Under the pieces are notes generated by a model, which saw only the letters and a program-made list of their open reading frames with translations, ran no database searches and was not told the origin of the DNA. This document shows, piece after piece, positions 1-64,000 of a stretch of 64,000 nucleotides of DNA; within the stretch, counting starts at the first letter, position 1; every line of letters starts with the position of its first letter. The DNA comes from Betaproteobacteria bacterium HGW-Betaproteobacteria-7 (GTDB lineage Bacteria; Pseudomonadota; Gammaproteobacteria; Burkholderiales; Rhodocyclaceae), in the NCBI GenBank assembly GCA_002840765.1, contig PHCE01000015.1:1-64000 (forward strand), in the 5' to 3' direction. The position numbers were made by a program, and so were the translations under genes.

Positions 1-756
1 GCCGCCCAGTTCGACGCCCAGGCTGCCGGCGCCGGCAGCCATCACCGGGCCAGCGTTCGGGCTGTCCCAGGTCGGCGCCTGCGCCCGCCAGCAGGCCAGC
101 GCGTTGCGCGTCTGGCCGAGCAGCGCGTAGGTCAGCGCCGTCAGTCGCGCCGGCGCCCAGTTCAGCGCGTCGTCGAGCCGTGCGGCACAGCGGCCGAACA
201 GGTTATAACGTTCGGTGCGGTAGCCCCACATCGCATCGAGCGTGTTGGCCAGGCGAAACAGCAGGGCGCCCGGGCCGCCCAACAGGGCGAACCAGAACAG
301 CGCGCCGAACACCGCGTCGTTGCCGTTTTCCAGCACCGATTCGACGCCGGCCTTGGCGACGCCGGTGCTATCCAGCGCCGAAGTGTCACGGGACACGATC
401 CAGCCGACGCGTTGCCGCGCCTCCTCCAGGCGGCCGTCCTGCAGCGGCCGGGCGACGGCTTCGGCGTGTTCGCACAGGCTCTGCGCGCCGAGCGCGAAAT
501 AAAGCAGCACGACATCGACGGCGAACGGCGCCAGCGGGCGCAGCCAGAAGGCCAGCGCCACCCACGGGCCGACGGCGAGCAGCCAGGCCAGCAGGCCGGC
601 CGGGATCGAACGGCGGTTCAGCTTCTTTTCGAGGAAGGCCGCCAGCCGGCCGAAGCCGACCAGCGGGTGGAAACGGCGCGGCTCGCCGAGCAACCGGTCG
701 AGCAGCACGGCGGCCAGCGCCGCCAGCGGCAGGGCGAGCGCGCCGTCCGGCATCAT
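1..756 (-). CDS. cbiB: Adenosylcobinamide-phosphate synthase CbiB/CobD (3' end cut by window)
   Basis: This integral membrane enzyme attaches the aminopropanol (phosphate) arm to adenosylcobyric acid in B12 assembly. About 252 residues are visible and the frame is still open at base 1, so the C-terminus lies outside the window. The N-terminus reads [20 protein letters not shown], and hydrophobic helices follow (for example around [18 protein letters not shown]). The last visible stretch, [20 protein letters not shown], is the family signature. Two adjacent ATG codons exist; the first (756) overlaps the bluB stop in an ATGA, so the two genes are translationally coupled and share the riboswitch upstream of bluB. 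The alternative start at 753 changes one residue only. Confidence 0.93.
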
Positions 757-1499
757 TTCGGGAAGATGCCCCGCTGCTGGATGTCGTCCTGCATGGCCGC
801 CAGCGTCGCGGTCAGTGACTCCTGCTGCTCCGGATCGCCCTGGCCCCACTGATCGAAGTAGAGCAGATCGGCGATCGGCAGGCGCGGCAGCCAGCCGGCC
901 TTTTCTAGTTCCGGCTTGTCGTGGAAATGGCTGACGTAGCCGATGCACAGGTAGGCGATCGGCACGATCTCCGGCGGAATGCCCAGCGCCTGCTGCAACT
1001 CCGGTTGGTTGAAAATGCTCACCCAGCCGACGCCCAGACCTTCGGCGCGGGCCGCCAACCACAGGTTCTGCACGGCGCAGACGCTGGAATAAAGATCCAT
1101 GGTCTTGATGTGGGTGCGGCCGACCACCACCGGGCCGGTGCGCTCGCGGTCGCAGGTGATGCACAGGCCGACCGGCGACTCGACGATGCCTTCCAGCTTC
1201 AACTGGCTGTAGATCTCGCGCTTGCCCTCCGGGAACATCAGCGCCGCCTCGGCGTGCGCCTTGGCGAAGGCGTCGCGCACCCGCTGCTTGACCTCGGGCG
1301 AACGCACCACCAGGAAATTCCACGGCTGCATGAAACCGACCGACGGCGCATGGTGGGCGGCCATCAGTACGCGGGCGAGCGTTTCGTCGGGAACCGGCGT
1401 CGGCAGGAACTGGCCGCGCACGTCGCGGCGATTGAAGATGGTGCGGTAGACGGCGGCCCGTTCGGCCTCGCCAAAGGAATGTACGACCTGGTTTTCCAT
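753..1499 (-). CDS. bluB: 5,6-dimethylbenzimidazole synthase BluB
   Basis: BluB is a nitroreductase-fold flavoenzyme that fragments FMNH2 with O2 to make 5,6-dimethylbenzimidazole, the lower ligand of B12. The 248-residue length is a little longer than usual. Visible family features are the N-terminal [10 protein letters not shown] motif, [14 protein letters not shown] (flavin contact), [12 protein letters not shown], and the C-terminal half [12 protein letters not shown] with YLCIGYV. The gene is the first coding region behind the cobalamin riboswitch and overlaps cbiB by 4 bp. It implies that this organism makes DMB aerobically, and the product would be activated by CobT encoded at 4113-5162. 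Confidence 0.95.
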
Positions 1500-1552
1500 G
1501 GATTCCCCTTCTGGAAAATGAACGACGGCTGCCTGACCAAGCAGCCCGGTTT

Positions 1553-1712
1553 CGTCTCCCGGCCGGTCTTCTGACTCGGATTCACCCGTTGCCGCGCCTT
1601 CCCGGCTTGCACCAGTGGCGAACTGCGGCGAACGTCCTCCTCACAGCGTTGGGCACGTGGCGGAATCGCACCGCCTTCCCGATTCTCTGATTAGCCGAAG
1701 CTAAGCAGCACC
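1553..1712 (-). promoter_or_regulatory. Cobalamin (AdoCbl) riboswitch upstream of bluB-cbiB
   Basis: Read on the minus strand, the leader contains a GGGAAGGCGGTGCGATTCCG block, a central CCACTGG segment, GGGAAGGCG and a B12-box GAGTCAGAAGACCGGCC. This is the conserved order of a B12 riboswitch. The B12 box lies about 65 nt before the bluB start. The GCTGCCCCCGCAACTGT segment of the family is divergent here (GTGCCCAACGCTGTGAG), so the aptamer is not perfectly canonical. The predicted effect is that AdoCbl represses bluB and cbiB. The edges are approximate. Confidence 0.88.
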
Positions 1713-1816
1713 GAAAGACACTTGCCCGATTTGATTCGGGCGGGGGCGATGCTAAGCGAGCGGGGGGTGGGGTGGCAAGTGCCATAATGTCGGCCCATTT
1801 TCCCCGCCCGTTCTTC

Positions 1817-3280
1817 ATGACCTGCTCTTCCCTGATGGTCCAAGGCACCACCTCCGATGCCGGCAAATCGACGCTGGTCGCCGCGCTGTGCCGCATCCTC
1901 AAGCGCCGCGGCGTGCGCGTGGCGCCGTTCAAGCCGCAGAACATGGCGCTCAATTCGGCGGTCACCGTCGATGGCGGCGAGATCGGCCGGGCGCAGGCGC
2001 TGCAGGCGCTGGCCTGCGGCCTGGAGCCGCATACCGATTTCAACCCGGTGCTGCTGAAGCCGACCACCGACAAGAAAGCGCAGGTGATCATCCATGGCCA
2101 GGTGGCCACCGATCTCGATGCCAAGGCCTATCACGCCTACAAGCCGCGGGCGATGCAGGCGGTGCTGCAGTCCTGGGCCCGGCTGACCGCCGCCTACGAC
2201 TGCGTGCTGGTCGAGGGTGCCGGTTCGCCGGCCGAGATCAACCTGCGCGACCGCGACGTCGCCAACATGGGCTTCGCCGAAGCAGTGGATTGCCCGGTAA
2301 TCATCGTCGCCGACATCGACCGCGGCGGTGTCTTTGCCCATCTGGTCGGCACGCTGGAACTGCTGTCGGCGTCCGAGCAGGCGCGGGTCAAGGGTTTCGT
2401 CATCAACCGCTTTCGCGGCGACATCGGCCTGCTCGAATCCGGCCTGACCTGGCTGGAGGAGCGCACCGGCAAGCCGGTGCTGGGCGTGCTGCCCTATCTG
2501 CACGGGCTGTTGCTCGACGCCGAGGACGCCATCGCCACCGCCGCGCTGGCCAAGGGCACGACCAAGCTGAAGGTGGTGGCGCCGGCCTATCCGCGCGTCT
2601 CCAACCACAACGACCTCGATCCGTTGCGCCTGCATCCGGAAGTGGATTTCCGCTGGGTCGGGCCGGGCGAGACGCCGCCGGCTGCCGACCTGATCGTGCT
2701 GCCCGGCTCCAAGGCGGTACGCGCCGATCTCGACTGGCTGCGAGAGAAAGGCTGGGAGGGGGCGATCCGCAAGCATCTGCGCTACGGCGGCAAGGTGGTC
2801 GGCCTGTGCGGCGGCTACCAGATGCTCGGGGCAATGATCCACGATCCGCAGGGCCTGGAAGGCCGGCCGGGCAGCACGCCGGGCCTCGCTGTGCTTGATG
2901 TGGAGACGACGCTGGAAAGTGACAAGCAGCTACGCAATGTGAGTGGTCACTTGTGTCTTCCAGGACAGCCGGCCATGACCGGCTACGAAATTCACCTGGG
3001 CGTGACGGCAGGTGCCGGGTTGGCGCAGGCGGCTGTTGAACTCGCCGATGGCCGGCGCGATGGGGGCATCTCGGCCGACGGCCAGATCTTCGCCACCTAT
3101 TGCCACGGGGTTTTTGACCACCCACAGGCGCTGACGGCGCTGCTCGCCTGGGCCGGCATGACGGAAAGCGCGCCGGTCGATTTCGCCGCTCGCCGCGAAG
3201 CCGATCTCGATCGCCTGGCCGATTCGGTCGAGGCGGCGCTCGATTGGGAAAAGCTCAGGCCCCTGCTGCCGGGGCTTTGA
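1817..3280 (+). CDS. cobQ: Cobyric acid synthase CobQ/CbiP
   Basis: CobQ is an ATP- and glutamine-dependent amidotransferase that amidates adenosylcobyrinic acid a,c-diamide at four positions to give cobyric acid. The start chosen at 1817 gives [18 protein letters not shown], which fits the family; the frame stays open upstream to a GTG at 1772 but without family sequence. The N-terminal P-loop-like ATP site (GTTSDAGKS) and [11 protein letters not shown] are followed by a C-terminal glutaminase-like domain with the nucleophile in [10 protein letters not shown] and the late histidine in [10 protein letters not shown]. Length is 487 residues, normal for the family. It is divergent from the riboswitch/bluB operon and overlaps convergent cobU by 26 bp. 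I see no riboswitch of its own. Confidence 0.95.
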
Positions 3281-3818
3281 GTTCCAGCGGCAGGCCGGCG
3301 GCGACCAGCGTCACCCGGTCGCAGACGGCAGCAACGCGCTGATTCAACCGCCCCTGCTCGTCGGTGAACAGGCGCGATAGCGGCTGCATCGGCACGATGC
3401 CCCAGCCGACCTCGTTGGAAACCAGGATCACTTGTCCTGGCAATTGCGGCAGAGTTTCGATCAGCGCGGTGGCTTCACCGGCAAACAGCGGGCAGTCGAT
3501 GGCCTCGCCGGCTTCGGCCTGCGCGGCCGCCTTGCCGGCGAACAGCAGGTTGGAGAGCCACAGGGTCAGGCAATCGACCAGGATGCAGGTATCGGGGGCG
3601 GCCAACTCGCGTAAACGGATCGCCAGATGCAGGGTTTCCTCGGCGCAGCCCCAGTCGGCCGGGCGGCGGGCGCGATGATGGCTGATGCGCCGGCTCATCT
3701 CGCCATCGCGCGCTTCGGCCGTCGCCAGGTAGATGACGCGCCGGCCAGATTCCGCCGCCCGCTGTTCAGCCAGCAGGCTCTTGCCCGAACGGGCACCGCC
3801 GAGGATCAGTTGTTTCAT
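3255..3818 (-). CDS. cobU: Bifunctional adenosylcobinamide kinase/guanylyltransferase CobU/CobP
   Basis: CobU phosphorylates adenosylcobinamide and then transfers GMP to it, giving AdoCbi-GDP for CobS. The Walker A motif GGARSGKS sits right at the N-terminus. The guanylylation region is visible as HHRARRP, with the expected histidines (ISHHRARR). [10 protein letters not shown] and [10 protein letters not shown] are family signatures. The start at 3818 ([14 protein letters not shown]) is preferred; a start three codons upstream at 3827 is also possible. It has no strong Shine-Dalgarno. The gene runs opposite to cobQ, with overlapping 3' ends, and is divergent from the second riboswitch. Confidence 0.93.
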
Positions 3819-3859
3819 CGGCGGCATTGTGGGCGAATCCCGGCCTCCGCCGCAACCGG

Positions 3860-3865
3860 TATAAT
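3860..3865 (+). promoter_or_regulatory. Candidate -10 element of the cobT-cobS-cobC promoter
   Basis: A perfect TATAAT lies just before the cobT riboswitch aptamer, so transcription would begin at about 3872, near the aptamer's 5' edge. I see no convincing -35 element upstream, where the sequence is GC-rich. Confidence 0.5.
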
Positions 3866-3867
3866 CG

Positions 3868-4032
3868 GCCGCGATTCGATATCACGGAACACGGTGCAAA
3901 TCCGTGGCGGGCCCGCCGCTGTAATCGGGGACGGTTGTCGCGAAATGCCACTGCTGAAGGGGAAACAGACCCGGCGGGAAGGTGCGGCGAACCGGCTGAT
4001 CCGAGAGCCAGAAGACCTGTCGGATCGTGGCA
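3868..4032 (+). promoter_or_regulatory. Cobalamin (AdoCbl) riboswitch upstream of cobTSC
   Basis: The leader holds CACGGTGCAAATCCGTG, GCCCGCCGCTGTAATCGGGG, a CCACTG segment, GGGAAGGTGCGG and a B12 box GAGAGCCAGAAGACCTG in the canonical order. About 80 nt separate the B12 box from the cobT start. This is the second B12 riboswitch within 2.5 kb, facing the opposite way to the first. Boundaries are approximate. Confidence 0.92.
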
Positions 4033-4112
4033 ACAGGAAGCCTGGGGATAGGGTTTCGCGGTGGCATTTGGACAGGTGCCGGCGCGAGGCCCTTCTGCTA
4101 TTGGAGAAGCGG

Positions 4113-5162
4113 ATGCATTCAAAATTCAAGATCGTCGCCCCGGACCAGGGCCTGGTCGCTGCGCTGCAGCACAAGATTGACCAGAAAACCAAGCCGCGCG
4201 GCGCACTCGGCCAGCTGGAAGCCGTCGCCCGGCAGGTCGGCCTGATCCAGCAGCGTCTCGACCCGCAGTTTGGTCAACCACACATGCTGGTCTTTGCCGG
4301 CGATCACGGTGCGGCGCGGGCCGGTGTTTCGGCCTTTCCGCAAGACGTGACCTGGCAGATGGTCGAGAACTTCCTCGCCGGCGGTGCGGCGATCAACGTT
4401 TTCGCTCGGCAGAACGGCCTCCATCTGGCCGTCATCGACGCCGGCGTCGCCCATGACTTCGGCCGGCGACCGGGCTTGATCCATGCCAAGGTGGCGCCCG
4501 GTACGGCCAACTACCTCGAGCAATCGGCAATGACCGTCGAGCAGTGCGAACTGGCGATCACGCGCGGCGCCGAAATCATTCATAACCTGGCGCTCAATGG
4601 CTGCAATGTCGTCGGTTTTGGCGAAATGGGCATCGGCAATACGGCGTCGGCTTCACTGATGACCCATTGTCTGACCGGTGTGCCATTGGCTGATTGCGTC
4701 GGCCGTGGCACTGGCCTGAACGATGCCGGGCTGGCGCGCAAACAGGCTCTGCTCGAACAGGCGCTGAACCGCTATCGCAACGGCGGTGGCGGCAACGCGC
4801 CGCTGGCCGTGCTGGCCGAGTTCGGCGGCTTCGAGGTGGCGATGATGGTCGGTGCCATGCTGGCGGCGGCGGAAGCGAAGATGCTGCTGCTCATCGATGG
4901 GTTCATTGTCGGCGCTGCGGCGCTGACGGCGGCGAAGTTGTTCCCGGCGCTGACCGATTACTGCGTTTTCTGCCACCGCTCGGCCGAGTCGGGGCATCAG
5001 GCCCAATTGCAGGCTCTGGGGGCTGAACCGTTGCTCGACCTCGGCCTGCGCCTCGGCGAAGGCACCGGCGCCGCACTGGCTTTCCCGCTGGTGCAGGCCG
5101 CCGTTGGCTTCCTCAACGAGATGGCCAGTTTCGAATCGGCCGGGGTGGCGGACAAGGCGTGA
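4113..5162 (+). CDS. cobT: Nicotinate-nucleotide--dimethylbenzimidazole phosphoribosyltransferase CobT
   Basis: CobT makes alpha-ribazole phosphate from nicotinate mononucleotide and DMB, activating the lower ligand of B12. The frame is open well upstream, but the ATG at 4113 follows a GGAG at 4103-4106 and gives [14 protein letters not shown], so I chose it; upstream codons fall in the riboswitch. Diagnostic stretches are [40 protein letters not shown] and the catalytic glutamate in [13 protein letters not shown]. It has 349 residues, as expected. Its TGA overlaps the cobS ATG by one base (TGATG), so it is first in a coupled cobTSC operon. Confidence 0.95.
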
Positions 5163-5923
5163 TGCTGCGCCGCGAACTGGAGTATTTCCTCGGCGCCATC
5201 CGTTTCTTCACCCGCCTGCCGGTACCGGCCTGGGTCGGGCATTCGGCCGAGGCGCTGAACGGCTCGGCCCGGTACTTTCCGGCGGTCGGCCTGGTCGTCG
5301 GTGGCCTCGGTGCCCTGGTTTATCTGGCTGCGTTGCAGTTGTGGCCGCAGCCGGTGGCCGTGCTGCTGTCCATGGCGGCCACCATCTACGCCACCGGCGC
5401 CTTCCACGAGGATGGCCTGTCGGATGCTGCCGACGGTCTCGGTGGTGGCTGGGACAAGCTGCGCATCCTGGAAATCATGAAGGACTCACGCGTCGGCAGC
5501 TACGGCGTGGTGGCCTTGTGGCTCGGGCTGACCGGCAAGTTCGTGCTGCTCGCCGCACTCGATCCGACGTTGGTGCCGTGGGCGCTGGTCGCTGGTCACG
5601 CCGTGTCGCGCCACGCCTCGACGCTGCTGCTGGCGACCATGGACTACGTGCGTGAAGACCTGCAGTCAAAAGCCAAGCCGCTGGCGACGCGGCTGTCGGC
5701 CAGTGCGCTGCTGGCAGCGACATGTTTCGCCGTCCTCGGCCTGCTGCCGCTGCCCTGGCCGCAGTCCCTGGCCGGCTGCCTGCTGGCGGCCCTGACCACG
5801 CTCTGGCTGGCGGCCAAATTCCGCCGCTGGCTGGGTGGCTATACCGGCGACTGCCTGGGTGCCGTCCAGCAAGTCGCCGAAATCGCCTTCTATCTCGGCC
5901 TGCTGGCGCAGTTGCCGGGATGA
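5162..5923 (+). CDS. cobS: Adenosylcobinamide-GDP ribazoletransferase (cobalamin synthase) CobS
   Basis: CobS is an integral membrane enzyme that joins AdoCbi-GDP and alpha-ribazole (phosphate), the last committed step of B12 assembly. The family core FHEDGLSDAADGLGG with KDSRVGSYG is present, flanked by several hydrophobic helices. The ATG at 5162 overlaps the cobT stop; a GTG at 5159 would add one residue. About 253 residues, normal length. It overlaps cobC by 4 bp (ATGA). CobS, CbiB, CobU and CobC together cover nucleotide-loop assembly in this window. Confidence 0.94.
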   Translation: MLRRELEYFLGAIRFFTRLPVPAWVGHSAEALNGSARYFPAVGLVVGGLGALVYLAALQLWPQPVAVLLSMAATIYATGAFHEDGLSDAADGLGGGWDKLRILEIMKDSRVGSYGVVALWLGLTGKFVLLAALDPTLVPWALVAGHAVSRHASTLLLATMDYVREDLQSKAKPLATRLSASALLAATCFAVLGLLPLPWPQSLAGCLLAALTTLWLAAKFRRWLGGYTGDCLGAVQQVAEIAFYLGLLAQLPG

Positions 5924-6429
5924 TCCTGCACCTGATCCGCCATCCGCGGCCATTGATCGCGCCGGGGATCTGCTACGGCGCACTCGACGTGCCGGCTGAG
6001 GATGCCGCGGCGGTCGCCGCCGTTCTGCTCGCCGAACTGCCACCGGGCCTGCCGCTGTGGAGCAGCCCGCTGCAACGTTGCCGCGGCCTGGCGGCGGCGC
6101 TGCATGGCCAACCCTTGTTCGACGAGCGCTTGCAGGAGATGAATTTCGGGGCCTGGGAGGGCCTACCGTGGGACGAGATTCCGCGCGCCGAAATCGACGC
6201 TTGGGCCGCCGACGTGGCTGGCTACGCCCCGCCCGGCGGCGAATCCCCGTGGCAACTGCAGCAGCGCGTGCTGGCCTTCATTACCACGCTGCCGGTGGCG
6301 GAGGCGGTGCTGGTCACCCACGCTGGTGTCATTCGCGTATTGCAGGCCGCGCAGTCGGGCAGCAGCCTGGAGGCTGCGCTGGCGTGCCGCCCAACTTATG
6401 GCAGCCGCCTGGTGCTGCATTGGCCGTAA
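5920..6429 (+). CDS. cobC: Alpha-ribazole phosphatase-like histidine phosphatase CobC
   Basis: CobC belongs to the histidine phosphatase superfamily and removes the phosphate from alpha-ribazole phosphate or adenosylcobalamin phosphate. The protein is 169 residues. The N-terminal phosphate-accepting histidine is in LIRHPRP (most relatives have RHG or RHT), followed by CYGALDVP, WSSPLQRC, the acid residue in EMNFGAWEG and the second histidine in VTHAGVIRV. It starts inside the cobS stop codon and is last in the riboswitch-controlled operon; 114 bp follow before the next gene. Confidence 0.88.
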   Translation: MILHLIRHPRPLIAPGICYGALDVPAEDAAAVAAVLLAELPPGLPLWSSPLQRCRGLAAALHGQPLFDERLQEMNFGAWEGLPWDEIPRAEIDAWAADVAGYAPPGGESPWQLQQRVLAFITTLPVAEAVLVTHAGVIRVLQAAQSGSSLEAALACRPTYGSRLVLHWP

Positions 6430-6542
6430 GCCGAGAGGCGCGGTAACGATCAGCGCGATGAACGCAGCTTGAACGAGCTGTTCAGAACCGGTTCAGTGCC
6501 CAGCCGGCAAAGTGGTAAGCATCAATCACCATCGCGGAGTCG

Positions 6543-6836
6543 ATGATGCATTACTACAGAAAACCGCCAGTCATCGGATTGCTCGGGATGTTGGTCATGA
6601 ACGCCCATGCCGTGCCGGCCGAAGGCGAATCCTGCGCGCAGATCAGGGAGCAGATCACGGCGCAGACGGGTTTGTTGCCCAAGCCCGATACGGTCTTGTT
6701 GGAAAAGCTGGGAACGCACCAGGAATGTCGCTTTACGTCCGCCGAGGTCTATCGCGCAGCCTATGGCGACAAGCCCCTGCCGCCGAGGGAGATGCGGGAA
6801 GAACGCCACCGGCATGGCGACGACGATGGCGATTGA
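6543..6836 (+). CDS. Small secreted protein of unknown function with acidic tail
   Basis: I do not recognise this 97-residue protein. It has a likely signal peptide (MMHYYRKPPVIGLLGMLVMN, cleavage near AHA-VPA) and therefore probably acts in the periplasm. The mature part has two cysteines (ESCAQIREQI and HQECRFTSAEVYRAAYG) that could form a disulfide. The C-terminus is charged and ends HRHGDDDGD. A CGGAG stands just before tandem ATG codons (6543 and 6546). It lies 87 bp before a reductase/cytochrome operon in the same direction. The octahaem cytochrome of that operon also ends in an Asp run, which suggests a shared partner or metal. Confidence 0.7.
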   Translation: MMHYYRKPPVIGLLGMLVMNAHAVPAEGESCAQIREQITAQTGLLPKPDTVLLEKLGTHQECRFTSAEVYRAAYGDKPLPPREMREERHRHGDDDGD

Positions 6837-6923
6837 GTATGGGGTCAGCGATGGCGGCTCCACCAGATACGCCCGGTGACCCGGTGGTGGATCTTCCTTC
6901 CAATTGAGGTATCGGGATAAAAC

Positions 6924-8183
6924 ATGACCTCGCTCTCCCTGCTGCTCTGGATCGCCCTGGGTATTTCGCTGCAATTGGCACTGTGGCTCGGCATCAGCTT
7001 CTGGCAACACTGGCTGGGCTATCTGGCCTTGCGCGGCGGGGGGCCGGAGGCTACGCCGGTGTTGCCGGTGGCTGCCGCGGTCTTGCCCGCAGCATCTGCC
7101 GCCTGGTCGGGCTTCCGTGAGTTCCGGGTGGAACGTCGGGTCATTGAGGATGCGGCGCAATCGATCTGTTCGTTTTATCTTGCCCCCACGGACGGCGAAA
7201 CGCTGCCACCTTTCCTGCCCGGCCAATTCCTGACTTTCCGCCTCGACCTGCCGACGACAAGCGGTGAGACCGAGCAGATCGTGCGTTGCTATTCCCTGTC
7301 CGATGCGCCGCGTCCGGATGCCTTCCGCATCTCGGTCAAGCGGGTGCCGGCGCCGCCAGGGAGTGATCTGCCGCCAGGGCGCTCGTCGAATCATCTCCAC
7401 GAACGGGTCGGCGTTGGCAGCATCCTGCAGGTGCGGGCGCCCGGTGGTCATTTTCATATCGATGGCGGTAGCGCACCAGTGGTGCTGATCGGCGGCGGCA
7501 TCGGCATCACGCCGATGCTTTCCATGCTGAACTGGTGTCTCGAGCAGCAGCCCGGACGGGAAATCTGGTTGTTCTACGGCGTGCGCAACAGCCGTGAGCC
7601 GATCATGAAAGCGCAACTGGAAAACCTGGCGACAAGCCATCCGGATTTTCATCTGCGCCTGTGCTTCAGCGATCCGCTGCCCGAGGATCTGGCCGGGCGT
7701 GACTATCATCATCACGGTCGAGTCGACATCGTCTTGCTGCGTCAGGAATTGCCGCTGCGGCCCTACCACTTCTACATCTGCGGTCCGACACCGATGATGG
7801 CGAGTCTGGTCGGCGGGCTCGAGGACTGGGGTGTGCCGGACGAGCGCATCCATTTCGAGGCCTTCGGCCCGGCTTCCATTCCGCGCCGGCAGGTGGCGCC
7901 AGCACCGGTTGTGCCGGAAGGGGCGAGCGATATCGTCGTCACCTTCGCCAAATCGGGCAAGCAGTTGCCTTGGCAAGCGGCGGCCGGAAGCCTGCTGGAA
8001 TTCGCCGAGGCGCATGGCATTGTCGTCGATACCGGCTGCCGGGCTGGTGGTTGCGGCACCTGTCAGACCACCATCCTGGCGGGTGAAGTGAGCTATCGCG
8101 CACCACCGGATTTCGATCCAGAGCCGGGCAGTTGCCTGCTTTGCGCCAGTTCGCCGAAAACCAGCGTCACCCTGGAGGCCTGA
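6924..8183 (+). CDS. Membrane-anchored flavin reductase with C-terminal 2Fe-2S ferredoxin domain
   Basis: This 419-residue protein probably passes electrons from NAD(P)H through FAD to a 2Fe-2S cluster and then to the membrane cytochrome encoded next. An N-terminal transmembrane helix (about residues 5-27) precedes an FAD-binding barrel (FLPGQFLTFRLD, RCYSLSDAP) and an NAD-binding domain (VLIGGGIGITPMLSML, FYICGPTPMM). The plant-type ferredoxin domain has cysteines C372, C377, C380 and C407 (GCRAGGCGTC then LLC). The order is that of PaaE-like or flavohaemoprotein-type reductases, but with a membrane anchor. Four bases separate it from the cytochrome b gene. The substrate is unknown. Confidence 0.85.
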   Translation: MTSLSLLLWIALGISLQLALWLGISFWQHWLGYLALRGGGPEATPVLPVAAAVLPAASAAWSGFREFRVERRVIEDAAQSICSFYLAPTDGETLPPFLPGQFLTFRLDLPTTSGETEQIVRCYSLSDAPRPDAFRISVKRVPAPPGSDLPPGRSSNHLHERVGVGSILQVRAPGGHFHIDGGSAPVVLIGGGIGITPMLSMLNWCLEQQPGREIWLFYGVRNSREPIMKAQLENLATSHPDFHLRLCFSDPLPEDLAGRDYHHHGRVDIVLLRQELPLRPYHFYICGPTPMMASLVGGLEDWGVPDERIHFEAFGPASIPRRQVAPAPVVPEGASDIVVTFAKSGKQLPWQAAAGSLLEFAEAHGIVVDTGCRAGGCGTCQTTILAGEVSYRAPPDFDPEPGSCLLCASSPKTSVTLEA

Positions 8184-8186
8184 ATC

Positions 8187-8771
8187 ATGCCAGCAACTTC
8201 CTCGCTGTGGCGCCGGCATGTTCTGCCCTTTACCGTGCTGCTGCTCCTGCTGGCAGTGGCCACCCTGGCTGGCGACTACCTGCTGCACCGCCTCGATCTC
8301 GTCTGGGTCGGGCGTTACCTCGGCATCCCCGGCACCCTGCTGATCATCGGCTCCTTGGTCTATTCGCTGCGCAAGCGCAAATACATCACGACGGGCAATC
8401 CCAAGACCCTGCTGACGCTGCATGAAATCGGTACCTGGCTCGGCTCGCTGATGGTGCTGCTGCATGCCGGCATCCACTTCGATGCGATATTGCCCTGGCT
8501 GGCGACGGTGGCGATGGGGGTCAATGTCATCAGTGGCATGGTCGGCAAACTGCTCCTCGGCCGTTCGCGCGAGCACGTGCTCGGCCAGCGCGATCACTAC
8601 CAGTTGCGCGGCTTGGCGACAGCCGAGGTCGAGCGCGCTGTGTTCTGGGATGCGGTGGCGCTTGATGCCATGGCCAAATGGCGCAAGGTGCATATCCCGA
8701 TTTTCGTTGTCTTCGCTGTGCTGGCGCTCGGGCACATCTTCAGCGTCTTCCTGTTCTGGGGCTGGATATGA
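8187..8771 (+). CDS. Dihaem cytochrome b-like membrane protein
   Basis: This 194-residue protein has about four to five hydrophobic helices. Two histidine pairs, H79/H93 and H169/H183, are each 14 residues apart, the spacing seen for bis-histidine b haems stacked in a four-helix bundle; H97 is an additional histidine. It likely carries electrons across the inner membrane between the 2Fe-2S flavoprotein encoded upstream and the octahaem cytochrome c encoded downstream (ATGA overlap). No Pfam family is certain by eye. The assignment rests on the histidine geometry and the gene neighbourhood. Confidence 0.75.
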   Translation: MPATSSLWRRHVLPFTVLLLLLAVATLAGDYLLHRLDLVWVGRYLGIPGTLLIIGSLVYSLRKRKYITTGNPKTLLTLHEIGTWLGSLMVLLHAGIHFDAILPWLATVAMGVNVISGMVGKLLLGRSREHVLGQRDHYQLRGLATAEVERAVFWDAVALDAMAKWRKVHIPIFVVFAVLALGHIFSVFLFWGWI

Positions 8772-9511
8772 AGCGCATCGTCAAGATCGTCCTGGCGGCC
8801 AATCTGACGGCCTTCGCCATCCTGGCATTTGTCTATCCACAGCTGATGGTCGCCCCCGGCAAGCTGATCCCCGGCCACGGCAAGCTGGAGGCGGACTGCT
8901 TCGCCTGCCATGCGCCGTTCACCGGCGCTGACTCGCAGCGCTGCATCACTTGTCACAAGCCGGAAGAAATCGGCCGCCTGACATCGGCAGGCCTGCCCAT
9001 TGCCAAGCCGCTGACGTCGACGCCCTTTCACCAGAAGCTGACCCGCCAGGACTGCGTGGCCTGCCATAGCGATCATGCCGGGGTGAAGCGTTTCCGTCCG
9101 ACCGGTCACTTTGACCACCTGCTACTGGAAAAAATCACCCGCGAACAATGTCGAGATTGCCACAAGGCGCCGCAAGATAACCTTCATCGGCAACTGACCG
9201 CCAATTGCAGCCAGTGTCACAGCCAGAACAAATGGACGCCGGCCACCTTCGATCACCGCAAGTCCTTCGAGCTCGACCGGGACCACAATGTGCGCTGTGT
9301 CACCTGCCATTTACGTGACGATTACAGCCGCTATACCTGCTACGGCTGCCACGAGCACTCGCCGGCAAAAATCCGCCGCGAGCACATCGAGGAAGGCATC
9401 CGCGACTTCGACAACTGTGTCGAATGCCACCGCAATGCCAACGAGGATGACATTCGCGGTGAATTTGGTCGGCGCGGTGGCAAGCAGGGCCGTGATGACG
9501 ATGACGACTGA
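8768..9511 (+). CDS. Membrane-anchored octahaem c-type cytochrome
   Basis: The 247-residue protein has an uncleaved-looking N-terminal hydrophobic anchor (IVKIVLAANLTAFAILAFVY) and eight CXXCH haem-binding motifs in order: CFACH, CITCH, CVACH, CRDCH, CSQCH, CVTCH, CYGCH and CVECH. Additional histidines (FDHLLLEK, FDHRKSF, REHIEEG) can serve as distal ligands, typical of cytochrome c3/NapC-NrfH-related multihaem proteins. The ATG at 8768 lies inside the stop of the cytochrome b gene, so the two are translationally coupled. The C-terminus ends GGKQGRDDDDD. It probably delivers electrons to a periplasmic acceptor, which is not encoded here. Confidence 0.88.
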   Translation: MKRIVKIVLAANLTAFAILAFVYPQLMVAPGKLIPGHGKLEADCFACHAPFTGADSQRCITCHKPEEIGRLTSAGLPIAKPLTSTPFHQKLTRQDCVACHSDHAGVKRFRPTGHFDHLLLEKITREQCRDCHKAPQDNLHRQLTANCSQCHSQNKWTPATFDHRKSFELDRDHNVRCVTCHLRDDYSRYTCYGCHEHSPAKIRREHIEEGIRDFDNCVECHRNANEDDIRGEFGRRGGKQGRDDDDD

Positions 9512-9529
9512 ACCTCAAGGCTGTGCTGG

Positions 9530-11590
9530 TCAGCGCCGAAGCGTGGCAGCTTGCTCGCCGGCTTCCGGCAGTTTGTAGCGTTGCTCGCGGTAAAGCCAAG
9601 CCGGCAGCAGCGCATGGGCCAGCGCCCGGCGTTCCAGGGCTTTGGCTTCCGGCGGCGGGGAGGCAGCCTGCAGATGCTTGGTTCGCAGATCATAGTGCCC
9701 ATGTTCCGGGGCCTTTTCCGGGCGCAGGACGACCACCTTTTCGCCCTCCATCCAGGCGTAGTGCTGTTCGTACTGCATCATCGCCCGGCCCGGCAGGTTC
9801 TCCGGTTCGCGGGTCAGGTCGCGGCCGATCATCGGATGCTCGGCATCGACGCCCATCAGTGACAGCAGCGTCGGCGCCAGGTCGATCTGGCTGGCGATGG
9901 TCTTCACCTTGCGCGGCTGGATATCGGCGCCGAGGATCAGGCCGGGAATATGGAAACGCTCGATCGGCACCAGGCTGTCGCCACGCACCCGGATGTCGTG
10001 GTCGGCGACGATCAGGAACACCGTGTCCTGCCAGTAGGCGCTGGCCTTGGCTTGGTCGATGAAGCGGCCGAGAACGTGGTCGGCGTACTTGACGGCATTG
10101 TTGTCGGTGCCCTTGGGTTGATCGTATAGCTCGATGCGGCCGTCGGGGAATTCGAAGGGGGCGTGGTTCGACGAGGTGAATACCAGCGTGAAGTTCGGCT
10201 TGCCCTCCTGGTGCTTGGCGCTCAGGCGTTCGTGGGTCTTGTTGAACAGATCCTCGTCGGAAACGCCCCAGCTGCTGCTGAACACCGGATTCTTGTAGTC
10301 CTTCTGGTCGGTGACGCGGTTAAAACCATTGTTGGTAAAGAAACCGCGCATGTTGTCGAAATGCGCTTCGCCACCGTAGATGAATTCCGACTCGTAGCCA
10401 TGCTGGCCGAGGATGGAGGCCAGCGAGGCGAAATCGCGCTGCGCCAGCTGCAGCTTGACGACCGCCTGTGCCGGTGTCGGCAGGAAACCGGTGACTACCG
10501 CTTCAATGCCGCGGATCGAGCGGGTGCCCGTGGCGTAGAGCTGCTCGAACCACCAGCCCTCTTTCTTCAGCTTTTCCAGTTCCGGAGTCACCGGCACGCC
10601 GCCGAGTGATTCGACGAAGGTGGCACCGAGGCTTTCTTCAAGCACGATGACCAGGTTCAGCGGTCGCTGACGGCGGATGGTCGCCTGCTGGGAAGCCAGC
10701 GTCGGGATTTCGGGGTGATCGAGCAGGGGGCGGGCATCGCCGAGGCTCTGCCTGGCTGCCCGCATTTCGGCGAGGATTTCGGCCTCGCTCATCTGGCCGT
10801 AGATTTCGCTCGAGCGGGCCTCGTGGCGCATGCCATAGACGGCGTGGGTGACCGACCAGGCGGAATTGAGGATCAGCGTATTGACCATCGGGTCGCCGGT
10901 CAGCGCGAACATCGCCGGATTGGCCGGCCGGTGGTCCAGACTGGAGCGGATGGCAAGAGCACAGACCAGCACCAGCAGCGGCCAGGTCAGCCAAAGCTTC
11001 CACATTGACCAGGAATGTTCCTGGCGCAGCCACGGGCGCAGCAGGCGGGTGGCGGTGACGGCTGCCAGCGTGGTCAGCACGATACCGGCCAGCAATTGCA
11101 GGCGGAAACCTGTCCACAGCATGGAGAAGACTTCGCCGGGGTACTTCAGGTACTCGATGAACAGCCGGTTGGGGCGTGAATCGTACTCGCTGATGAATTG
11201 CGGCGAGGAGACTTCCAGCAGCACCAGAAGGGTCAGGGCGAGGATCACCCAGAAGGCGTTCAGCCGGCGCCACAACGGCCACAGTGGGCGCAGCGCCAGC
11301 AGCGGGGCGAGCAGCAGCAGAGGCAGGGCGAGCAGAGAAAGCTGGATGATGTCGACGCGCACGCCCTGCAGCAGCATTTCCGGCCAGATGCCGGTGGCGG
11401 CGACGCGCTCGGCCTGCCAGAGCATCAAGCCGGCACGCGACAAGGAAAGCAGCGGCAGGCCGATCAGGAAGAGCAGGGCGAGGGCGGCATAGGGGCCGAA
11501 GAAAGCAGCCAGGCGCCAGGGGCGATCGATTGGCGAGAAAGAAGATGGTGTCGTCAAGGGGGGCTCAGGCAAAAAACGCAATCTTCCCAT
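9530..11590 (-). CDS. LtaS-like sulfatase-fold phosphoglycerol/phosphoethanolamine transferase
   Basis: This 686-residue inner-membrane protein has five N-terminal transmembrane helices (within residues 25-215) and a periplasmic alkaline-phosphatase-superfamily domain. Metal and catalytic features include VIVLEESLG (E318/E319), the probable nucleophile threonine T356 in YATGTRSIRG, and FLIVADHD near the C-terminal part. Gram-negative relatives transfer phosphoglycerol or phosphoethanolamine to glucans or lipids. The substrate cannot be told here. It starts 58 bp after the histidine kinase stop, in the same direction, and may be the end of the long operon 17863-9530. It converges on the cytochrome operon, with 18 bp between the stops. 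Confidence 0.85.
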   Translation of the reverse strand: MGRLRFLPEPPLTTPSSFSPIDRPWRLAAFFGPYAALALLFLIGLPLLSLSRAGLMLWQAERVAATGIWPEMLLQGVRVDIIQLSLLALPLLLLAPLLALRPLWPLWRRLNAFWVILALTLLVLLEVSSPQFISEYDSRPNRLFIEYLKYPGEVFSMLWTGFRLQLLAGIVLTTLAAVTATRLLRPWLRQEHSWSMWKLWLTWPLLVLVCALAIRSSLDHRPANPAMFALTGDPMVNTLILNSAWSVTHAVYGMRHEARSSEIYGQMSEAEILAEMRAARQSLGDARPLLDHPEIPTLASQQATIRRQRPLNLVIVLEESLGATFVESLGGVPVTPELEKLKKEGWWFEQLYATGTRSIRGIEAVVTGFLPTPAQAVVKLQLAQRDFASLASILGQHGYESEFIYGGEAHFDNMRGFFTNNGFNRVTDQKDYKNPVFSSSWGVSDEDLFNKTHERLSAKHQEGKPNFTLVFTSSNHAPFEFPDGRIELYDQPKGTDNNAVKYADHVLGRFIDQAKASAYWQDTVFLIVADHDIRVRGDSLVPIERFHIPGLILGADIQPRKVKTIASQIDLAPTLLSLMGVDAEHPMIGRDLTREPENLPGRAMMQYEQHYAWMEGEKVVVLRPEKAPEHGHYDLRTKHLQAASPPPEAKALERRALAHALLPAWLYREQRYKLPEAGEQAATLRR

Positions 11591-11648
11591 GATCTTCCGC
11601 TTCCGTTAACCAAAGCTTAACCAGGCAGACCCTGGGTGATGCTTCACG

Positions 11649-13031
11649 TCAGGAGATGGCCGTCGCCAGGTGCAGGCGGTCTAGCGTGGCGGCGAAACCG
11701 CCTTCCGGAAGGTTGCCGGCGGCAAGGCTGCCGCCATGCAGTTCGGCGATGCGGGCGACGATCGCCAGGCCGAGGCCGTTGCCTTCGACGCTGGTTTCCC
11801 GGTTGCGGAAAAAGCGCTCACCGAGGCGTGCCTGGATGGCAGCCGGCACGCCGGGGCCGTTATCGCGGACACTCAGCGAGCAGCGGCTTCCGTCTACAAC
11901 GGAGGTGATGCGGATGGTGCTGGCCAGGCCGCTGTAACGAATGGCGTTGTCGATCAGATTGCGGACGGCGATGACCAGCAGGTCGGGGTCGCCTTCGCTT
12001 AAAAGTGGCCGCTCGGGAAGTTCATTGACAATTGTCTGGGTGATATCGGGATTTGCTCCGCGGATCGCCGCCAGGGCATCGTTGACGACGGTGTGCAGAT
12101 CGAATGCCTGCCTGTTCTCCAGGCTGCTCAGGGGGTCGAGGCGGGCCAGTCGCAGCAACTGGTTGACCAGGTGAGTGGCGCGGTCCACGCCGCTCTCGAT
12201 CTGCTGCAGGGCGTGGCCACGCATTTGCGGGTCATTGCTCAGCCTGGCCACCTGGGTCTGCACCTTGAGGGCGGCCAGCGGTGTGCGCAGTTCATGGGCA
12301 GCATCGGCGGTGAACCGCCGTTCGTTTTCCAGGGTTGCGCCGAGGCGGACGAACAGTCGGTTGAGGGCGGCGACCAGGGGGGTCACTTCCTGCGGCACGT
12401 TGCGCTCGGGCAGTGGCGACAGGGTGTCTGGCGTGCGCGCCGCGACATCCTCTGCCAGTGCGTCGAGCGGCCGCAGCACGCTGCGGACGGAAAAATAGAT
12501 CATCAGCAGCAGCAGTGGCAGCACGATGACCACCGGGTAGGCGGTCTGCCAGGCAATTTCCAGGGCTGCCTGGTCGCGCAGGGCGATCGACTGGGCGACC
12601 TGGACACGGTAGCTGCCGTCGGCGGACACCATGTTCAGCACTCGCCAAGACTCCGTTTCGCGCTCGATGTCGCTATGGCCGGCGATGCCGAGGACGGGCA
12701 GCGATGGGGCGTCGGTCGAGCGCAAGAGTACGGTGCCGTCGTCGCGGCCGATCTGGAATTCCAGCGGTGGCTCGTAAATGTTCTCGCGCGTGCCGCGGAC
12801 GGTGGCCAGGCGGTTGGCCAGGTCGCTCAGATGGTCCTCGTTGTCGCGCACCAGGGCGAGCAGCAGGCGGGCAGTCTGCGCCAGGTGGCCGTCCATCAGT
12901 TCCTCGGCTTCGTGCTGGGCCTTCTGGTAGCTGAAGACGCCGGTCAGGCTCCAGGCCAGCAGCGTGGCCACCGAGACGGCGCGCAGCAGGCGCCGGCGCA
13001 GCGAATGAGCAGCCTTCGGCCCTGGCTGCAT
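11649..13031 (-). CDS. Sensor histidine kinase, QseC-like
   Basis: The 460-residue kinase has two transmembrane helices (about residues 17-35 and 165-183) around a roughly 130-residue periplasmic sensor region, then HAMP-like sequence. The phospho-acceptor is H246 in DAAHELRTP, followed by NLIDNAIRYS (N box), DNGPGV (G1) and GNGLGLAIV (G2). ATG 13031 overlaps the response regulator stop by one base; an in-frame TTG at 13034 is less likely. The kinase pairs with that regulator. Its place at the end of the diiron/AMP-ligase cluster suggests that it senses either the product of the cluster or an envelope signal. Confidence 0.9.
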   Translation of the reverse strand: MQPGPKAAHSLRRRLLRAVSVATLLAWSLTGVFSYQKAQHEAEELMDGHLAQTARLLLALVRDNEDHLSDLANRLATVRGTRENIYEPPLEFQIGRDDGTVLLRSTDAPSLPVLGIAGHSDIERETESWRVLNMVSADGSYRVQVAQSIALRDQAALEIAWQTAYPVVIVLPLLLLMIYFSVRSVLRPLDALAEDVAARTPDTLSPLPERNVPQEVTPLVAALNRLFVRLGATLENERRFTADAAHELRTPLAALKVQTQVARLSNDPQMRGHALQQIESGVDRATHLVNQLLRLARLDPLSSLENRQAFDLHTVVNDALAAIRGANPDITQTIVNELPERPLLSEGDPDLLVIAVRNLIDNAIRYSGLASTIRITSVVDGSRCSLSVRDNGPGVPAAIQARLGERFFRNRETSVEGNGLGLAIVARIAELHGGSLAAGNLPEGGFAATLDRLHLATAIS

Positions 13032-13693
13032 CAAGCGGTCGGGCCCAGTTGATAGCCGAGGCCGCGGACGGTACGGATGAATTCGGCGCCCAGTTTTTTG
13101 CGCAGGTGATGGACGTAGACCTCGACGGTATTGCTGTCGGTCTCCTCGCCCCAGGCGTAGAGGCTTTCTTCCAGCTGGGCGCGCGTCCTGACATGGCGCG
13201 GATGATTGAGCAGGTCGAGCAACAGCGCGTATTCCCGGGCCGATAGCTGGATTTCCTGCCCCTGTCGGCTGACCCGTTTGGTCGCTGGATCGAGTTCGAC
13301 GCCGGCGTGGCTGAGCACCGGGCTGGCCGCACCGCTGGCGCGGCGCAGCAGGGCGCGCAGGCGGGCCTGCAATTCGGCCAGGTCAAAGGGTTTGGTCAGG
13401 TAGTCGTCGGCGCCGCAGTCGAGGCCGCTGATCTTGTCTTCGCGTGTATCGCGCGCCGTCAGTACCAGCACCGGCAACTGCTTGCCGCGCTGGCGCAGTT
13501 CACCGAGGACGCTGAGACCGTCCATTCCGGGCAGTCCGAGATCGAGTACGCAGGCATCGTAATCGTGGTCAAGCAAGGCATTGAGCGCCAGCTTGCCATC
13601 GCGCACCCAGTCGACGGCGTAGCCGGCCAGCATCAGGCCGGCGCGGGTTCCGTCGCCGAGCAGGGCATCGTCTTCAACCAGCAGCAATCTCAC
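13031..13693 (-). CDS. OmpR-family response regulator, QseB-like
   Basis: This 220-residue regulator has a receiver domain with the acidic pocket VEDD, phospho-acceptor D51 (CVLDLGLPG), T in LTARD and K in LTKPF. It is followed by a winged-helix DNA-binding domain (EYALLLDLLNHPRHVRTRAQL, TVEVYVHHLRKKLG, IRTVRGLGYQL, shown here as separate motifs). The start is GTG at 13693, immediately next to the TAA of the upstream TPR gene, so translation is probably coupled. It overlaps the kinase start by one base. Targets cannot be predicted, but its own operon is a natural candidate. Confidence 0.92.
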   Translation of the reverse strand: MRLLLVEDDALLGDGTRAGLMLAGYAVDWVRDGKLALNALLDHDYDACVLDLGLPGMDGLSVLGELRQRGKQLPVLVLTARDTREDKISGLDCGADDYLTKPFDLAELQARLRALLRRASGAASPVLSHAGVELDPATKRVSRQGQEIQLSAREYALLLDLLNHPRHVRTRAQLEESLYAWGEETDSNTVEVYVHHLRKKLGAEFIRTVRGLGYQLGPTA

Positions 13694-14338
13694 TTATTTC
13701 GCATCCTTGGCGGTCTTCTCGAGCAGCGCCTTGATTTCCTGACGGCGGCCCTGGTCAGCCAGTTCACGACCGGGGCGGGGCGGGGCCTTGAGGGCGGCTT
13801 CCAGATGGCGGCGACCTTCGGCGACGCGACCATCATCGATCAGATACTCGCCGTAAAAGAAATTGGGGTCAATCCCGCTCGGGTTGATCGACAGGGACTT
13901 GCGGAACAGCTCCTCGGCGCGCTTTTCGTCGCCGAAAGCGATCGGCCAGCCGGGTGCCTTGGCGTAAAGCGTCGCCAGGCTGGTGTAGGCAGAGCCGCTG
14001 AGCGCACCTTCGTTGAGCTTGAGGCTTTCCTCGAGCAGGCGGCGGGCTTCCTTGGCCAGGGACAGGGCGCCGAGGCCACCACGGGCACCGGCCTCGCTGG
14101 AAACGACGATGCCTTCCCAGATCAGCACTTCCGCCGAATAGGGGTTGGCTTCGGCCAGCTTGCGGGTCTTTTCGGCCAGCGCACGGTATAGGTCCGGCTG
14201 TTGCTTGGCCGGTTGGCGGTACTTGATTTCCGCCCATTCTTCCTGAATCGGACGAATCAGGTCGTCGGCGCTGGCGGCGAGGGCTTGCCCGCCGAAGAGG
14301 ACGAGGAGGAGCAGGCCAAGGGTTCTGAACAATTGCAT
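13694..14338 (-). CDS. Periplasmic TPR-like protein
   Basis: This 214-residue protein has a signal peptide (LGLLLLVLFGGQALA, cleavage near ALA-ASA). The rest is helical with degenerate TPR units, for example EVLIWEGIVVSSEAG, SAYTSLATLYAKAPG and PNFFYGEYLIDDGR. It resembles the helical repeat subunits of TRAP-associated TAtT proteins in general architecture, but I cannot assign a family with certainty. It starts 20 bp after the SDR stop and abuts the response regulator, which places it in the middle of the operon. A role as periplasmic scaffold or accessory sensor is only inference. Confidence 0.75.
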   Translation of the reverse strand: MQLFRTLGLLLLVLFGGQALAASADDLIRPIQEEWAEIKYRQPAKQQPDLYRALAEKTRKLAEANPYSAEVLIWEGIVVSSEAGARGGLGALSLAKEARRLLEESLKLNEGALSGSAYTSLATLYAKAPGWPIAFGDEKRAEELFRKSLSINPSGIDPNFFYGEYLIDDGRVAEGRRHLEAALKAPPRPGRELADQGRRQEIKALLEKTAKDAK

Positions 14339-14358
14339 GAGGGTTCCTTTCGTTGAAC

Positions 14359-15144
14359 TTATAGGGAGGAAGCGTGTTTCTTGACGGTCGCCAGCTTGCC
14401 GGCCAGGGCTTGGTCGATCAGGCGCGGGGCGACCCCGTTGAGCCAGGCGAACAGGCGTTCCGGAAAGCCGAAATGGCGTTCCCGTTCGCTCCGTTGCAAG
14501 GCGCGGACGATCTGCCGGGCAACGTCGGCCGGGCTGTCGCTGCGGTTGCCGAGTTCGCGGTTAAGGGCATTGACGGCGAGTGAATTGAGCGGTGTGTCGA
14601 TGGCCCGTGGGGCAAGATGAATAACGGCCACCGACGAATCGGCGAGTTCCCGGCGCAGGGCCTGGGAGAAGCCGCGCAGGCCGGCCTTGGCCGCCGAGTA
14701 GGCGGCGAAGCCGGGGAAGGGCAGGCTGCCGAAGGTCGAACCTACCGTGACGATGGCCGCCTGCGGCTGAGTCGTCAGCCAGGGCAGCAGGGCATGGGTC
14801 AGGCGCATCGGGCTTTCCAGATTGGTCTTCAGCACCTGGCCGATGTCCGGCCAGGACTGTTCCTCGAGCAGGCCGAAGCAGCCGATGCCGGCATTGTTGA
14901 TCAGCACGTTGACCTGGAAGCGGCGGGCGGCGGCGACCAGCTTGGCGACGCCTTGCGGGTCGTCAAGGTCGGCCTCGATGCATTCCACCTCGCTACCTCC
15001 GGCCGGCACGATGCCGGCCAGGCGGCTGCTGTCGCGCCCGGTCAGCAGCACGGCGGCACCGGCGGCGGCGAGTTGCCGCGCCAGCTCCTGGCCGAGGCCA
15101 CCGCTGGCGCCGGTCAACAGGATGCGCGCCTGATTCAGCAGCAT
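14359..15144 (-). CDS. Short-chain dehydrogenase/reductase (SDR)
   Basis: The 261-residue protein is a classical SDR. The NAD(P)-binding motif is TGASGGLGQE (residues 11-20), LINNAGIG follows near residue 85, the catalytic serine is in TVGSTFGS and the Tyr-Lys pair in YSAAKAGLRGF. The C-terminal substrate loop ends in FGFPERLFAWLNGVAPRL, typical of SDRs acting on hydrophobic or acyl substrates. It overlaps the diiron enzyme gene by 10 bp and is the fourth gene of the module 17863-14359. It is likely to reduce or oxidise an intermediate made by the ligase and diiron enzyme; the substrate is unknown. Confidence 0.88.
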   Translation of the reverse strand: MLLNQARILLTGASGGLGQELARQLAAAGAAVLLTGRDSSRLAGIVPAGGSEVECIEADLDDPQGVAKLVAAARRFQVNVLINNAGIGCFGLLEEQSWPDIGQVLKTNLESPMRLTHALLPWLTTQPQAAIVTVGSTFGSLPFPGFAAYSAAKAGLRGFSQALRRELADSSVAVIHLAPRAIDTPLNSLAVNALNRELGNRSDSPADVARQIVRALQRSERERHFGFPERLFAWLNGVAPRLIDQALAGKLATVKKHASSL

Positions 15145-15803
15145 GCGGGCGCCTCTTCGGTCAGCGGCAGGGCGCGGAATATGTCGCCGTAGAGCTTGAA
15201 GAACACGCGTGCGGCATGGACGACGTCGGCCTGGTCGGCGGCGGTCATGTTTTCCAGCAGATCGGCTAGCACCCGCGTGTGCTCGATATCCAGCGTGCCG
15301 TGCGAACGCAGGTAGGTGAAGGCGCTATCCGGCAGGCCCAGGGTTTCCTGGATGCGGTCGGCGGCGAGCAGGGCAAGGGCGACGCTGGTGCCTTCGAGGA
15401 CGTACACCATGCCGAAGAAACCGGCCGGATTGCCGCGGGCGATCAGGTCGTAGGCGTAGGCGATCATCACCTCGGCCGGCAGGTCCGGGCGGCTCTCGCG
15501 CACGGCTTCGGCATCGCCACCGGCGGCGGCGATGTCGTTGAGGATCCATTCCTCGTGGCCGATTTCTTCCTCGATGTATTCGGCCACTGCCTTGCGCAAC
15601 CAGCCCAGACGGTCGGGCAGACGGCCGCCAAGGCTCATCAGCAGCGGTGTCGTGTGGCGGACGTGGTGATAGGCCTGGCCGAGGAAGGCGAGGTAGCTTT
15701 CGCGGCTGATCTGGCCCTGCAGGCTGCCGGCAATGGCCGGGGCAGCAAGCAGTTCGGCGCGGGCGTCGGCGGTGGCGTCTTTGAGATAATCGTAGAAGGA
15801 CAT
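15135..15803 (-). CDS. Haem-oxygenase-like diiron oxidase/oxygenase (HDO, TenA/PqqC fold)
   Basis: The 222-residue protein matches the iron-dependent haem-oxygenase-like superfamily. Candidate metal ligands are E80 and H83 (EEEIGHEEW, an E-x2-H as in UndA), E137 (YVLEGTS) and H168-x3-D172-x2-H175 (HGTLDIEH), which is the spacing in characterised HDOs such as CADD. Members convert fatty acids to 1-alkenes, make N-oxygenated groups or cleave C-C bonds. The start at 15803 (MSFYDYLKDA) is preferred over upstream codons in the same frame, which fall in the ligase gene. It is tightly packed between an AMP-ligase and an SDR, so an acyl or amino-acid-derived substrate is plausible. Confidence 0.85.
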   Translation of the reverse strand: MSFYDYLKDATADARAELLAAPAIAGSLQGQISRESYLAFLGQAYHHVRHTTPLLMSLGGRLPDRLGWLRKAVAEYIEEEIGHEEWILNDIAAAGGDAEAVRESRPDLPAEVMIAYAYDLIARGNPAGFFGMVYVLEGTSVALALLAADRIQETLGLPDSAFTYLRSHGTLDIEHTRVLADLLENMTAADQADVVHAARVFFKLYGDIFRALPLTEEAPACC

Positions 15804-15804
15804 G

Positions 15805-17268
15805 TCAGGTTTCCTGTGGCTGGAGAAGGGCTGCCCGATCGGCAGCAAAACGGGCGAGGATGGCGTCGCGACGCGGCCGGCCGTTGCCGGTGGCCAGTCC
15901 GTTGGCGGCGGAGAAAGGGGCGCTGCGTTGCCATTGGCCGATGCGGGCGTAATCAGGCAGGCGCAGGTTGGCGGCGGCGACGGCGGCGGCGAGTTGGCTA
16001 TCGCTGACCCCGGGCAGCGGCACCAGAACGGCGCTCAGCGTGGCTTCCGCTTCGCCGCCGACGATGGCCTGGAGGATCGCCGGCTGGGCGAGCAGGACGG
16101 CCTCCACCCACTCCGGTGAGATGTTGCGGCCGAAGGAGGTGATCAGCAGATTCTTGCGCCGGCCGGCCAGGCGCAGGTGGCCGTTGCCGGTAAATTCCCC
16201 GAGGTCGCCGGTGGTGAACTCGGCGCTCGATGGGGATGCATTGGTGCCGGTGTAGCCAAGAAAGGCACGGGCGCGGACCAGGACTTCGCCATCACTGACG
16301 CGGATCTCGGCATGTTCGAGCGGGCGGCCGACGTCATCGGCGTCATCACCGGGACGGTTCAGGCTGACCACCGAGCCACACTCGGTCAGGCCGTAGCCCT
16401 GGTAGGCCGGAATGCCGAGCGCCCGCGCTTGTTCGAGGAGGCTGCGGTCCACGCGGGCGCCGCCGACGGCGACATAGTGCAGCGTGGCCGCCGAGCGCTG
16501 GCCGTTGGTGGCCAGATACAGGGACCAGGCCTTGAGCAGTTCCGGCACCAGGATCAGGCTGCCCGGTTGGGCGGCAGTCACCGCCGCCTGCAGCGCCGCC
16601 GGGTCGAAGCCAGCCATGCCCTGCCAGCCGAGCCTGGCGAGCGGCGGCAGATGCACCGGCATCTCGCGCAGCAGCGGGGCGTGCAGGCCGGCGACGTTTT
16701 CCAGCAGCAGGCCGAGCGGTAGCACCGCGAGGTGGCGTTGCAGGGGCAGGTCAAACAGCCGGCGGGTGACCGCCGAGGCGGTGTCGTGCAGGCCTTCGGC
16801 GCTCAGGCAGACGCCTTTCGGCGTGCCGGTGCTGCCGGAGGTGAAGGAAATCTTGGCCGTTCCCGCCGGCAGGCCGGCCGCCGCGACGACGCGGCGCAGC
16901 CAGGTCAGACCTTGCCAGTGACCGGTGATGGCGAAACCGAGATCAAGCCGGCCAATGCGCTCCGGCTGGTCGGTGAGAACGCTGTCGGCGCCGGACGCCT
17001 CGAGGGCGTGGCGTAACTGTTCCGGGCTGAAGAAGCTGGGTAGCGGCAGATGGACGCGGCCGGCGGCGAGTGTCGCCAGGTCGGCGATGGCCCAGGCCGG
17101 CCCGTTGTCGGCGAGCACGGCGACGACGCGGGCATCGGCCAGACGTTCGCCGAGCGCGGCGATTTCCGCGCGCACGGCGGCGGCCGTCCACTTCCGCTCG
17201 TCGCCGACGAAGACGACAGCTTCATCCGGGCGGCCGGCCAGAACCTCGAACAGCGAAGGCTTACTCAT
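15805..17268 (-). CDS. AMP-dependent acyl-CoA synthetase/ligase
   Basis: This 487-residue member of the adenylate-forming family activates a carboxylic acid, probably a fatty acid. Motifs in order: FTSGSTGTPKGV (P-loop A3), YQGYGLTECGSV (A5), FTTGDLGEF (A7) and LAGRRKNLLITSFGRNISPE (A8 hinge). At the A10 position, where a catalytic lysine is normal, the sequence reads ATGNGRPRRDAI, so arginine replaces lysine. The gene is shorter than typical long-chain acyl-CoA synthetases. The ATG at 17268 overlaps the end of the hemolysin-family gene by 8 bp; only 1 bp separates it from the diiron gene. Together these indicate one pathway. Confidence 0.88.
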   Translation of the reverse strand: MSKPSLFEVLAGRPDEAVVFVGDERKWTAAAVRAEIAALGERLADARVVAVLADNGPAWAIADLATLAAGRVHLPLPSFFSPEQLRHALEASGADSVLTDQPERIGRLDLGFAITGHWQGLTWLRRVVAAAGLPAGTAKISFTSGSTGTPKGVCLSAEGLHDTASAVTRRLFDLPLQRHLAVLPLGLLLENVAGLHAPLLREMPVHLPPLARLGWQGMAGFDPAALQAAVTAAQPGSLILVPELLKAWSLYLATNGQRSAATLHYVAVGGARVDRSLLEQARALGIPAYQGYGLTECGSVVSLNRPGDDADDVGRPLEHAEIRVSDGEVLVRARAFLGYTGTNASPSSAEFTTGDLGEFTGNGHLRLAGRRKNLLITSFGRNISPEWVEAVLLAQPAILQAIVGGEAEATLSAVLVPLPGVSDSQLAAAVAAANLRLPDYARIGQWQRSAPFSAANGLATGNGRPRRDAILARFAADRAALLQPQET

Positions 17269-17863
17269 GCGCCTGGGCCCTTTCCAGCGCCAGTCGGACG
17301 CGGCCGGCGACGACAACCGGGGCGCTGTCGTAGTAGCTGCCCCAGTCGTCGGCCGGTTCCGACAGGCGGCTCGGGTCTGCCGGCGCCAGGGCCAGCAGGC
17401 TCAGACCAAGTTTGCGGAAAATGCCGATCAATTCGTGGGTGGCGGTGAACACCACCCACTCGTAGCCGAGCTGGTTCAGGTGGCGGGCCAGGGTCAGCAC
17501 CACGTCGATGCTGCCGCCGGCTCTGTCGGCGGCCAGATTGCCGACCTCGACGATGCGCTCGCGGCGGACCGGATGGCCGGCGAGACGGGCGACAGCGTCT
17601 TCGACCGGGCTGTCGAGATAGCATTCGAGAAACAGCCGTTCATCGCCGGCGCAGCGCCAGCCGGTGACGGCGACGCTCCGTTCGCCCTGTTCGAGCAGCA
17701 TCAGGTTCGGCGCGAAGCTTGATACCGTCGCCTGGTAGCGATTGTGGAAGGCCCGGCGGACGAAGTCCTCGGCGTCCTGACGACGCGGCGAACCGACGAC
17801 CGTGTGCCTGACCGTCAGCGGCTGACGGGGGGACTGCAGGACATTGCGGATGGCGCCCGACAT
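17261..17863 (-). CDS. Thermostable hemolysin family protein (AHL-synthase/GNAT-like fold)
   Basis: This 200-residue protein matches the T_hemolysin family, named from a Vibrio thermostable hemolysin; the name need not reflect function. Visible stretches are DAEDFVRRAFHNRYQA, LFLECYLDSPVEDAVARL, RRERIVEVGNLAADRAGGS and LGYEWVVFTATHELIGIFRK. The layout recalls acyl-homoserine-lactone synthases and GNAT acyltransferases. There is no signal peptide. It is the first gene of a leftward cluster with an AMP-ligase, a diiron enzyme and an SDR, so I infer that it transfers an acyl group to an amine in a small-molecule pathway. It begins 94 bp from the polA stop, leaving room for a promoter. Confidence 0.82.
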   Translation of the reverse strand: MSGAIRNVLQSPRQPLTVRHTVVGSPRRQDAEDFVRRAFHNRYQATVSSFAPNLMLLEQGERSVAVTGWRCAGDERLFLECYLDSPVEDAVARLAGHPVRRERIVEVGNLAADRAGGSIDVVLTLARHLNQLGYEWVVFTATHELIGIFRKLGLSLLALAPADPSRLSEPADDWGSYYDSAPVVVAGRVRLALERAQAHE

Positions 17864-17957
17864 GGAAAGCCCTTTCTTGATGACAGGGTTCCAAGGCTAG
17901 GGGCTGATAATTAAACGACCCTTAAGACAGCACCGCGTCCGGCGCCGCCATTCCGGA

Positions 17958-20681
17958 TCAGTGCGCGGCTTCCCAATTCGGTCCGATGCCGAGCTCGACG
18001 ACCAGCGGCACCTTCAGTTCCGCCACCTGGGTCATCAGGCGCGGCAAGTGCAGGCGCACTTCGTGCAGTTCGTCGTCCGGTACTTCGAGCAGCAGTTCGT
18101 CGTGTACCTGCAGCACCAGTTTCGTCTGCGCTCCGGATTTCTCCAGCCAATCCTGTACGGCGATCATCGCCAGCTTGATCAGGTCGGCGGCGGTGCCCTG
18201 CATCGGTGCGTTGATGGCGGCGCGCTCGGCCCCCTGGCGGCGGTTGCCGTTGCTCGACCGGATCTCGGGGAACCACAGGCGGCGGCCGAAGGCGGTTTCG
18301 ACGTAGCCTTTGTCGCGCGCCATCTGACGGGCTTCTTCCATGTACTGGGCGACGCCGGGATAGCGGGCGAAGTAGCGGTCGATGTAGGTCTGCGCGGCGC
18401 TGCGCTCGAGGCCGAGCTGACGGGCCAGGCCGAAGGCGCTCATGCCGTAGATCAGGCCGAAGTTGATGCTCTTGGCGACGCGGCGTTGGTCCGGGCCGAC
18501 TTCCAGCGGTGTGACGCCGAAGATTTCGCCGGCGGTGGCCCGGTGCACGTCCTCGCCGTGGGCGAAGGCTTCGCGCAGGCGCTCGTCGCCGGAGAGGTGG
18601 GCCATGATGCGCAGTTCGATCTGCGAATAGTCGGCCGAAACGATGCTGGCACCGGGCGGAGCGATGAAGGCGGTGCGGATGTGCCGGCCTTCCTCGCTGC
18701 GCACCGGGATGTTCTGCAGGTTGGGATCGCTGGACGCCAGCCGCCCGGTGACCACCGAGGCCTGCGAAAAGTGCGTATGCACGCGGCCGGTCTGCGCATT
18801 GACCATGCGCGGCAGCTTGTCGGTGTAGGTGCCCTTGAGTTTCGACAGGCTGCGGTGTTCGAGCAGCAGCTTGGGCAGCGGATAGTCGAGCGCCAGTTCG
18901 GAGAGCACTTCCTCGTCGGTCGACGGGCCGCCGGAAGGCGTCTTTTTCTTGACCGGCAGGCCCTGTTTTTCGAAGAGGATTTCGGCCAGTTGCTTGGGCG
19001 AAGAGAGGTTGAAGGGCTGGCCGGCCAGCTCAAAAGCTTCGGCTTCCAGGGCCATGATCTTCTGGCCCATGACGTGACTCTGTTTGGACAAGACTTCGGC
19101 GTCGATCAGGATGCCGTTGCGTTCGATCTGCCAGATCACCTGCCGCGCCGGCATCTCGATCTCATGGTAGATGCGCGCCAGGCCCGGCTCGTCGGCGAAT
19201 TGCGGGTGCAGCACCTGATGGACGCGCAGGGTGACGTCGGCGTCCTCGGCGGCATAGGTGGCGGCGCGCTCGATATCGACCTGATCGAAGCCGATCTGCT
19301 TGGCACCCTTGCCACACAGTTCCTCGTAGGCGATGGTTTCGAGGCCGAGGTGGCGGCTGCACAACTGGCCAAGGTCGTGGCCCTTGTCAGACTCGATGAC
19401 GTAGCTCTGCAGCATGGTGTCGTGGGCGATGCCGGCCAGACGGATGCCGTGGTTGGCGAAGAGGTGCTGGTCGTACTTGGCATTCTGCAGCACTTTTTTG
19501 CGCTCGGCTGATTCCAGCCAGGGTTTCAGGCGGGCCAACACTTCTTCCAGCGGCAACTGATCGGCGACGCCGGGGGCGGTGTGGCCGAGCGGGATGTAGC
19601 AGGCTTCGCCAACCTTGACCGACAGCGACAGGCCGACGATGCGGGCGGCGAAGGAGTCGAGGCTGGTCGTTTCGGTATCCAGTGCCGTCAGCTCGGCAGC
19701 TTCGATCTTCGTCAGCCAGGCCCCAAGCTGCTCCCAGGTGAACACCGTGTCGTAATCGACATCGATCTTGCCAACCGGCGCGGCGTTGGCCGGTTCGGCC
19801 GTGACCGTGCGCGCCGGCACGGCGGCGGCCGCTTCCGGACCGTCGATTTCGCCCAGCCAGGTGCGGAACTGGTAGCGCGTATAGAGTTCGCGCAGAGTCT
19901 CGGTATCGCGCGGCGCGCAAATCAGTGCGGCCGGCGCCGGCAGGTTGGAGAGGTCGCAGGCCACCGTCACCAGCTTCTTGCCGAGCGGCAGGAAACCGAG
20001 GTGGTCGCGCAGGTTCTGACCAACGACGCCGCCGATCTCGTCGGCATGGGCGACGATTTCATCGAGCGAACCATACTGGGCCAGCCACTTCAGTGCCGTC
20101 TTCGGGCCACACTTGGCGACGCCGGGCACGCCGTCGACGGTGTCGCCGACCAGTGCCAGGTAATCGACGATCTTCTCCGGCGGCACGCCGAACTTGGCCT
20201 CGACACCGGCCGCATCGAGTAGCTCGTTGCTCATCGTGTTGTACCAGCGGACCAGCGGCCCGACCAGTTGCGTCAGGTCCTTGTCGCCGGTCGAGATCAG
20301 CGTCTCGATACCGTCGGCGCTCGCCTTCATGGCCAGCGTGCCGATCACATCGTCGGCCTCGACGCCATCGATCATCAGCAGCGGCCAGCCGGCGGCCTTG
20401 ATCGCCGCATGCAGCGGTGCGACCTGACGGACCAGGTCATCCGGCATCGGCGGCCGGTGGGCCTTGTATTCCGGGTACCAGTCGTCGCGGAAAGTCTTGC
20501 CCTTGGCATCGAAGACAACGGCCTTGTAGTCGGCCTTGTGGTCGCTTTCCAGACGACGTAGCATGTTCAGGACGCCATAGATGGCTCCCGTCGGTTCGCC
20601 TGCCTTGTTGCGCAGGTCGGGCAGGGCGTGGAAAGCGCGATAAAGGTAGGACGAGCCGTCCACCAACAACAAGAGAGGCAT
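17958..20681 (-). CDS. polA: DNA polymerase I
   Basis: The 907-residue protein has all three Pol I domains. The 5' nuclease domain (about 1-290) begins LLLVDGSSYLYRAFHAL and contains VFDAKGKTFRDDWYPEYKAHRP in two parts. The 3'-5' proofreading domain (about 310-500) keeps its first metal motif LTALDTETTSLD. The polymerase domain (about 530-907) has motif A SADYSQIELRIMAHLSGD, motif B RRVAKSINFGLIYGMSAFG and motif C LQVHDELLLEV. It acts in Okazaki fragment maturation and repair. The start ATG at 20681 is only 5 bp from the divergent LOG gene start. Confidence 0.97.
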   Translation of the reverse strand: MPLLLLVDGSSYLYRAFHALPDLRNKAGEPTGAIYGVLNMLRRLESDHKADYKAVVFDAKGKTFRDDWYPEYKAHRPPMPDDLVRQVAPLHAAIKAAGWPLLMIDGVEADDVIGTLAMKASADGIETLISTGDKDLTQLVGPLVRWYNTMSNELLDAAGVEAKFGVPPEKIVDYLALVGDTVDGVPGVAKCGPKTALKWLAQYGSLDEIVAHADEIGGVVGQNLRDHLGFLPLGKKLVTVACDLSNLPAPAALICAPRDTETLRELYTRYQFRTWLGEIDGPEAAAAVPARTVTAEPANAAPVGKIDVDYDTVFTWEQLGAWLTKIEAAELTALDTETTSLDSFAARIVGLSLSVKVGEACYIPLGHTAPGVADQLPLEEVLARLKPWLESAERKKVLQNAKYDQHLFANHGIRLAGIAHDTMLQSYVIESDKGHDLGQLCSRHLGLETIAYEELCGKGAKQIGFDQVDIERAATYAAEDADVTLRVHQVLHPQFADEPGLARIYHEIEMPARQVIWQIERNGILIDAEVLSKQSHVMGQKIMALEAEAFELAGQPFNLSSPKQLAEILFEKQGLPVKKKTPSGGPSTDEEVLSELALDYPLPKLLLEHRSLSKLKGTYTDKLPRMVNAQTGRVHTHFSQASVVTGRLASSDPNLQNIPVRSEEGRHIRTAFIAPPGASIVSADYSQIELRIMAHLSGDERLREAFAHGEDVHRATAGEIFGVTPLEVGPDQRRVAKSINFGLIYGMSAFGLARQLGLERSAAQTYIDRYFARYPGVAQYMEEARQMARDKGYVETAFGRRLWFPEIRSSNGNRRQGAERAAINAPMQGTAADLIKLAMIAVQDWLEKSGAQTKLVLQVHDELLLEVPDDELHEVRLHLPRLMTQVAELKVPLVVELGIGPNWEAAH

Positions 20682-20686
20682 GAGAA

Positions 20687-21415
20687 GTGACGGAAAGCGA
20701 AAAACTGGTGATGGGCGTGGAATCCGAGGCCCTGATGCACGCGGCGTCGGCCCGGGAGTCCTGGCGGATTTTCGGCATTATGTCAGAGTTCGTCGAGGCG
20801 ACTGAGCGCCTGGCGGCGATCAAACCGGCGGTGACCGTCTTCGGCAGCGCTCGCGTCAAGGAAGGCACGCCTTACTACGAACTGACCGAAAGAACGGCGC
20901 GCCTGCTGTCCGATTCCGGCTTCTCGGTCATTTCCGGCGGCGGCCCGGGGATCATGGAGGCGGCCAACAAGGGCGCCTTCCACGGCAAGTCGCCGTCGGT
21001 CGGTCTGAACATCCAGCTACCGCACGAGCAGTCGAACAATCCCTACCAGGACATTTCGCAGACTTTCCGCCATTTCTTCGCCCGCAAGTACATGTTCGTC
21101 CGCTTTGCCAGTGCCTATGTCGTGATGCCCGGCGGCTTCGGCACACTCGACGAACTGATGGAGGCGCTGACACTGATCCAGACCGGCAAGGCGCGCAAAA
21201 TTCCGCTGATCCTCGTCTGCTCGGACTTCTGGAAGGGCCTGCTCGACTGGTTCAAGGAACGGCTGGTCGAGGAAAAGCTGGTCGATCCGGAGGACATGAA
21301 CCTCATCCAGCTGATCGACGAGCCGGAGCTGGTGGTCGAAGCCATCTTCAAGCATTACGAATCCCGCCCCTTCGGTCCGCTGCCGAACGAGCGCGAACTG
21401 ATGCTCAACCTGTAA
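20687..21415 (+). CDS. LOG family (TIGR00730) Rossmann-fold protein
   Basis: LOG proteins are lysine-decarboxylase-like Rossmann-fold phosphoribohydrolases that release bases from nucleoside 5'-monophosphates. The family motifs FGSARV, GGGPGIMEAANKGA and the active-site PGGFGTLDE are all present in this 242-residue protein. The GTG at 20687 gives the longest frame, but it starts 5 bp from the polA ATG with no room for a ribosome site free of polA. ATG codons at 20711 and 20735 are possible real starts, since the conserved core begins at RIFGIMSEFVE. It is followed by DUF2782 and thrB genes, a common betaproteobacterial order. Confidence 0.88.
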   Translation: MTESEKLVMGVESEALMHAASARESWRIFGIMSEFVEATERLAAIKPAVTVFGSARVKEGTPYYELTERTARLLSDSGFSVISGGGPGIMEAANKGAFHGKSPSVGLNIQLPHEQSNNPYQDISQTFRHFFARKYMFVRFASAYVVMPGGFGTLDELMEALTLIQTGKARKIPLILVCSDFWKGLLDWFKERLVEEKLVDPEDMNLIQLIDEPELVVEAIFKHYESRPFGPLPNERELMLNL

Positions 21416-21448
21416 TAAAATCGGCCCCAGCCAACCAAGGAAATTCCC

Positions 21449-21778
21449 ATGTCCCGCCTTCTCCCCCTCCTGTTGCTCGCCGCCCTGCCGGCCTTTGCGC
21501 AACAGCCCGCCACCCAACCGCTGCCGGCCGTACCGCCGCCGCCACCGGGCATGGAAGCCTTCGACGCGGCGCTTGAGCCGCAGGTGACCATCGTCAAGGC
21601 CGAGAAGGAAACGCGCGAGGAATACCGGATCAAGGGCAAGCTGTACATGGTCAAGGTCACGCCCACCGTCGGCAAGCCCTACTACCTTGTCGATCGCCAG
21701 GGCGACGGCGTTTTCCTCGAGACCGAGATCGATCCCAATCCGACGCGCCCACCGATGTGGATCATCCATAGCTGGTAA
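21449..21778 (+). CDS. DUF2782 family periplasmic protein
   Basis: This 109-residue protein has a signal peptide (LLPLLLLAALPAFAQQ, cleavage near AFA-QQP) and a Pro-rich linker. A compact domain follows: QVTIVKAEKETREEYRIKG, LYMVKVTPTVGKPYYLVD and the terminal PPMWIIHSW. These features match DUF2782, a small family usually found between polA and thrB in betaproteobacteria. Its function is unknown. A GGAAATTCCC-like purine stretch before the ATG at 21449 can serve as a ribosome site. The stop is 4 bp before thrB, so they are probably cotranscribed. Confidence 0.85.
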   Translation: MSRLLPLLLLAALPAFAQQPATQPLPAVPPPPPGMEAFDAALEPQVTIVKAEKETREEYRIKGKLYMVKVTPTVGKPYYLVDRQGDGVFLETEIDPNPTRPPMWIIHSW

Positions 21779-21781
21779 GCC

Positions 21782-22705
21782 TTGTCCGTCTACACCATAG
21801 TCGGGCGTGAGGAACTCGCCGCCTGGCTGCAACCGCTGAGCCTCGGCGAGTTGCGCGACCACGCCGGCATCGCCGCCGGCATGCAGAATTCCAACTACTT
21901 CGTGACGACGGCCGCTGGCCGATTCGTGCTGACGCTGTTCGAGCGCATCGACGTTGGCGAACTGGATTTCTACCTGGCCCTGCAGGAACACCTGGCCGTC
22001 CGCGGCCTGCCCTGTCCGCGGCCGCTGGTCGATGGTCAGGGCCGGCGCTGGCGGCCGCTGGCCGGCAAGCCGGCGGCCCTGCTCAGTTGTTTGCCGGGGG
22101 CGGCCATCGAGACACCGGACGCCGCGCAGTGCCTGGCTGTCGGCCGCCTGCTCGGCCAACTGCACGGGGCAGCTGGCGATTTTCCGGCGCCGCTGGCCAA
22201 TCCCTGTGGTGCCGACTGGTGCCGGGAAACCGGTCAGGCGCTGCTGCCGCTGTTGAGTTCCGATGAGGCGGCCCTGCTCGCCGACGAACTGGCCTTCCAG
22301 GCAGCCGTCGACCGCTCGGCGCTGCCGCGCGGGGTCATCCACGCCGATCTCTTCCGCGACAATGTGTTGTGGGAGGGCACTCGGCCGAGTGGTGTGCTCG
22401 ATTTCTACTTTGCTGGTGCCGATTGTCTGCTGCTCGATCTGGCGGTGGTCGCCAATGACTGGTGCTTTTCCGCCGAAGCGCTGGCGGCGCTGGTTGCCGG
22501 CTACAGCAATGTCCGGCCGCTCGGCGAAGCGGAGGCCGAGGCGTGGCCGGCCATGCGTCGGGCGGCGGCGCTGCGCTTCTGGCTGCTGCGCCTCGACGCC
22601 CAACATCGGCCGCGCGCCGGCGCAGTGGTGACGATCAAGGATCCTGAGCAGTTCCGTCGGCTGCTCGAGTCCTTCCGCCTTGCTCCGACGCCGCTCCCCC
22701 GTTAG
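21782..22705 (+). CDS. thrB: Homoserine kinase (ThrB, aminoglycoside phosphotransferase type)
   Basis: This protein phosphorylates homoserine in threonine synthesis, using the protein-kinase-like fold common in Pseudomonas and betaproteobacteria. The 307-residue sequence has GIAAGMQNSNYFV (nucleotide loop), the catalytic loop HADLFRDNVLW and DFYFAGADCLLLDLAVVANDW (metal-binding D), split here by function. The start is TTG at 21782, giving MSVYTIVGREELAAWL, which aligns with the family N-terminus; the next in-frame ATG would remove the first strand region. It follows DUF2782 after 3 bp. Confidence 0.92.
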   Translation: MSVYTIVGREELAAWLQPLSLGELRDHAGIAAGMQNSNYFVTTAAGRFVLTLFERIDVGELDFYLALQEHLAVRGLPCPRPLVDGQGRRWRPLAGKPAALLSCLPGAAIETPDAAQCLAVGRLLGQLHGAAGDFPAPLANPCGADWCRETGQALLPLLSSDEAALLADELAFQAAVDRSALPRGVIHADLFRDNVLWEGTRPSGVLDFYFAGADCLLLDLAVVANDWCFSAEALAALVAGYSNVRPLGEAEAEAWPAMRRAAALRFWLLRLDAQHRPRAGAVVTIKDPEQFRRLLESFRLAPTPLPR

Positions 22706-22714
22706 CATCCGCAG

Positions 22715-23461
22715 ATGACTGATTCCACTGCCTTCCCGCTCGAACCGTCACCATTCACCGGCGACAGCCGCGAGGTCGATGCCGGCGCCTGTTTCGACTG
22801 GCTGCAGCAGGGTTGGGCGATGTTCCTGGTCAATCCGGGCGTCTGGATCGGCAGCACGGTGCTGCTGCTGGTCATGCTGATGGCCATTTCCATCGTTCCC
22901 TTCTTCGGTCAGATCGCCGCCCACCTGCTGGTGCCGCTGTTCGGCGCTGGCATGTTCCAGATTTGTCGACAACTGGCGCATGGTCACGAGGCCCAGATCA
23001 CCGACCTGTTCATCGGTTTCCGCCAGCATGCCGGCCAGCTGGTCATGATCGGCGTCGTTTTCGCTGCCAGCATCTTCGGTCTGGCGCTGCTGGCCTTTTT
23101 GCTGGTCAGCGGTGGCGTGCTTGGCGGCGTCATCACCGGCCGTGTTGCCGGCTTCGGCATCTCCTTCGGCGGTTTTCTGCTCGCCGCCCTGCTTGTTCTC
23201 ATTCTCTCGGTACCGGTCATCATGGCCGTCTGGTTCGCCCCGGTGCTCGTCCTTTTTCATGGCATGAAGCCGCTGGCAGCGATGCGCGCCAGCTTCGAGG
23301 CGGGCGCCAGGAACTGGCTGGCCATGGTTATCTTCGGCATTTTCCTGATCGTTGCACTGTTTTTCGCCATGCTGCCGCTCGGCCTTGGCCTGCTGCTGCT
23401 GCTGCCGATCGTTTCCGGCGCGGTGTACGCCTCCTACCGCGACATTTTCGGAGGGGCCTGA
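22715..23461 (+). CDS. BPSS1780 family membrane protein (first of two)
   Basis: The 248-residue protein has a short cytoplasmic N-terminus (DAGACFDWLQQGWAMFLVNP) and about six hydrophobic helices. The N-terminal WLQQGWAMF and C-terminal AVYASYRDIF features match the BPSS1780 family of betaproteobacterial membrane proteins, whose function is not established. It lies 9 bp after thrB and 2 bp before a second, related gene whose C-terminus (FASFYASYRDIFG) ends the same way. I see no catalytic motif; a structural or transport role is possible but unsupported. Confidence 0.82.
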   Translation: MTDSTAFPLEPSPFTGDSREVDAGACFDWLQQGWAMFLVNPGVWIGSTVLLLVMLMAISIVPFFGQIAAHLLVPLFGAGMFQICRQLAHGHEAQITDLFIGFRQHAGQLVMIGVVFAASIFGLALLAFLLVSGGVLGGVITGRVAGFGISFGGFLLAALLVLILSVPVIMAVWFAPVLVLFHGMKPLAAMRASFEAGARNWLAMVIFGIFLIVALFFAMLPLGLGLLLLLPIVSGAVYASYRDIFGGA

Positions 23462-23463
23462 GC

Positions 23464-24237
23464 ATGCGCGCGCAGACCGTCAATTCCTCAGCCGGCTGGC
23501 GCTGGCTGTTCACCGGCTTCGCCATCTTCCGGCGCAATCCGCCGATCCTCTCCTTGCTGGTGGTCGTCTACTGGTTCACCGTCGTCTTTCTCAACGTCCT
23601 GCCGGTGATCGGCGTCCTCGCGGCCTCGCTGGTCATTCCCGGCCTCTCGGTTGGCCTGATGCAGGCGGCACGCAATATCGAGCGCGGTCAGTCGGCCAGC
23701 ATCCAGACCCTCTACGGCGGTCTGCGCGAGAACACGCGGACGCTGCTCGCCCTCGGCGGCCTGTACCTGGTTGCCACGCTGGCCGTCCTCGGCATGTCGA
23801 CGATCATCGATGGCGGCGACCTGCTGCGCTACATGCTGGCCTCCAACCGCACCGAGCGGGCGGCGGTCGAGGATGCCGACTTCACGCTGCCGGCGTTGTT
23901 CGTCATGGTCCTGCTGGTGCCGGTGCTGATGGCCTGGTGGTTTGCTCCGATGCTTGCTGCCTGGCATCGGCTGACGCTCGGCCGGGCGCTGTTCTTCAGT
24001 TTCATCGCCTGCTGGATGAACTGGCGGGCCTTCATCGCCTATGGGGCGGCCGTGGTGATCGTCGTCGGTGTCGTTCCCGGCGTGTTGCTCGGTGTCCTGC
24101 TGCTGCTCATGCCCGGCGCCGCCGGTCTGCTCTCCGGTCTGTTCATGGTGGCCATGGCACTGGTCGTGGCTCCCGCCATTTTTGCCAGCTTCTATGCCAG
24201 TTATCGGGATATCTTCGGCATCTCCGAAATTGTCTGA
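23464..24237 (+). CDS. BPSS1780-like membrane protein (second of two)
   Basis: This 257-residue integral membrane protein has about six helices and shares with its upstream neighbour the pattern GWRWLFTGFAIFRRNP near the N-terminus and YASYRDIFG near the C-terminus. The two look like an old tandem duplication. The frame is open far upstream, but the ATG at 23464 is the first after the preceding stop and follows GGGGCC. It overlaps the likely start of nadD by 8 bp. Function is unknown. Confidence 0.8.
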   Translation: MRAQTVNSSAGWRWLFTGFAIFRRNPPILSLLVVVYWFTVVFLNVLPVIGVLAASLVIPGLSVGLMQAARNIERGQSASIQTLYGGLRENTRTLLALGGLYLVATLAVLGMSTIIDGGDLLRYMLASNRTERAAVEDADFTLPALFVMVLLVPVLMAWWFAPMLAAWHRLTLGRALFFSFIACWMNWRAFIAYGAAVVIVVGVVPGVLLGVLLLLMPGAAGLLSGLFMVAMALVVAPAIFASFYASYRDIFGISEIV

Positions 24238-24883
24238 GCCGCTCGGCCTGTTCGGCGGCACGTTCGATCCGGTGCATTTCGGCCATCTGCGCCTGGCCGA
24301 GGAAGCCGTCACCCACCTCGGGCTGGCCTCTGTTCGCTGGACGCCTGCCGGCCAGCCGCCCCACCGCGGGCAGCCGCAAGTCACTGCTGACCAGCGTCTG
24401 GACATGGTGCGCCTGGCCACCGCCGGAAATGCCCGCTTCGTCATCGATGCCGCCGAAGTCGAAGCGGCGGCGCCCAGTTATACGGTGCACACGCTGGAAC
24501 GCCTGCGCCGCGAACTCGGCCCGACGCGACCGCTGGTCCTCCTGGTTGGCGCCGACGCCTTCGCCGGCCTGAACAGTTGGCATCGCTGGCGCGACCTCTT
24601 CGCCCTGGCCCATGTCGCGGTTTCGCACCGGCCCGGTTTTCCGGTCGAGACCAGCAGCCTGCCGGTCGATCTGGCCGCAGAATTCGGCTGTCGGCGGGCT
24701 GCCGATCCAGCCGCCCTGGCGACATCGCCAAGCGGTGCCATCGCGACTTTTGCGATGACCCAACTGGCCATTTCGGCGACGCAGATCCGCCGTCTGCTGG
24801 CTAACGGTCTATCCGCCCGCTACTTGCTGCCGGACGACGTACTCGACTATATTCAAACCCATTCCCTCTACAGAAACCCCTAA
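24230..24883 (+). CDS. nadD: Nicotinate-nucleotide adenylyltransferase NadD
   Basis: NadD adenylates nicotinate mononucleotide in NAD synthesis. The nucleotidyltransferase motif GLFGGTFDPVHFGHL is at the N-terminus and ISATQIRRLLANG, the ISxTxIR motif, near the C-terminus. The start is uncertain. TTG at 24230 (MSEPLGLFGG) places the motif at the usual distance and overlaps the preceding stop; an ATG at 24194 would add 12 residues. It forms a tight cluster with rsfS (1 bp overlap) and rlmH, a conserved bacterial arrangement. Confidence 0.92.
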   Translation: MSEPLGLFGGTFDPVHFGHLRLAEEAVTHLGLASVRWTPAGQPPHRGQPQVTADQRLDMVRLATAGNARFVIDAAEVEAAAPSYTVHTLERLRRELGPTRPLVLLVGADAFAGLNSWHRWRDLFALAHVAVSHRPGFPVETSSLPVDLAAEFGCRRAADPAALATSPSGAIATFAMTQLAISATQIRRLLANGLSARYLLPDDVLDYIQTHSLYRNP

Positions 24884-25248
24884 TGGACATACGCAAGCTG
24901 CAGAAAATCGTCGTCAACGCCCTAGAAGACATCAAAGGCAAGGACATCGAAGTCATCAACACCACCAAGCTGACCTCGATGTTCGATCGACTGGTCATCG
25001 CCACCGGTGATTCCAACCGTCAGGTCAAGGCCCTGGCCCAGAACGTCCAGGACAAGGTGCGCGAAGCCGGCGGTGAAGTCCTGTCGACCGAGGGCGAAAA
25101 TACTGGTGAATGGGTGCTGGTCGATCTGGGCGATATCGTCGTCCATGTCATGCAGCCGACGGTTCGTCAGTATTACAACCTCGAAGAACTGTGGCAGGCG
25201 ACGCCGGCCCAGCGCCGCAAGGCAGCGGAGCAGGCCGCCAGCGAATGA
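24883..25248 (+). CDS. rsfS: Ribosome silencing factor RsfS
   Basis: RsfS binds ribosomal protein uL14 and blocks 30S-50S joining under starvation. The 121-residue protein has the family features [49 protein letters not shown] and YYNLEELW. The ATG at 24883 overlaps the nadD stop by one base (TAATG). The following rlmH start lies in its stop codon (ATGA), so the three genes are coupled. Confidence 0.96.
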
Positions 25249-25715
25249 AACTGAGCGTGCTCGCCGTCGGCCATCGTCAACCCGCCTGGGTGAACGACGG
25301 TTGCGCCGAGTACCTCAAACGCATGCCGCGCGAGCTGCCGCTGACGGTCAGCGAAATCAAGCCTGAGCCGCGCGGCTCGAAAACCCGCGAACAACTGCTC
25401 GGCGCCGAGAAGGCGCGCATCCGCGAGGCGCTGGCGGCGAGTAGCCGCATCGTCGTCCTCGACGAGAAGGGCGACGACCTGACCACGCTCAAACTGGCCA
25501 AGCGCCTGGAAGTCTGGATGCAGGACGGCCGCGATGTCGCCCTGCTGATCGGCGGTGCCGACGGGCTGGACGAGGAGTTCAAGCAGCAAGCCGACGACCG
25601 CCTGCGCCTGTCCAGTCTGACCTTGCCGCACGGCATGGCCCGCCTGCTGCTGTGCGAGCAACTCTACCGGGCGGTCAGCGTGCTGAAAAATCATCCCTAC
25701 CACCGGGAGGGTTAA
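25245..25715 (+). CDS. rlmH: 23S rRNA pseudouridine(1915) N3-methyltransferase RlmH
   Basis: RlmH methylates pseudouridine 1915 in 23S rRNA on assembled ribosomes. The 156-residue SPOUT protein has [11 protein letters not shown], the SAM-binding knot [13 protein letters not shown], and the terminal [20 protein letters not shown]. It starts inside the rsfS stop codon at 25245; the open frame upstream overlaps rsfS and carries no family sequence. It is 40 bp before maf in the same direction. Confidence 0.96.
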
Positions 25716-25755
25716 TTGCTTTGGTCATTAGCCTCCGGAAGATTACACTGCCGCC

Positions 25756-26358
25756 ATGCGTCTCTATCTCGCCTCCCGTAGCCCGCGTCGTCGGGAATTG
25801 CTGAATCAGATCGGCGTCGCCTTCGATACCATCGTTTTTCGCGAGGGTTTGCGCGGCGATGCGCAGACGGATGAGACGCCTTTGCCCGGCGAGGATCCGC
25901 TCATTTATGTTGAGCGCGTCACCCGGACCAAGGCCGAACATGGCCAGCGCATCGTCAATGAACGGCGCCTGCCGGTGCAACCGGTGCTGGCCGCCGATAC
26001 AACGCTGGAATTCCAAGGCGAAATCATCGGCAAGCCGGCCGATGCGGGTGACGCGATAAGCATCCTGCGCCGCCTTTCCGGGCAGACGCACCAGGTGCTG
26101 ACCGGCGTTGCCGTGACCTATATGGGACGCACCGAATATGTGCTGTCGGCGACTGAAGTGCGTTTCCGCGACATCGACGATCATGAAATCCGCCATTACG
26201 TGATGAGCGGCGAGCCGATGGACAAGGCCGGCGCCTACGGCATCCAGGGGCGGGCCGGGCTGTTCGTCGAGTACATCGCCGGTAGCTACACCGGGGTCAT
26301 GGGCCTGCCGGTGTGCGAAACCGGCAATCTGTTGAAGCGCTTCGGCTGGCAGTTCTGA
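25756..26358 (+). CDS. maf: Maf family nucleotide pyrophosphatase (YhdE-like)
   Basis: Maf proteins hydrolyse nucleoside triphosphates, dTTP/UTP or modified pyrimidines depending on subgroup. The 200-residue sequence has the N-terminal YLASRSPRRRELL, AADTTLEFQGEIIGKP with the catalytic aspartate, VLTGVAV, and GAYGIQGRAG near the C-terminus. These fit the dTTP/UTP pyrophosphatase (YhdE) type. It follows rlmH and converges on a glycosyltransferase gene with 7 bp between the stops. Confidence 0.92.
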   Translation: MRLYLASRSPRRRELLNQIGVAFDTIVFREGLRGDAQTDETPLPGEDPLIYVERVTRTKAEHGQRIVNERRLPVQPVLAADTTLEFQGEIIGKPADAGDAISILRRLSGQTHQVLTGVAVTYMGRTEYVLSATEVRFRDIDDHEIRHYVMSGEPMDKAGAYGIQGRAGLFVEYIAGSYTGVMGLPVCETGNLLKRFGWQF

Positions 26359-26365
26359 GCGGCGC

Positions 26366-27430
26366 TCAGGGGCGGCGCAACGCGCGGATCAAGCGGGCTG
26401 CCTCGGCTTCACCTCCGGTATCCGGCAGCGGTGGCGCCGGCATTTCCCACAGCGTGTTCAGGGCCGCCTGCAAGTTGCCATGTTGCAGCGCCGCGGCCGG
26501 GATTTCGTGGCTGCGCCCGTGCTTGGCCAGCCAGTCAATCAGACAATCCTGCTCCGGCCAGTCTGCGCGCCGCTGGTAAAGCAGCGGCGTGCCATTGACG
26601 GCGGCTTCGGTGAAGGTACCGTAGCCGGGCTTGGTGACCAGCGCATCGACCGAGCACAGGAGGTCGGTGAAGCCCAGGCCGAATTCCTCGGCGGCGATGG
26701 CATCCGGGTGGCGACATTGCCATTCGGCTGGCACCAGCCAGCGGATACCGGGCAGGCGGGGCCAGTCATCCACCGGCAGACGATGGGCGATGCCGCCCAT
26801 GGCAACGAGTACCGCCCGTTCTTCACCGAGACCGAGATCGTGGCGCAGTCCCCGCGCCGCCATCGGGCCGACGGCGCGCACATTGTCCAGACGGTCCATC
26901 GCCATGCCTGGCGTGACGCGCAGAAAGGCTGCGGCCGATCGGTAGGCGGCCAGCATCTCGGCGTGGATCGGCGCGGCCCAGGACTCGCCAGCAAAGAAAT
27001 GGGCGAACAGGTCGGCCCAGTTCAGCGAACACAAGCTGTACGCGGGAAGGCCGGCCATTGCGGCGCCGGCCAGCGGCAGATAGCTGACATTGGTCAGCAC
27101 CAGGTCAGGCTGCAGTCGGGAAAGAAAGGCCGCTTCGGCCGCGACGCGTGACGTCCAGCCGACATGCGCCTGACGGTAGGCATCGGCGCTGGCTGTCAGA
27201 TCGATGCGCGTTGCGTCGACCATCACGTAGCCGAAATCGCTGGTTCCGGCGATGTGTGTAAACGGCGGCCGGATACGCTGCTGCAGTTTGGCCGAGGGCA
27301 GGCCGCTGCGTATGGTCAGGCGCAATGCCGGGTCGGCCTCGGCCAGGGCATTGAGCACCGGCGCGGTGATCGCCAGATGGCCGAAGCCGTGGCTGGAGAT
27401 GTCGACGAAGAGATGAAAGCTAGTTTGCAT
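26366..27430 (-). CDS. MurG-like GT-B glycosyltransferase of unknown specificity
   Basis: The 354-residue protein begins FVDISSHGFGHLAITAPVL, the GHxxP-like N-terminal loop of MurG/GT28-type transferases. Its C-terminal half has VAMGGIA, LLCSVDALVTKPGYGTFTEA and GTPLLYQRRADWPEQ, the donor-binding site of this fold. No membrane segment is evident. The ATG at 27430 (MQTSFHLF) is preferred over a TTG three codons upstream. The acceptor is unknown. It stands alone, divergent from the PEP-CTERM gene by 110 bp, and could relate to envelope polysaccharide made elsewhere. Confidence 0.8.
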   Translation of the reverse strand: MQTSFHLFVDISSHGFGHLAITAPVLNALAEADPALRLTIRSGLPSAKLQQRIRPPFTHIAGTSDFGYVMVDATRIDLTASADAYRQAHVGWTSRVAAEAAFLSRLQPDLVLTNVSYLPLAGAAMAGLPAYSLCSLNWADLFAHFFAGESWAAPIHAEMLAAYRSAAAFLRVTPGMAMDRLDNVRAVGPMAARGLRHDLGLGEERAVLVAMGGIAHRLPVDDWPRLPGIRWLVPAEWQCRHPDAIAAEEFGLGFTDLLCSVDALVTKPGYGTFTEAAVNGTPLLYQRRADWPEQDCLIDWLAKHGRSHEIPAAALQHGNLQAALNTLWEMPAPPLPDTGGEAEAARLIRALRRP

Positions 27431-27540
27431 GGGTGGCAATGATAGCGGCCAATCGTGGCATTCAAATGAAACATGCTGGTCATGGCATTGACATGCTGCG
27501 TGAGTAGGATGGCGGCATTTCTCCGTCTGGATGGGCCATC

Positions 27541-28248
27541 ATGAAAAAAACTTTGGCGGCGATTGTCGCTGCTTGCACCATGGCGTTTTCGTCCGGTGCG
27601 TTCGCCGTATCGACCGCCAACGGCGTGAGTTTTTCCTGCGCTGGCGGTGATTTCACGAGCCTGTCCGGCGACGGATTTACGGCATCCTGTGGCGGCGACT
27701 TCGAAGTGTCCGGCGGGACGTTGTTCTCCGATGCCTGGATACGACTTACGGCCGGTGGGGCCCTGCGCGTCGATGATGTGAGTCTGGTGGCGCCGAGTAT
27801 TGATTTGACTGGTGATGGTGTGACTATCGGAAGCGCCAGCTTCATTGATGTCATTTGGAGCCGCTTTGCGATCGGCGACGGCCTCTTGGTGATCGGTCGT
27901 GGTGATAGCATTTTGCTGGAGGGGCGTTCCGGGGCAAATGTGGAGATTGTTGGCGGGGGAGACCTTTCTTTGGGTGGTGGCACGGTTCTGACTGATGGCG
28001 ACTATGCGGCGGGTGGGCGCATTACCCTCGTGAGTGGTTCGGGAATTATCAACCAGGTCATCGGTGGCGACGTTTGGCTTGCTGGTGGCGCAGTAAAGAC
28101 TGCTAGCGACGCTTCGCCTGGCGGCAACCTGATCGTCATCTCACAGGTTCCGGAAGCTCCGGTTCATCTGATGTGGCTGCTCGGCGTCGGCGTCCTTGCC
28201 GGCTTGGGTCGACGCGGTGCCGCGCGCGAGCGCCTTGCCGTGGTTTAA
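27541..28248 (+). CDS. PEP-CTERM sorting-domain protein
   Basis: The 235-residue protein has an N-terminal signal peptide ([18 protein letters not shown]) and a Gly/Ser/Asp-rich, beta-repeat-like body with pairs such as [11 protein letters not shown] and [13 protein letters not shown]. The C-terminal tripartite tail is [20 protein letters not shown], then GRRGAARER. That is the PEP-CTERM layout (motif, helix, Arg-rich end) processed by exosortase, although the core reads VPEAP. Such proteins are exported to the surface or matrix. No exosortase gene is in the window. The 3' end overlaps paaF copy 1 by 4 bp, convergent. Confidence 0.8.
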
Positions 28249-29018
28249 CGGTTCTTGAAGCTCGGTTTGCGCTTGTCGACGAAGGCGGCCATGCCTTCCT
28301 TCTGGTCTTCCAGGGCGAAGGTGGAATGGAAGACGCGGCGCTCGAACAGCAGGCCTTCGTTCAACGATGACTCGTAGGCACGATTGACCGATTCCTTGAT
28401 CATCATGATCACCGGCAGCGAGAAGCCGGCGATGGTTGCCGCCGCTTTCAGCGTCTCGTCGAGCAAGGTGTCGGCCGGATAGACGCGAGCCACCAGCCCC
28501 GATCTCTCCGCTTCGGCGGCATCCATCATGCGGGCGGTCAGACACATGTCCATCGCCTTGGCCTTGCCGACGGCGCGCGGCAGGCGCTGCGAACCGCCGA
28601 GACCGGGCATGGTGCCCAACTTGATTTCCGGCTGGCCGAACTTGGCGGTGTCGGCGGCGAAGATCATGTCGCACATCATCGCCATCTCGCAGCCACCGCC
28701 CAGGGCAAAGCCAGCCACCGCGGCGATCACCGGTTTGCGGGTGGTCTTGATGCGTTCCCAGCCGGCGGTGATGTAGTCGGCCTTGTAGGCGTGCATGTAG
28801 TCGTAATCCTTCATCGCCCCGATATCGGCGCCGGCGGCAAAGGCCTTCTCGTTGCCGGTGATGACGATGCAGCCGATGTTCTCGTCGGCCTCAAAGGCAT
28901 CCAGCGCGGCGCCAATGCCGGCCATCACGTCGGCGTTCAGGGCGTTCATCGCCTGCGGCCGGTTGAGGCGGATCAGGCCGACCTTGCCGATAACTTCGCT
29001 GAGTACCACTTGTGTCAT
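28245..29018 (-). CDS. paaF: Enoyl-CoA hydratase PaaF-type, copy 1
   Basis: This 257-residue crotonase-fold enzyme would hydrate 2,3-dehydroadipyl-CoA in phenylacetate beta-oxidation. The oxyanion-hole stretch is [15 protein letters not shown]; the two catalytic glutamates lie in [13 protein letters not shown] and [16 protein letters not shown]. It differs from the copy in the main paa operon (44264-45037) at only four residues that I can see (G/A, A/S, R/K, Q/R). Here it follows an orphan substrate-binding protein gene, with a strong terminator between them. Duplication or gene conversion is likely recent. Confidence 0.9.
28245..29018 (-). repeat. Direct-repeat copy A of the paaF sequence
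   Basis: The DNA is nearly identical to 44264-45037 on the same strand. The last 200 bp of the gene hold only a few substitutions and include an unbroken identical block of roughly 95 bp; divergence is higher toward the 5' half. The pair flanks about 15 kb of accessory DNA. Confidence 0.9.
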
Positions 29019-29038
29019 ATGCGTTCTCCCAATAAAAA

Positions 29039-29056
29039 GGCCGCCCGCAGGCGGCC
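29039..29056 (-). terminator. Rho-independent terminator between binding-protein gene 1 and paaF copy 1
   Basis: Read leftward, GGCCGCC-TGCG-GGCGGCC forms a perfect 7-bp GC stem followed directly by TTTTTATT. It lies 18 bp after the binding-protein stop and about 20 bp before the paaF start, so paaF copy 1 must depend on read-through or on a promoter of its own. Confidence 0.85.
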
Positions 29057-29074
29057 CAAGTCGAATGTGTCGTC

Positions 29075-30220
29075 TTATTGCGCCAGAGCCCAGTCGCCGC
29101 CCTTGATTTCCAGCATGCGGAAAGCGGAGAGATCGAGGCCCATGTGGTCGGTGGCCGACATATTAACCACGCCGCCGGTGCCGATGTAGCCCTTGGTCGC
29201 TTCCAGCGCATCGCGGACCTTGGCCTTGTCGGTCGAACCGGCACGCTTGATGGCATCGATCGCCAGCATCAGGCCGTCATAGGCATGGCCGCCGAAGGTG
29301 GACACATCGCTCTTCCACATATCCTGATAAGCCTTGGTGTAAGCCATGACCACCGGCTTCTGCGCATCGTTGGCCGGCAGCTTGTCGGCGACCAGCAGGG
29401 CAGCGGCCGGCAGGCGGACGCCTTCGGCAGCCGGACCGGCGAGCTTGATGAACTCGTTGGAAGCGACACCGTGCGCGTGGTACAGCGGCAGCGCGATACC
29501 CAGCTGCTTGTAGTTCTTGGTGACAATCGCCGGACCCTGGCCGAGACCGATGACAAACACCGCCTGAACACCGGCAGCATTCTTGATCTTGGTCAGCTGC
29601 GGACTCATGTCGGTGTCCTTCGGACCATAAGTCTCATTGGCCACCAGCGTGATGCCGTACTTGCCGGCGACACCTTCCGCTTCCTTCTTGCCCGAACCGC
29701 CGAAACCGGAGGTCTCGGTGAACAACGCCACCTTGCTGATGCCACGCTTCTTCATGTCCTCGAAGACTTTCTCGGCGGCCATGCGGTCGGTGTGCGGCGT
29801 CTTGAAGATCCACTTCTTGACCGGCTCGACGATGACCACGGCACCGGCCAGCGAGATGAACGGAATACCGGCCTTCTCGACCAACGGGGCTGCCGACATG
29901 GTGGCACCCGTGGTGGTGCCACCGACCAGCACATCGACCTTGTCGTCGTCGATCAGGCGCTTGGTGAAGCCATTGGCCTTGCCGGCATCGCTACCATCGT
30001 CGTAATGCACCAGCTGCAATTGACGGCCGATGACGCCGCCCTTCTTGTTGATATCGTCCACGTACATCTGCAGCGTCTTCAGCTCCGGATCGCCGAGGAA
30101 AGCGGCCGGGCCGGTGACTGACAGCACCGAGCCGATCTTGATCGGTTCAGCCGCCTGGACGGCAAAAGCGCCGAGCACCAGAGCGGTGCCGGCTACGAGC
30201 TTCTTGAGTGAATGATTCAT
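29075..30220 (-). CDS. Branched-chain-type ABC transporter substrate-binding protein, copy 1
   Basis: This 381-residue periplasmic protein has a signal peptide ([16 protein letters not shown], cleavage near VQA-AEP) and a Leu/Ile/Val-type (Peripla_BP_6) binding fold beginning [20 protein letters not shown]. The ATG at 30220 follows a GGAGGAGAC ribosome site; the frame remains open further upstream only into the promoter. It is a close paralogue of the protein at 48905-50050 inside the paa operon. No permease or ATPase gene is nearby, so it must use a transporter encoded elsewhere. Phenylacetate or a related aromatic acid is the likely ligand, by context only. Confidence 0.9.
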
Positions 30221-30252
30221 GGGTTTGTCTCCTCCGTCTGATTTTGTATTAC

Positions 30253-30270
30253 GAATGGAGCAATTGATTC
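30253..30270 (-). promoter_or_regulatory. Candidate PaaX-type operator before binding-protein gene 1
   Basis: The plus-strand sequence GAATGGAGCAATTGATTC matches GAATGTGTAACATGATTC at 57444-57461 in 12 of 18 positions, including all of GAATG and TGATTC. It lies 33-50 bp upstream of the binding-protein start. An AT-rich stretch (TATATAACAAAAAC) beside it could hold the leftward promoter. TGATTC is the core I recall for PaaX operators. Confidence 0.45.
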
Positions 30271-30494
30271 TATATAACAAAAACATGTTTGACTACCTCT
30301 TTGTGCTCCCCCCGGCGATCCTTGGCGATGCGCCTTAATCAGTTCAGCCGAAAGGATTTTCCCGTTTTGACTGCGCTGGGTACACGGAGCTTTGGGGAGC
30401 GAGATGACACGATGCATCGCCTGTTGATGCAGCATAAAGTGATACAACAATTCGGTGATACCATGAAATCGTGTAATACATCAGGCCGGCAAAC

Positions 30495-33155
30495 ATGCGC
30501 ACCCAGCACTATCTGAATTCCCTGTTCTCACCGCACTCGATCGCCATCATCGGTGCTTCCGAGCGGCCGCAGTCGGTTGGCGCGGTGATCCTCGACAACC
30601 TGCTGGCCGGTGGCTACAAAGGCAAAATCTTCCCGGTCAATCCGCGCCATGCGACGGTGCTCGGCCAGCCGTGCTGGCCGTCGATCGAGGCAGTCGGCGC
30701 CCGCGTCGAACTGGCGATCATCGCCACGCCGGCCCGCAGCATTCCGGAAATCATGGAACAGTGCGGCCGTGCCGGTGTGCGCAACGCCATCATCGTCGCC
30801 ACCGGCTTTTCCGAAACCGGCAATAGCGGCGCCGTGCTCGAGCGCAAAGTGCGCGAGATCGCCCGTACCGGCGGTGTGCGCATCCTCGGCCCGAACTGCA
30901 TCGGCATCATGCGTCCCGACCAGAAGCTGAACGCTGCCTACACGCGCATTCCGGCGCAGGCCGGCGAGCTGGCGCTGGTTTCGCAGTCGGGGGCGATGTG
31001 CTCGGCGGTGCTCGACTGGGCGGCTGGCAACCACATCGGTTTTTCCTCGCTGATCTCGCTCGGGCGCAGCACCGACGTCGATTTCGGCGAAATCCTCGAT
31101 TACCTGATCTACGACGAGCAGACCCGGCACATCCTGATTTACGTCGAGCAGATCCGCAATGCCCGCCGCTTCATGAGCGCCCTGCGTTCGGCGGCGCGGG
31201 TCAAGCCGGTGATCTTGCTCAAGGGCGGTCGCCACGCGTCCGACGGTGAGGGCAGTAGCGATGCGGTGTTCGACGCCGCCGTCCGCCGTGCTGGCGTTGT
31301 CCGCGTGCAGAACGTGGACCAGCTGTTCCATGCTGCCAAGGCACTGTCCAGCGGCTTCCGGCCGCGCGGCCGGCAACTGGCGATTCTGACCAACGGCGGC
31401 GGGCCGGGCGTCATGGCCGCTGATCGCGCCGGTGACCTGGGCATTCCGCTGGCCCGTCTGGCCAGCAATACCGTGGACAAGCTCGACCGCCTGCTGCCGC
31501 GCGGCTGGGCGCATGGCGGCATGATCGACATCGGTGGTGACGCCACGCCGGAGTGCTACCGCGACGCGCTGCTGGCCGTCGCCGGCGACCCCAATGTGCA
31601 CAGCACGCTGGTGCTGATGGCGCCGCACGCCATGGCCGAGCCGCTGGCGGTGGCCGAGGCCATCGTCGAAGCAGCCGGCAAGATCACGAAAACCATCTGC
31701 TGTTGCTGGATGGGCGGCGGCCAGGTCGCCGAGGCCCGGCAACGGCTCGAAGACGCCCGGCTGCCGGTGTTCCCGACGCCGGATACGGCGATCGAACTGT
31801 TCCACAACATCGCCAAGTACTACCGCAACCAGAAACTGCTGGTGCAGACGCCGGGGCCGGCCGGCAAAGGTGGTGCCGCCCGCGCCGGCAATCCGCGCCT
31901 GCTGGTCGAGTCGCTGCTCGCCGAACGGCGCAGCGTGCTGTCGGTGATGGAATCGAAGGCGGTGCTGAGCGCCTATGGCATCGCCGTGTCGCAGACGGTG
32001 GTTGCGCGCAGCCCGACCGAGGCCATCTTCATCGCCCAGCAGCTCGGTTTCCCGGTGGCGATGAAAATCGACTCGCCGGATCTGGCGCAGAAATCGGAAG
32101 CCGGCGGCGTGCGCCTCAACATCGCCAGTACCGAATCGGTGCTCAGCGCCTACCTGGACATCGTCGGCGCTGTCCGCCAGCGCCATCCCGAAGCGCGCAT
32201 CAATGGTGTCTCGATCGAACCGCACCTGTCGCGCGCCAATGCCCGCGAAATCATGATCGGCACCTTCCGCGACCCGGTCTTCGGCCCGGTCATCACCTTT
32301 GGCGCCGGCGGTGCCGACAACGAACTGTTCAGCGATCGGGCCCTGGCCCTGCCGCCGCTCAACACTTACCTGGCGCGCGACCTGATCGAGTCGACGCGAA
32401 TTGGCCAGGCACTCGGCCAGGAGGGACAGCAGCCGGTAATCGACCGGACGTTGCTGGAAAAGGTGCTGGTCGCCATTTCCGAACTGGTCTGCGAACTACC
32501 CTGGGTGCGCGAGCTGGAAATCAACCCGCTGATCATCGACGAGCACGGCGCCATCGCCGCCGACGCGCGCATCGTCATCGACCATGCCGGCGGCGCCGAG
32601 AACGGCGATTTCAGCCATCTGGCGATCTGCCCCTATCCGTCACACATGCTGCAGCAGTGGCAGATCAATGGCAGCAGTGTCACCGTCCGCCCGGTGCGCC
32701 CGGAAGATGCGCCGCTCGAACAGGCTTTCGTCACCAACATGTCGGAAGAGTCGCGTTTCTTCCGCTTCATGGACGCCATCCGCGAACTGCCGCCGAGCCT
32801 GCTCGCCCGCTTCACGCAGATCGACTACAGCCGCGAAATGGCGCTGCTCGCCACCGTCAACGAGGACGGCAAGGAGCGGCTGGTCGGCAGCGCCCGCTAT
32901 GCGCTGTCGCCCGACGGTGAATCGGTCGAATTCGCCCTGGCCGTCGCCGACGACTGGCAAAAATGCGGCCTCGGCCGGCGCCTGATGGGCGCCCTGATCG
33001 ACTGCGCCCGCCAATCCGGTTACCGGACCATGGTCGGCGACGTGCTGTCGTCGAATGCCAAGATGCTGCGCCTGATGGAAAGTTTCGGCTTTGCCATCCT
33101 GCCGCATCCCGAGGATCGGGCGGCCAAACGCATCGTCAAGTCACTGAGCAGCTAG
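30495..33155 (+). CDS. Pat-type protein: ADP-forming acyl-CoA synthetase-like domains fused to GNAT acetyltransferase
   Basis: The 886-residue protein has a CoA-binding Rossmann domain (SIAIIGASERPQSVGAVIL), a succinyl-CoA-ligase-like middle (VRILGPNCIGIM, LVSQSGAMCSAVLDWA), an ATP-grasp region (KIDSPDLAQKSEAGGVRLN) and a C-terminal GNAT domain (about 725-880; FALAVADDWQKCGLGRRLMG). This is the architecture of the protein lysine acetyltransferase Pat/YfiQ that inactivates acyl-CoA synthetases. Relatives may instead be acyl-CoA ligases. It stands alone, divergent from binding-protein gene 1, and could modulate PaaK or other AMP-ligases; that link is inference. Confidence 0.9.
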   Translation: MRTQHYLNSLFSPHSIAIIGASERPQSVGAVILDNLLAGGYKGKIFPVNPRHATVLGQPCWPSIEAVGARVELAIIATPARSIPEIMEQCGRAGVRNAIIVATGFSETGNSGAVLERKVREIARTGGVRILGPNCIGIMRPDQKLNAAYTRIPAQAGELALVSQSGAMCSAVLDWAAGNHIGFSSLISLGRSTDVDFGEILDYLIYDEQTRHILIYVEQIRNARRFMSALRSAARVKPVILLKGGRHASDGEGSSDAVFDAAVRRAGVVRVQNVDQLFHAAKALSSGFRPRGRQLAILTNGGGPGVMAADRAGDLGIPLARLASNTVDKLDRLLPRGWAHGGMIDIGGDATPECYRDALLAVAGDPNVHSTLVLMAPHAMAEPLAVAEAIVEAAGKITKTICCCWMGGGQVAEARQRLEDARLPVFPTPDTAIELFHNIAKYYRNQKLLVQTPGPAGKGGAARAGNPRLLVESLLAERRSVLSVMESKAVLSAYGIAVSQTVVARSPTEAIFIAQQLGFPVAMKIDSPDLAQKSEAGGVRLNIASTESVLSAYLDIVGAVRQRHPEARINGVSIEPHLSRANAREIMIGTFRDPVFGPVITFGAGGADNELFSDRALALPPLNTYLARDLIESTRIGQALGQEGQQPVIDRTLLEKVLVAISELVCELPWVRELEINPLIIDEHGAIAADARIVIDHAGGAENGDFSHLAICPYPSHMLQQWQINGSSVTVRPVRPEDAPLEQAFVTNMSEESRFFRFMDAIRELPPSLLARFTQIDYSREMALLATVNEDGKERLVGSARYALSPDGESVEFALAVADDWQKCGLGRRLMGALIDCARQSGYRTMVGDVLSSNAKMLRLMESFGFAILPHPEDRAAKRIVKSLSS

Positions 33156-33167
33156 TGGTGCCCGGGG

Positions 33168-33191
33168 AGCGCCAGGCGGGAACCTGGCGCT
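33168..33191 (+). terminator. Hairpin after the Pat-type gene
   Basis: AGCGCCAGG and CCTGGCGCT form a perfect 9-bp stem with a CGGGAA loop, 13 bp after the stop codon. No T-run follows, so it may be a weak terminator or a 3'-end stabiliser. Confidence 0.5.
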
Positions 33192-33333
33192 GAGCATGGC
33201 GGTCTATACCAGACGCGTAAGCGGCAATGGCCGGATGGGTGTGATATTCCGTAGGCCTGGTCGGATGTCCTGAGCGACTGGCGGGCTCCCGGTGTTGCCG
33301 GACCGATCGCAGTTCCTGGAAAGGCGCCATTCC

Positions 33334-35361
33334 ATGTTCAAGATCCCCCAGATGCACGAGCACGACGATTTCGCCGCCGCCGCCGGCAGCGACCCGGCGG
33401 CTAACGTGCGGCGCAGCAACCGGCGGCGCTTGCGCGTCTTCCTGATTGTCTTCGCCGCGACCCTGCTGCCCGGTCTGGCCTGGAACCTGTTGCGTGCACC
33501 GGAATACCGGGCCAGTGCGCGGGTGCAGATCGCGGCCGGCACGGTCTCGGCGCAAACGGTAACGACGTTCGCCGGTGCCAGTGCCGAGATCGGAAGCGCC
33601 CAGCCGATCGATCTGCTGACCCAGGCGCAAATCCTGACCAGCCGCCCGCTGCTCGAAGAGGTCCAGCGCCGCTTGCCCCAGGCGGAGCCGGGTGCCGCCG
33701 ATCCGGTGGCGGCACTGCAGAACGCCGTCGCCGCAACGCCGATCGCCGGTACCGACATCGTCGAGCTGCAGGCCATCGGCGCCTCGCAGCAATGGACTGC
33801 GAAAGTCGTCAACACGCTGATCGAGACCTACCTCGAGCGCGCCGTGGCCAGCCACGGCGCCCAGTCCGAGGAGGCACTTTTCAAGCTGCGTGACGAAGTC
33901 GCCCGCCTCAGTGTCAGCGTCGCCGACAAGCGTGGCCAATTGGCGGCCTTTCGCGAACGGAGCGGCGTGGTTTCCTCAGAGCGCAGCGAAAACGAGGCTC
34001 TGGCCCGGATCAAGGGCCTGTCCGAGTCGCTGACCAAGGCCAACGAGGATGCCGCCAAAGCCGAGGCCCGCGTGCGTACCCTGCGCGAATCGGCAGCCTC
34101 TGGTCGCAGTCCGGTACTGGCCCGGGACAATCCGACGCTGGCCTCGATCGAACAGCGCATTTCGGCGACCCGCGAACAATTGCGCGACATGGAGCGCGTC
34201 TACACGCCCGCCTTCATGGCCATGGACCCCACCGCCCGCGCCCAGCGCGCCCGTCTGGCGGAACTTGAGCAGCAACTGGTGACCAGCCGCTCGACCAGCC
34301 AGCAGGCGGCCCTGGCCACCGCCGAAGACGATGCGGCGAGCGCGCGCGCCGCCAGCGAACGGCTGCGTGCCCAAATTGATGGGCAGCGGCGCAATGCCCA
34401 GAGCTTCGCCGGCAACTTCCAGGAAGCCAAGGCGATGGAGGATGACCTGATCCGCCTCGAAGGCGCCCGGCGCAATGCCGCCGAACGCCTGGCCAAGCTC
34501 GAAGCCACCGAAAGCAGCCGCCTGCCGGGCCTGACGCTGATCGAGGCGGCCAGCGTGCCGGAGCGGGCCTGGCGTCCCGACTATCTGCGCGACGGCCTGC
34601 TCAATCTGGTGGCATCCTTCGGGCTGGGCCTGCTGGCCTTGTGGTTCGTCGAGCTGTTCAATCGGGCGCCGGCCACCGCGGCGACCACCGTCGTCATGCC
34701 CCAGCCGTGGCTGACGCCGGCCCTGGCCGTCGATGCGCATGGCTGGAACCCCCGGCTCCCCTTGCCGATGGAACCGCCGCCCTTGGCGCAATTGAGCGAG
34801 GCGCCGCGGCTGCCGCGCGAACTGACGCAGGACGAGGCCGGCGCTCTGCTGGCCGCCAGCGATGGCGATCTGCGCCTGCTGTGTGGCCTCCTGCTGCTCG
34901 GCGTGACGGTCGACGAGGTCCGCCAACTGAGCGGCCAGGCTGTCGATGCCGCGGGCTGCCGGCTGACGGTGCCCGGCGCCTCTGCCCGGACATTGACGTT
35001 GCCCGCCTGGCTGGCGCAGGCCTTGGCGCAGCACGCCGCTGATGATCCCGGGCGGCCCCTGTTCGCCAACGCCGCCGGCCAGCCCCTGGCGCGTGCCGAG
35101 ATCGACTCGCGGATCACCTGCGCTGCCCTCGATGCCGGCCTGGAAGAGGCCGCCTCGGTATCGCCGGAAGCCTTGCGCCACACCTGCATCCTCAACCTGC
35201 TGCAGCAGCAGGCGCGCTTTTCCGATCTGCCGCCGCTGGTCGGCCATCTGAGCGGCGACGAACTGGCGGCCTACGCGGCGCTCGCTTCGGGACCGCGGCA
35301 AGCGCGCGGTGCCGAGGTCGATCCGGTCATGCCGTCGCTGCGCCAGGTGGCGACCGGTTGA
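33334..35361 (+). CDS. Wzz/GumC-like chain-length protein fused to a degenerate tyrosine-recombinase domain
   Basis: The 675-residue protein has transmembrane helices near 33-50 and 424-442. The segment between them is periplasmic, partly coiled coil (about 170-390), with Wzz-type features such as YRASARVQI and LTLIEAASVPERAWRPD before the second helix. This is the polysaccharide co-polymerase layout, without a cytoplasmic tyrosine kinase. Instead, residues about 490-655 resemble the catalytic domain of XerC/D recombinases: LLLGVTVDEVRQLSG, SPEALRHTCILNLL, VGHLSGDELAAYAAL. R615, H638 and Y647 are kept with XerD spacing, but the first catalytic Arg is T525 and the HxxR His is E612. The ATG at 33334 follows GGAAAGG. 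Catalysis looks lost; the role is unknown. Confidence 0.8.
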   Translation: MFKIPQMHEHDDFAAAAGSDPAANVRRSNRRRLRVFLIVFAATLLPGLAWNLLRAPEYRASARVQIAAGTVSAQTVTTFAGASAEIGSAQPIDLLTQAQILTSRPLLEEVQRRLPQAEPGAADPVAALQNAVAATPIAGTDIVELQAIGASQQWTAKVVNTLIETYLERAVASHGAQSEEALFKLRDEVARLSVSVADKRGQLAAFRERSGVVSSERSENEALARIKGLSESLTKANEDAAKAEARVRTLRESAASGRSPVLARDNPTLASIEQRISATREQLRDMERVYTPAFMAMDPTARAQRARLAELEQQLVTSRSTSQQAALATAEDDAASARAASERLRAQIDGQRRNAQSFAGNFQEAKAMEDDLIRLEGARRNAAERLAKLEATESSRLPGLTLIEAASVPERAWRPDYLRDGLLNLVASFGLGLLALWFVELFNRAPATAATTVVMPQPWLTPALAVDAHGWNPRLPLPMEPPPLAQLSEAPRLPRELTQDEAGALLAASDGDLRLLCGLLLLGVTVDEVRQLSGQAVDAAGCRLTVPGASARTLTLPAWLAQALAQHAADDPGRPLFANAAGQPLARAEIDSRITCAALDAGLEEAASVSPEALRHTCILNLLQQQARFSDLPPLVGHLSGDELAAYAALASGPRQARGAEVDPVMPSLRQVATG

Positions 35362-35503
35362 TTGCGGTGCGCCAAAGTTGCGACTTTGTCGGAAAGACCA
35401 CGCACGGCGCTCCAGCAAGTGACTGATTTCATTGCGTACCGGCGATGGCGCATGTCTTGCGTGCGAATACGCTCCTGATCAATTTTCCGCGCGCCTTCCG
35501 GAC

Positions 35504-35839
35504 ATGAGAAAACCGACGCTCTATCAAAGCTTGAAAGCAAAACGCCGCAGCAAGTCGCTGGTCATCGGGGTTACCTGGTACACCGCCGAGACCTGGGCGC
35601 AGGTCAAAGCCAGCGCTGCGGACCCGGAATGCTTCGAGGATTCCTTCGAGAAATGGAAAGCGATGGCCGTCGCAGCGCGCCGCAACTTCCAGCGGTCAGG
35701 CGTGCTCGCCCTCGAATGCCAGATCGATCCCGATGAGTTCTTTACCTGGTGCTCCCGCAACAATCAGGAAAACAATTCCACCGCCCGCGGCGAGTTCGTC
35801 TCCGAAAAGCTCAGCGCTGCCCACGCGGCAACAGCCTGA
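35504..35839 (+). CDS. Hypothetical cytoplasmic protein
   Basis: I do not recognise this 111-residue protein. It has a basic N-terminus (MRKPTLYQSLKAKRRSKS), then VIGVTWYTAETWAQVKASAA, FEDSFEKWKAMAVAARRNFQ and an unusual QIDPDEFFTWCSRNNQENN. No signal peptide or membrane segment is seen. Acid and Trp residues are spaced as in a folded alpha/beta domain, and codon use matches the neighbours. The ATG at 35504 is chosen because the preceding 24 codons of the frame look non-coding; the ribosome site is weak. Confidence 0.55.
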   Translation: MRKPTLYQSLKAKRRSKSLVIGVTWYTAETWAQVKASAADPECFEDSFEKWKAMAVAARRNFQRSGVLALECQIDPDEFFTWCSRNNQENNSTARGEFVSEKLSAAHAATA

Positions 35840-36191
35840 GTCCGCCCCGTCACCGGACTCGCCGAAGCCTTGAAGGGCAGCGGCAACGTGTAGTCGTTGG
35901 CGTCCGGCGCGTTGCATGAAGTGCTACAGTGACCGCATATCAATCCAACCGTCGCCTGACTTTGCTGATTGTTGCGGTCTCAGCGGCTACACGGGGGGCG
36001 GTGACTTTCTAGTCAAGGACCGTAAGCAGTGGGTGAAGATCACCCGACAGGATTTTCTCAAGTTCAGGATCATATTCGCATCTAAACGCTGGATATCTCG
36101 CTGCAGGATTTGAGCGACGATGTCGTGGCCGTGACGCCTTTTTTCACATACACCTGCCACTTGCAGACCATGGTTCAGGAGCACATTGGAC
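35840..36191. other. Intergenic stretch, no gene supported
   Basis: About 350 bp lie between two small hypothetical genes. Short open frames exist (for example 35916-36113, 65 codons, on the plus strand), but none has a good ribosome site or recognisable sequence. No repeat or structured RNA was evident to me. Confidence 0.5.
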
Positions 36192-36470
36192 ATGACGACC
36201 AGAATCACTGTAGTCGCTGGCGATATCAGGATCGGCGATATCATCTACAACGGCCTTGGCACTAGCAAACACCCAACTGATACTTGGGAAGCAATCACCG
36301 AGGTCAATTCGGTGGATGGACTGATTCAGCTGATTACGGGGCGTCTCGACGGCCCCCACGGCGAATTCTGGTTCGAGCCAGAAGAATCCGTTGTCGTGAT
36401 TCGCCACCCACCGGCAGAGCCCGAACCCGTTGTAGAAAAGCCCCATAACAAGCGGGCTCACGGCCATTAA
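36192..36470 (+). CDS. Small hypothetical protein
   Basis: This 92-residue protein is not recognised. It starts at ATG 36192 (MTTRITVVAGDIRIGD); a TTG at 36186 would add two residues. The core looks like a small beta-rich domain (DIIYNGLGTSKHPTDTWEAI, GEFWFEPEESVVVIRHPP) and ends in a Pro/Glu, then Lys/His-rich tail (NKRAHGH). No signal peptide. It could be a cassette-type gene in this accessory stretch, but I found no convincing recombination site beside it. Confidence 0.5.
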   Translation: MTTRITVVAGDIRIGDIIYNGLGTSKHPTDTWEAITEVNSVDGLIQLITGRLDGPHGEFWFEPEESVVVIRHPPAEPEPVVEKPHNKRAHGH

Positions 36471-36503
36471 GACCGTTTGTTGGCTGTACCACGCTCCGCC
36501 GGC

Positions 36504-36995
36504 CTACTTCACGCCCTGTCCCTGATAGGCCGCGCGTATTCGCTCCATGCGTTCCCGATTTATGCCGAAATCCTCGCGCCCCAGCCGGCTGGCGCTGCGG
36601 ACTTCGATCACCCCTGCCTGCGGGTTGAGCCAGAACTCCAGATCGTCGACGAAGCGTAGCCAGCGGGTGCTGGCTTCAACGCGCAGGTAGTCAGGCCGCT
36701 GCTCGATGATGGTGAGCTCCGGCATGGCTGCCAGAGTCGCCTGCAGAGTTTGCAGCGAGGCGCTGGCATCGCCGTTTACCAATTCCAGCGGCGCGATGCG
36801 TGCATAGTCGAGTTGCGGATGGCCGGGATACAGCGCCGCCTGGCTGCTGACGCTGTTGCGGGTCGCTGAGGGCGGTTTCAGGCGGCCGTCGGTGACGCCG
36901 AGATCGTTCGGCGGGGAGCCGGCGAAAAGACCGAAGCGGGCGCCGATCAGGATCAGGACGAGCAGGCCGAGGAGGACGTAGAGGATTGTTTTCAT
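36504..36995 (-). CDS. DUF1499 family lipoprotein-like/membrane-anchored protein
   Basis: The 163-residue protein starts at ATG 36995 with a hydrophobic N-terminal segment (ILYVLLGLLVLILIGARFGL) that may anchor it in the inner membrane. The remainder (DLGVTDGRLKPPSATRNSVS, TIIEQRPDYLRVEASTRWLR, FVDDLEFWL and VIEVRSASRLGREDFG-NRER) matches DUF1499. The function of the family is unknown. The gene is divergent from the PAP2 gene, with about 240 bp between starts. Confidence 0.85.
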   Translation of the reverse strand: MKTILYVLLGLLVLILIGARFGLFAGSPPNDLGVTDGRLKPPSATRNSVSSQAALYPGHPQLDYARIAPLELVNGDASASLQTLQATLAAMPELTIIEQRPDYLRVEASTRWLRFVDDLEFWLNPQAGVIEVRSASRLGREDFGINRERMERIRAAYQGQGVK

Positions 36996-37237
36996 CGGTC
37001 TGTCAGGAGTTTTTCGCGGGAAACAGTGTGCCGCGGCAGATGCCGGAGCAGGAGTACGACACGGCGGGCCGGCCAGCGGTTCCCGCGGTGGCGCGGAAAA
37101 CAACATCGGCATTTTTATCCAGCCCGATCAATCCCTTCACGCCGATTGAACGTTATCCTGCAAAGCGGTCGAACCTGTCGAGTTTTATGACGCGGGAGCT
37201 GGCATCAAATGCTGTGGATGACTTGTTGGAAAGGATC

Positions 37238-37927
37238 ATGACGCGCTCTGCTCTTGCGATCAGCCAGGAAGAAACGCCGACAGCCTGGCACCGCCAGGTG
37301 GCAGCAGTGTTCTTCAAACATGGCTATCTCAAGGGCGTGGGAACGACTGTTTTCATCACCCTGTTCTTCAACCTTTACTTCTATTTGCTGAAGAACCCGG
37401 TTTTTCCGATAACGGTCATGCCGCTCACCTGGCTTGACCGTCAGATCGACCTCCAGCCCCTCGCCCTGCCCATATATCTCTCGATGTGGGTCTATGTTTC
37501 CCTGGTTCCCGGCTTGCTGGCGACGCGCCGCGAGCTGGGGTTCTACGCAATGGCCATTGCCGCCACCTGTCTGGCCGGACTGCTCGCCTTCTACCTCTGG
37601 CCGACGACAGTACCCGCCGCGCTGGTCGACTGGACCCGCTATCCCGAACTGGATTTCCTGAAAAACATCGACGCCTCGGGCAATGCCTGCCCTTCGCTGC
37701 ACGTCGCCGCCGCGGCTTTCTCCGCGGTCTGGCTCCACCATCTGCTGCGCCGTTTTGGCGGGCCACTGTGGATACTGAGCCTCAACTGGGCCTGGTGCAT
37801 CGGCATCGCCTATTCGACGATCGCCATCCGCCAGCACGTCGCCCTGGATGTCCTGGGTGGGCTGGCATTGGGTCTGCCGGCTGCCTGGCTATCCTTGCGG
37901 TTTCGGGGATTGGCGATAGCTCAATAG
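37238..37927 (+). CDS. PAP2-superfamily membrane phosphatase/transferase
   Basis: The 229-residue protein has about five to six transmembrane helices and the PAP2 signature: DASGNACPSLHVAAAAFSAV (C2 motif, SxH) and TIAIRQHVALDVLGG (C3 motif, H-x3-D). The usual C1 KxxxxxxRP is not obvious. The ATG at 37238 follows GGAAAGGATC; an in-frame ATG at 37187 is also possible. PAP2 relatives act on lipid phosphates, undecaprenyl pyrophosphate or, in inositol-phosphoceramide-synthase-like members, transfer headgroups. There is no operon partner. It precedes the TIR-CHASE2 gene by 306 bp. Confidence 0.82.
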   Translation: MTRSALAISQEETPTAWHRQVAAVFFKHGYLKGVGTTVFITLFFNLYFYLLKNPVFPITVMPLTWLDRQIDLQPLALPIYLSMWVYVSLVPGLLATRRELGFYAMAIAATCLAGLLAFYLWPTTVPAALVDWTRYPELDFLKNIDASGNACPSLHVAAAAFSAVWLHHLLRRFGGPLWILSLNWAWCIGIAYSTIAIRQHVALDVLGGLALGLPAAWLSLRFRGLAIAQ

Positions 37928-38233
37928 CTGTTGTCGCCGAGTCAGAATGTGACCTCACAGTCCAGGGAATAAAGCTCGGGCAGCTAACTGCCAAAGCTGC
38001 CTCGACCCGGCCAACCCGGGCCCTTCAGTATTTAACGAGAGCAAACGAAGGATCGCCCTGGTCGCGCCCTTGCAGCGAGGTTCATGACCGGTATCTGAAC
38101 TTGCCGATCATCTGTAGCTCCAATGGGCAAATGCCATGCGGAGGGAATGCCGTTCATGATCAAAAAAACACATGATGTCGTCCCATTGAACGGTGGTACC
38201 GAGCCGCCGCGTTAGCGGTGATGTTCGCGCCCT
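37928..38233. other. Intergenic stretch before TIR-CHASE2 gene
   Basis: About 300 bp with no supported gene. A weak 5-bp GC hairpin (CCCGG/CCGGG) lies near 38010. The promoter of the TIR-CHASE2/FecR operon should be here, but no clear -35/-10 pair was seen. Confidence 0.45.
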
Positions 38234-39928
38234 ATGCCAAACGTTTTCATCAGCTATCGCCGCGATGACAGTTCCGCGACCGCCCAGATTCTCCACGACC
38301 GGCTTGCTGCATGGTTTGTGCGCGACCAGGTGTTCTTCGACCTGAACGGGATTGCCCTGGGAGAGGATTGGCGCCGGCTGCTGACGGAACGGTTGGCGGA
38401 TTACGACATCGTGCTGGTGGTCATTGGTCCGGCCTGGCTGGCCGCGCTGGCGGCGCGGGCGAACGGTCCAGATGACGACCTGGTCCGCTGGGAGGTTGCC
38501 GAGGCGTTGCGCCTGCGCAAGCGCGTCATCCCGGTGCTGATCGACGGCGCAAGCCTTCCCGCAGCGGAACAACTGCCCTCAGATGTCGCCGAACTCGGAC
38601 GTCTGCAGGCCGAAACGCTGCATCGTGACACCCGCGACCGCGACATCGCTGCCCTCGCCGCCGCGCTTGAAGGCGGCGGCCTCGTTGATTTCGTGGGCAA
38701 GCTCAAACAAGTGCTGCGCCTCGGCAAGGCGGGCATTGGCGTTGCTGCCGTCGTGGGTGCAGCGGCGCTGTCGTTCGCCTGGGTCAATCTGTTCGATCTG
38801 CTCGGACTCGATACGCGGAGCGCGAGCTTTACCATGCTGCTCGGTGATGTGCTCGTCGAGCCGGTGCTTTCCGATCGTCTGTTGCTCGTCGCCATCGCAC
38901 CGCACGCCGACGAAACGACGCGTCTGTCGAGCGCCCGCCGCAGCGAATATGCGCGACTCATCACCATCGCCAGTGAACGCCAGGCCGAGGCGATTGCCTT
39001 CGATATCACCACCGACCAAGCGAGTCCTGCCGATGCTGCCCTGCTCGCTGCGGTGCGGGTGGCGCGGCGTGAAGGGACGCGGGTCGTGTTCGGTTTCAAG
39101 GCGCTGACTCCGGGCGGAGATCCCGTCGCGCTGCCCGGACTGGCCGAAGCGGGCGCCGTGCTCGGCCTGACCTGCATCGGCCAGAAACTTGATAACGCCG
39201 TGCTCGGGACGCTCGCCATGCACAGCGGCAAGCGCACTTACGGATCGTACGCGCTGCACGCCGTCGCTGACGCGACCAGCATCGCGCCCATTCCACGGAG
39301 CGAAAAATCACTGCAGCTGCGCCACGCGACGGGTGAATCCAGTGTTCCATTTTCGCTGCGCGAAACGGTCGACCGCAGCGATCGCGACTGCCCCGGCCGC
39401 CCGCCGGGAGCAGAAATGGCGCGTCTGATTTTTCCGGTTTCGCACCGTGAGCGACTGCGTGAACCCGTTCGGCGGGTCGACGCCGCAACCCTGCTTGCCG
39501 AGCCGGGCGCCCCCGGCAGCTGGCGCGGCAAAATCATTGTCGTCGGCGTCACGCATCCGCTCGATGTCCTGCAGACGCGTCTCGACCGGGCCGGCCCCCA
39601 GCGCTATGGCTTCGAGTTTCAGGCCGACACCGTCAATGCCCTGCTGACCGGAGCCATCGTCAAACCAGTGGGCTTTCTCGCGCAGTGGTTGCTGGCGCTG
39701 GCGATGGTGCTGGCCGCCATCGCCTACCGCCTGTGGCGGGTCGGCAAGTCACGGCGGCTGGACTTTGCCGTGCTGCCGCTGGCCATCGGCGGCTATCTGG
39801 CCATCATGGTCTTGCTCTACAGCAAATTCGGCTTGCTCATCGACGGTCTTTATCATCTGGCTGCCTTTATCGTCACCTGGTGGGTGCTGGCGGCATTGGA
39901 AAAGAGGTGGTCACATGCCAGAAATTAA
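38234..39928 (+). CDS. TIR-CHASE2 membrane protein
   Basis: The 564-residue protein has an N-terminal TIR domain (about 1-145: NVFISYRRDDSSATAQILHD, VFFDLNGIALGEDW, and E87 in RWEVAEALRLRKRVIPVL at the position of the NADase glutamate). A transmembrane helix (about 163-185) leads to a periplasmic CHASE2 sensor (LLLVAIAPHADETTRLSSAR, AEAIAFDITTD). Three more helices close the protein, the usual CHASE2 ending. CHASE2 normally drives cyclases, kinases or phosphatases at its C-terminus. Here a TIR sits at the N-terminus instead. The last 14 bp overlap a FecR-domain lipoprotein gene. It is a possible envelope-sensing NAD hydrolase or NAD-signal generator, which is inference. Confidence 0.88.
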   Translation: MPNVFISYRRDDSSATAQILHDRLAAWFVRDQVFFDLNGIALGEDWRRLLTERLADYDIVLVVIGPAWLAALAARANGPDDDLVRWEVAEALRLRKRVIPVLIDGASLPAAEQLPSDVAELGRLQAETLHRDTRDRDIAALAAALEGGGLVDFVGKLKQVLRLGKAGIGVAAVVGAAALSFAWVNLFDLLGLDTRSASFTMLLGDVLVEPVLSDRLLLVAIAPHADETTRLSSARRSEYARLITIASERQAEAIAFDITTDQASPADAALLAAVRVARREGTRVVFGFKALTPGGDPVALPGLAEAGAVLGLTCIGQKLDNAVLGTLAMHSGKRTYGSYALHAVADATSIAPIPRSEKSLQLRHATGESSVPFSLRETVDRSDRDCPGRPPGAEMARLIFPVSHRERLREPVRRVDAATLLAEPGAPGSWRGKIIVVGVTHPLDVLQTRLDRAGPQRYGFEFQADTVNALLTGAIVKPVGFLAQWLLALAMVLAAIAYRLWRVGKSRRLDFAVLPLAIGGYLAIMVLLYSKFGLLIDGLYHLAAFIVTWWVLAALEKRWSHARN

Positions 39929-40673
39929 GGGGTCGGCAAGAACGGTCGCGGCGCTTCTCGCCCTCTGCATCGTCAGCCTGATCGCCGGCTGCGCCGGTGC
40001 CTCATTCAGCCTCGGACCATTGAGCTTCGATGCCTCGCAACCGCGGGGGGGAACACTGCTTTATGCCGACCCAGGCGTGACGGTCACCCGGAGTGGGCAA
40101 GGAATCATCCGTTATGAACCGGGCATGGATTTGGTGAGCGGCGATACCATCGAAACCGCCGATGGTCAGGCTGTGATCGATTACGCCGACGGCAGCGCGG
40201 TCATCCTGAACCGCTCGACGCGTCTCCAGCTCGGCTCGATCACGCTGTTTTTTGGGGAGCTTTTCGCCCGGGTCAAGAGCATCGCGACGCGTGGCGGCGG
40301 CCAGGTGGTGACCAATGAACTGTCGGCATCGGTGGAGGGAACCGAATACGGTGTTCGCCGCGATCTTCCGGCAGCGAATGCCGGGTCAGGCAATGTCCAG
40401 GTTTACGTGCGCGAGGGCCGTGTGCTGTGCACGCCGAGCGCCCGTGCCCGCTGGTCGCCGATTTCGATCACCGCAAATCAGGCGTTCGAGGTCGTCGGCT
40501 ATCGCGCCCCGCCGGCGGCACGCCTGGTCGACGCGCGAACCCTGTCGCGCTGGGCCGACGACGCCGAGCGACGCCTGCGAAAATCGCGTACTCCGGAAAT
40601 TCGCCCCGGGATCATGGTGCCGATCGGACCGGCTATGCCGCGCCCGAAGCCGCGTTACGATAGTCCGGGTTAA
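39915..40673 (+). CDS. FecR-domain lipoprotein
   Basis: The 252-residue protein has a lipoprotein signal (LALCIVSLIAGC, lipobox Cys 26), so it should be anchored to a membrane on the periplasmic side. The FecR domain follows: YEPGMDLVSGDTIETADG, AVIDYADGSAVILNRSTRLQ, GGGQVVTNELSASVEGTEY and VQVYVREGRVLC. FecR domains are often encoded next to CHASE2 proteins. The 14-bp overlap with the TIR-CHASE2 gene means coupled translation, and the FecR protein could be the ligand or regulator of the CHASE2 domain. The tail (IRPGIMVPIGPAMPRPKPRY) is Pro/Arg-rich. Confidence 0.88.
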   Translation: MPEIKGSARTVAALLALCIVSLIAGCAGASFSLGPLSFDASQPRGGTLLYADPGVTVTRSGQGIIRYEPGMDLVSGDTIETADGQAVIDYADGSAVILNRSTRLQLGSITLFFGELFARVKSIATRGGGQVVTNELSASVEGTEYGVRRDLPAANAGSGNVQVYVREGRVLCTPSARARWSPISITANQAFEVVGYRAPPAARLVDARTLSRWADDAERRLRKSRTPEIRPGIMVPIGPAMPRPKPRYDSPG

Positions 40674-41117
40674 CGGAAGCCGAGCGCAGGGGGTATTCGG
40701 CATGTTCGAGGCCACGCGCTATCTGCCCGGGCTGCTTTGGCCGGTAGGGCAAAGCCACCCACGGTAGCTTGGTAAAAGCATTGGATTCGGGGTAACGGCC
40801 GCTTTGGAGAATGCTGACTGGCCGAACTGGTCGCACTCGTGCCTGGGGGAATGGCAGCTTCCGGGAATCGGATTGTTTACTGGCTACTTTCTGGCGTTGA
40901 ATCTGAAGAGATGAGTGTTGTTTCGGTGCCCTAAGCAGAAACTACCAGCTCGGAGAAGCGGACCTTCAAGAACGTTAAAGGTGAGAGGCGCGGAGCCAGC
41001 TTGCCGGCGTAGCGCCCCCTTCCCAGCGGCGAAGCCACGCTGCGACCGCAGTGTTAGGTGTCGAACTTCCAGAATACCGACAGTCTTAGCGATGTAGGGC
41101 GCACGGCAGCATGCCCC
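40674..41117. other. Intergenic stretch with an imperfect dyad
   Basis: About 440 bp have no supported gene. Around 40978-41030 an imperfect inverted repeat (GGTGAGAGGCGC against GCGCCCCCTTC) is followed by GTTAGGT at about 41052, which fits the GTTRRRY consensus of an integron attC right end. A matching left core (RYYYAAC) was not found, so I do not call an attC site. Confidence 0.35.
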
Positions 41118-41894
41118 CTACAAGGCTGCTTCTTCATCTTCAGTCAAGAGTAGATCTATTTGCGCTTTCAGGCGCGCTTTGTCGGATGAGTAGAAGGGGC
41201 TCGGTATCAACAACCAAGCACGCCGCCCGCCAGGTAAGCGTACGGGGATTCGATCATGATCAACGTCATCTCCGGTAAGTCCAGGTCGTGCTGCGCTCGC
41301 TGGCTGCAGCTCATTAGCCAACTGTTGTGAAGGGTAGTTGTAGCCAAGAATCTGGGGGGCTGATTCGTTTTGCTCTTCGGGAGCGTGGTCTGCCTCCGCT
41401 AAAGCTGGGAAATCGCTCTTGCGCTCGTAGAAGCCGACAAACTCGACAGATCGCTTGAAAGCTGACAACACTGATTCGGCTGCCGCAGGCGCAAATCCTC
41501 TTTGGATGAGCTCGTATTTCAAATTGGCGTCTGACGGCAATCCGGACTCATATTTTTCGAGTAAATCTGAAAAAAGTGGGGGCTGGCGTAAAAACTTCAC
41601 TAATAAAGAGCTGCGCAGCTCCTCGTTTGGCGCAAACCGAAACGACTCTACTTCCTTGGCGACAGCAAGCAACCCTTCCTTGGGGCGATCGAGTAGTCCG
41701 TAATATCGTAAGGCGGCCAAGGTCGATAGCGCGGCCCCGTTGTTAGCGCTCTTGTAGCCAATATTCTGAGCGACGACTTGTGTTGGTGCTGGATGCAAGC
41801 GTTCCTTGTCGTATGCCTTTAGGGCACGATCGAGCGCTTCATCTAAAGCAATCGAAGGTGCGCGAGGGCTTTTTTTGCGAGGAGATTCAGCCAT
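41118..41894 (-). CDS. Hypothetical protein, AT-richer accessory gene
   Basis: This 258-residue protein is not recognised. It starts MAESPRKKSPRAPSIALDEA at ATG 41894 (another ATG at 41906 is possible; neither has a clear ribosome site). The first half looks helical and winged-helix-like (AQNIGYKSANNGAALSTLAA, LRYYGLLDRPKEGLLAV). The C-terminus (HDRIPVRLPGGRRAWLLIPS) is a short beta-rich part, followed by an acidic end (LLTEDEEAAL). Base composition is less GC-rich than the flanks. It is divergent from the winged-helix/nucleotidyltransferase pair across a very AT-rich 290-bp region, so it may belong to the same mobile unit. Confidence 0.7.
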   Translation of the reverse strand: MAESPRKKSPRAPSIALDEALDRALKAYDKERLHPAPTQVVAQNIGYKSANNGAALSTLAALRYYGLLDRPKEGLLAVAKEVESFRFAPNEELRSSLLVKFLRQPPLFSDLLEKYESGLPSDANLKYELIQRGFAPAAAESVLSAFKRSVEFVGFYERKSDFPALAEADHAPEEQNESAPQILGYNYPSQQLANELQPASAARPGLTGDDVDHDRIPVRLPGGRRAWLLIPSPFYSSDKARLKAQIDLLLTEDEEAAL

Positions 41895-42091
41895 GATCAG
41901 ACTCATTTTGAAATTGATACCGCAGATTTTGTCGCAACAACAAGTTTGTGTAAACACATACCAACTAAACTTAATCTAATAAACTCTTTAATAAACTTAC
42001 GTTGTAAAAATTTCAATTAAAAAAAGACTGTATAACAATTATGATGACGTTTGATGCGAGAAAAATTGGAGCAATAATCTAGACATTCGTA

Positions 42092-42101
42092 ATTCGCGAA
42101 T
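42092..42101. promoter_or_regulatory. Upstream palindromic operator of the toxin-antitoxin-like pair
   Basis: ATTCGCGAAT is a perfect 10-bp palindrome, repeated exactly at 42154-42163. The two centres are 62 bp apart, about six helical turns, so bound regulators would face the same side of the DNA. Confidence 0.65.
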
Positions 42102-42143
42102 AGCGATTGTTCGTATTTCATTGGGTTTCGACTACTATGTGAT

Positions 42144-42166
42144 AATATTCGCCATTCGCGAATATT
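42144..42166. promoter_or_regulatory. Promoter-proximal operator of the toxin-antitoxin-like pair
   Basis: AATATTCGC and GCGAATATT form a 9-bp inverted repeat with a 5-bp spacer, which contains the second ATTCGCGAAT. It overlaps a -10-like GATAAT at 42141-42146 and lies 23 bp before the first gene's ATG. That fits autorepression by the winged-helix protein. Confidence 0.65.
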
Positions 42167-42188
42167 GAATGGTGCTGCGAGGTCGTTC

Positions 42189-42713
42189 ATGGAAAAGCAA
42201 CCAACGCTAAAGCCGCAAGATTTACTGGTGGCGCTCAAGATGGCTGCAAATCCGCAGCGAGAATTCACGTATTCAGAGCTGGCGAGTGAGCTCTTTATGT
42301 CTGCCTCAGAAGTGCATGCCTCAACCAGGCGTGCCGAACTCTCCAGGCTTTTGAGTCGGCCCGATAAGGGCGTTGCACCGATCCGCCATGCGTTACTGGA
42401 GTTCCTGATTCATGGTGTGAAATTCGTCTTTCCTGCAGTCTCTGGACCTCTGACGCGAGGGATTCCGACCGGTGTTGGCGGGCCGGTGTTAAGTCGTCTA
42501 TTTGAACAGGGTGATCCACTCGTCCCGGTTTGGCCAGATCCGGAAGGTTCGGTCAGGGGAATAACGATTTGTCCAATTTATCCCTCTGTGCCAGCAGCCT
42601 GCCGCATTGATGACAAACTGTACGAACTGCTGACCCTGCTCGATGCAATCAGAGGCGGAGCTGCTCGGGAGAGAGAGTTGGCAGAAAAGATTCTAATGGA
42701 GCGCCTTGGTTGA
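42189..42713 (+). CDS. Winged-helix protein, probable antitoxin/autorepressor
   Basis: The 174-residue protein starts at ATG 42189 after a GAGG six bases upstream. The N-terminal half is helix-turn-helix-like: KPQDLLVALKMAANPQREFT, YSELASELFMSASEVHASTR, RAELSRLL. The C-terminal half has VKFVFPAVSGPLTRGIPTGV and ICPIYPSVPAACRIDDKLYE and may bind the partner or a ligand. It overlaps the nucleotidyltransferase gene by 4 bp. In AbiE-type systems a winged-helix antitoxin precedes an AbiEii nucleotidyltransferase toxin and represses the operon through inverted repeats; gene order and the operators match that plan. No direct homology to AbiEi can be claimed by eye. Confidence 0.75.
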   Translation: MEKQPTLKPQDLLVALKMAANPQREFTYSELASELFMSASEVHASTRRAELSRLLSRPDKGVAPIRHALLEFLIHGVKFVFPAVSGPLTRGIPTGVGGPVLSRLFEQGDPLVPVWPDPEGSVRGITICPIYPSVPAACRIDDKLYELLTLLDAIRGGAARERELAEKILMERLG

Positions 42714-43390
42714 GCAGAGATCCAAATATCGTCTCGGTAGAGCTGGTTGCTAGGGCGCTGGGTTCGCTGACTGACGATCTTGTTTTGGTTGGCGGCTGTG
42801 CAGTCGGTTTGTTGATTACCGATACCGCCGGGCCACCAATACGCGCCACTCAGGACGTCGATCTTGTGGCGGAGGTCGCTACTCTGGGTGACTACTACAA
42901 GCTGGCTGACCAGCTAAAGGAACGAGGCTTTCGTGAAAAGGGCGACATCATATGTCGCTGGTGCAAAGGACCTCTGGTTGTTGATGTGATGCCTGCGAAG
43001 GAGCTTCTTGGGTTCTCCAATAGCTGGTATCCGCTAGCGATTCAGGATGCCCGCCAGTACAGATTTAAGGATGGAAAAACAATCAATGTGATATCAGCTC
43101 CGTTGTTTGTTGCCACAAAGCTCGAGTCCTTCAACGGAAGAGGCAACGGTGACTATGGGCATCACGACATCGAAGACATTATCTCTCTGGTCGATGGTCG
43201 TCCGGAGTTGTGTAGTGAGATCGAGCAGTGTGATGAAGTCGTACGAGAGTTTGTCAGACAGGAAGTCGACGATCTACTGGCGGATGCTGCCTTTGTGGAA
43301 CACCTACCATGGCATTTGCATCCCGATCAGGCGAGCCAGGCGCGCCTTACGCTTATCATCGAGCGATTGCGAATTCTTGCAGGTCTCTGA
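42710..43390 (+). CDS. Nucleotidyltransferase, AbiEii-like (probable toxin)
   Basis: The 226-residue protein has the polymerase-beta-type nucleotidyltransferase core: VLVGGCAVGLL, then TQDVDLVAEV (the DxD metal site) and GPLVVDVMPAKELLG with the third acid. Later stretches (VATKLESFNGRGNGDYGHHD, IEDIISLVDGRPEL) match the AbiEii/AbiGii group, which includes toxins that nucleotidylate tRNA or other targets. The start is TTG at 42710, inside the stop region of the preceding gene (TTGA), so toxin translation is coupled to the upstream gene. Base composition matches that neighbour and differs from the paa genes. Plausible role: abortive infection or element maintenance. Confidence 0.82.
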   Translation: MSRDPNIVSVELVARALGSLTDDLVLVGGCAVGLLITDTAGPPIRATQDVDLVAEVATLGDYYKLADQLKERGFREKGDIICRWCKGPLVVDVMPAKELLGFSNSWYPLAIQDARQYRFKDGKTINVISAPLFVATKLESFNGRGNGDYGHHDIEDIISLVDGRPELCSEIEQCDEVVREFVRQEVDDLLADAAFVEHLPWHLHPDQASQARLTLIIERLRILAGL

Positions 43391-43424
43391 AGGTGGCTAT
43401 TGCATCTTCTGTGTAGTTGCGGCG

Positions 43425-43448
43425 CCCGGACAAAATTCCCGGGTTTCT
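43425..43448 (+). terminator. Possible terminator after the nucleotidyltransferase gene
   Basis: CCCGG and CCGGG form a 5-bp stem with a 9-nt A/T-rich loop, followed by TTTCT, 35 bp after the stop. The stem is short. Confidence 0.35.
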
Positions 43449-43470
43449 ACCTCGTAACGCCTGCCATCAA

Positions 43471-44253
43471 TTACACCAGCCAGCCCGGCGGCCGCTTGTC
43501 GAGGAAGGCGGCGATGCCGTCCCTGGCTTCGTCGGTGGCGCGCTGGCGGGCGATGCGTTGGGCGGTTTCCTCGCTGATCGTCTCGTCGATGGGTTTGCCG
43601 CTGACCGCTGCGATCAGGTCCTTGGCTGCTTTCTGGGCGAGCGGGCCGCCTTGCCGCAGGGCTTCGGCTAGCTGGCTGACGCAGGCGTCGAGTGCGTCTG
43701 GCTCGACGACATCGCCGACCAGGCCGATGGCCAGGGCGCGTTGGGCGTTGATCCGCTCGCCGCTCTGGAAGTAGCGCAGGGCGTGGCGCGGGCCGATGGC
43801 GCGCAGGACGTAGGGGCTGATTGCCGAGGGGATGATGCCGAACTTGACTTCCGAGGTGGAGAACACCGCATCGCTGCTGGCCACCGCCATGTCGCAGGCG
43901 GCGGTCAGGCCGGTGCCGCCGCCCAGGGCGGCGCCCTGGACGCGGGCGATGGTTGGCTTGTTCATGCCGGCCAGGGTGCGCAGCATGTCGGCGAAGCGGC
44001 GAGCATCGGCGACGTTCTGTTCGTGCGTAAAGCCGGCGGCGCGCTTCATCCAGTTGAGGTCGGCGCCGGCCGAGAAGTGCTTGCCGCGCCCGCCGAGGAC
44101 GACGATGCGCACGCCGGGGTCGGCGTCGAGTTCGTGGCAGGCGCTGGTCAGTTCGTCGATCAGTAGTTCGTCGAAGGCATTGAAGACGGTCGGGCGGTTC
44201 ATCCAGATGGTGGCGACCTTGCCGGCGCGTTCGATTTCCAGGGTCTGGTACAT
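43471..44253 (-). CDS. Enoyl-CoA hydratase/isomerase (LiuC-like), last gene of paa operon
   Basis: This 260-residue crotonase-fold protein has the oxyanion-hole motif HFSAGADLNWMKRAAGF, AALGGGTGLTAACDMAVA and VKFGIIPSAISPYVL. GADLNWMKR followed by HEQNVADA resembles methylglutaconyl-CoA hydratases of the Liu leucine/isoprenoid pathway more than PaaF or PaaG. Of the usual two glutamates, the first position reads G (ALGGGTG rather than GGGCE), so hydratase chemistry by the standard mechanism is uncertain; the second (SEVKFG) is present. It follows paaF copy 2 after 10 bp. It could serve oxepin-CoA processing or beta-oxidation here. Confidence 0.85.
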   Translation of the reverse strand: MYQTLEIERAGKVATIWMNRPTVFNAFDELLIDELTSACHELDADPGVRIVVLGGRGKHFSAGADLNWMKRAAGFTHEQNVADARRFADMLRTLAGMNKPTIARVQGAALGGGTGLTAACDMAVASSDAVFSTSEVKFGIIPSAISPYVLRAIGPRHALRYFQSGERINAQRALAIGLVGDVVEPDALDACVSQLAEALRQGGPLAQKAAKDLIAAVSGKPIDETISEETAQRIARQRATDEARDGIAAFLDKRPPGWLV

Positions 44254-44263
44254 GGCAGGCTCC

Positions 44264-45037
44264 TCAGCGGTTCTTGAAGCTCGGTTTGCGCTTGTCGACG
44301 AAGGCGGCCATGCCTTCCTTCCGGTCTTCCAGGGCGAAGGTGGAATGGAAGACGCGGCGCTCGAACAACAGGCCTTCGTTCAACGATGACTCGTAGGCAC
44401 GATTGACCGATTCCTTGATCATCATGATCACCGGCAGCGAGAAGCCGGCGATGGTTGCCGCCGCCTTAAGGGTCTCGTCGAGCAGGGTGTCGGCCGGATA
44501 GACGCGGGCGACCAGGCCGGATTTTTCGGCTTCGGCGGCATCCATCATCCGGGCGGTCAGGCACATATCCATTGCCTTGGCCTTGCCGACGGCACGCGGC
44601 AGGCGCTGCGAACCGCCGAGGCCGGGCATGGTGCCCAACTTGATTTCTGGCTGGCCGAACTTGGCGGTGTCGGCGGCGAAGATCATGTCGCACATCATCG
44701 CCATCTCGCAGCCGCCGCCCAGGGCAAAGCCGGCGACCGCAGCGATCACCGGTTTGCGCGTGGTCTTGATGCGTTCCCAGCCGGCGGTGATGTAGTCGGC
44801 CTTGTAGGCGTGCATGTAGTCGTAATCCTTCATCGCACCGATGTCGGCGCCGGCGGCGAATGCTTTCTCATTGCCGGTGATGACGATGCAGCCGATGTTT
44901 TCGTCGGCTTCAAACGAATCGAGGGCGGCGGCGATGCCGGCCATCACGTCGGCGTTCAGGGCGTTCATCGCCTGCGGCCGGTTGAGGCGGATCAGGCCGA
45001 CCTTGCCGATAACTTCGCTCAGTACTACTTGTGTCAT
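44264..45037 (-). CDS. paaF: Enoyl-CoA hydratase PaaF, copy 2 (in the paa operon)
   Basis: This 257-residue 2,3-dehydroadipyl-CoA hydratase carries both catalytic glutamates ([11 protein letters not shown] and [16 protein letters not shown]). It stands between paaE and the last ech gene of the operon and differs from the copy at 28245-29018 at four residues. A Rho-independent terminator-like hairpin separates it from paaE, just as one precedes copy 1. PaaF acts after ring opening to give 3-hydroxyadipyl-CoA for PaaH. Confidence 0.92.
44264..45037 (-). repeat. Direct-repeat copy B of the paaF sequence
   Basis: Nearly identical, same-strand partner of 28245-29018. Recombination between the copies would remove 16 kb, including the Pat-type, Wzz-fusion, TIR-CHASE2 and nucleotidyltransferase genes. 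Confidence 0.9.
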
Positions 45038-45048
45038 GTCTGCTCTCC

Positions 45049-45085
45049 AAAAAAAAGCCGCCCCCGGAGGGAGCCGGTGGGCGGC
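45049..45085 (-). terminator. Terminator-like hairpin between paaE and paaF copy 2
   Basis: Read leftward, GCCGCCCACCGG pairs with CCGGGGGCGGC (one bulge) and is followed by TTTTTTTT. It lies inside the operon and would lower expression of paaF and the last ech relative to paaA-E, unless it is read through. Confidence 0.75.
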
Positions 45086-45116
45086 CCAAGTGCAGTTGTT
45101 GCAGGGAGGAAAGGGG

Positions 45117-46214
45117 TTAGCGATCGTCGAAACTGACGGTGATCTGTTTGGTGGTTGCCCGAGCCTGGCAGCTGAGCACGTAGCCCTGGGCCATCTCGTC
45201 AGCTTCCAGCGTAAAGTTCTTGTCCATCACCACTTCGCCGCACAGCACCTTGGCGCGGCAGGTGCAGCAGACGCCGGCCTTGCACGAGAAGGGCAGGTCG
45301 AGGCCGGCATCGAGCGCGGCATCGAGCACATGCTCGTCGGCGCCGATGTGCAGTTCGTGCTGCTTGCCGTCGAGGACGATGGTCAGCGCGATGTCCTTGA
45401 CCGCCGCCTGGCGGTCCGGGGCGCTGTCGGTGTCGGCCTGGATCTTGGCCGCCTGCGCCGGGCCGGAGGTGAAGCGCTCGGCATAGACACGGCCAGCCGG
45501 CACGCCGGCGGTGATCAGGGCTTCCTCGGTCGCTTCGATCATCGCTTCCGGACCGCAGATGAAGACTTCGTCCATGCTCGCCACCGGCAGCAGGGCCTTG
45601 ATGATGGCGCGCACCTTGTCGCCGTCGATGCGTCCCTGCAGCAGATCGACTTCCTGCGCCTGGCGCGACAGGATGTGGATCAGCGTCAGCCGGTCGCGGT
45701 AGCGGTCCTTCAGGTCCTGCAGGGCTTCGTTGAACATCACGCTGGACATCCGGCGGTTGCCGTAGACCAGCGTGAACTTGGCTTCCGGCTGCTCTTCCAG
45801 CGTGCTGGCGGCAATCGACAGGATGGGCGTGATGCCCGAGCCGGCGGCGAAGCCGACGCGGTGGATGGCGCGCTGCTTCTTGACCGTGAAGCGGCCATCC
45901 GGTGGCATCACGTCGAGCCTGGCGCCGGCCTTGATGGTCTGCGCCGCCCAGTTGGAAAAGACGCCGCCTTCGACCGGGCGGATGCCGATTTCCAGTTCGC
46001 CGGTCTTGGCCAGGCGGCTTTTCGGGCTGCTGATCGAGTAGGTGCGGCGCAGTTCCTGGCCGTCGACCTTGGCCCGCAGGGTCAGGAACTGGCCTGGCTG
46101 GAAGGCGAAGGTGTCGCGCTCGGCGGTGGGAATGTCGAAGGTGATCGCCACCGAGCCGGCGGCTTCGGGGGTCACGCGTTTGACGGTGAGTTCGTGAAAG
46201 CGGAGGGCTGACAT
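45117..46214 (-). CDS. paaE: Phenylacetyl-CoA epoxidase reductase PaaE
   Basis: PaaE feeds electrons from NADPH through FAD and a 2Fe-2S cluster to the PaaABC(D) epoxidase. The 365-residue protein has an FAD domain ([22 protein letters not shown]), an NAD domain ([26 protein letters not shown]) and a C-terminal ferredoxin ([14 protein letters not shown], later SCQAR). The ATG at 46214 ([11 protein letters not shown]) follows paaD by 29 bp; open sequence upstream in this frame overlaps paaD and is not PaaE-like. Confidence 0.95.
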
Positions 46215-46243
46215 GGTGGGGGCTCCGGTATTGTTTTGTGCCA

Positions 46244-46744
46244 CTAGTAGGGCTTGAAGTAGTCGAACGGCTCCTGGCAATCCAGGCACTTGTACAGCGC
46301 CTTGCAGGCCGTCGAGCCGAAATGCGAGGACTCGACCGTATGCGTCGAGCCGCAATGCGGGCAGGTCACCGTCTCGGCCTTGGCCGGCTTGGCGATGAAG
46401 CGCACGACATTGCTGCCGGCCGGCGTCTGGTGCGGTGGGGCGATGCCGTAGGCGTGCAGCTTGGCCTTGCCGGCCTCGCTCATCCAGTCGGTGGTCCACG
46501 CCGGCGCCAGTTGCGTGACGATGCGGGCGGCGATGCCGGCGCGGGCCAACGTCGCCTGCACATCGTCCTCGATCTGGCTGATCGCCGGGCAGCCGCTGTA
46601 GGTCGGCGTGATCACCACTTCCAGGCCGTCGGCGGCCTGGCGGACGTCGCGCAGGATGCCCAGCTCGCGCAGGGAGATGACCGGGATTTCCGGGTCGGTC
46701 AGTTCTTCCAGCGCGGCCCAGGCGGCCTCGATGTGGGTGGTCAT
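46244..46744 (-). CDS. paaD: Phenylacetyl-CoA epoxidase accessory protein PaaD
   Basis: PaaD is a DUF59/MIP18-type protein needed for a functional epoxidase, probably in Fe-S or diiron assembly. The 166-residue sequence has ELTDPEIPVISLRELGILRD and ITPTYSGCPAISQIEDDV (DUF59 part). The C-terminal Cys-rich ending CPHCGSTHTV then CKALYKCLDCQEPFDYFKP fits PaaD. The ATG at 46744 (MTTHIEAAW) is 4 bp after the paaC stop; upstream open sequence overlaps paaC. Confidence 0.95.
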   Translation of the reverse strand: MTTHIEAAWAALEELTDPEIPVISLRELGILRDVRQAADGLEVVITPTYSGCPAISQIEDDVQATLARAGIAARIVTQLAPAWTTDWMSEAGKAKLHAYGIAPPHQTPAGSNVVRFIAKPAKAETVTCPHCGSTHTVESSHFGSTACKALYKCLDCQEPFDYFKPY

Positions 46745-46748
46745 CGCC

Positions 46749-47531
46749 TTACCACTTGCCGTTCGGGTGGGCGCGGGCCAGGCTCTGCATCTCGGCCAGC
46801 AGGAAGCCGAGGTGCTCGGAGTGGATGCCGTTCTTGCCCTCGGTGATGTAGCCACCGACCGCCGGGCGCTTGAGCGTCGCTTCTTCCAGCGCCGCATCGA
46901 CGATGGCGTCCCAGTCGGCTTGCAGCGTGGCCATGTCGACGCCGATGCCGGCTTCGATGGCGGCCGCTTCGGCCGGGCTCTGCACCCAGAATTCCTGGGT
47001 GTAGGGGAACAGGTGGTCGAGCGCCGCCTGGCTGCGGGCGTGCGAATCCGCAGTGCCGTCGCCGAGCCGGACCAGCCAGTCGCGCGAATGGCGCAGGTGG
47101 TAGCGCACTTCCTTCAGCGACTTGCCGGCGATCGCCGCCAGGTCGGCGTTGGCCGATTTTTCCAGCGCCTCCCAGAGCAGCGCCATCAGGGCGCTGTAGA
47201 GGAAGTTGCGGACGATGGTCGTGCCGTAGTCCATGCTGCTCTGGGCGTAACCGGAGAGCGGGCCGTGGTGCGGCAGTTCCAGCAGCGTGTAGTTGCGGAA
47301 CTCGTGCGTGTCGCGGAAGTAGGCCAGCTTGTCTTCCGTGCAGTCTTCACCCTTGAGTGTGGCGGCCAGCTGGTAGAGCAGGCGGGCCTGGCCGATCAGG
47401 TCGAGGCTGACGTTGGACAGGGCGATGTCTTCCTCGAGGATCGGGCCGTGGCCGCACCACTCGGCATTGCGCTGGCCGAGGACCAGGGCGTTGTCGGCGA
47501 GGTGGAGGAGGTAATCGAGAGCGGCCTTCAT
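46749..47531 (-). CDS. paaC: Phenylacetyl-CoA epoxidase structural subunit PaaC
   Basis: PaaC is the ferritin-like, catalytically inactive partner that forms the core complex with PaaA. The 260-residue protein starts DYLLHLADNALVLGQRNAEW and includes LSNVSLDLIGQARLLYQLAA, RNYTLLELPHHGPLSGYAQS and EVRYHLRHSRDWLVRLGDG, all typical. Its ATG overlaps the paaB stop by one base (TAATG). Confidence 0.96.
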   Translation of the reverse strand: MKAALDYLLHLADNALVLGQRNAEWCGHGPILEEDIALSNVSLDLIGQARLLYQLAATLKGEDCTEDKLAYFRDTHEFRNYTLLELPHHGPLSGYAQSSMDYGTTIVRNFLYSALMALLWEALEKSANADLAAIAGKSLKEVRYHLRHSRDWLVRLGDGTADSHARSQAALDHLFPYTQEFWVQSPAEAAAIEAGIGVDMATLQADWDAIVDAALEEATLKRPAVGGYITEGKNGIHSEHLGFLLAEMQSLARAHPNGKW

Positions 47532-47824
47532 TACATGTGCCCCACTTCTTCCGGGATCTCGTAGAAGGTCGGATGGCGGTAGATCTTGTCGGCGGCCGGG
47601 TCGAACAGTTCGCCCTTTTCGTCGGGATTGCTGGCGGTGATCGACTTCGATTCGACGACCCAGATGCTGACGCCTTCCTGGCGGCGGGTGTAGACGTCGC
47701 GCGCCATGTCCAGCGCCTGGGCGGCGTCGGCCGCGTGCAGGCTACCGCAATGTTTGTGTTCGAGGCCCTGCTTGCTGCGGACGAAAATTTCCCAGAGCGG
47801 CCATTCTTTCAATGCGGTAGTCAT
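47531..47824 (-). CDS. paaB: Phenylacetyl-CoA epoxidase subunit PaaB
   Basis: PaaB is a small subunit that bridges PaaAC units in the epoxidase. The 97-residue sequence [37 protein letters not shown] and the final [16 protein letters not shown] are diagnostic. The ATG at 47824 overlaps the paaA stop by 4 bp. The open frame further upstream lies within paaA. Confidence 0.96.
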
Positions 47825-48831
47825 GCTGCCTCCTTGATGCTGCGTGCTTTCTGTTTCTGAGCGTAGGCGAGGGCGGCGTCGCGCACCCACTGGCCTTCGT
47901 TGTGCGCCTTGACGCGGGTCGCCAGGCGTTCCTTGTTGCACGGGCCGTTGCCGTTCACCGTTTCCCAGAACTCATTCCAGTCGATCTGGCCGTAGTCGTG
48001 GTGTTGGCGCTCTTCGTTCCACTTGAGGTCGGGATCGGGCAGCGTGACGCCGAGTACCTTGGCCTGCGGCACGGTGGCATCGACGAATTTCTGCCGCAGT
48101 TCGTCGTTGGAGACGCGCTTGATGCCCCAGCGCATGCCTTGCGCGCTGTTCGGGCTGTCGGCGTCGGGCGGTCCGAACATCGCCAGGCACTTCCACCACC
48201 AGCGATTGACCGCGTCCTGGACCATCGCCTTCTGTTCCTCGGTGCCGGTCATCATCACCAGCAGGGCTTCGTAACCCTGGCGCTGGTGGAAGGATTCTTC
48301 CTTGCAGACGCGCACCATGGCCCGGGCGTAGGGGCCGTAGGAGCAGCGGCACAGCGGCACCTGGTTCATGATCGCGGCGCCGTCGACCAGCCAGCCGATG
48401 ACGCCGACGTCGGCCCAGGTCAGGGTCGGGTAATTGAAGATCGAGCTGTACTTGGCGCGGCCGCTGTGCAGGCCTTCCAGCATCTGGTCGCGGCTGGTGC
48501 CCAGGGTTTCGGCGGCGGAATAGAGGTAGAGGCCGTGGCCGCCCTCGTCCTGCACCTTGGCGATCAGGATCGCCTTGCGCTTGAGTGACGGAGCGCGCGA
48601 AATCCAGTTGCCTTCCGGCAGCATGCCGACGATCTCGCTGTGGGCGTGCTGGCTGATCTGGCGCACCAGGGTCTTGCGGTAGGCGTCGGGCATCCAGTCC
48701 TGCGGCTCGATGCGGCCGTCGGCATCGATGCGGGTATCGAAGGCGGCCTGCAGCGCCGGATCTTCATTGGATGGCGCCAGGGCGACGGTCTTCGCCCCAC
48801 CGTCAGGGACGTTGAAAGACTGCGTATACAT
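47821..48831 (-). CDS. paaA: Phenylacetyl-CoA epoxidase catalytic subunit PaaA
   Basis: PaaA carries the diiron centre that epoxidises phenylacetyl-CoA to 1,2-epoxyphenylacetyl-CoA. The 336-residue protein has the two ExxH metal motifs ([15 protein letters not shown] and [12 protein letters not shown]), [14 protein letters not shown], and [20 protein letters not shown]. It starts 73 bp after the end of binding-protein gene 2; a stable hairpin lies in that gap. It heads the paaABCDE block. Confidence 0.97.
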
Positions 48832-48848
48832 GGGATTCTCCTGGGGTT

Positions 48849-48874
48849 GGCCGGCACCGGGGGCGGCGCCGGCC
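48849..48874 (-). terminator. Intercistronic hairpin between binding-protein gene 2 and paaA
   Basis: GGCCGGCGCC and GGTGCCGGCC pair over 10 bp (one G-T) with a 6-nt C-rich loop. No T-run follows, so it is more likely a stabiliser of the binding-protein mRNA or a weak attenuator than a full stop. Confidence 0.55.
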
Positions 48875-48904
48875 TGTTGTATTTATGCGGGCTGCTCCGA
48901 CGGC

Positions 48905-50050
48905 TTACTGGGCAAGGCTCCAGTCGCCGTTCTTGACTTCGAGCAGGCGGAAGGCCGACAGGTCGAGACCCATGTGGTCGGTCGGCGACATGTTGAAGGT
49001 GCCGCTGGTGGCGACGAAGCCCTTGGTTGCTTCGAGGGCGTCACGAACCTTGGCCTTGTCGGTGGAGCCGGCGCGCTTGATGGCATCGACCGCCAGCATC
49101 AGGCCGTCGTAGGCATAGCCGCCGAAGGTCGACACGTCCTGCTTGTAGGCGGCCTTGTAAGCCTTGTCATAGGCGGTGACGACAGCCTTCTGCGGATCGT
49201 TGGCCGGCAGCTTGTCGGCGATCAGTTGCGACGGCGACGGCAGACGGACGCCTTCGGCAGCCGGGCCGGCCAGCTTCAGGAATTCGTCGGAAGCGACGCC
49301 GTGCGACTGGTACAGCGGCAGCGTGATGCCCAGTTGCTTGTAGTTCTTGGTGACGATGGCCGGGCCCTGGCCGAGACCGAAGACGAACACGGCCTGAACG
49401 CCGGCGGTGTTCTTGATCTTGGTCAGTTGCGGGCTCATGTCGGTGTCTTTCGGACCGTAGGTCTCGTTGGCCACCAGCGTGATGCCGTACTTGCCGGCGA
49501 CCAGTTCGGTTTCCTTCTTCCCGGAACCGCCGAAGCCGGAGGTTTCGGAGAACAGGGCGACCTTGCTGATGCCGCGCTTCTTCATGTCCTCGAAGACCTT
49601 CTCGGCGGCCATGCGGTCGGTGTGCGGCGTCTTGAAGACGAATTTCTTGACCGGTTCGACGATGACCACGGCACCGGCCAGCGAGATGAACGGGATGCCG
49701 GCGCGTTCGACGAGCGGCACGGCCGACATGGTGGCGCCGGTGGTGGTGCCGCCGATCAGGATGTCCACCTTGTCGTCTTCGATCAGGCGCTTGGTGAAAC
49801 CGTTGGCCTTGCCGGCATCGCTGCCGTCGTCGTAATGCACCAGCTGCAATTGACGGCCGAGCACGCCGCCCTTTTTGTTCAGGTCATCGACGTACAGCTG
49901 CAGCGTCTTCAGTTCCGGATCGCCGAGGAAGGCGGCCGGGCCGGTGACCGACAGCACCGAGCCGATCTTGATCGGTTCGGCCGCCTGGACCGTAAAGGCG
50001 CCGAGCACCAGAGCGGTGCCGGCGACGAGCTTAGTGATGGTTTGCTTCAT
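48905..50050 (-). CDS. Branched-chain-type ABC transporter substrate-binding protein, copy 2 (in paa operon)
   Basis: This 381-residue periplasmic binding protein has a signal peptide ([18 protein letters not shown]) and the Peripla_BP_6 fold ([20 protein letters not shown]). It is colinear with copy 1 (29075-30220), with substitutions spread along the length, so this duplication is older than that of paaF. It sits between paaJ and paaA with no permease or ATPase gene. The ATG at 50050 follows AGGAGAAGAC; upstream sequence in the frame overlaps paaJ. The ligand is probably phenylacetate or another aromatic acid (from context). Confidence 0.92.
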   Translation of the reverse strand: MKQTITKLVAGTALVLGAFTVQAAEPIKIGSVLSVTGPAAFLGDPELKTLQLYVDDLNKKGGVLGRQLQLVHYDDGSDAGKANGFTKRLIEDDKVDILIGGTTTGATMSAVPLVERAGIPFISLAGAVVIVEPVKKFVFKTPHTDRMAAEKVFEDMKKRGISKVALFSETSGFGGSGKKETELVAGKYGITLVANETYGPKDTDMSPQLTKIKNTAGVQAVFVFGLGQGPAIVTKNYKQLGITLPLYQSHGVASDEFLKLAGPAAEGVRLPSPSQLIADKLPANDPQKAVVTAYDKAYKAAYKQDVSTFGGYAYDGLMLAVDAIKRAGSTDKAKVRDALEATKGFVATSGTFNMSPTDHMGLDLSAFRLLEVKNGDWSLAQ

Positions 50051-50103
50051 GTTTTGTCTTCTCCTGGGGTTGTAGTTGCTAGTAACTAATGACCAATAGC
50101 TGA

Positions 50104-51309
<1,206 letters not shown>

Positions 51310-51319
51310 GGTCATTTCC

Positions 51320-52645
51320 TCAGTCCTGCTTCGGGCGCTCGTCGAGCACGCGCTTGGCCTTGCCGACCTGGGTGCGCGGGATGGCATCGAACTCCATGAC
51401 GGTGATCTTGGTCGACACGCCGATGATGGTCTTGATGCGGTGCTGCAATTCCTTGCCGATCTGCTGGATGTCGGCCGGCGACAGCTTGCCGGACAGCTCG
51501 CGCTGGACTTCACAGCGCACTTCCAGGTTGTCCATGTGTCCTTCGCGGGTGACGACGACCTGGTAATTGCCGGCCAGGCGCTGGTCGCGCAGGATCATTT
51601 CCTCGATCTGGGTCGGGAAGACATTGACGCCGCGGATGATCAGCATGTCGTCGGAACGGCCGGTGATCTTGCCGATGCGGCGGAAGGAACGGGCGGTCGG
51701 CGGCAGCAGGCGGGTCAGGTCGCGGGTGCGGTAGCGGATGACCGGGAAGGCTTCCTTGGTCAGCGAGGTGAACACCAGTTCGCCTTCCTCGCCGTCGGGG
51801 AGGACTTCGCCGGTTTCCGGATCGATGATCTCGGGGTAGAAATGGTCTTCCCAGATCACCGGGCCATCCTTGGTCTCGATGCATTCGCTGGCGACGCCCG
51901 GGCCCATGACTTCGGTCAGGCCATAGATGTCGATGGCGTCGATGCCGAGCTTGCGCTCGATCTCGTGGCGCATGCCTTCGCCCCACGGTTCGGCGCCGAA
52001 AATGCCGACCTTCAGCGAGATTTCCTCGGGCTTGATGCCCAGACGCTCGAACTCCTCGGCGATGACCAGCGAGTAGGACGGCGTGACCATGATGATCTCC
52101 GGCTTGAAATCCATGATCTGCTGCACCTGCTTCTCGGTCTGGCCGCCGGACATCGGCACGGCGATGCAGCCGGCGCGCTCGGCACCGTAGTGGGCGCCGA
52201 GGCCGCCGGTGAACATGCCGTAGCCGTAGGCAACATGCACCATGTCACCCGGACGGCCGCCAGCGGCGCGGATCGAGCGGGCGACGACGGTGGCCCAGTT
52301 GTCGATGTCGTTCTTGGTGTAGCCGACGACCACCGACTTGCCGGTGGTGCCGCTGGAAGCGTGCAGGCGGGCCAGCTTGTTGCGCGGCACGGCGAAGAGG
52401 CCGAACGGGTAGTGGTCGCGCAGGTCGAGCTTGGTCATGAAGGGGAACTTGCTCAGGTCGCTCAGCGTCTTGAGATCGTCCGGATGGACGCCCTTTGCCT
52501 CGCACTTCTGGCGATACGGCGCGACATTGTCGTAGGTGTGGCGCACCGACCACTTCAGGCGCTCCAGCTGCAGTGCCGAAATCTCGTCGCGGCTGGCGGT
52601 TTCGATGGGGTCGAGATCGCCGGGCATCGGTTTCTTGACGGTCAT
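51320..52645 (-). CDS. paaK: Phenylacetate-CoA ligase PaaK
   Basis: PaaK activates phenylacetate to phenylacetyl-CoA, the first step of the pathway. The 441-residue protein has the family N-terminus [20 protein letters not shown], the P-loop [33 protein letters not shown], and [20 protein letters not shown] in the C-terminal subdomain. It follows paaI by 26 bp with a GGAGACAACC ribosome site. A Pat-type acetyltransferase at 30495-33155 could in principle regulate it. Confidence 0.96.
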
Positions 52646-52671
52646 GGTTGTCTCCTCTTCGGGGTTATGGC

Positions 52672-53145
52672 TTAGGCAGCCTGTTGATCGGCTTGTTGCA
52701 GGCCGGCGATAACTTCGCCATTGATGCGGTAGCTCTTGCCGCGGAACAGGGCGATGGTGCGGCTGCCGACGCGGACGGTGATGTCATAGACGCCGGTGCG
52801 ACCGGACGCCGAGCGTTCGACGGCTTCGGCTTCGAGCATTTCGCCTTCCTTGGCCGGGGCGAGAAAGTCGATGTGGCAGGCGGAAGCGACAGTGTTCTTG
52901 TTGTAGCTGTTGCAGGCGTAGGCGAAAGCCGTGTCGGCCAGGCTGAAAATCATGCCGCCGTGGCAGATGTGGTGGCCGTTGACCATGTCGGAGCGGACCG
53001 CCATGGTCAGTAGCGAGGCACCCGGCTGGACGCGGATGATCTTGATGCCCAGCGCCTGGGCGGCGCGGTCACGCGACCACATCGCTTCAGCGGTGGCATC
53101 GGCCAGGGCTTGCGCCTCGGCGGGGGAGAGTTTGTGTTCAGTCAT
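52672..53145 (-). CDS. paaI: Hydroxyphenylacetyl-CoA thioesterase PaaI
   Basis: PaaI is a hotdog-fold thioesterase that rescues CoA from dead-end (hydroxy)phenylacetyl-CoA esters. The 157-residue protein shows VRSDMVNGHHICHGGMIFSL (active-site HGG loop), ADTAFAYACNS and HIDFLAPAKEGEMLEAEAVE. The ATG at 53145 overlaps the paaH stop by 8 bp. Confidence 0.95.
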   Translation of the reverse strand: MTEHKLSPAEAQALADATAEAMWSRDRAAQALGIKIIRVQPGASLLTMAVRSDMVNGHHICHGGMIFSLADTAFAYACNSYNKNTVASACHIDFLAPAKEGEMLEAEAVERSASGRTGVYDITVRVGSRTIALFRGKSYRINGEVIAGLQQADQQAA

Positions 53146-54670
53146 GAATTTTCCTTGCGGCAAAGACGGCACGCTGGATCAGCGGCGAAATGCGGTAACG
53201 GTCCTCGCCGTAGCTGGCGCCGAGGTTGGCCAGGACGTCGCGGATGACCGCGACGCCGACCTGGTCGGCCCAGGCCAGAGGGCCTTGGGGGTAATTGACG
53301 CCAAGGCGCATCGCCTGGTCGGCGGCGACTTCGGAGCAGACGCCCTGGTTGACGGCATCGGCGGCCTCGTTGGCGAGCATGGCGACGGTGCGCATGACCG
53401 CCAGGCCGGGAACGTCGAGAAAACGCGAGACGGCGAAACCGGCGGCTTGCAGCAGGCCGATGGCGGCAGCCGCGGCAGCCGGTTCGCACTGTTCGGCGAC
53501 GGCAACGGCGAGGCGGCTGGCCTTGCTGTAGTCGAGCGCCAGGTCGATCAATACCAGGTTGGCGATGTCCGACTCGGCCGCCCGCTGCGTGGCGCTGCGG
53601 CCGTCGGTGATGGCGAGCACGGCGCGGCCGATTTCGGCAATGCGGCCATCACTGCTTTCCGGGGCGCGGGAGAACGACAGGCTGCAGGTTTCCAGGCGCT
53701 CGGCGAGGGCTTCGGCGGCGGCTGATTCACCGAACAGCGTGATCTTGCCGGCCGGGGCCTGCGCGGTCTCGGTCTGCGGACCGGGGCGCAGGGCGCCCTC
53801 GCGGTAGTCGTAGAAGCCGCGGCCGGTTTTCTTGCCGAAGAAACCGGCATCGACCAGTTCCTGCTGCAGCAGCGACGGCAGAAAGCGCTGGTCGTGGTAG
53901 AAGGCGCGCCAGACCGAGTTGGTGACGGCGAAATTGACGTCGTGGCCGATCATGTCCATCAGCTCGAACGGCCCCATGCGGAAACCGCCGGCCTCGCGCA
54001 TCGCGGCGTCGATGGTGGCGTAGTCGGCAGCGCCTTCCTGGGCCAGGCGCAGGGCCTCGGCGTAGTAGGGACGGGCGACGCGATTGACGATGAAGCCGGG
54101 CGTGGACTTGGCATGCACCGGGGTCTTGCCCCAGGCGGCGGCCGTGGCGAACAGCGTCTCGGCGACGGTCGCATCGGTGGCCAGGCCGGAGACGATCTCG
54201 ACCAGCGCCATCAAGGGGGCGGGATTGAAGAAATGCAGGCCGGCTAGGCGTTCGGGGTTTTTCAGCGCGGCGCCGATGGCGGTGACCGAGATCGACGAGG
54301 TGTTGGTGCCGAAAATGCAGTCGGCGCCAACGATGGCTTCGAGGTCGGCGTACAGCTTCTGTTTGGCTTCCAGGCTTTCGACAATGGCTTCGACGACCAG
54401 TCCGGCGTCAGCCAGGTCGGCCAGCTGCTGCGCGGCGACCAGACGGGTACCGGCGGCCAGCGCCGCTTCCGGCGTCAGCTTGCCCTTGTCGGCCAGCTTG
54501 TTGAACTGGGCACGGATGCCGGCGATGGCGCTTTCGGCAGCGCCCGGGCGGTTGTCGAGCAGCTTGACGACATGGCCGGCGGCCGCGGCGATCTGGGCAA
54601 TGCCGGCGCCCATGGCGCCGGTGCCGACGACGGCGATGACGGTCTGTTGGGGTAGGGGGGCGTGGCTCAC
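53138..54670 (-). CDS. paaH: 3-hydroxyadipyl-CoA dehydrogenase PaaH
   Basis: PaaH oxidises 3-hydroxyadipyl-CoA to 3-oxoadipyl-CoA with NAD. The 510-residue protein has the Rossmann motif VVGTGAMGAGIAQIAAAAGH, the 3-hydroxyacyl-CoA dehydrogenase signature GLHFFNPAPLMALVEIVSG and VNRVARPYYAEALRL. A second C-terminal 3HCDH-type domain (about residues 410-500) gives the longer PaaH-type length. It starts 4 bp after paaG. Confidence 0.95.
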   Translation of the reverse strand: MSHAPLPQQTVIAVVGTGAMGAGIAQIAAAAGHVVKLLDNRPGAAESAIAGIRAQFNKLADKGKLTPEAALAAGTRLVAAQQLADLADAGLVVEAIVESLEAKQKLYADLEAIVGADCIFGTNTSSISVTAIGAALKNPERLAGLHFFNPAPLMALVEIVSGLATDATVAETLFATAAAWGKTPVHAKSTPGFIVNRVARPYYAEALRLAQEGAADYATIDAAMREAGGFRMGPFELMDMIGHDVNFAVTNSVWRAFYHDQRFLPSLLQQELVDAGFFGKKTGRGFYDYREGALRPGPQTETAQAPAGKITLFGESAAAEALAERLETCSLSFSRAPESSDGRIAEIGRAVLAITDGRSATQRAAESDIANLVLIDLALDYSKASRLAVAVAEQCEPAAAAAAIGLLQAAGFAVSRFLDVPGLAVMRTVAMLANEAADAVNQGVCSEVAADQAMRLGVNYPQGPLAWADQVGVAVIRDVLANLGASYGEDRYRISPLIQRAVFAARKIHD

Positions 54671-54674
54671 GGTC

Positions 54675-55469
54675 TCACTCTCCGGTGAAATTCGGGGCGC
54701 GTTTTTCCATGAAGGCCTTGACGCCCTCGGCGTAGTCAGGGCTCCAGCCCAGTTCGCGCATCATGCCGCCTTCGAAGGACAGCTGCTGTTCCAACGTGTG
54801 GCCGGGGGCGGCGTGCATCGCCTGGCGGGTACGCACCAGGGCCTTGGTCGGGGCGGTGGACAACTGCTTGGCCAGCGCATCGATGCGGGCGGGGAAGGCG
54901 TCGTCCTCGACGCATTCCCAGATCAGGCCCCACTCGGCGGCCTTTTCGGCGGACAGCTTCTCGGCCAGCAGGGCGAGGCCCATGGCGCGGGCCATGCCGA
55001 CGCGCTGCGGCAGGAACCAGGTACCGCCGGTATCCGGGATCAGGCCGATCTTGGAAAAGGCCTGCAGGAAGGACGCCGACTTGCTGGCAATGACCAGATC
55101 GCAGGCCAGTGCCACCGAGGCGCCAGCGCCAGCGGCGATGCCGTTGACCGCAGCGATGGTCGGCACGCGCAGGTTCTGCAGGCGCAGCACCAGCTGCTTG
55201 TAATTCTTTTCGACGACATTGCCGATGTCCGGCATCTTGCCGTCGACCATCTGCATGGCGCGGTCGGCCAGATCCTGCCCGGCCGAGAAGCCGCGGCCGG
55301 CACCGGTCAGCACCAGCACGCGCACGGCCGGGTCGTTCTGGATCGAATCGAGGGCGAGGCGCAGTTCGGCGTGCATGTCCTCGGTGAAGCTGTTCAGCTT
55401 GTCCGGGCGGTTCAGCGTCAGCCGGGCGATGCCGGCGTCGACTTCAAATTTGATGTTTTCGAAATTCAT
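54675..55469 (-). CDS. paaG: Epoxyphenylacetyl-CoA isomerase PaaG
   Basis: PaaG isomerises ring-1,2-epoxyphenylacetyl-CoA to oxepin-CoA and later shifts a double bond. The 264-residue crotonase has LTGAGRGFSAGQDLADRAM, NGIAAGAGASVALACDLVIA and FSKIGLIPDTGGTWFLPQRV with the catalytic acid; the usual first glutamate is absent, as in PaaG. It follows paaN by 9 bp. Confidence 0.94.
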   Translation of the reverse strand: MNFENIKFEVDAGIARLTLNRPDKLNSFTEDMHAELRLALDSIQNDPAVRVLVLTGAGRGFSAGQDLADRAMQMVDGKMPDIGNVVEKNYKQLVLRLQNLRVPTIAAVNGIAAGAGASVALACDLVIASKSASFLQAFSKIGLIPDTGGTWFLPQRVGMARAMGLALLAEKLSAEKAAEWGLIWECVEDDAFPARIDALAKQLSTAPTKALVRTRQAMHAAPGHTLEQQLSFEGGMMRELGWSPDYAEGVKAFMEKRAPNFTGE

Positions 55470-55478
55470 GCGTGATCC

Positions 55479-57146
55479 TCAGACGTGGTAGCGGCGCTGA
55501 ACCACCCGGAACCGATTGGCGACGAAGGCCGAGTCGGCGTAGGAGGCGTTGGCCGACGGGTTGCCGCCGGTGCCGTGGTAGTCGGAATAGGCCGCCGACT
55601 GGTTCACGAAGACGCCGCCGGTCAGGTTGATCGATAGCGCGACCTTGGAACGCCAGGTGGCGGCGGTCATCGCGTCGATGACTTCGGCCCTGGTCGAATA
55701 GACGCCGGCGGTCAGCGCGCCGTGGGTGCTGATGATGCGCTCGGACAGGGCGATGGCGGCGGCGGTGTCGGCGACCTTGACGATGAAGCTGATCGGGCCG
55801 AAACGCTCTTCCATGTACTTGGCCTCGTCGCCGGCGTCGCAGGCGAGCAGCACCGGGGTGCGTACTTCGGCTTTCGGGAAGTCCGGGTTGTCGAGCTTGC
55901 TCGGGGCGAGGATGACCGTGCCCAGCTTGCCCGAACCAGCTTCCTCGATGCGCTTCAGTGTTTCGGCCGATTGAATGGCGCCGAGCACGGCATGGGCGAC
56001 TTCCGGCTTGCTCAGGAAACCGGTGACGGCGCGGGCCAGGTCGGTACAGACTTCATCGTAGGACTTGTGGCCTTCGTCGGTTTCGATGCCGCCGGCCGGG
56101 ACCAGGATCGCCTGCGAGGTGGTGCACATCTGGCCGGAGTACAGCGACAGCGTGAAGGCCAGGTTGCCGAGCATCTTCTTGTAGCTGTCGGTCGAGTCGA
56201 TGACGATGTTGTTCACGCCGGCGAGCTCGGCATAGACCTGGGCCTGCCGGCAGTTTTCGATCAGCCACTGACCGAAGACGTTGCCGCCGGTGAAGTCGAC
56301 TGACTTGACGGCCTTGTGGGTGACCAGCTTCTGGGTGGTGGCGCGCTGGTCGGTGACGCACAGGCTGACCAGGTTGGGATCGATGCCGTTCTCGGCCAGT
56401 ACGGCGCGGATGGTGCGCACGGTGATGGCGGCCGGCAGGATGGCGTTGCTGTGCGGCTTGACGATCACGGCGTTGCCGGTGGCCAGCGCGGCGAACAGGC
56501 CGGGGTAGGTGTTCCATGTCGGGAAGGTGCCGCAACCGACGACGACGCCGACGCCGCGGCCGACCAGCTCGAAGTGCTTCTTCATGACCAGCGGCGGGTT
56601 CTTGCCCTGCGGCTTTTCCCAGGTGGCTTCGGCCGGCACGAACTTCTGTTCGCGATAGGCGTAGGCGACGGCTTCCAGGCCGCGGTCCTGGGCATGCGGG
56701 GCGCCGGCCTGGAAGGCCATCATCCAGCCCTGGCCGGTGGTCATCATCACTGCATGGGCAAGCTCGAAGCTCTGCTGATTCAGGCGGCTCAGGATTTCCA
56801 GACAGATGCCGGTGCGGCCGTCGGTGCCGGCGGCCCGCCAGCCGTCCATGGCCTTTTCACCGGCAGTGATCAGCGCCTCGATGTCGCAGACCGGGTACTG
56901 CACAGCCAGTTCGACACCGTAGGGCGACTGTTCGCCACCGGTCCAGCCCGTCTGGCCCGGCTGATACAAGGCGAACTGTTGGCCGAGATGGCTTTCAAAC
57001 GCCAGCTTGCCGTCCACCGGGGCGGTCTCGCCGTAGGTCTTGGGGCTCGGCATTTCATTGAAGGCCGACCAGTAGCCGCGCGTGTGGATGGCGTTCAGGG
57101 CGCCTTCGAGCTGGGCGCGGTGCTTATCAAACTGGGGGTGGGACAT
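55479..57146 (-). CDS. paaN: Phenylacetate degradation aldehyde dehydrogenase PaaN (no hydratase domain)
   Basis: The 555-residue protein is the first gene of the paa operon and matches the shorter PaaN type (TIGR02288-like): FNEMPSPKTYGETAPVDGKL, MTTGQGWMMAFQAG and the likely catalytic Cys in LYSGQMCTTSQAIL. In enterobacterial PaaZ an aldehyde dehydrogenase is fused to a MaoC-type hydratase that opens oxepin-CoA; here there is no such C-terminal domain. The hydrolase step must be done by another protein. The ATG at 57146 follows GGAGGAAAAA. Confidence 0.93.
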   Translation of the reverse strand: MSHPQFDKHRAQLEGALNAIHTRGYWSAFNEMPSPKTYGETAPVDGKLAFESHLGQQFALYQPGQTGWTGGEQSPYGVELAVQYPVCDIEALITAGEKAMDGWRAAGTDGRTGICLEILSRLNQQSFELAHAVMMTTGQGWMMAFQAGAPHAQDRGLEAVAYAYREQKFVPAEATWEKPQGKNPPLVMKKHFELVGRGVGVVVGCGTFPTWNTYPGLFAALATGNAVIVKPHSNAILPAAITVRTIRAVLAENGIDPNLVSLCVTDQRATTQKLVTHKAVKSVDFTGGNVFGQWLIENCRQAQVYAELAGVNNIVIDSTDSYKKMLGNLAFTLSLYSGQMCTTSQAILVPAGGIETDEGHKSYDEVCTDLARAVTGFLSKPEVAHAVLGAIQSAETLKRIEEAGSGKLGTVILAPSKLDNPDFPKAEVRTPVLLACDAGDEAKYMEERFGPISFIVKVADTAAAIALSERIISTHGALTAGVYSTRAEVIDAMTAATWRSKVALSINLTGGVFVNQSAAYSDYHGTGGNPSANASYADSAFVANRFRVVQRRYHV

Positions 57147-57213
57147 GGGTTTTTCCTCCGATGGGGACGGTGTTCCCGTCGTTTTCAAGCGGGGCTGGGT
57201 GCCCGCTTCCTAT

Positions 57214-57219
57214 TGATTC
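57214..57219. promoter_or_regulatory. TGATTC element in the paaN promoter side
   Basis: TGATTC, the PaaX half-site core I recall, lies 68 bp upstream of the paaN start. It is part of TATTGATTCGTTAC. Confidence 0.35.
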
Positions 57220-57429
57220 GTTACCAACATTGGCTGCTTGTGTTCAATTAATGTATCAGATGTTTTGCCCTGTTGTGAAGTTTTAAATTGCAGAAGTGGT
57301 TCTGCGCAGCACAAAAAAAACAAATAAAAACAATAAAAATGCTTCCGATATTGCGACTGTTTTTGCTTCGTTTGCACCTGGCAGAAAAAGTTCCCTGCCC
57401 GAATAACTTTAAAAGCGATACAAAAAAAG

Positions 57430-57435
57430 TTGACA
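57430..57435 (+). promoter_or_regulatory. Consensus -35 of the diiron-reductase-paaX promoter
   Basis: A perfect TTGACA follows an A-run. Candidate -10 elements are TAACAT at 57451 (15-bp spacer) and CATGAT at 57454 (18-bp spacer), both overlapping the 57444-57461 operator candidate. Confidence 0.6.
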
Positions 57436-57443
57436 CACGCAGC

Positions 57444-57461
57444 GAATGTGTAACATGATTC
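57444..57461 (+). promoter_or_regulatory. Candidate PaaX operator at the diiron-reductase-paaX promoter
   Basis: GAATGTGTAACATGATTC shares GAATG-N7-TGATTC with 30253-30270. It covers the presumed -10 region, as expected for repression by PaaX encoded in the same operon. A second TGATTC at 57475-57480 is followed by GGGTT. Confidence 0.5.
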
Positions 57462-57520
57462 ATCCACGGCAACCTGATTCGGGTTGACCCCGACCCTACG
57501 ATCTGAACAAGGAGTGAGAC

Positions 57521-58549
57521 ATGGCTAGCAACAAGGAACGTTTTGCAGACAAGATGGAATTCCCGCCGGCAACCCCGCAGCCGAACATCTACCCGCTGTC
57601 CTGGAATAGCAAGACCAAGAAGCTGCAGGAAGTCTGGGAAGCGTCGCTGCGCGAGAACTGGGATCCGGAAAAGCTGCCTTGGGACACGCTGGATGTAGAC
57701 AGCTATTCCTGGGAAGAGCGCGAATCCATCGCCTACTGGTGGAGCCTGCTGTCGGTATTCGACGCTTCCGCCCCGCCGGTGTTCGCCGAAGCGCTGATCA
57801 AGACTTACGAAGTGCATGAGGAAGATCCGGTGCGCAAGTGCTTCTTCTCGGTGACCCGCGACGAGCAGAATCACGAAATCATGTGCGGCCTGGCCATCAC
57901 CAAGCTGCTCAACCATCCCGATCCGCTGACCTACGTGCCGAAGACCGAACTCGGCAAGCGCCTGCAGAAGAACGTCGCCTGGCTGTACTTCAATGGCGGC
58001 CGCTACTGGACCGGCTACAAGCAGGCCGTGCCCAAGTACGACCTCGCCGTGCTGTTCAGCTCCTTCCTGATGGGCGAGATCGCTGCCGCCACCATCTTCA
58101 AGCAGATGTACGAAAACTCCCGCGAAGCCGTGTTCAAGGAAGGCTTCAAGAACATCGGCCGCGATGAAGGCCGGCACATGGCCATCTGCATGGCGGTCAT
58201 GGAGCGTGACTACCCGGGCCTCAAGGACGAGACCAAGGCCATCGTCACCAAGCAGATCCGCGCCGGTTACCTGTTCCTGTCGGCCGTGCTGTTCGAGCCG
58301 CCGATGGAATTCTGGGACCTGCCGGCCGACTTCATCGCCAACCAGCGTGAAGCCGAGGAAGTCGCCCGCGGCGCCGGTTTCGGCATCCCCAGCTACGAAG
58401 CCAAGCTGGAAAACTGGAAGAACGCGATGATCAACCTGAAGGGCGTGCTCGACCGCTACAACATCCCGTTCCCGGCGATCCCGGAAGTCGGCATCACCGG
58501 CCAGGAAGTGTCGGAAATCGACATGGAAGACATCATTCCGGTCTTCTAA
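57521..58549 (+). CDS. Uncharacterised ferritin-like diiron protein, probable oxygenase component
   Basis: The 342-residue protein has the ligand pattern of ferritin-like diiron oxygenases: a helix-B acid in FDASAPPVFAEALIKTYEVH, FSVTRDEQNHEIMCG (E-x2-H), FLMGEIAAATIFKQMYE (helix-E Glu) and IGRDEGRHMAICM (E-x2-H). It is not PaaA or BoxB and looks closer to the R2-like/desaturase-like branch. A reductase gene and paaX follow in the same operon, and a good GGAGTG ribosome site precedes ATG 57521. I infer a PaaX-controlled monooxygenase or desaturase acting on phenylacetate or a related aromatic; the substrate is unknown. Confidence 0.85.
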   Translation: MASNKERFADKMEFPPATPQPNIYPLSWNSKTKKLQEVWEASLRENWDPEKLPWDTLDVDSYSWEERESIAYWWSLLSVFDASAPPVFAEALIKTYEVHEEDPVRKCFFSVTRDEQNHEIMCGLAITKLLNHPDPLTYVPKTELGKRLQKNVAWLYFNGGRYWTGYKQAVPKYDLAVLFSSFLMGEIAAATIFKQMYENSREAVFKEGFKNIGRDEGRHMAICMAVMERDYPGLKDETKAIVTKQIRAGYLFLSAVLFEPPMEFWDLPADFIANQREAEEVARGAGFGIPSYEAKLENWKNAMINLKGVLDRYNIPFPAIPEVGITGQEVSEIDMEDIIPVF

Positions 58550-58575
58550 GCTGTAGCTGTACATAAATAGCTGCC

Positions 58576-58603
58576 GGCCGGTGCTCTGCGAGGGGCGCCG
58601 GCC
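58576..58603 (+). terminator. Hairpin between diiron and reductase genes
   Basis: GGCCGGTGC and GCGCCGGCC pair over 9 bp (one G-T) with a 10-nt loop; only TT follows. Probably differential mRNA stability or partial attenuation, not full termination. Confidence 0.4.
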
Positions 58604-58641
58604 TTGCCGCGACAGAGAGACACAACCAACAAGGATAGAAA

Positions 58642-59691
58642 ATGGCTCGTATCGTGATGCAGCCCTCGGGCAAGTCGGTCGATTGCAACTACGGCGACAC
58701 GGTTTTGATGGCGCTGGAAAAGGCCGGCTACGCCCTGCCCAACAACTGCCGCGCCGGCGCTTGCGGCGAATGCAAGGTCAAGGTCACGCAAGGCCAGTTC
58801 GACCAGGGCATGGTGCTCGACATGGCGCTGTCGCAGGACGAGCGCAAGCAGGGCTACGGCCTGATGTGCATGGCCAAGCCGATTTCCGAAGAGCTGGTCA
58901 TCGAATGGGGCACCCTCGATGCCCGGCCGAAACTGTTCCCGCCGCGCGAAGACGCGTTGTTCGTCGTCACCGACAAGCGCCAGATCGCCGCCCGCGTCGT
59001 TGAACTGCGCCTGCGCCCGGTCGGCCAGCCGATCCGCTACTGGCCCGGCCAGTACGTCACCGTCGGCAATCCGCGTGCCGACATCCCGGCCCGCGCCTAC
59101 TCGATTTCCAACGCCCCGCGCCCGGACGGCGAGCTGGTACTGCAGATCGCCCGCCAGGATGACGGCAAGACCAGCAACTGGATCCACGACAGCCTGGCGA
59201 TCGGCGACAACGTCAAGATTTCCGGCGCCTACGGCACCTTCATCGGTGACCCCTCGGTCGATACGCCGGTGCTCTGCCTGGCCGCCGGCACTGGCCTGGC
59301 GCCGATCCTGGCGCTGGCCGAAGCGGCCCTGCGCCGCGGCTTCAAGAAGCCGGTGACGATGCTGTTCTCGGCGCGTGCCAAGGAGGACGTCTACAGCCAG
59401 GGCATGATGGCCTGGTGGCGCACCAAGCACCGAAACTTTGACTACAAGGTCACGCTCACCCGCGAACAGGCTGAGGGCTATCTGGCCGGTCGCGTCGACC
59501 TAGTGCTGCCGAAGCTGTTCCCCGACCTGTCGAAGCACACCATCTTTGCTGCCGGTAGTCCGGAATTCGTCGAAACTTGCGTCGCCACGGTCAAGGCGCT
59601 CGGGGCCAAGGATGAGCTGATCCATACCGAAGGCTTCTTCGCCCAGCAACAGCCGGTCACCGCCGACGCCGATCACCTGCTGCCAGCATGA
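58642..59691 (+). CDS. Oxygenase reductase: N-terminal 2Fe-2S ferredoxin, FAD and NAD(P) domains
   Basis: The 349-residue protein begins with a plant-type ferredoxin domain (NCRAGACGECKVKVTQG, then LMCMAKP), followed by an FAD domain (YWPGQYVTVGNP, RAYSISNAP) and an NAD domain (LAAGTGLAPILALAE, FAAGSPEFVETCV). This is the architecture of soluble diiron monooxygenase and phenol hydroxylase reductases, the reverse domain order of PaaE. It follows the diiron gene by 92 bp and overlaps paaX by 4 bp, so it most likely reduces that diiron protein. Confidence 0.9.
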   Translation: MARIVMQPSGKSVDCNYGDTVLMALEKAGYALPNNCRAGACGECKVKVTQGQFDQGMVLDMALSQDERKQGYGLMCMAKPISEELVIEWGTLDARPKLFPPREDALFVVTDKRQIAARVVELRLRPVGQPIRYWPGQYVTVGNPRADIPARAYSISNAPRPDGELVLQIARQDDGKTSNWIHDSLAIGDNVKISGAYGTFIGDPSVDTPVLCLAAGTGLAPILALAEAALRRGFKKPVTMLFSARAKEDVYSQGMMAWWRTKHRNFDYKVTLTREQAEGYLAGRVDLVLPKLFPDLSKHTIFAAGSPEFVETCVATVKALGAKDELIHTEGFFAQQQPVTADADHLLPA

Positions 59692-60719
59692 AGATCGCCG
59701 CTTCGCCCTGTTCAGCACCGGGCGGAGCGGCTAACATGCGCGGATTCCCCGTTGCGCATGCTCAAGTGATCCAGCCCATTCAGACCCGCCTCGACGATTT
59801 CCGGCAACAACGCCGCGTCCAGGCGGGTTCGCTCATCATCTCCGTCTTTGGCGATGCCATCCTGCCGCGCGGCGGTCGCGTCTGGCTGGGCAGCCTTATC
59901 CGCCTGCTCGAACCGCTGGAGCTCAACGAACGGCTGATCCGCACCTCGGTCTTCCGCCTGGCCAAGGAAGAATGGCTGCGCACCGAAACCGTCGGCCGGC
60001 GTGCCGACTATGCGCTGACCAATTCCGGGCGCCGCCGTTTCGAGGAAGCCGCCCGGCACATCTATGCTTCCCACGCACCGCTGTGGGATCGGCGCTGGCG
60101 CCTGATCCTCGCCGTCGGCGATTTCGACCCCAAGGAGCGCGAGGCATTGCGTCGCGCCCTTTTCTGGCAGGGCTTCGGCGTCCTTGGTGCCGATTGTTTC
60201 GTGCACCCCTCGGCCGACTTGACGGCGGCTTTCGACGCCCTCGTTGCCGAAGGCCTGGCCGGCCATCTCGAACGCCTGATGCCGCTGCTCGCCGCCGATT
60301 CGCGTTCCGGCCTGTCGGCCAACGATGCCGACCTGGTCCGCCGGGCCTGGAATCTGGAGGAGCTCGGCGAGGCTTACGCCGGTTTCGTCGCCACCTATCA
60401 GCCCATCCTGGCCGAGGTGCGCGGCGACCGCCAGACGGAAGTCGGCGACGAGGAAGCCTTCCTCGTGCGCACCCTGCTCATCCACGATTACCGCCGCCTG
60501 CTGCTGCGCGACCCGGAGCTGCCGGACGTCCTGCTGCCTACCGACTGGCCCGGCCAGAAGGCACGTCTGCTGTGCAAGGAACTCTACCGTCGCCTGGAAG
60601 TGCCGTCCGAACGCCACCTGGATCATTTCCTGACCCTCGCCGACGGCAGCACGCCCGTGCTCGATGCGGCCTACGCCGAGCGTTTCCCACAGGATGATCC
60701 ACTGACGGTTTCCGTCTAA
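59688..60719 (+). CDS. paaX: PaaX-type transcriptional repressor
   Basis: PaaX represses paa genes and is released by phenylacetyl-CoA. The protein has a winged-helix N-terminal domain (SLIISVFGDAILPRGGRVWL, RLIRTSVFRLAKEEWL), the PaaX middle region (WRLILAVGDFDPKEREALRR) and a C-terminal domain (FLVRTLLIHDYRRLLLRDPE, LPDVLLPTDWPGQ). The ATG at 59688 overlaps the reductase stop (ATGA) and gives 343 residues; ATG 59736 is an alternative closer to the conserved core. Being third in the diiron operon, it is probably autoregulated. It converges on the YdcF gene with a 4-bp overlap. Confidence 0.92.
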   Translation: MKIAASPCSAPGGAANMRGFPVAHAQVIQPIQTRLDDFRQQRRVQAGSLIISVFGDAILPRGGRVWLGSLIRLLEPLELNERLIRTSVFRLAKEEWLRTETVGRRADYALTNSGRRRFEEAARHIYASHAPLWDRRWRLILAVGDFDPKEREALRRALFWQGFGVLGADCFVHPSADLTAAFDALVAEGLAGHLERLMPLLAADSRSGLSANDADLVRRAWNLEELGEAYAGFVATYQPILAEVRGDRQTEVGDEEAFLVRTLLIHDYRRLLLRDPELPDVLLPTDWPGQKARLLCKELYRRLEVPSERHLDHFLTLADGSTPVLDAAYAERFPQDDPLTVSV

Positions 60720-61495
60720 AGCCAGTCCAGGCGTTTCAGCCCGGCCAGTACGTCCAGCCAGAGCAGGCCCAGCCATTCATGCAGGGCGTAGTAGGAATCC
60801 TGCAGAGCCCGGGTGCGCGGCAGCCAATCGAGCAGGTTACGGGGTTGTTCGCGGCGGGTCGACAGTTCGGTTGGTGCCGGGATGACTTCGAAGCCGGCAG
60901 CCTCGAACAGCCGCCGCGCCCGCGGCATGTGGAAGGCCTGGGTGACCAGAACGATCTTGCGGATACCCTGGTCGTGCAGCATGACCGCCGAGAATCTGGC
61001 GTTGTCAGCGGTATCCAGCGAGTTGCCCTCGCGCCAGCGCACCGGAACGCCAAATTCCTTTTCCAGCAGATCAGCGATGACGTCGGCTTCCGAGCGGCTG
61101 GCGTTGCGCGGCTGGCCACCGGAGACCAATACCGGCAGGCCGAAACGCCGGGCGACGACGGCCCCATAGCGGGCGCGGACCAAGCTGCGTTCATTGACCG
61201 TGTCGCCGCTGTATTCCGGCGCATCGAGATTCAGGCCGCTGCCCAAGACGACGATGGCGCCAGCACCGCGCGTGTCGGTCAGCACTGGCCCGGCACGCTC
61301 TTCCAGAGTCTCGTTCAGCCAGCCGGCGACTGGCGGCAGGCTCTGCGCCAGCAGCAGCCCGCCACCGAGCAGCGCCAGCGCGAAGCCCACGCGTCGCCGA
61401 TGGAAGAGGGCAGCCAGGCTGAGCAGCAGCAGGCCATTGGTCGGCGGCAACAGCAGGTTGCCGAGCAGTCCCTTGAGGAACAGAACGGTGTCCAC
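60716..61495 (-). CDS. YdcF/ElyC family (DUF218) membrane protein
   Basis: The 259-residue protein has two N-terminal hydrophobic helices (about 5-30 and 36-55) and a DUF218 domain: GAIVVLGSGLNLDAPEYSG, VNERSLVRARYGAVVARRF, LPVLVSGGQPRN, EGNSLDTADNARFSAVML and LVTQAFHMPRARRLFEAAGF. ElyC/SanA relatives affect envelope integrity and undecaprenyl phosphate use. It is not obviously tied to the paa pathway; it overlaps the end of paaX by 4 bp on the opposite strand. Confidence 0.88.
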   Translation of the reverse strand: MDTVLFLKGLLGNLLLPPTNGLLLLSLAALFHRRRVGFALALLGGGLLLAQSLPPVAGWLNETLEERAGPVLTDTRGAGAIVVLGSGLNLDAPEYSGDTVNERSLVRARYGAVVARRFGLPVLVSGGQPRNASRSEADVIADLLEKEFGVPVRWREGNSLDTADNARFSAVMLHDQGIRKIVLVTQAFHMPRARRLFEAAGFEVIPAPTELSTRREQPRNLLDWLPRTRALQDSYYALHEWLGLLWLDVLAGLKRLDWL

Positions 61496-61618
61496 GCGTG
61501 TAGAGACTCAGTCGGTTGGTGAAGGTGGCCGAGTTTCGCCGCCCGCTGGGCTGGCGTCAATGCGCTGGACATGTCGTGTACATGCTTGCGCGCCTTCGGC
61601 AGGTCAACTGCGCGGTGT

Positions 61619-63046
61619 TCAATCGTCAGCGGTTGGTGCTTCATCCCGCTTGCGGGCTGTGGAATCGGCGCGCCAGGCGGCATACTCCAGCGGCCGCAAA
61701 CCGAAGCGGACGGCATTGCCTTCGTGCAGCGTGGCGAATTCCCGGCGTACCAGTTCGCAGAAGCGTTGCTTGTCGTGGCTGGCGACTGAGGCGGGCATCA
61801 GTTGCCGGATAGCCGTCTCAGTGACAGATTCTCCCTGATGGATGACGGCGCGTACCACCTCGGCCAATTCCTTGCGATAACGGAGCCTGAGGGTGTCGGG
61901 GGGCACCAGTTGCTGGCGGACTGCCGTGTATTGCTGACAGGATCGCTCGTAGGCCCAGACGAAAACGTCGCGCAGCAATTCCACGCGATTGAGTTCGTAG
62001 ATGGCGATCATGCCATCGATATAGGCCTGTTGCGGGATATCGACGAAGGACAGCGGGCACAGGTTGTGGCGCAGTAGAGGAATGTTGGCGGCCAGGCGTG
62101 ACAGACGCTTATTGACGTCTTCGAAAGGCTGCAGATACGGAATATGCACCATGAGGAAAAAGGCCTGTTCCAACGGGTCGCGAATTTCTGCGGCAATTTC
62201 CAGTGTCGCCGTGAACAGTTCTTCCAGGCGCTGCGGCAGGGCGACCGGCAAGTAAACGCTGCCGCCGATGTCGACGGCGCGTCGGCGCAGCCTGCCGCAG
62301 GCCAGCGGGTCCGGCATCAGTCCATCGGAGAGCAGCGCATGCAGAGAAATCAGGGTACTCGGTGCGACGACGCAGCAAGCGGGGTCGTTCAGCAGATATT
62401 CGATGGCCGCCTTGTGGTTAAGGATCATCTGGGTTTCCAGTGCATCCTTGCCGTCGGCGATCTGGCCGAATTCGATCAGTCGTTCGGTATCCAGGCGGCT
62501 GTAGGTGTTGCCTTCAAGTTGCGATGAGGCCCAGGAAAGGTCAATCAACAGACGTTGTGCAAGTCCGCGGGCGAAAGTTCCGGCCGGCGCCTCGTTGGCC
62601 GATGACTTGCCCAGCGTGTGCAACTGTTCACGCAAGGACTCCGGCAGGTAGTAGCTGGCGTTCGGCTGGTAGTGCGCCAGAAAGTCGAGCTGATAGCCGA
62701 CTGGCCGGCGCTGGCTGCGCGGGGCGCGCACGCTGGTGCGCAATGCCTGGCTTTCCGCCGAGAGCGGGACATAGGTTTCGCTGCTGGCCGGGCTGGCGGC
62801 GTAGTGTTGAACGGCAGCGGTGCCGGTTATGTAGTGGTGGGCGGCAAAATAACGAAGCCCGCGGCCTTCGCCCCGCGCCGCAATGCGCCCCTGGTCAATC
62901 AGCGTCGCCAGGCGACGCTGCAGGGTGCGCCGGGGCGGGGGTTCCGGCAGGGCGCGGAGCAGCGCTTCGAGACCCATGCCGTCATGCTGGCTGGCGACCA
63001 GCGCGGCGATACGCTCGAGTTTCTCCGGGGCGACGGATTTGGGCAT
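61619..63046 (-). CDS. Fic-family protein with degenerate active site
   Basis: The 475-residue protein has a winged-helix N-terminus (about 1-70: LERIAALVASQHDGMGLEAL, LQRRLATLIDQGR) and a Fic core. The inhibitory motif SSQLEGN (S174, E178, N180) is present. The catalytic motif, normally HPFxxGNGR, reads QPFEDVNKR (Q306-R314), so both the catalytic His and the first Gly are replaced. AMP transfer by the normal mechanism is unlikely; transcription control or binding is possible. ATG 63046 follows GGAG. Similar QPFEDVNKR proteins are, to my memory, a recurring subgroup rather than a one-off mutation. Confidence 0.85.
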   Translation of the reverse strand: MPKSVAPEKLERIAALVASQHDGMGLEALLRALPEPPPRRTLQRRLATLIDQGRIAARGEGRGLRYFAAHHYITGTAAVQHYAASPASSETYVPLSAESQALRTSVRAPRSQRRPVGYQLDFLAHYQPNASYYLPESLREQLHTLGKSSANEAPAGTFARGLAQRLLIDLSWASSQLEGNTYSRLDTERLIEFGQIADGKDALETQMILNHKAAIEYLLNDPACCVVAPSTLISLHALLSDGLMPDPLACGRLRRRAVDIGGSVYLPVALPQRLEELFTATLEIAAEIRDPLEQAFFLMVHIPYLQPFEDVNKRLSRLAANIPLLRHNLCPLSFVDIPQQAYIDGMIAIYELNRVELLRDVFVWAYERSCQQYTAVRQQLVPPDTLRLRYRKELAEVVRAVIHQGESVTETAIRQLMPASVASHDKQRFCELVRREFATLHEGNAVRFGLRPLEYAAWRADSTARKRDEAPTADD

Positions 63047-63129
63047 GGCGACTCCGTGGATGTGGCACGATTCGCAGTATTGCGCCATTTCATGTGGCGC
63101 GCAATGCCCGGGTTGTGGCGCGATTTCTT

Positions 63130-63747
63130 TCAGCCGCCCCGCTTCTTCATTTCCACCAGCGGAATCACGTCCGGCATGTGGATGCGTGGCCGGTTGGCCT
63201 CGATTGCGCTCAGCGGCTCGCATTCGACCATCGTCGCCAGGCAGCGGCGGGTCAGGTCCTGGTAGGTGTGGGTACCTTCCACCTTCCAGGCGATCTCCTC
63301 GTCGGACAATTCACGAATGACTTTGGCCGGCATGCCCGCGGCCAGGCTGCGGGCGGGGATTTCGACGCCGGCCTTGACGAAGGCGCTGGCGGCGACGATG
63401 GCGGATTCGCCGATGATGGCGTTGTCCATGATCACCGCGTTCATGCCGACCAGCGCGTTCTTCCTGACCCGGCAGCCGTGCAGCACGGCGCCGTGGCCAA
63501 TGTGGCCGTCTTCCTCGACGACGGTGTCGGTGCCGGGAAAGCCGTGCATGACGCAGGTGTCCTGCAGATTGGCGCCGCGTTCCAGGATCAGCCGGCCGAA
63601 GTCGCCGCGCAGGCTGGCGCAGGGGCCGACGTAGCAGTCGGGGCCGACGATGACGTCGCCGATGAGCACGGCGCTGGGATGGACGTAGGCGGTCGGATCG
63701 ACCACCGGGACGATGCCGTCAATGGCAAAGACACGCAGAGGGGTCAC
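63130..63747 (-). CDS. paaY: PaaY, hexapeptide-repeat phenylacetate-pathway protein
   Basis: This 205-residue left-handed beta-helix protein of the gamma-carbonic-anhydrase type has hexapeptide repeats ([40 protein letters not shown]) and the zinc-site histidines in [20 protein letters not shown]. PaaY relatives are thioesterases that remove a dead-end CoA ester of the pathway. The start is GTG at 63747, with CAGGAG eight bases upstream. It sits apart from the main operon and divergent from an IclR regulator. Confidence 0.9.
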
Positions 63748-63824
63748 GAAAATGCTCCTGACAAAACGGCCCTTGATTCTATAAAATAAAAGTCATTTCG
63801 ACATATGGAATTTCAGGGGGCAAC
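63748..63824. promoter_or_regulatory. Divergent promoter region paaY/IclR
   Basis: This short AT-rich gap has a CATTTCGACATATGGAATTT block (63793-63812) with TTC/GAA arms around CATATG, a form that could bind an IclR-type dimer. A CAGGGGG ribosome site precedes the IclR ATG. Confidence 0.35.
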
Positions 63825-64000
63825 ATGAGCGAAGAACCGGAAAGCCGGTCGGGTGAAGGGAAGCACGGGGTCCAGTCGCTGGAAATCGGCATGGGCATTC
63901 TGCGGGCGATGGTCAGGGGCCAGCGCTCGATGATGTTGAAGGACATCGCGGCGGCGGCCGACATGCCGGCCTCGAAGGCGCACCGCTACCTGGTCAGCCT
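63825..64000 (+). CDS. IclR-family transcriptional regulator, N-terminus only
   Basis: The 58 codons visible run off the window end. SLEIGMGILRAMVRGQRSM, then LKDIAAAADMPASKAHRYL, is the helix-turn-helix of IclR regulators. The divergent position next to paaY suggests that it controls paaY or a neighbouring catabolic locus beyond the window. Confidence 0.85.
   Translation, partial: MSEEPESRSGEGKHGVQSLEIGMGILRAMVRGQRSMMLKDIAAAADMPASKAHRYLVS

Follow-up and report, generated by a model that had tools for sequence, protein, structure and literature searches.

The window analysed here, a 64,000-nucleotide stretch of a contig of Betaproteobacteria bacterium HGW-Betaproteobacteria-7, encodes a membrane protein in which an N-terminal TIR domain, with a SARM1-like predicted fold and a conserved glutamate at the catalytic position, is joined to a CHASE2 domain, and which is co-inherited with a FecR-domain lipoprotein. 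The presence of TIR and CHASE2 in one open reading frame (20 of the 21 loci fetched), with an adjoining FecR gene (18 of these 20), is more than chance. It is proposed that the two genes form a trans-envelope signalling module, in which a FecR–CHASE2 sensor would lead to NAD+ cleavage by the TIR domain upon envelope disturbance, a reading to which we give even chances.

The first gene of the pair (38234..39928; forward strand, as are all features of the pair given below) encodes a protein of 564 residues with a TIR–TM–CHASE2–3TM layout common to 20 proteins. Pfam assigns residues 4-132 to TIR_2 (PF13676, E 5.4e-12, above the curated cut-off; 38243..38629) and residues 177-493 to CHASE2 (PF05226, E 1.9e-14, 54.3 bits against a cut-off of 26.3; 38762..39712). 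An AlphaFold2 model, built on an alignment of 17 sequences including the window's (mean pLDDT 81.9), begins with strands and helices that alternate as in a TIR domain. A low-confidence linker (148-167) leads to a helix at 166-190, which is followed by an alpha/beta region extending to about residue 472 and by helices at 481-502, 508-532 and 538-563. Taken with the hydropathy profile, which peaks at residues 163-192, the model predicts one membrane helix N-terminal to CHASE2 (38729..38803) and three C-terminal to it (39674..39922). Such a topology would put CHASE2 in the periplasm, between membrane helices 1 and 2, and the TIR domain on the cytoplasmic side. The open reading frame, Pfam and the model all agree with the anatomy proposed in the initial annotation, i.e., TIR, transmembrane helix, CHASE2 and three terminal helices. 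This differs from the usual layout of CHASE2 kinases and cyclases, in which the output domain is C-terminal: the protein ends after its third terminal helix, and its candidate output domain is the N-terminal TIR.

The same annotation held that no system with this layout had been described, which is too strong. The metacaspase–CHASE2 protein of Trichodesmium erythraeum has the same reversed arrangement, with an N-terminal effector, one membrane helix, CHASE2 and three C-terminal helices (PMC3501461, PMC2853523), and its effector is placed in the cytoplasm (PMC3501461). There, the effector is a caspase-like protease rather than a TIR domain, and the available excerpts of these papers mention no FecR partner. 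EACC2–caspase proteins, which carry a C-terminal CHASE2 variant, likewise join a conflict-type effector to a membrane CHASE2 receptor domain, but the excerpt describing them reports a caspase effector and TRADD-N two-gene neighbourhoods (PMC8195603). FecR genes have in turn been described beside CHASE2 kinases and cyclases (PMC5192318, PMC9239204). In the openly licensed literature, no description was found of TIR–CHASE2 or of TIR with FecR, and protein-database architecture listings may well hold the combination.

The predicted catalytic glutamate, E87 (codon 38492..38494), lies opposite SARM1 E642 in the profile alignment, and glutamate occupies this column in 20 of 20 TIR–CHASE2 proteins, down to 27% identity with the window's protein; the earlier assignment of E87 to the NADase position is thus upheld. 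The solved TIR domains closest by sequence are NAD hydrolases, and in a PDB fold comparison of the model it is the TIR part that accounts for the matches listed. The window's protein shares with SARM1 and related TIR NAD hydrolases both the predicted fold and the position of the glutamate. SARM1 differs in that it has ARM and SAM domains but lacks a periplasmic sensor. NADase activity does not follow from an intact glutamate, and we infer from the resemblance that the TIR domain may cleave NAD+. The domain could instead be a scaffold that recruits other proteins on clustering and does not cut NAD+, a role described as common for TIR domains in the excerpt of PMC7075850; the invariance of the glutamate across such divergent proteins, together with the hydrolase activity of the nearest solved domains, makes this improbable. 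The Thoeris proteins ThsB and ThcB4 also have a TIR domain in common with the window's protein, yet the profile matches are weak: the ThcB4 model scores 43.6 bits, far under its NCBIfam cut-off of 220, and the ThsB-type TIR model, which has no stated cut-off, scores 27.4 bits (E 4.1e-7) across no more than 67 residues. To our knowledge, neither family carries CHASE2.

The predicted periplasmic part contains two invariant cysteines, C314 (39173..39175) and C386 (39389..39391), each found in 20 of 20 proteins and together the sole cysteines within residues 196-495 of every one. Among 24 other CHASE2 proteins compared (25 rows, L037 being a repeat of L001), none had two cysteines within reading-frame residues 60-370. 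A C314–C386 disulfide is likely. Alignment A5 omits L073 (ambiguous bases), L063 and L064, all three of which are included in the counts for E87 and the cysteines; L078, described below, is excluded from the 20, and its forced TIR columns in the family alignment were ignored.

Once duplicate contigs were counted once (L005, L007 and L006 being the same as L071, L073 and L082), 21 loci were found with CHASE2 of this type, and in 20 of these the open reading frame also encodes an N-terminal TIR. A scan of genome contigs gave 18 loci, and all 17 homologues scanned for CHASE2 had it at E<=0.001. Sources include Azonexus, Dechloromonas, Accumulibacter, a Gallionellaceae bin, a Chromatiales bin, gammaproteobacterial bins, an uncultured proteobacterium and Desulfonema magnum. 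Full-length matches are scattered: 4 of 60 relatives (G000, G021, G024, G051), 4 of 399 genomes of the order (G000, G051, G428, G540), 1 of 369 genomes of the class and 1 of 398 of the phylum, the genome of origin being included each time and being the single match in the last two sets; at most three candidates per genome were scored for the order and the class and at most four for the phylum, so that misses are possible. Trees of the TIR and CHASE2 parts of the 20 proteins agree (Mantel r 0.90), as expected for a single old fusion.

The second gene (39915..40673) starts at the ATG at 39915, overlaps the TIR–CHASE2 gene by 14 bp and encodes a lipoprotein of 252 residues. Its FecR domain (residues 77-170; 40143..40424) matches PF04773 with E 1.9e-7, above the curated cut-off, and was recovered in a scan of the genome of origin. 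The model of the lipoprotein (11 sequences, mean pLDDT 80.0) has an N-terminal helix at 7-27, an all-strand domain at 46-194, short C-terminal helices at 207-224 and, at the end, a tail of low confidence.

A FecR gene stands beside the TIR–CHASE2 gene in 18 of 20 loci, in four arrangements. It is downstream and overlapping in the window, L067 and L068 (14 bp each) and in L082 and L064 (4 bp each, with starts chosen by the analyst). L069 also has it downstream, but with one gene between. In 11 loci it precedes the TIR–CHASE2 gene on the same strand, at gaps of 46-133 bp, and in L084 the two genes are convergent. In the case of L080, which has no adjacent FecR gene, the genome carries a FecR lipoprotein on another contig that pairs with the partner of L084 in the tree. 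The remaining genome, that of L063 (G428, 98% complete), has no FecR-profile match anywhere, its TIR–CHASE2 gene ending 42 bp from the contig end. The coupling to FecR, on which the initial annotation had staked its proposal, is supported, with a partner adjacent in 18 of 20 cases, elsewhere in the genome in one and not found in one, at the contig end. Tree distances of the FecR and TIR–CHASE2 proteins are correlated across 19 pairs (Mantel r 0.92, a value reached by 0 of 9999 permutations), although shared ancestry inflates this figure.

No FecR gene of this type was found in the available DNA of the 48 loci of non-CHASE2 TIR genes from the same searches, for which downstream cover was short in the case of long genes; these are 49 loci minus L031, a piece of TIR–CHASE2, and represent 44 distinct genes, as L039, L052, L053 and L059 repeat L009, L021, L025 and L029. 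Among 31 loci of other CHASE2 genes (L001, L002 and L116-L144), the FecR profile gave two weak matches (L120, L124); this set consists of top-scoring CHASE2 matches and those of the genome of origin, not a random sample, with flanks of about 1.5 kb or less, and may under-represent the published kinase-type FecR–CHASE2 pairs. FecR is chiefly known for iron-citrate regulation, and one genome lacks a detected partner; it could therefore be argued that the lipoprotein is an unrelated neighbour, present by chance or for iron regulation. Such an account is highly improbable given adjacency in four arrangements, the matching trees and the scarcity of FecR in the genome of origin, which holds three FecR matches in total (and three CHASE2 matches). 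As for an anti-sigma setting, in which a sigma-factor gene and a TonB receptor accompany fecR, no Pfam sigma factor scored above cut-off among the 9 proteins scanned in the window's stretch.

The residue that follows the lipobox cysteine guides lipoprotein sorting (the +2 rule), and the lack of Asp at this position suggests the outer membrane. The lipobox of the window's FecR protein is LIAGC, with C26 as the cysteine, and all 18 linked FecR partners, the window's included, lack Asp at +2. From its sequence, the FecR lipoprotein is thus probably located in the outer membrane, from which it would contact CHASE2. In L084, the FecR lipoprotein runs on into PASTA repeats (seven stretches, E 3.6e-88), its FecR part scoring below the Pfam cut-off (21.1 against 24), and L114 can be read by eye as FecR–PASTA in the same way; the window's FecR protein has no PASTA or LysM match in Pfam. 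PASTA and LysM are peptidoglycan-binding types. By analogy with these PASTA-bearing partners and with a published CHASE2-kinase partner that carries LysM, the favoured cue is the state of the peptidoglycan or envelope.

An exported FecR-domain protein encoded beside a CHASE2 gene, as found in the window, is the feature of CHASE2/FecR modules known with other outputs. The BiofilmReg operon pairs a LysM–FecR protein with a CHASE2 histidine kinase in which CHASE2 is preceded by one helix and followed by three, as in the window's protein. It differs from the window's pair in the LysM of its FecR protein and in its output, for which it has a histidine kinase at the C-terminus and a gene for a response regulator; the same paper describes the signals of CHASE2 domains as unknown (PMC5192318). 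In Campylobacterota, a CHASE2 adenylate cyclase is clustered with a FecR-domain outer membrane protein, as the window's sensor is, and with a phosphodiesterase and a TPR protein, but the excerpt describes four genes and a cAMP output (PMC9239204). Within the family itself, the protein of L078 (Desulfonema magnum, 3405-6128) has no TIR by profile and has a protein kinase domain in its place; by eye, the N-terminus of this protein, upstream of a CHASE2 of the family's type, is also cyclase-like. The CHASE2 of L078 and that of L082 group together (support 0.94 and 0.92 in two trees, rooted on L078 itself or at mid-point, an outside CHASE2 set not being monophyletic), which suggests an output swap within the clade. 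It is conceivable, in line with these biofilm-linked and phosphodiesterase-clustered relatives, with L078 and with CHASE2 cyclases that act through cAMP, that the TIR domain serves non-lethal envelope homeostasis by making an NAD-derived second messenger or mildly lowering NAD+, which would retune metabolism or cell-wall work. We regard this as rather unlikely, as no recurrent downstream-effector or signal-breakdown gene was recognised beside the pair among the best 25 of 129 Pfam families.

Outside the family, the closest TIR relatives combine an N-terminal TIR with a hydrophobic stretch after residue 120 in 40 of 48 locus rows (hydropathy threshold set by the analyst, repeat rows included). 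Pfam on 10 of them gave three with an FGE-sulfatase domain (L009, L022, L025), one with PASTA and six with no other domain above cut-off. L021 and L029 (C20 and C10 of the genome of origin) and other loci show an N-terminal TIR, a membrane-type helix and varied C-terminal parts. The PASTA-bearing TIR protein, that of L046 (1501-3569), has five PASTA stretches in its C-terminal part (E 6.6e-59) and may be a TIR receptor that senses peptidoglycan directly. Membrane TIR receptors could thus be numerous in bacteria, with the window's protein as one example.

The pair appears to have moved between lineages. A DNA block common to the window and L067, from a Gallionellaceae bin, spans 38158..40632 (80.6% identity, blastn), i.e., 76 bp upstream and nearly all of both genes, and no other blastn match at E<=1e-10 was found over the 8,545 bp compared. 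The FecR and TIR–CHASE2 trees both place the window's pair with L067, L068 and L069 (Gallionellaceae, Chromatiales and gammaproteobacterial bins) and not with the pairs of its own genus; the TIR–CHASE2 protein is 81% identical to that of L067 and 35% to that of the Azonexus locus L071, from its own genus. These patterns point to transfer of the pair. The resemblance to L067 could reflect recent transfer or a misplaced contig in the bin, the latter of which would weaken the argument. In G026 and G1154, the match to the window breaks off at about 35.85 and 33.15 kb, respectively, and is restored at about 43.47 kb, the interval being filled by other genes, so the pair lies in a variable stretch. 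By eye, over about 35850-43470, G026 carries a HipA-like gene and a small HTH gene, and G1154 transposase-like genes. GC content is about 51% across 41-43 kb of the window. A tRNA-linked insertion was rejected, as the window contains no tRNA or tmRNA. Viral origin was likewise rejected: two viral-contig scans yielded no full-length relative (L062 alone matched, over residues 1-110 only), and there was no match in 50,697 phage records. Among 72,556 plasmid records, 4 match, through the TIR part only.

Bacterial TIR NADases act in defence, and as a special case of the signalling module the pair could serve against phages or competitors, with invasion as the trigger and suicide by NAD+ loss as the outcome. 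The patchy distribution, the tree patterns of transfer and the position in a stretch that differs between relatives speak for this possibility, as does a PADLOC candidate-defence pair, PDC-M21A/B, two overlapping forward-strand genes (42165-43390; E 1.8e-41 and 4.5e-61) located 1.5 kb downstream of fecR. The wider neighbourhoods argue against it. A longest-ORF script gave 183 genes in 21 stretches, or 154 after exclusion of L078, L065 and the TIR–CHASE2 genes, and 108 of these were scanned, leaving out FecR genes, short open reading frames and some edge or distal genes. Among the best 25 of 129 Pfam families, the commonest are ABC transporter (6), SMC_N (5), UvrD helicase (4) and DUF599 (4); among the best 25 of 61 PADLOC families, they are mad3 (6 members) and RTasHel/GajB (4). 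The RTasHel/GajB hits are probably ordinary UvrD helicases, for which the Pfam count is also 4. Within these same best-scoring families for the 108 neighbours, no recurrent defence island, third partner or second effector was recognised, nor any ThsA-type effector among the PADLOC ones. The flanks of L068, L069, L080 and L084 are housekeeping by eye. A caspase-like gene, also recognised by eye, lies upstream of the TIR–CHASE2 gene in G428 (L063, 2448-3206, reverse strand). With neighbours mostly of housekeeping types and no trace in the phage records or, beyond the TIR part, in the plasmid records, an anti-phage role is a guess, and the defence reading as a whole is possible but on the doubtful side.

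Altogether, the evenly weighted reading of a signalling module leads to a model in which the TIR–CHASE2 protein would sit in the inner membrane, its TIR domain facing the cytoplasm and its CHASE2 domain, with the conserved cysteine pair, facing the periplasm, where the lipoprotein, probably anchored in the outer membrane, would reach or bind it. Disturbance of the envelope or peptidoglycan, whether by an entering phage, by a weapon delivered on contact or by damage of another kind, would alter the FecR–CHASE2 contact and cause TIR domains to cluster. The clustered domains would then cleave NAD+, either draining it or making an NAD-derived signal, and growth arrest or death could follow.

The bacterial TIR defence systems known so far are mostly believed to detect invaders inside the cytoplasm. 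In this pair, a TIR NADase would instead be controlled from the periplasm, by a sensor that is inherited together with a lipoprotein. A more tentative extension is that it represents a counterpart of Toll-type receptors, in which an outer-membrane lipoprotein would sense a breach and signal through periplasmic CHASE2 to a SARM1-like TIR NADase at the inner face of the inner membrane. If so, envelope sensing would be wired straight to NAD+ suicide, in a self-contained sensor pair that moves between lineages and whose related sensors bear kinase, caspase and cyclase outputs. The pair offers a testable two-gene model for how envelope damage could be coupled to NAD+ loss and for how FecR and CHASE2 may communicate, and the findings support the view of CHASE2/FecR as an interchangeable sensor fitted with differing outputs.
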